A stretch of 11,704 bases of DNA, from contig JAFQII010000152.1 of assembly GCA_017397605.1 (NCBI GenBank), positions 1 to 11,704 of the forward strand, written 5' to 3'. The position numbers and the translations under genes were made by a program. This document shows positions 1 through 11,704 of the stretch, piece after piece. Positions within the stretch are counted from its first letter, which is position 1. Each line of letters opens with the position of its first letter. The notes below the pieces were generated by a model, which saw only the letters and a list, made by a program, of their open reading frames with translations, was not told the DNA's origin and did no database searches. The DNA is from Clostridia bacterium. Its GTDB lineage: Bacteria > Bacillota > Clostridia > Oscillospirales > CAG-382.

Positions 1-30
1 ATTTAAAGTATTTGTTTGGAGGAAAAAGAA
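1..30 (+). promoter_or_regulatory. 5' leader and ribosome binding site of the first LRR-dockerin gene (promoter lies outside the window)
   Basis: Bases 1-13 (ATTTAAAGTATTT) are identical to 9198-9210, in the leader of the third LRR gene just after its -10 box. Both are followed by a GGAGGAAAAA(A)GAA ribosome binding segment directly before ATG. By analogy, the promoter of the first gene should lie just upstream of base 1. GGAGG at 18-22 sits 8 bases before the ATG at 31, which fixes that start. The identity is seen directly; the position of the missing promoter is inferred. Confidence 0.7.
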
Positions 31-3000
31 ATGAAAGCAACCAAAGTGTTATCCCTGTTGCTCTCCGTTTTGATGCTGCTGACAGCAATCCCGCTCGGTG
101 TCACGGCATCGGACACACACGAGCATCCGCTACAAAACGGCGTGTGCACCGTCTGCGGTGCGCAATTGGCCGACGTCGACAAAAGCGGCAAGTTCAATAT
201 GCTAGACTATATGCGGCTCAGAAAATTCTTGCTGGGCGAATATGACATAGAGGAAACATATTGGCCTTTTTTGGACATTACCTGCAACGGTATCGTTGAC
301 GCGGCAGACTATTGCTACGCCAAGCTGTACGTGTTGGGGCGTCTTGATTTCTCCACCGTAAAAAACCAGACGCTCCCCGCAGAAGTTTCTGCAGTGCAAT
401 ATGATACCGATACGTTTGAAGCAAACGCCGATTCGAGTGTGTCAAGCGTTGTATATACAAGCGGAGAGGCCGTGGACACGGCATCCCATTTTTTGCATAT
501 GGATCTGACCGAGGTACGGCTTGAGGACGGTGTCACGAGCATCGGCGATGCCGCGTTTGTCAGCTGCACGGAGCTGACCAGCATTTCCATTCCCGCAAGC
601 GTGCAATTTGTCGGTGCGTACGCGTTTGCGTATTGCGACAAACTGACGGACATCCACGTGTACGGCTCCGCAAGCGGTTGGGACAAAAACTGGCTGTCCG
701 ATTGCTCCGCCACCGTGCATTGGCACAACGGCGAGCCGGAGGAGCCCGAAGTATCCGATGAGCCGAGCGAACCCGAAGAACCCCAAGAACCCGAAGAACC
801 CCAAGAACCCGAAGAACCGTACGAGCCTGAAATTCCCGAAGGTGCGACGATCGAAAACGTTGCGCTTGGAAAAAAGTATTATGCCCGCTCAATCTATTCT
901 TCGATGTTCCCAGACGAGGGCGAAGCAACTCTTACGGATGGCATATACCCTGCCGAAGAGTCTGTATATACCGACTCTGTCTGGGTTGGCTTTAACGCTC
1001 TCACCGACGAGTACGATCCCTCCAAAGGCGCTGTTGTCACAATTGATCTCGGTGCGTCGTATGATCTTACCGATTTTTCCATCACAGCGCTTTGGGACCG
1101 CGGCGTGGGAATCCAACTGCCCTACCGCACCACGATATATGTATCCGAGGACGGCGAAATATATGAGTACGCAAACGCTGTCGAACTGGTTTCGGATGGA
1201 TATGAAGAAGGCTGCTTTACGATCAACGGAACGATCAACCGCAAAGCCCGTTATGTTGATATATGTTTTGAAACGGATCTGTGGTGCTTCGTCTCAGAAA
1301 TAGAACTTTACGGAATTGTTCCCGAAGAGCCCGAAAAGCCGAGCGATCCTGCCTACGAAGAATACGTCGCGTGGGCTGAGTCGCAGGTCGGAGCGGCGGA
1401 GAATCCGTATTTTGACCTTGTGATGGACGCCAAGATCAACGAAAACGGCGAGGTCACGCTGACCGTTTCCCCGCAAAACATTATGACAGGTGTTGAACTG
1501 CTCAGTCTTTATTCAAACCTCTATTTTGACGAAGAACGGCTCGAATTGACCACCGCCACCTTGGAAACCGGGGCATTGGACTGCATCACACAAGTCCCTC
1601 ACAAAAACTGGCTCGAAGAGAATCTCATTCATTACGATTCTCGCCACCATAATATTTCCATCGGTATTGGAGACATAAGCAACACACCGGTTCCGTTATC
1701 TGCTCAGTCCCCCCTTGTCCTAACGTTCACGTTCAAGCTCAAGGACGGCTATGACTATGCCGCAATCTATGCGCCGTCCGATACAGTATCCGCATGTGAT
1801 TGTTACTGGAACTGCTATAACGGCAACGGCGGCTATGTGATCATCGACCGAAATGATGTTTCGCAAGAACCCGAAGTACCCGACGTACCGCCCGCGGACG
1901 CAAGCGATTTTACCTACGTCATCATCGAAGGCGAAGTGACTATTACCGACTATATCGGCGAAGGCGGCGACGTGGTCATTCCGAGCGAGATCGAAGGATG
2001 TCCTGTGACAACTATCGGTACCGGCGACAAACCTTTCGGCAATGATTCTATCATTAGCATTATCATTCCCGACAGTGTAAAGTATATTAACAACTATGCA
2101 TTTGCAGAGTGTCTTTCTCTGCAAAGCATCACTCTTCCCAACACCCTACTTTCAATCGGTAGCTTTGCATTCGGCAAGTGCGATTCTTTGTTCGAGATCA
2201 CGATTCCCGCTTCGGTAGAATCTATGGGAAGCGCAGTATTTTGGAATAGCGAAAAGTTGCAGAACATCTATTGCGAAGCGGACTCCCAGCCCGCAGGATG
2301 GGATGGTAGTTGGTTTGCACTATGCGACGCAACGATTTGGTTTGGCGGCGTTGTCTTCCAAAAGCCCGAATTTCTGTATGCGATAGTTGATGACGAGATC
2401 ACCATTATCGGTTATAGCGGCAACGGCGGCGAAGTGGTGATCCCAAGTGAGATCGAAGGTTATCCGGTTGTCGCCATTGATAGCTCCGAATTCTCTTACA
2501 ACGACTCTATCACAAGCGTTGTGCTCCCTGACAGTGTAAACTTTATTGGCTATCATGCATTTGCATATTGCTACTCCCTGCAAAGCGTCACACTCCCCAA
2601 CGGTCCTTTTTCAATCAAAAGCAATGCATTTAACGGGTGTACTGCATTGACTGAGATCACGATTCCCGCTTCGGTAGAATCTATGGGAATGTGTGTGTTC
2701 TCGGATTGTATAAATCTGCGAAACATATATTGCGAAGCGGAGTCCCCCCACAGAGAATGGGACGAAGACTGGCTTGTGGGTTGCAACGCTACCGTACATT
2801 GGGGCGTAAGCGGCGTACAGTACGGCGACATCAACGGTGACGGCAAGATCACGGGCACGGACGTGACGAGACTGCTTCGTTACCTTGCAAACCGCAACCC
2901 CATCACGGGCGTGTCGTCTGTGGAAATCACCGAGGGCGCGGACTGCAACGGCGACGGAAAGATCACAAGCACAGACATTACGAGATTGCTTCGTTACCTC

Positions 3001-3051
3001 GCAAACCGCAACCCCGTCACGGGCAAATCCGACGTGGTTTTGGGCAAATAA
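31..3051 (+). CDS. Secreted multidomain LRR protein with F5/8C, cohesin-like and dockerin modules
   Basis: 1006 aa, probably an extracellular adhesin or scaffold component. Start: ATG at 31, after GGAGG at 18-22; an in-frame TTG at 16 overlaps that site and is rejected. Order of parts: signal peptide 1-26 (LLLSVLMLL core, VTA/S cleavage); an H-x-H...C-x2-C motif (H30, H32, C39, C42); a degenerate dockerin-like pair at 48-103 (DVDKSGKFNMLD and DITCNGIVDAAD); a short LRR block ~158-232; a Pro/Glu linker ~233-270; a discoidin-like F5/8C domain ~271-430 with the NVALGK, LTDG and TIDLG motifs; a cohesin-like beta module ~455-608; a second PE linker; two similar LRR_5 modules of four repeats each (~626-770 and ~782-928); and a C-terminal dockerin 931-1006 with two DxNGDGKIT-type calcium loops. 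No enzyme domain is visible. LRR and dockerin calls are secure, F5/8C likely, cohesin-like tentative. The ligand is unknown. Confidence 0.93.
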   Translation: MKATKVLSLLLSVLMLLTAIPLGVTASDTHEHPLQNGVCTVCGAQLADVDKSGKFNMLDYMRLRKFLLGEYDIEETYWPFLDITCNGIVDAADYCYAKLYVLGRLDFSTVKNQTLPAEVSAVQYDTDTFEANADSSVSSVVYTSGEAVDTASHFLHMDLTEVRLEDGVTSIGDAAFVSCTELTSISIPASVQFVGAYAFAYCDKLTDIHVYGSASGWDKNWLSDCSATVHWHNGEPEEPEVSDEPSEPEEPQEPEEPQEPEEPYEPEIPEGATIENVALGKKYYARSIYSSMFPDEGEATLTDGIYPAEESVYTDSVWVGFNALTDEYDPSKGAVVTIDLGASYDLTDFSITALWDRGVGIQLPYRTTIYVSEDGEIYEYANAVELVSDGYEEGCFTINGTINRKARYVDICFETDLWCFVSEIELYGIVPEEPEKPSDPAYEEYVAWAESQVGAAENPYFDLVMDAKINENGEVTLTVSPQNIMTGVELLSLYSNLYFDEERLELTTATLETGALDCITQVPHKNWLEENLIHYDSRHHNISIGIGDISNTPVPLSAQSPLVLTFTFKLKDGYDYAAIYAPSDTVSACDCYWNCYNGNGGYVIIDRNDVSQEPEVPDVPPADASDFTYVIIEGEVTITDYIGEGGDVVIPSEIEGCPVTTIGTGDKPFGNDSIISIIIPDSVKYINNYAFAECLSLQSITLPNTLLSIGSFAFGKCDSLFEITIPASVESMGSAVFWNSEKLQNIYCEADSQPAGWDGSWFALCDATIWFGGVVFQKPEFLYAIVDDEITIIGYSGNGGEVVIPSEIEGYPVVAIDSSEFSYNDSITSVVLPDSVNFIGYHAFAYCYSLQSVTLPNGPFSIKSNAFNGCTALTEITIPASVESMGMCVFSDCINLRNIYCEAESPHREWDEDWLVGCNATVHWGVSGVQYGDINGDGKITGTDVTRLLRYLANRNPITGVSSVEITEGADCNGDGKITSTDITRLLRYLANRNPVTGKSDVVLGK
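172..342 (+). other. Degenerate N-terminal dockerin-like (F-hand) pair in the first LRR gene
   Basis: Residues 48-69 (DVDKSGKFNMLD...FLLG) and 82-103 (DITCNGIVDAAD...YVLG) follow the dockerin pattern: acidic or polar residues at loop positions 1, 3, 5 and 12, Gly at 6, then a helix ending in Leu-Gly. The pair differs from the C-terminal dockerin because position 5 is Ser or Asn instead of Asp. The positions that usually set cohesin specificity (10 and 11) are Met-Leu and Ala-Ala, against Gly-Thr and Ser-Thr at the C terminus. It may bind a different partner, or have lost cohesin binding and serve as a calcium-stabilised structural unit. The pattern is seen; the function is inferred. Confidence 0.6.
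1393..1854 (+). other. Cohesin-like beta-sandwich module inside the first LRR gene
   Basis: Residues ~455-608, about 150 aa, the usual cohesin length. It opens with a strand pair (FDLVMDAKI, VTLTVSPQNI). A TGVELLSLYSNLYFDEERLE stretch follows, matching the cohesin pattern of a 'G-I...l-x-YD-x2-x-L' strand. Near the end come LVLTFTFKLKDG, matching the 'G-x-L-x2-L-x-F-x-V/L-K' strand, and GGYVIID as the closing strand. This fold assignment comes from motif reading only; another Ig-like or carbohydrate-binding beta sandwich is possible. PE-rich linkers flank it on both sides, as expected for an independently folding module. Confidence 0.5.
1906..2811 (+). repeat. Duplicated LRR_5 module (two tandem copies) in the first LRR gene
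   Basis: Copies ~1906-2343 and ~2374-2811 have the same plan: an N-cap strand segment (ITDYIGEGGDVVIPSEIEG-like), four 23-residue LRRs, then a cap with IYCEA...W...VHW. A 37-base stretch is identical between them (2194-2230 and 2653-2689), 459 bases or 153 codons apart, in frame. This points to a fairly recent duplication of the whole module. The rest of the copies have diverged, especially in the first repeats. Confidence 0.75.
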
Positions 3052-3056
3052 ACAAC

Positions 3057-3097
3057 AAAAGACAGCGGTTTTTTGCAAAAAAGGCTGCTGTCTTTTT
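3057..3097 (+). terminator. Intrinsic terminator after the first LRR gene
   Basis: AAAAGACAGC (3057-3066) pairs with GCTGTCTTTT (3087-3096). The top of the loop holds a further T-run/A-run (3069-3074 with 3077-3082) that can extend the hairpin. The T-run at 3093-3097 completes a Rho-independent terminator, starting 5 bases after the stop codon. The A-run on the other side could make it work weakly on the opposite strand. Confidence 0.8.
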
Positions 3098-3107
3098 GGC
3101 TTGTCAA

Positions 3108-3136
3108 TTGACAAACGGAGGCGTTTGTGCTAAAAT
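3108..3136 (+). promoter_or_regulatory. Sigma-A type promoter of the second LRR gene
   Basis: A perfect -35 box TTGACA (3108-3113), a 17-base spacer and TAAAAT (3131-3136) lie between the preceding terminator and the start at 3168. The -35 box sits inside a 14-base perfect palindrome, TTGTCAATTGACAA (3101-3114). The spacer start AAC, the TGTG near its end and the GTA just after the -10 are shared with the promoter of the third gene at 9167-9195. Assignment rests on consensus and position only. Confidence 0.8.
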
Positions 3137-3167
3137 GTAGGCATCATTTTTCAGGATGGTAAAAGAC

Positions 3168-6100
3168 ATGAAAGCAAACAGAATTCTATCTTTGTTGCTC
3201 TCCGTTCTGATGCTCCTTTCGGTTTTGCCGTTTGGCGTATCGGCTCAAAACGTCTCGGGTGATTTTACCTACGAAATCACCGACGGCGAAGCGGCAATCA
3301 CCAAGTACAAAGGTGCCGACGGCGAACTGCTCCTCCCGAGCGAATTGGACGGATATCCCGTCACAAGCATCGGCGCGGGAGCGTTTTCGGACAACACGTT
3401 TGTGCAGAGCGTCACGATTCCCGACGGTGTCAAATCCATCGGTGCGCGGGCGTTTATCGGCTGTGCATCTATGACAAGCATAAGCATTCCCGACAGCGTG
3501 ACGAGCATCGGCATTTCCGCCTTTGGATACTGCTCGTCGTTGGAGGAAATCACGCTTCCGAGCGGCTTGCGTGAAATTGAGGCGTCGCTGTTTACCTCCT
3601 GCGCATCGCTGACAAGCGTCACCCTTCCCGACGGTGCCGTGAGCATCGGCGCAGAGGCGTTTTTGGGTTGCCGATCGTTGACGGAAACCAAACTTCCCGA
3701 CAGCGTCACGGAGATCGGAGCGTATGCGTTTGACGGCTGCTCCGCTTTGGCGGAAATCGTCATTCCCGCAGGAGTTACTTCCATAGAGGACGGCGCATTT
3801 GCGCACTGCGGCGCGCTGACGGACATCACACTTCCCGCAAGTGTCACAAGCATGGGCTCGGGCGTATTCTCCGCCGCGGAACAACTGATCGACATTTACT
3901 GCGAGGCAGATTCCCGCCCCGACGGCTGGAATGAGTGGTGGACAGACGGCTGCAGCGCGGCTGTGCATTGGGGCGTAAGCGGCTCCGACGAGCCCGAAAC
4001 GCCCGAAGTTCCCGAAGAACCCGAAGTTCCCGATTACCCCGCGTTTGACGTCAACGACTTTTCCTACGAGATTACCGAGGAGGGCGTGACGATCACGCGC
4101 TACGTCGGCGAAGGCGGAGACGTGGTCGTTCCCAACGAGATCGACGGCTTGCCTGTGACGCAGATCGGAAATTACGCATTCGACGCAAACGAGACGATTT
4201 GCAGCGTTGTCTTTCCCGCAAGTGTCAAAACCGTGGGAGAATGTGCCTTTTATTTCTGCAGTAATCTGGCAAGCGTCCGATTTGCCGAAGGCTTGACCGA
4301 CATTGGAAGGCTTGCATTCAGCGGTTGCGAAAAGCTGACAGAAGTCGTGCTCCCGAGCAGTGTCAAAACGATCGGTGCCGCGGCATTCAGTGGGTGCGAA
4401 GGGCTGGTCAGCGTCACGCTTCCCGACGGGGTGACAAGCATCGGCCAAGGTGCATTCGGGCAAAACCCGCTGCTGTCGGATATTTCTCTTCCCGACAGTC
4501 TGACAGAGCTTGGCCAACACGCGTTTCATTATTGCGATTCGCTGACAAGCATTGCCCTTCCCGACGGTATTACTGCGATCGAAAACGGCACGTTTGCCCA
4601 TTGCCCCGCGCTTGCAGACGTCAGACTCCCCAAAAATCTGACAAGCATCGGAACCGAAGCATTTACCGACTGCGGTTCGCTGACAAGCATCGTCCTTCCC
4701 GACACTGTTACAATCATCGGAAGCTACGCGTTTGCCGATTGCAAACTGCTGGCAAGCGTCAACATTCCCGACAGTGTCAAAACGATCGGCGAGTATGCGT
4801 TTGACGGCTGTTACTCGCTGGAAGGTCTCACGCTTCCCGACAGCGTCACGGAGATCGGAAAATACGCGTTTCAGTATTGCGGTGCGATGGAAAGCATCAA
4901 CTTTCCCGCCGGACTGACGAGCATCAGCGAGGGTACGTTTTATTATTGCTCATCACTCAAAAACATCACGTTCCCCGCATCGGTCACGAGCATCGGCAAG
5001 GAAGCATTCGGATGCTGCAACTCGCTGACGACCGTCATCATTCCCGACACCGTCACAAGCATCCATACCGGGGCATTTGCCTACAGCTACAGACTGTCCG
5101 ATATTTATTGCGAAGCGGAAACACAGCCCGAGGGCTGGGCAAGCAACTGGAACACGGGCAGCAGTGCCGAAGTACATTGGGGCACGGACCGGATCACGGA
5201 GTTTGAGTACACCATCGCTGACGGCAAGGTCACCATTACGGATTTCAACGGCGTGGGCGAAGCGGTCATTCCCGCCGAGATCGAAGGCTGTCCCGTCACC
5301 GCCATCGGCGAGTACGCGTTCCAATACTGTCTCGATATGACAGGCATCGTCATCCCCGACACCGTCACGAGCATCGGAAAAGGAGCATTCCACGAATGCT
5401 TTGCATTGCAAAGCGTCACCATTCCCGCTGGTGTGACCAATATCCCCAACAGTACGTTTTCCAACTGCACCTCTATGACCGAGGTCTATATTCCCGACAC
5501 CGTTACAAGCATCGGCAGACAGGCATTTTATATGTGCCACGCGCTGAAAAGCGTCGTCAATCCCGACAGCGTGACGTACATCGATTATCAAGCGTTTAAA
5601 CACTGCATATCGCTGGAAAGCGCAGTGCTCCCCGCCAACCTCGGATACGTCGGCTCGTCCATGTTCTACGGGTGCAGTGCGCTGAAAGACGTGACCATTC
5701 CCGAAGGATTCCCGAGCATCGGCTACGAAATGTTTTATGAGTGTACCTCGCTGGAGATCATCGAAATTCCCGGCAGCGTCACCTTGGTTGATGCGTATGC
5801 GTTCTACAAATGCAGTGCATTGAAAGACGTCATACTTCCCGAAAGCGTCATGTATCTCGGTGCCAAGGCATTCTTCGAATGCACATCGCTCACAAGCATG
5901 GTTATTCCCGACCAAGTGACCGAAATCCGCGAGCGCGCCTTTTGCGGTTGTACCTCGCTTGCAAGCATCACGCTTTCGCAAAATCTGCAGAGCATCGGCG
6001 AGCACGCGTTCAGCGGCTGTAAGGCATTGACAGAAATCGACATTCCCGACAGCGTGGTGTCTCTCGGCAAATATGCGTTCTACGGCTGTGTTTCTTTGAC

Positions 6101-9100
6101 CGCCGTATCGCTCCCCGCCGGCATCACTTATCTACCGGAGTATGCCTTCGCCGAATGCGTGTCGCTGACGGACATCGTCCTTCCGAGCACCGTCACAACC
6201 CTCGGAAAATCCGTATTTTCGAACTGTGACTCGCTGAGAAGCATCAACCTTCCCAACGGTCTCACGGCCATTCCGGAAAATGCATTTTGGTGTTGTGTAG
6301 CGCTGGAAAGCATCCGCATCCCCGCAAGTGTCCGATATATCCGCGACAGTGCGTTTTCGGTTTGTGAATCGCTGACGGAAATCAAACTCCCCGCAGGAAT
6401 TACAAACATTGAGCGTTCTGCCTTTTCAAGCTGCCGAAAGCTGACCAATATTTTTATTCCCGCAAGTGTCACGAATATGGAAACCGGCGTGTTTAGCTCC
6501 TGCGACGCGTTGACTGACATCTATTGCGAGGCAGAATCGCGCCCGGACGGTTGGAGCAAAACCTGGGCCGACGGCTGTAACGCCGCGGTGCATTGGAATG
6601 CAGACGCCCCCGAGGAGCCGATCGATCCCGATATCATCTACGAAATCATCGACGGCACCGTCGTGATCAAAGACTACACGGGCAAAGGCGGCGACGTGGT
6701 CATTCCCGAAACGATCGAAGGCTGTCCCGTCACGGTCATCGGCGAAATGGCGTTCTGGAACACGGCGGTCACAAGCGTGGACATCCCCGCGAGCGTCACC
6801 CGCATCGAAGCGTCCGCCTTTGAGGACTGTACCGCACTGACAAGCATCGTCTTGCCCGAGGGCGTCATTTATCTCGGCAAAAACGCGTTTACCATGTGTA
6901 CCGCGCTGGAAAGCGTCACACTTCCGCAAAGCCTCTCAGAAATCGACGATTACGCGTTTGACAATTGCTCATCGCTGACCGAAATCACCATTCCCGCAGG
7001 TGTCACGGCGGTCGGCAGAAGCATCTTTGAAGACTGCACGAACCTCCAAAACGTCTATGTCGAAGCAAGCGGGATTCCGTCCGGCTGGTCGATCGCCTGG
7101 GACGGCGGATCTGCCCGTCCGATCTGTGAGATCTACGTCGGCGGCGCGATCTACAAGGAGATCATCGGCGACTACCGCGCGGTATATCAAGGCGACGGAA
7201 CTGCCATCCTCGACCTTTATCTGGGCAATGCATCCGATCTCGTCATTCCGAACACGATCGGCGGCTGTACCGTAACGGAGCTGGGCAGAGGTCTCTTTGC
7301 GGGTAACGATACGATCCGCGTGGTAACCGTTCCCGACACGGTCGGCGTCATCGGCACGGACGCGTTCTTTGAGTCAAGCGTCGAAACCGTCGTGCTTCCC
7401 GATACGTTGCATACGATCGGTGCCGGCGCGTTCAACTACTGCTACAACCTGCAGTCGATCACCCTGCCCGCAGGACTCAAAACGATCGGAAGCTCCGCAT
7501 TCTGGGCTTCTTCGCTGAGCGGCGAGCTGGTGATTCCCGACGGCGTGACCGAAATCGGTTTCAATGCGTTTATCTACACCCCTCTGACGTCCGTTTACAT
7601 TCCCGACTCGGTCGAAACGATCGGAAGCGGAATCTTTATGGGCTGTGAAGACCTGACCGACGTCTACTGCGAAGCAAAGGAACAGCCCGAAACCTGGGAC
7701 GCGGCATGGCTGGAAGAATGCACACCGACCGTGCATTGGGGCGCGAGCGCTCCCGAAGGCTCGGACGAACCCGAGGTCACGTACGAAATCACCGACGGCG
7801 AAGTGACGGTCACGGGCTTGACCGTTGACAGTACGGAAGTGGTCATTCCGAGCGAGATCGCGGGATTGCCCGTCACGGCGATCGGCGCAAATGCATTTGC
7901 AGAAAACAGAACGATCAAAAGCGTCATCATTCCCGAGGGTGTCACAAGCATTGGCAGCGGTGCGTTTAACTACTGCACCAATCTGACAAGCGTGACGATC
8001 CCCTCCTCCGTCGAGGAGATCGGGGAAAGCGCGTTCCGCTGCTGCTTCCTGCTGACGGAGCTCGTCATTTCCGAAGGCGTGGTCAGCATCGGCACAACCG
8101 CGTTTAACTCTTGCGGAATGACAAGCCTTGTCCTGCCCGAGAGTGTCACAAATGTCGGTGAACGTGCATTTGACAGCTGCAGCAAGCTGACGAATGTTTC
8201 TATCCCCAAAAACCTCACAAGCATCGGCATCGGCGCGTTTGCCCGTTGCGGTGCGCTGACGACCATGACGGTCGATCCCGAAAACCCCGTCTATCACAGC
8301 GAAAACAACTGTCTGATCGAAACCGCTTCCAACACACTCCTGCGCGGATGCAAGGAAAGCGTCATTCCCGACTATATCACAAGCATCGGCGCATGGGCGT
8401 TTTCGGTGGAATATAGGATCGGCAGCAGCGTCGTTCCCGACAGCATCGCAAGCATCACGATTCCAGACGGTGTCACAAGCATCGGCGCAAACGCGTTTTA
8501 TTACTGCACGTCGCTCAAGAGCATCGTCCTTCCCGACAGCCTCACAAGCATTGGCAACTGGGCATTCTGGAGATGCACCGCGCTGGAAAGCATCGTCATT
8601 CCCGCAGGGGTAACGATCATCCGCGAGAGCACGTTTGAGTATTGCAGTGCGCTGACGAGCGTCACCATTTCCGATAGCATCACGGCGATCGAGACGAGCG
8701 CGTTTGGCTCGTGCAGTGCGCTGGAAAGCATCACGATTCCGCGCAGTGTCACAAGCATGGGCTACGGTGTGTTCCGTCTGTGCAAGGTATTGACCGACAT
8801 CTACTGCGGCGCATACGCCCAGCCCGCAGGTTGGAGCGACAACTGGCTCTACTACTGTGACGCGGCCGTGCATTGGGCAGAAGCTCCCGCGTTTGTCTAC
8901 GGCGACGTCAACGGTGACGGCAAGATCACGAGCACGGACGTGACGAGACTCTTGCGTTACCTTGCAAACCGCAACCCCGTTACGGGCGTGTCGTCTGTGG
9001 AAATCACCGAGGGCGCGGACTGCAACGGCGACGGAAAGATCACGAGCACGGACATTACGAGACTATTGCGTTACCTCGCAAACCGCGACCCCGTTACGGG

Positions 9101-9128
9101 CGAGTCCGACGTGGTTCTCGGCAAATAA
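3168..9128 (+). CDS. Giant secreted BspA-like leucine-rich-repeat protein with C-terminal dockerin
   Basis: 1986 aa. Start: ATG at 3168 is preferred over the in-frame ATG at 3156 because AGGATGG (3153-3159) then serves as ribosome binding site and the N terminus (MKANRILSLLLSVLMLL) aligns with that of the first LRR gene. Signal peptide ~1-26, cleavage after VSA. I count 63 LRR_5 repeats of about 23 residues (V-x2-I-G-x2-A-F-x2-C-x2-L pattern, then an IPDS/LPDG turn) in six modules: ~31-270 (8), ~296-671 (14), ~673-1143 (18), ~1155-1326 (5), ~1327-1526 (6) and ~1538-1905 (12). Most modules open with an ITDGEVTIT...VVIPSEI-type strand cap and close with an IYCEA...GW...VHWG cap. A PE-rich linker separates only modules 1 and 2. 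Dockerin 1911-1986. BspA-family LRR proteins bind host matrix proteins or other cells; the dockerin suggests display on a cohesin scaffold. The ligand is unknown. Confidence 0.95.
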   Translation: MKANRILSLLLSVLMLLSVLPFGVSAQNVSGDFTYEITDGEAAITKYKGADGELLLPSELDGYPVTSIGAGAFSDNTFVQSVTIPDGVKSIGARAFIGCASMTSISIPDSVTSIGISAFGYCSSLEEITLPSGLREIEASLFTSCASLTSVTLPDGAVSIGAEAFLGCRSLTETKLPDSVTEIGAYAFDGCSALAEIVIPAGVTSIEDGAFAHCGALTDITLPASVTSMGSGVFSAAEQLIDIYCEADSRPDGWNEWWTDGCSAAVHWGVSGSDEPETPEVPEEPEVPDYPAFDVNDFSYEITEEGVTITRYVGEGGDVVVPNEIDGLPVTQIGNYAFDANETICSVVFPASVKTVGECAFYFCSNLASVRFAEGLTDIGRLAFSGCEKLTEVVLPSSVKTIGAAAFSGCEGLVSVTLPDGVTSIGQGAFGQNPLLSDISLPDSLTELGQHAFHYCDSLTSIALPDGITAIENGTFAHCPALADVRLPKNLTSIGTEAFTDCGSLTSIVLPDTVTIIGSYAFADCKLLASVNIPDSVKTIGEYAFDGCYSLEGLTLPDSVTEIGKYAFQYCGAMESINFPAGLTSISEGTFYYCSSLKNITFPASVTSIGKEAFGCCNSLTTVIIPDTVTSIHTGAFAYSYRLSDIYCEAETQPEGWASNWNTGSSAEVHWGTDRITEFEYTIADGKVTITDFNGVGEAVIPAEIEGCPVTAIGEYAFQYCLDMTGIVIPDTVTSIGKGAFHECFALQSVTIPAGVTNIPNSTFSNCTSMTEVYIPDTVTSIGRQAFYMCHALKSVVNPDSVTYIDYQAFKHCISLESAVLPANLGYVGSSMFYGCSALKDVTIPEGFPSIGYEMFYECTSLEIIEIPGSVTLVDAYAFYKCSALKDVILPESVMYLGAKAFFECTSLTSMVIPDQVTEIRERAFCGCTSLASITLSQNLQSIGEHAFSGCKALTEIDIPDSVVSLGKYAFYGCVSLTAVSLPAGITYLPEYAFAECVSLTDIVLPSTVTTLGKSVFSNCDSLRSINLPNGLTAIPENAFWCCVALESIRIPASVRYIRDSAFSVCESLTEIKLPAGITNIERSAFSSCRKLTNIFIPASVTNMETGVFSSCDALTDIYCEAESRPDGWSKTWADGCNAAVHWNADAPEEPIDPDIIYEIIDGTVVIKDYTGKGGDVVIPETIEGCPVTVIGEMAFWNTAVTSVDIPASVTRIEASAFEDCTALTSIVLPEGVIYLGKNAFTMCTALESVTLPQSLSEIDDYAFDNCSSLTEITIPAGVTAVGRSIFEDCTNLQNVYVEASGIPSGWSIAWDGGSARPICEIYVGGAIYKEIIGDYRAVYQGDGTAILDLYLGNASDLVIPNTIGGCTVTELGRGLFAGNDTIRVVTVPDTVGVIGTDAFFESSVETVVLPDTLHTIGAGAFNYCYNLQSITLPAGLKTIGSSAFWASSLSGELVIPDGVTEIGFNAFIYTPLTSVYIPDSVETIGSGIFMGCEDLTDVYCEAKEQPETWDAAWLEECTPTVHWGASAPEGSDEPEVTYEITDGEVTVTGLTVDSTEVVIPSEIAGLPVTAIGANAFAENRTIKSVIIPEGVTSIGSGAFNYCTNLTSVTIPSSVEEIGESAFRCCFLLTELVISEGVVSIGTTAFNSCGMTSLVLPESVTNVGERAFDSCSKLTNVSIPKNLTSIGIGAFARCGALTTMTVDPENPVYHSENNCLIETASNTLLRGCKESVIPDYITSIGAWAFSVEYRIGSSVVPDSIASITIPDGVTSIGANAFYYCTSLKSIVLPDSLTSIGNWAFWRCTALESIVIPAGVTIIRESTFEYCSALTSVTISDSITAIETSAFGSCSALESITIPRSVTSMGYGVFRLCKVLTDIYCGAYAQPAGWSDNWLYYCDAAVHWAEAPAFVYGDVNGDGKITSTDVTRLLRYLANRNPVTGVSSVEITEGADCNGDGKITSTDITRLLRYLANRDPVTGESDVVLGK
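8898..9128 (+). other. C-terminal type-I-like dockerin of the second LRR gene, near-duplicate of 2821-3051
   Basis: It holds two calcium-loop/helix repeats (DVNGDGKITSTD and DCNGDGKITSTD, each followed by a TRLLRYLANR helix), separated by a linker that includes VEITEGA. Positions 10-11 of both loops are Ser-Thr, the pair familiar from classic type I dockerins. By eye the DNA differs from 2821-3051 at about 19 of 231-234 positions, and 62 consecutive bases are identical (8982-9043 and 2905-2966). Dockerins bind cohesins on scaffoldins, so this end should tether the protein. Confidence 0.92.
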
Positions 9129-9136
9129 ACAGCACG

Positions 9137-9164
9137 AAAAAGGCGGTTTTATACCGCCTTTTTT
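9137..9164 (+). terminator. Intrinsic terminator after the second LRR gene
   Basis: AAAAAGGCGG (9137-9146) pairs with CCGCCTTTTT (9154-9163) around a 7-base loop, ending in a six-T run. It starts 8 bases after the stop codon. The flanking A-run makes it potentially bidirectional. The next promoter's -35 box begins two bases after the T-run. Confidence 0.88.
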
Positions 9165-9166
9165 GA

Positions 9167-9195
9167 TTGACAAACCAAGGGATGTGTGTTAAACT
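9167..9195 (+). promoter_or_regulatory. Sigma-A type promoter of the third LRR gene
   Basis: TTGACA (9167-9172), 17 bases, then TAAACT (9190-9195). It shares ATTGACAAAC, a GG in mid-spacer, TGTG near the spacer end and TGTA after the -10 with the promoter at 3108-3136. The leader following it (9198-9210) equals the first 13 bases of the window. GGAGG before ATG 9229 is the ribosome binding site. Confidence 0.8.
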
Positions 9196-9228
9196 GTATT
9201 TAAAGTATTTTCCCGGAGGAAAAAAGAA

Positions 9229-10980
9229 ATGAAAAAACTCCTGTCCCTTCTTTTGACGCTTTGCATGCTCCTGCCGTTTGCCGTCCCCGCGGCAGCGATT
9301 GCGCAGACGGCTGATTTTGCGTACGAAACCGCCGACGGCGAAGTCACGATCACAGGGTATCACGGCAACGGCACAAACGTCGTCATTCCGTCCGAGATCG
9401 GGGGCTGTCCCGTGACAAAGATCGGTCAATGTGCGTTCTCGTGCCGTGATGCAATCGTCAAGATCGTCCTTCCCGACAGCATTCGCCATCTCGAGATGAA
9501 CTGCTTTGAAGGCTGTACCGGTCTCAAAAGCATCGACCTGCCGCAAGGGCTGTTGTCGATCGATATGGACGCATTTCTCGACTGCAGTGCTTTGACAAGC
9601 ATCCGTATTCCCGCAAGCGTGTCGTTTATCGCGCAAGGCGCGTTTCGGTATACGAGCGGCCTGACGGAAATCACGGTCGACGAAAGCAACCCCTACTACT
9701 ACAGCAGCGGCAACTGCCTTGTCGAAACCGAGACACAATTGCTCATCGCGGGTTGCAAAAACAGCGTGATTCCCGACGGTGTTGTGACCATCGGCGAATT
9801 TGCATTTGCCGGCTGTTCCTCGCTTGAGAGCATTGCGTTCCCCGATACACTCAAGACGATCGGCTTCAGCGCGTTCCACACCTGCACCTCCCTGCAGGAT
9901 TTGGTGTTCCCCGAGGGGCTTGTCACGATCGAACCAGGTGCGTTTGGATGCTGCAGCTCGCTCAAAGACGTTGTTTTTCCGCAGGGGCTTCATTTGTTGG
10001 ACAACGCGTTCTATCTCTGCGACTCGCTGGTTTCGGCATACATTCCGTCCAGTGTACAGTGGGTGGGCGAAAATCTTTTTGACGGCAATTACAACATGCG
10101 CGCAATCTACTGCGACCTGCCTTACCGTCCTTACGGCTGGAGTGAAAACTGGCTTGCGGGCTGCGACGCTGCGGTGTATTGGCGCGGTGAATTTGAGTCG
10201 ATCTATCCCGTGACCAATCTTGCGCTCGGCAAGGAATATACGATCTCCCAGCAGTACCGCCAAGGCGGCGCAGAAACAAATTGGGGCTGGGACGATCAAG
10301 CGCCGATCGCCTATCCCGACGAGGGCGGGACGCTGACCGACGGCGCAGTCTGGCCTGCCGAAGATTCTTTTTACGATCCCGCGTGGGCGGGCTTCAGCGC
10401 CCGTTGCCCCGAATACGGCGAGCTTGGGTACGCATACATGACCTTGGATCTGGGCGAGATCACCGCGTTTGACCGCGTGATTCTGCATGGCTATCTGGAT
10501 TCAACCGCAGGCATCGGCTTGCCGCATCACCTGGCGTTTTTTGTCTCCGATGACGGAAACGAGTACACGCAAGCAGGCACCATGGATCTCAATCCCGGCG
10601 AATACAGCAACGATCCCCTGCCGATCACGTTTGAGTCCCCCATGAACGGCCGTTACCTGCAGATTCGCTATCAAATGGAAAACTGGGCGTTCTTCTCCGA
10701 GCTCGAGGTCTACAACGCAGGCATTGAATTTGCGCCCGAAACGCCTTCGCTTTTGGGTGACGTCAACTGCGACGGTGCGGTTAACAGCTTGGACGTCACG
10801 CGTTTGATGCAGTATTTTGCGGACTACGATTACGCAAGCGGAACGTCTCCCGTAGAGATCTCCGCGCACGCCGACTGCAACGGCGACGGCACCGTCGACG
10901 GCCGCGATGTCTCGCGATTGCTCCGTTACCTCGCCAACCGCGACCCCGTTACGGGCGAGTCAAGCGTTACATTGGGATAA
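9229..10980 (+). CDS. Secreted LRR protein with discoidin-like F5/8C domain and dockerin
   Basis: 583 aa, the compact paralog of the two genes before it. Start: ATG 9229 after GGAGGAAAAAAGAA. Signal peptide ~1-25 (KK, then LLSLLLTLCMLL; AIA/Q or AAA/I cleavage). One strand cap (~30-62) leads into nine LRR_5 repeats. The fourth carries a longer insert (TVDESNPYYY...NCLVET...LIAGCKNSVIPDG), a known variant of this repeat family that also occurs in the last module of the second LRR gene. The LRR closes with an IYCDL...GW...VYW cap (~290-321). A discoidin-like F5/8C domain follows at ~326-500 (NLALGKEY, LTDGA, TLDLGE, FVSDDG, FFSELEVY), matching that of the first gene. The dockerin 509-583 is more diverged than the other two: loop positions 10-11 read Ser-Leu and Gly-Arg. 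The likely role is surface binding of a glycan or protein, displayed through cohesin; this is inferred from domains only. Confidence 0.94.
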   Translation: MKKLLSLLLTLCMLLPFAVPAAAIAQTADFAYETADGEVTITGYHGNGTNVVIPSEIGGCPVTKIGQCAFSCRDAIVKIVLPDSIRHLEMNCFEGCTGLKSIDLPQGLLSIDMDAFLDCSALTSIRIPASVSFIAQGAFRYTSGLTEITVDESNPYYYSSGNCLVETETQLLIAGCKNSVIPDGVVTIGEFAFAGCSSLESIAFPDTLKTIGFSAFHTCTSLQDLVFPEGLVTIEPGAFGCCSSLKDVVFPQGLHLLDNAFYLCDSLVSAYIPSSVQWVGENLFDGNYNMRAIYCDLPYRPYGWSENWLAGCDAAVYWRGEFESIYPVTNLALGKEYTISQQYRQGGAETNWGWDDQAPIAYPDEGGTLTDGAVWPAEDSFYDPAWAGFSARCPEYGELGYAYMTLDLGEITAFDRVILHGYLDSTAGIGLPHHLAFFVSDDGNEYTQAGTMDLNPGEYSNDPLPITFESPMNGRYLQIRYQMENWAFFSELEVYNAGIEFAPETPSLLGDVNCDGAVNSLDVTRLMQYFADYDYASGTSPVEISAHADCNGDGTVDGRDVSRLLRYLANRDPVTGESSVTLG

Positions 10981-10982
10981 AG

Positions 10983-11017
10983 AAAAAACGATACCTGTTT
11001 CGTGCAGGTATCGTTTT
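10983..11017. terminator. Bidirectional intrinsic terminator between convergent genes
   Basis: AAAACGATACCTG (10985-10997) pairs perfectly with CAGGTATCGTTTT (11005-11017) around a 7-base loop. A T-run follows on the + strand, and the A-run 10983-10988 gives a six-T run on the - strand. It lies 2 bases after the stop of the third LRR gene and about 20 bases beyond the stop of the opposing four-helix-bundle gene, so it can end both transcripts. Confidence 0.88.
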
Positions 11018-11037
11018 GTTGTGGTGTTTTTTGTCAC

Positions 11038-11379
11038 TCAAGACTCCTTTGCGGTGTTGATCGAGGAGATGAGCATACGACGAATGGTACCGCATTGGTT
11101 GTAAAGCGAAATGACTGTTTCTCTGTTTACAATCTCTGTTTTGACAAATAACTCCAACCAATATTCCGTTTCGTAACATTCCTTTAAGGCGATCTGTAAT
11201 TTGGCGATAAAATCCGGCTTTCCGTGTGCGTAATTTGCTTCGTGAATATTTGCGCCGATGGAAGTCGCAGAACGTTCCAATTGATTAACAAGAGAATAAT
11301 GTCCTTTTATGGATTCGCAAAGCTTGATAATCTTTACTGCAAAATCTGTTGAAAGCTCTCTGAGTTTTGATTCAGCCAT
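11038..11379 (-). CDS. Four helix bundle protein (S23 / Avd-like family)
   Basis: 113 aa, the family's usual size. Start ATG at 11379 (- strand) with AAAGG (11389-11393) 9 bases upstream. Four amphipathic helices can be read at about 5-24, 28-51, 53-84 and 86-111. The core ERSATSIGANIHEA followed by F-x-AKLQIALKECYETEYWLEL is the hallmark of the S23 family (proteins once named from insertions in 23S rRNA genes), which is related to the Avd accessory protein of diversity-generating retroelements. Family members form pentameric barrels that may bind nucleic acid, but stand-alone copies like this one have no settled role. No reverse transcriptase is present here. The gene converges on the third LRR gene, and its upstream region is filled by the hairpin array at 11403-11570. 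That arrangement is suggestive, but no functional link is shown. Confidence 0.9.
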   Translation of the reverse strand: MAESKLRELSTDFAVKIIKLCESIKGHYSLVNQLERSATSIGANIHEANYAHGKPDFIAKLQIALKECYETEYWLELFVKTEIVNRETVISLYNQCGTIRRMLISSINTAKES

Positions 11380-11402
11380 AAAATAAAACCTTTCTGTTGA
11401 TC

Positions 11403-11571
11403 GTGAAATATCCTGCGGATGTGAAATAATGACCTTCGGTCATTGTGAAATTTTCTGCTATCGCAGAAAGTGAAATGAAATAAATCCTCTCACGCCCGCA
11501 GGCATTTCACATTGCACAGCAATATTTCACTGCCGAAGGCAATTTCACAAATCCCGCAGGGATTTATTTCG
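11403..11571. repeat. REP/BIME-like array of seven hairpins tiled with GTGAAAT / ATTTCAC linkers
   Basis: Left half: GTGAAAT at 11403, 11421, 11445 and 11470, with perfect short palindromic stems between them: 11410-11420 (ATCC-TGC-GGAT), 11428-11444 (AATGACC-TTC-GGTCATT) and 11452-11469 (TTTCTGC-TATC-GCAGAAA). Right half, inverted: CTCTCAC at 11487, ATTTCAC at 11504, 11524 and 11542, and a degenerate ATTTCGT at 11566. The hairpins between these are 11494-11503 (GCC-CGCA-GGC), 11511-11523 (ATTGC-ACA-GCAAT), 11531-11541 (TGCC-GAA-GGCA) and 11549-11565 (AAATCCC-GCA-GGGATTT). GAAATAAATCC (11477-11487) also reappears inverted at 11560-11570. Within each half the units abut without gaps. The stems differ in sequence and length but each is self-complementary, so structure rather than sequence is kept. 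Function is unknown; a REP-like or non-autonomous element, or a nucleic-acid target of the adjacent four-helix-bundle protein, are possibilities. Confidence 0.85.
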
Positions 11572-11574
11572 TTG

Positions 11575-11604
11575 AAAAAACTCCGATGCGATTGCATCGG
11601 AGTT
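11575..11604 (-). terminator. Intrinsic terminator of the tRNA-Gly gene
   Basis: CTCCGATGC (11581-11589) and GCATCGGAG (11594-11602) form a 9-bp stem with a 4-base loop, extended by A-T pairs. On the - strand a six-T run (11575-11580) follows. The stem starts 6 bases after the tRNA's encoded CCA, so this ends the tRNA transcript. It separates the tRNA from the array and the four-helix-bundle gene, though some read-through into them is possible. Confidence 0.88.
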
Positions 11605-11609
11605 ATTTC

Positions 11610-11685
11610 TGGAGCGGATTACGGGGGTCGAACCCGCTACCTCAACCTTGGCAAGGTTGCGCTCTACCAAATGAGCTAAATCCGC
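11610..11685 (-). tRNA. tRNA-Gly (anticodon GCC)
   Basis: On the - strand the acceptor stem is GCGGATT (11685-11679) paired with AATCCGC (11620-11614), then discriminator T and an encoded CCA (11612-11610). The D arm contains GCTC...GAGC with a GGT loop. The anticodon arm CAACC-TTGCCAA-GGTTG gives anticodon GCC. The T arm GCGGG-TTCGACC-CCCGT has the canonical TTCGA. Length is 73 bases plus CCA, the standard form without introns or a long variable arm. It decodes GGC/GGU glycine codons. Confidence 0.97.
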
Positions 11686-11690
11686 ATACA

Positions 11691-11704
11691 GTCCCGATCG
11701 GGAC
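11691..11704. other. 14-base perfect palindrome at the window edge
   Basis: GTCCCGATCGGGAC is fully self-complementary and lies 5 bases upstream of the tRNA on the - strand. It may be a hairpin fragment of an adjoining upstream transcript (another tRNA or a processing stem), cut by the window end. Its role cannot be judged from here. Confidence 0.4.

Follow-up and report, generated by a model that had tools for sequence, protein, structure and literature searches.

The intervening sequences (IVS) of 23S rRNA hold an IVP/S23 gene inside an insert that is limited by inverted sequences, and the encoded protein belongs to the family PF05635. REP elements have a family-conserved hairpin with a fixed foot tag; these directional units are dispersed, stand head to head in BIMEs, and have a dedicated protein gene (RAYT) beside some copies. 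Intergenic heptamer tandem repeats are period-7 words often found beside start codons, and they include TAACTGA (Beggiatoaceae, Cyanobacteria, Bacteroidetes), GGGGA(T/C)T (Nostoc) and GGGAATC (Xanthomonas). MacGregor 2015 reported TAACTGA heptamers from the same phyla and found no mechanism of transfer. The Gut-1 family (Rfam RF01706) was rated 'certainly' RNA and probably not cis-regulatory, and was known only from human-gut environmental sequences, according to Weinberg et al. 2010. Finally, PF05635 is reported in PMC10053308 to resemble Avd of DGRs, and 23S rRNA IVP stands among the labels of a published CRISPR-association figure. The main texts of PMC4679880 and PMC4692102 make no mention of 'helix bundle' or 'S23', and we found no paper in the open-licence literature, preprints outside, that links such proteins to heptamer or hairpin arrays.

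Here we describe a hairpin array and an adjoining four helix bundle (4HB) gene at the end of an 11,704-nt stretch of DNA (the window) from a Clostridia bacterium draft genome. The locus shares with the IVS a PF05635 protein and a gene within an insert, but the window 4HB gene lies between tRNA-Gly and a leucine-rich-repeat (LRR)/dockerin gene and not inside a 23S rRNA gene, the annotated copies on plasmids have protein genes as neighbours, and the ends are repeated heptamers or hairpin arrays. With REP/BIME it has in common the directional, dispersed tag-and-hairpin units, head-to-head pairing and a dedicated gene beside some copies, whereas RAYT is not required here, the tag word varies, the partner is the 4HB gene, and a family-conserved hairpin with a fixed tag is not what the arrays contain (240 of 276 hairpin units are distinct). 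The period-7 words and overlapping phyla recall the intergenic heptamers, with the difference that inverted heptamers here bracket 4HB genes. Unlike DGRs, most array-bearing genomes of the genus yielded no reverse transcriptase (RT). As for Gut-1, described as a human-gut non-coding RNA, its covariance model matches one half of the array above cut-off, and 17 of 24 same-genus genomes hold an over-cut-off match; yet the match is here one half of a two-half array, occurs in animal-gut Clostridia MAGs and is tied to a protein gene.

Results

Architecture of the array

The end of the window has, in minus-strand order, tRNA-Gly, the terminator-like hairpin P0, half one (GTGAAAT with hairpins), a central arm, half two (hairpins with ATTTCAC) and the 4HB gene (Table 1). 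Read on the plus strand, 11403-11571 holds four GTGAAAT, three ATTTCAC and seven hairpins, just as the original prediction, made from the sequence alone, had described; in the ATTTCAC orientation the loops are exactly the GCA, GAA, GATA, CGCA, ACA, GAA and GCA it listed. The gapless tiling it proposed does not hold, since a central 17-nt stretch (11477-11493) separates the halves; the last 11 nt of this stretch (GGATTTATTTC, minus strand) pair with GAAATAAATCC. Elsewhere the window encodes three large LRR proteins in a row (16-3051, 3156-9128 and 9229-10980), of which the first and third, the two scanned, carry BspA-type LRR and dockerin domains.

Table 1. Features at the end of the window, in minus-strand order.
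Feature	Coordinates	Strand	Basis or remark
tRNA-Gly (GCC)	11610..11685	-	ARAGORN and Rfam tRNA; element sits behind tRNA gene
P0, terminator-like hairpin GAAATAACTCCGATGC..TTTTTTC, directly past tRNA CCA	11574..11609	-	fold -14.2 kcal/mol, z -8.6; counterparts in relatives
Outer 5' arm GAAATAAATCC, complementary to central arm	11560..11570	-	sequence pairing
Hairpin 1 AAATCCCTGCGGGATTT, rival of long-range arm	11549..11565	-	single-unit fold
First half, cassette sense: GTGAAAT linkers 11542-11548, 11524-11530, 11504-11510; hairpins 11531-11541, 11511-11523	11504..11548	-	sequence and folds
Hairpin GCCTGCGGGC at junction of halves	11494..11503	-	fold, weak alone (-1.5 kcal/mol)
Central arm GGATTTATTTC	11477..11487	-	pairs with outer 5' arm GAAATAAATCC
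Second half: ATTTCAC linkers 11470-11476, 11445-11451, 11421-11427, 11403-11409; hairpins 11452-11469, 11428-11444, 11410-11420	11403..11476	-	sequence and folds
Gap from array to 4HB start, 23 nt	11380..11402	-	-10-like box here in many relatives; none by eye in window copy
4HB gene, PF05635 (23S rRNA-intervening sequence protein), TIGR02436, 113 aa	11038..11379	-	profile matches
Terminator-like hairpin past 4HB gene, probable right limit of window copy	10986..11017		inferred by eye

The minus strand from 11380 to 11610 folds with a z of -9.5 as DNA and -8.9 as RNA, and none of 200 shuffles was equally stable; as RNA, the two strands of the array give -8.9 and -8.5. The loop order is the same on either strand, TNC-type triloop units being followed by C(GNA)G-type triloop units. 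Single-stranded DNA hairpins of the form d(C-GNA-G) are exceptionally stable. Among relatives, read in the cassette sense, 75 of 120 first-half units have TNC/TTT triloops (GNA/AAA, 4; other, 41), and 54 of 156 second-half units have GNA/AAA loops (TNC/TTT, 9; other, 93). The predicted coupling of loop and orientation is thus strong but not universal. The proposal that stems are replaced while pairing is kept is borne out, and the linker, which had been called conserved, is so inside one array, whereas its word changes from array to array.

Arrays were sought with a detector that demands two or more copies of a 7-mer followed by two or more of its reverse complement, the complement thus being imposed by the detector. 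It marked 86 places in 528 kb of loci (pre-selected and overlapping) versus none in a block-shuffled copy; 73 of the 86 are distinct, and at least two (L113 8157, L123 10753) are chance matches by eye. In 41 of 66 arrays the outer 5' arm and the array centre share a pairing of 8 nt or more, versus 17.9% of 4290 swapped pairs; this is the wider-window test, which is reported in place of a shorter-window one (at least 9 nt in 22 of 66, versus 7.7% of swaps). In 35 of the 41 long-arm arrays a local hairpin partner competes for the long arm. Two mutually exclusive arm pairings are hence often kept, and these could act as a switch between a closed and an open element end.

The 4HB gene as partner of the arrays

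The window 4HB protein matches PF05635 at 92.7 bits (cut-off 33.8), and its nearest PDB relatives by sequence are 2rld and 2gsc. Nine 4HB proteins served as queries to collect at least 568 relatives, and the best 80, chosen by protein alone, come from Clostridia MAGs, mostly of animal gut. A two-half array lies at most 500 nt upstream of 68 of these 80 genes. Of the other genes in these loci that encode 120 aa or more, taken as controls, 3 of 305 have one, as do none of 1600 shuffled upstream regions. The original proposal of directional modules in two opposed halves is supported. Most of the remaining 12 genes have degenerate or half arrays, by eye. When no complement is demanded, a 7-mer recurs at least three times at array spacing upstream of 75 of the 80 genes; 61 of these 75 repeated words have at least two reverse-complement copies, versus 0.8% of 1026 tests with words of other classes, and in 64 of the 67 loci with any reverse-complement copy the two orientations are kept apart.

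The linker words include GTGAAAT, ATGAAAT, GCTAAAT, GTGAAGT, GTGATAT and others, and the halves remain reverse complements. With word classes assigned from a fixed list of eight words, the nearest-neighbour 4HB protein belongs to the same word class in 64 of 72 cases, and none of 2000 permutations was as strong. This between-class test was used instead of a half-swap test, which is weak since two classes, GTGAAAT and ATGAAAT, prevail (own, 45 of 59; swaps, 59%). The match of word class and 4HB lineage shows joint inheritance, which is no proof of binding. Beyond the 4HB gene the word hardly recurs: the own linker is present at least twice within the next 300 nt at 1 of 66 gut loci.

An ATGA or GTGA overlap with the next reading frame is seen for 18 of 76 intact 4HB genes versus 31 of 584 control ORFs, spurious frames included. 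This is suggestive only of a possible coupled cargo gene after the 4HB gene. A Pfam scan of 17 of the 18 coupled frames gave 8 with a match at E<=0.01, the matches being a pyrophosphatase (cut by the contig end), DUF4288, a HAD hydrolase, a WapI-like immunity protein, DUF6678, DUF6304 (below cut-off), GNAT and a MutY-like protein. In genome G004, too, the 4HB gene is followed by a GNAT gene (L117), and two cargo genes recur under different word classes (L149/L190, aligned; L104/L108, by eye).

Several loci depart from the common layout. At 6472-6777 of L123, in a tRNA cluster of genome G006, a decayed 4HB stretch lies in the reading frame adjoining a GTGAAAT array, which suggests that the gene may decay while the array persists. 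L091 and L109, same-genus loci inspected by eye, have 4HB genes with plain tandem words (ATTCATT-like, CTCTTC-like), inverted copies and few interleaved hairpins; these are possible intermediates between the gut form and the heptamer-bracketed form described below. Two human-faecal 'phage' scaffolds (L140, MT835590.1; L141, MT835815.1) and an IMG/VR contig (L113) carry 4HB genes with two-half arrays, and L113 has two arrays in tandem. Viral scans gave one locus for one protein and four for A1.

Copies in the host genome and the genus

A search for further copies, which the original prediction had called for, was rewarded in the draft genome that holds the window (1.7 Mb, 61% complete): 16 spaced ATTTCAC pairs lie on 4 contigs, the window locus included, versus none for the reversed control pattern, and 29 Gut-1 matches were found at E<=1e-3, 18 of them over the gathering score (150 of 157 candidates scored). 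These matches lie in 25 array places, versus four PF05635 genes in the genome, and most of the other arrays are built on GTGATAT and related words. Near the own-genome 4HB genes on contigs C75 and C184 the array words were not found, which counts against a mobile element. A second dispersed type was noted by eye on C114, C286, C108, C181, C152, C164, C59, C5, C259 and C58; it consists of GTGATAT half arrays that end in TTTTCGC..GCGAAAGT, followed by gGTAACAATTTGC and a further inverted repeat, and no 4HB gene was seen nearby.

Among 24 same-genus genomes, Gut-1 matches occur in 22 and PF05635 genes in 19, and their counts correlate (rho 0.69, p 1.7e-4, uncorrected for kinship or completeness). 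Among the matches listed, 13 of 43 PF05635 matches lie at most 600 bp from a Gut-1 match, as counted by eye. The exceptions, all MAGs, count against the association: Gut-1 was matched without a PF05635 gene being found in G010, G020, G022 and G023 (one weak match), and G011 has two PF05635 genes and no Gut-1 match.

Position behind tRNA genes

Same-strand tRNA ends lie at most 600 nt upstream of the 4HB gene at 50 of 80 loci; for arrays picked by the RNA model alone, a tRNA is close by in 6 of 25 in the own genome and 12 of 24 in the genus. The tRNA cluster Asp-Gly-Cys-Thr-Asp-Phe-Gly of G004 was traced through the genus. Several cluster tRNAs match and an array follows the last of them in G004, G003 and a second G006 cluster (by detector) and in G009 and G007 (by eye), whereas nothing but a terminator follows in G002, G005, G012, G015, G021, G022, G023 and the first G006 cluster. 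The arrays behind the cluster differ in word between some genomes. For the window, G011 and G013 the single tRNA matched denotes array-bearing tRNA ends, which does not imply the same place, and loci cut by contig ends are uninformative.

In G004 the block of array, 4HB and GNAT, with further genes, stands between the tRNAs and a gene whose weak homologue (34%, 122 aa) comes straight after the tRNAs in G012. Related copies were selected through a common second-half unit; the thirteen obtained, from five genomes and two of them cut by contig ends, have up to ~255 nt in common, from the P0/CAAC junction to GTAGCCCATAGACA, and are different outside. A clean empty counterpart of the window's own site was not found among the same-genus tRNA-cluster loci, and when flank pairs of gut Clostridia were scanned for empty sites, the 175 rows returned were mostly noise by eye. 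It counts against mobility that at the gut tRNA sites the right flanks diverge, and that the tRNA cluster, the displaced downstream gene and a tRNA-Ser locus all fall short of a clean empty site. The sequences suggest that the element may lie between the tRNA CCA and the native terminator; as terminators change fast, they are no proof of it.

L116, L143, L182 and L086 have tRNA genes that lack an array; downstream of these come a terminator and a (GA)TCGAAGGG stretch that recurs, and a GC-rich hairpin is nearby. This stretch is perhaps another repeat family after tRNAs.

Gut-1 and the promoter of the 4HB gene

An Rfam scan of the window returned Gut-1 and tRNA only. The Gut-1 match (11499..11574, minus strand; 73.4 bits versus a cut-off of 50) covers the first half only. 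In 55 of the 68 arrays the gap from the last linker to the 4HB start is 20-65 nt, and in 41 of these 55 a -10-like box (at most one mismatch) lies between array and gene, versus a mean of 20.7 and a maximum of 29 in 200 shuffles; in 40 of the 41 the box is 23-36 nt ahead of the 4HB start. Hence these arrays stand outside the 4HB mRNA, between a terminator and a promoter, and this position favours a role as DNA over one as a leader RNA and argues against Gut-1 being expressed as a non-coding RNA. Regulation of the 4HB gene by a leader RNA is weakened as a candidate on the same ground. The window copy, with its promoter not visible by eye, may be weakly expressed or worn, which counts against a mobile element here.

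Heptamers bracketing 4HB genes in other phyla

Outside the gut set, 29 4HB loci were examined: 18 plasmid loci selected from 26 matching records (mostly Cyanobacteria, two Chloroflexota, and one each of Bacteroidota, Spirochaetota and Bacillota) and 11 of 15 IMG/VR loci (L280, L288, L289 and L290 left out; L283 and L284 look like near-duplicates). Tandem repeats of period 7 or 14 lie at most 160 nt upstream of 18 of the 29 genes, versus 4.5% of 647 control windows. Inverted bracketing, i.e. two or more copies of a 7-mer upstream and two or more of its reverse complement downstream, is found for 19 of 29 4HB genes versus 1 of 616 controls, and direct-pair bracketing for 5 of 29 versus 5 of 616. 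In several loci the downstream inverted heptamers begin at the 4HB stop codon, and the bracketed unit contains no other gene. Against a mobile element count the 10 of 29 genes, Treponema and Monoglobus loci included, without inverted bracketing; outside Cyanobacteria and viral contigs, the bracketed loci are a single one from Bacteroidota and a single one from Chloroflexota.

Across six stretches of 39-50 kb, 20 period-7 segments lie within 5 kb of a 4HB gene (62 kb) versus 4 further out (188 kb), half of the 20 being from one plasmid. On Dolichospermum pAfl69 (L303 27262-33647), ten period-7 arrays, nine of them of the one word AATTACG, surround one 4HB gene in 6.4 kb; some of them lie inside annotated helicase, hypothetical and methyltransferase frames, and the remainder of the 50-kb stretch holds one more such segment. 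The 4HB genes are found between cas2 and cas1 on the other strand, between drmD and pglX, between hsdS and hsdR (not annotated there) and between helicase and methylase genes, thus among genes of other systems. Integrase genes lie less than 2 kb from the 4HB gene on some plasmids and IS630 genes near another, which counts against the reading favoured below.

Three Nostoc/Dolichospermum plasmid sites were compared, with limits set by BLAST. In Nostoc sp. C052 pC052_A, 422 bp (heptamers, 4HB, inverted heptamers) stand in place of 188 bp; the unoccupied versions are pC052_D and Nostoc sp. C057 p057_H, where the same region occurs at 84-99.8% identity without the 4HB gene. Since the 188 bp are alike in pC052_D and p057_H (88.8%), they are probably ancestral. 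In Nostoc sp. ATCC 53789 pNsp_c, a DNA cytosine methyltransferase gene has 328 bp replaced by 466 bp; in pC052_C this gene is annotated as a single 759-nt CDS. At these two sites the limits of the unit coincide with the heptamers to about ten bases, and target DNA was lost; ordinary DDE transposition duplicates a few target bases. The third comparison, Dolichospermum versus Nostoc pNLP1, gave 932 versus 466 bp of poorly alignable sequence with no clean limits, which counts against mobility.

Discussion

We favour, with a probability of roughly two in three, the reading that the array acts in cis as a DNA end of a mobile element, with the PF05635/TIGR02436 4HB gene as its conserved gene and the repeats as its ends. 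The gut Clostridia form would consist of P0, two inverted halves of heptamers interleaved with hairpins, a promoter, the 4HB gene and sometimes a coupled cargo gene, and would settle behind tRNA genes and other hairpins; arrays that have no 4HB gene would be non-autonomous copies served in trans. The form in other phyla would be (heptamer)n - 4HB - (inverted heptamer)n, 422 and 466 bp long at the two sites measured. As to mechanism, the 4HB protein, a relative of Avd, may bind heptamers of its own class, and the repeats may fold on single-stranded DNA exposed at forks so that the ends are drawn together; host repair or replication would then join it to the target site, part of which would be lost. 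Avd, the accessory protein of DGRs to which the 4HB protein has been likened, is pentameric. The 4HB protein has no known catalytic activity, a point that counts against this reading. That the gut and cyanobacterial forms are one kind is likewise what we infer from their common protein family and from copy-specific repeated words in both orientations; the difference in layout, both orientations lying upstream at gut loci with hardly any recurrence past the gene, counts against such unity.

The array might instead be an immobile operator, passed on vertically, through which the 4HB gene regulates itself at multiple sites: it abuts the promoter, its linker class tracks the 4HB protein, and repeated words suit a repeated binding site. 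Such a function is compatible with the mobile element we favour, but as the full account we hold it unlikely, for the own genome has 25 array places versus 4 4HB genes, arrays are present or absent behind tRNAs and differ in word, 4HB units replace target DNA on plasmids, and the unit lengths vary in a way that would give a spacing unlike that of an ordinary duplex operator. It is quite improbable that the array is a transcribed non-coding RNA acting as a folded RNA, i.e. Gut-1 as it stands in Rfam. The bit score of the match, the highly stable RNA folds of both strands and the 'certainly' RNA grading (Weinberg et al. 2010) do speak for this; yet the model spans only half of the array, the -10-like box lies past the array in 41 of 55 relatives, the loop rule is identical on both strands, as expected for DNA, and a hairpin-free form exists in other phyla.

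The remaining alternatives also have the arrays move, by the agency of another enzyme. If an ordinary recombinase of the DDE, tyrosine or serine type acted on them in trans as MITE-like ends, with the 4HB protein as passenger or regulator, the integrase or transposase genes near some plasmid 4HB genes would be explained, and tRNA 3' ends are the usual targets of integrases. We nevertheless consider this decidedly unlikely, because copies differ in word while each word keeps to its 4HB lineage, the tRNAs used are many and various, and two sites show loss of target DNA in place of duplication. A retroelement, with an RT in trans (DGR or group IIC-like) and the 4HB protein as an Avd-like helper, would be in keeping with target loss, which fits imprecise retro-insertion; group IIC introns are placed beside terminators, which the site of the arrays recalls. 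The resemblance of PF05635 to Avd (PMC10053308) points the same way. A retroelement is very improbable, however, as RVT_1 occurs in 6 of 24 same-genus genomes and was not found in the array-rich G004 (97% complete) and G006 (99%), nor in the own genome (61% complete); an RT that is divergent or falls into a gap of the assembly could have escaped notice. The original prediction had likened the array to REP elements: the likeness to a mobile element of tag plus hairpin stands, whereas a relation to REP/RAYT does not. An analogue of REP/BIME mobilised by a Y1 transposase (RAYT) is scarcely credible even with the head-to-head pairs of short tag and hairpin and one Y1_Tnp gene in the own genome (not adjoining an array), since Y1_Tnp is found in 5 of 24 same-genus genomes and is absent from several array-rich ones, among them G004 (26 Gut-1 matches) and G006 (11), and the associated gene is the 4HB gene. 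Array-rich genomes that lack a match rule out both REP/RAYT and an RT in trans as requirements. RT and Y1 enzymes, the two enzyme families examined, would accordingly be dispensable in the genus, judging from genome content.

The original prediction was right on the array itself, gapless tiling apart, and its interpretation is supported in part; it passed over the Rfam family, the 4HB partner, the tRNA and terminator context, the competing central arm and the bracketing heptamers of other phyla. Taken together, the array looks like a tie between scattered bacterial heptamer repeats and the catalogued Gut-1 'RNA'. More broadly, and more tentatively, at somewhat less than even odds, PF05635 proteins may be the partners of widespread minimal mobile elements that have no recognised recombinase of their own, with copy-specific heptamer ends, a protein that recognises its own word and a local seeding of arrays as on pAfl69. 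Under this wider reading one explanation would cover the Gut-1 'RNA', the orphan 23S IVS protein and the intergenic heptamers that Cyanobacteria and Bacteroidetes carry. If this is right, many genes annotated as 'four helix bundle protein' or '23S rRNA-intervening sequence protein' would form one class of mobile element with ends recognisable from sequence, and the Rfam Gut-1 family would have to be re-read as DNA. The heptamer repeats of Cyanobacteria and Bacteroidetes would then have a testable source, and natural pairs of protein and matching repeat word would allow one to study how the movement of DNA could be aided by a small helical-bundle protein.
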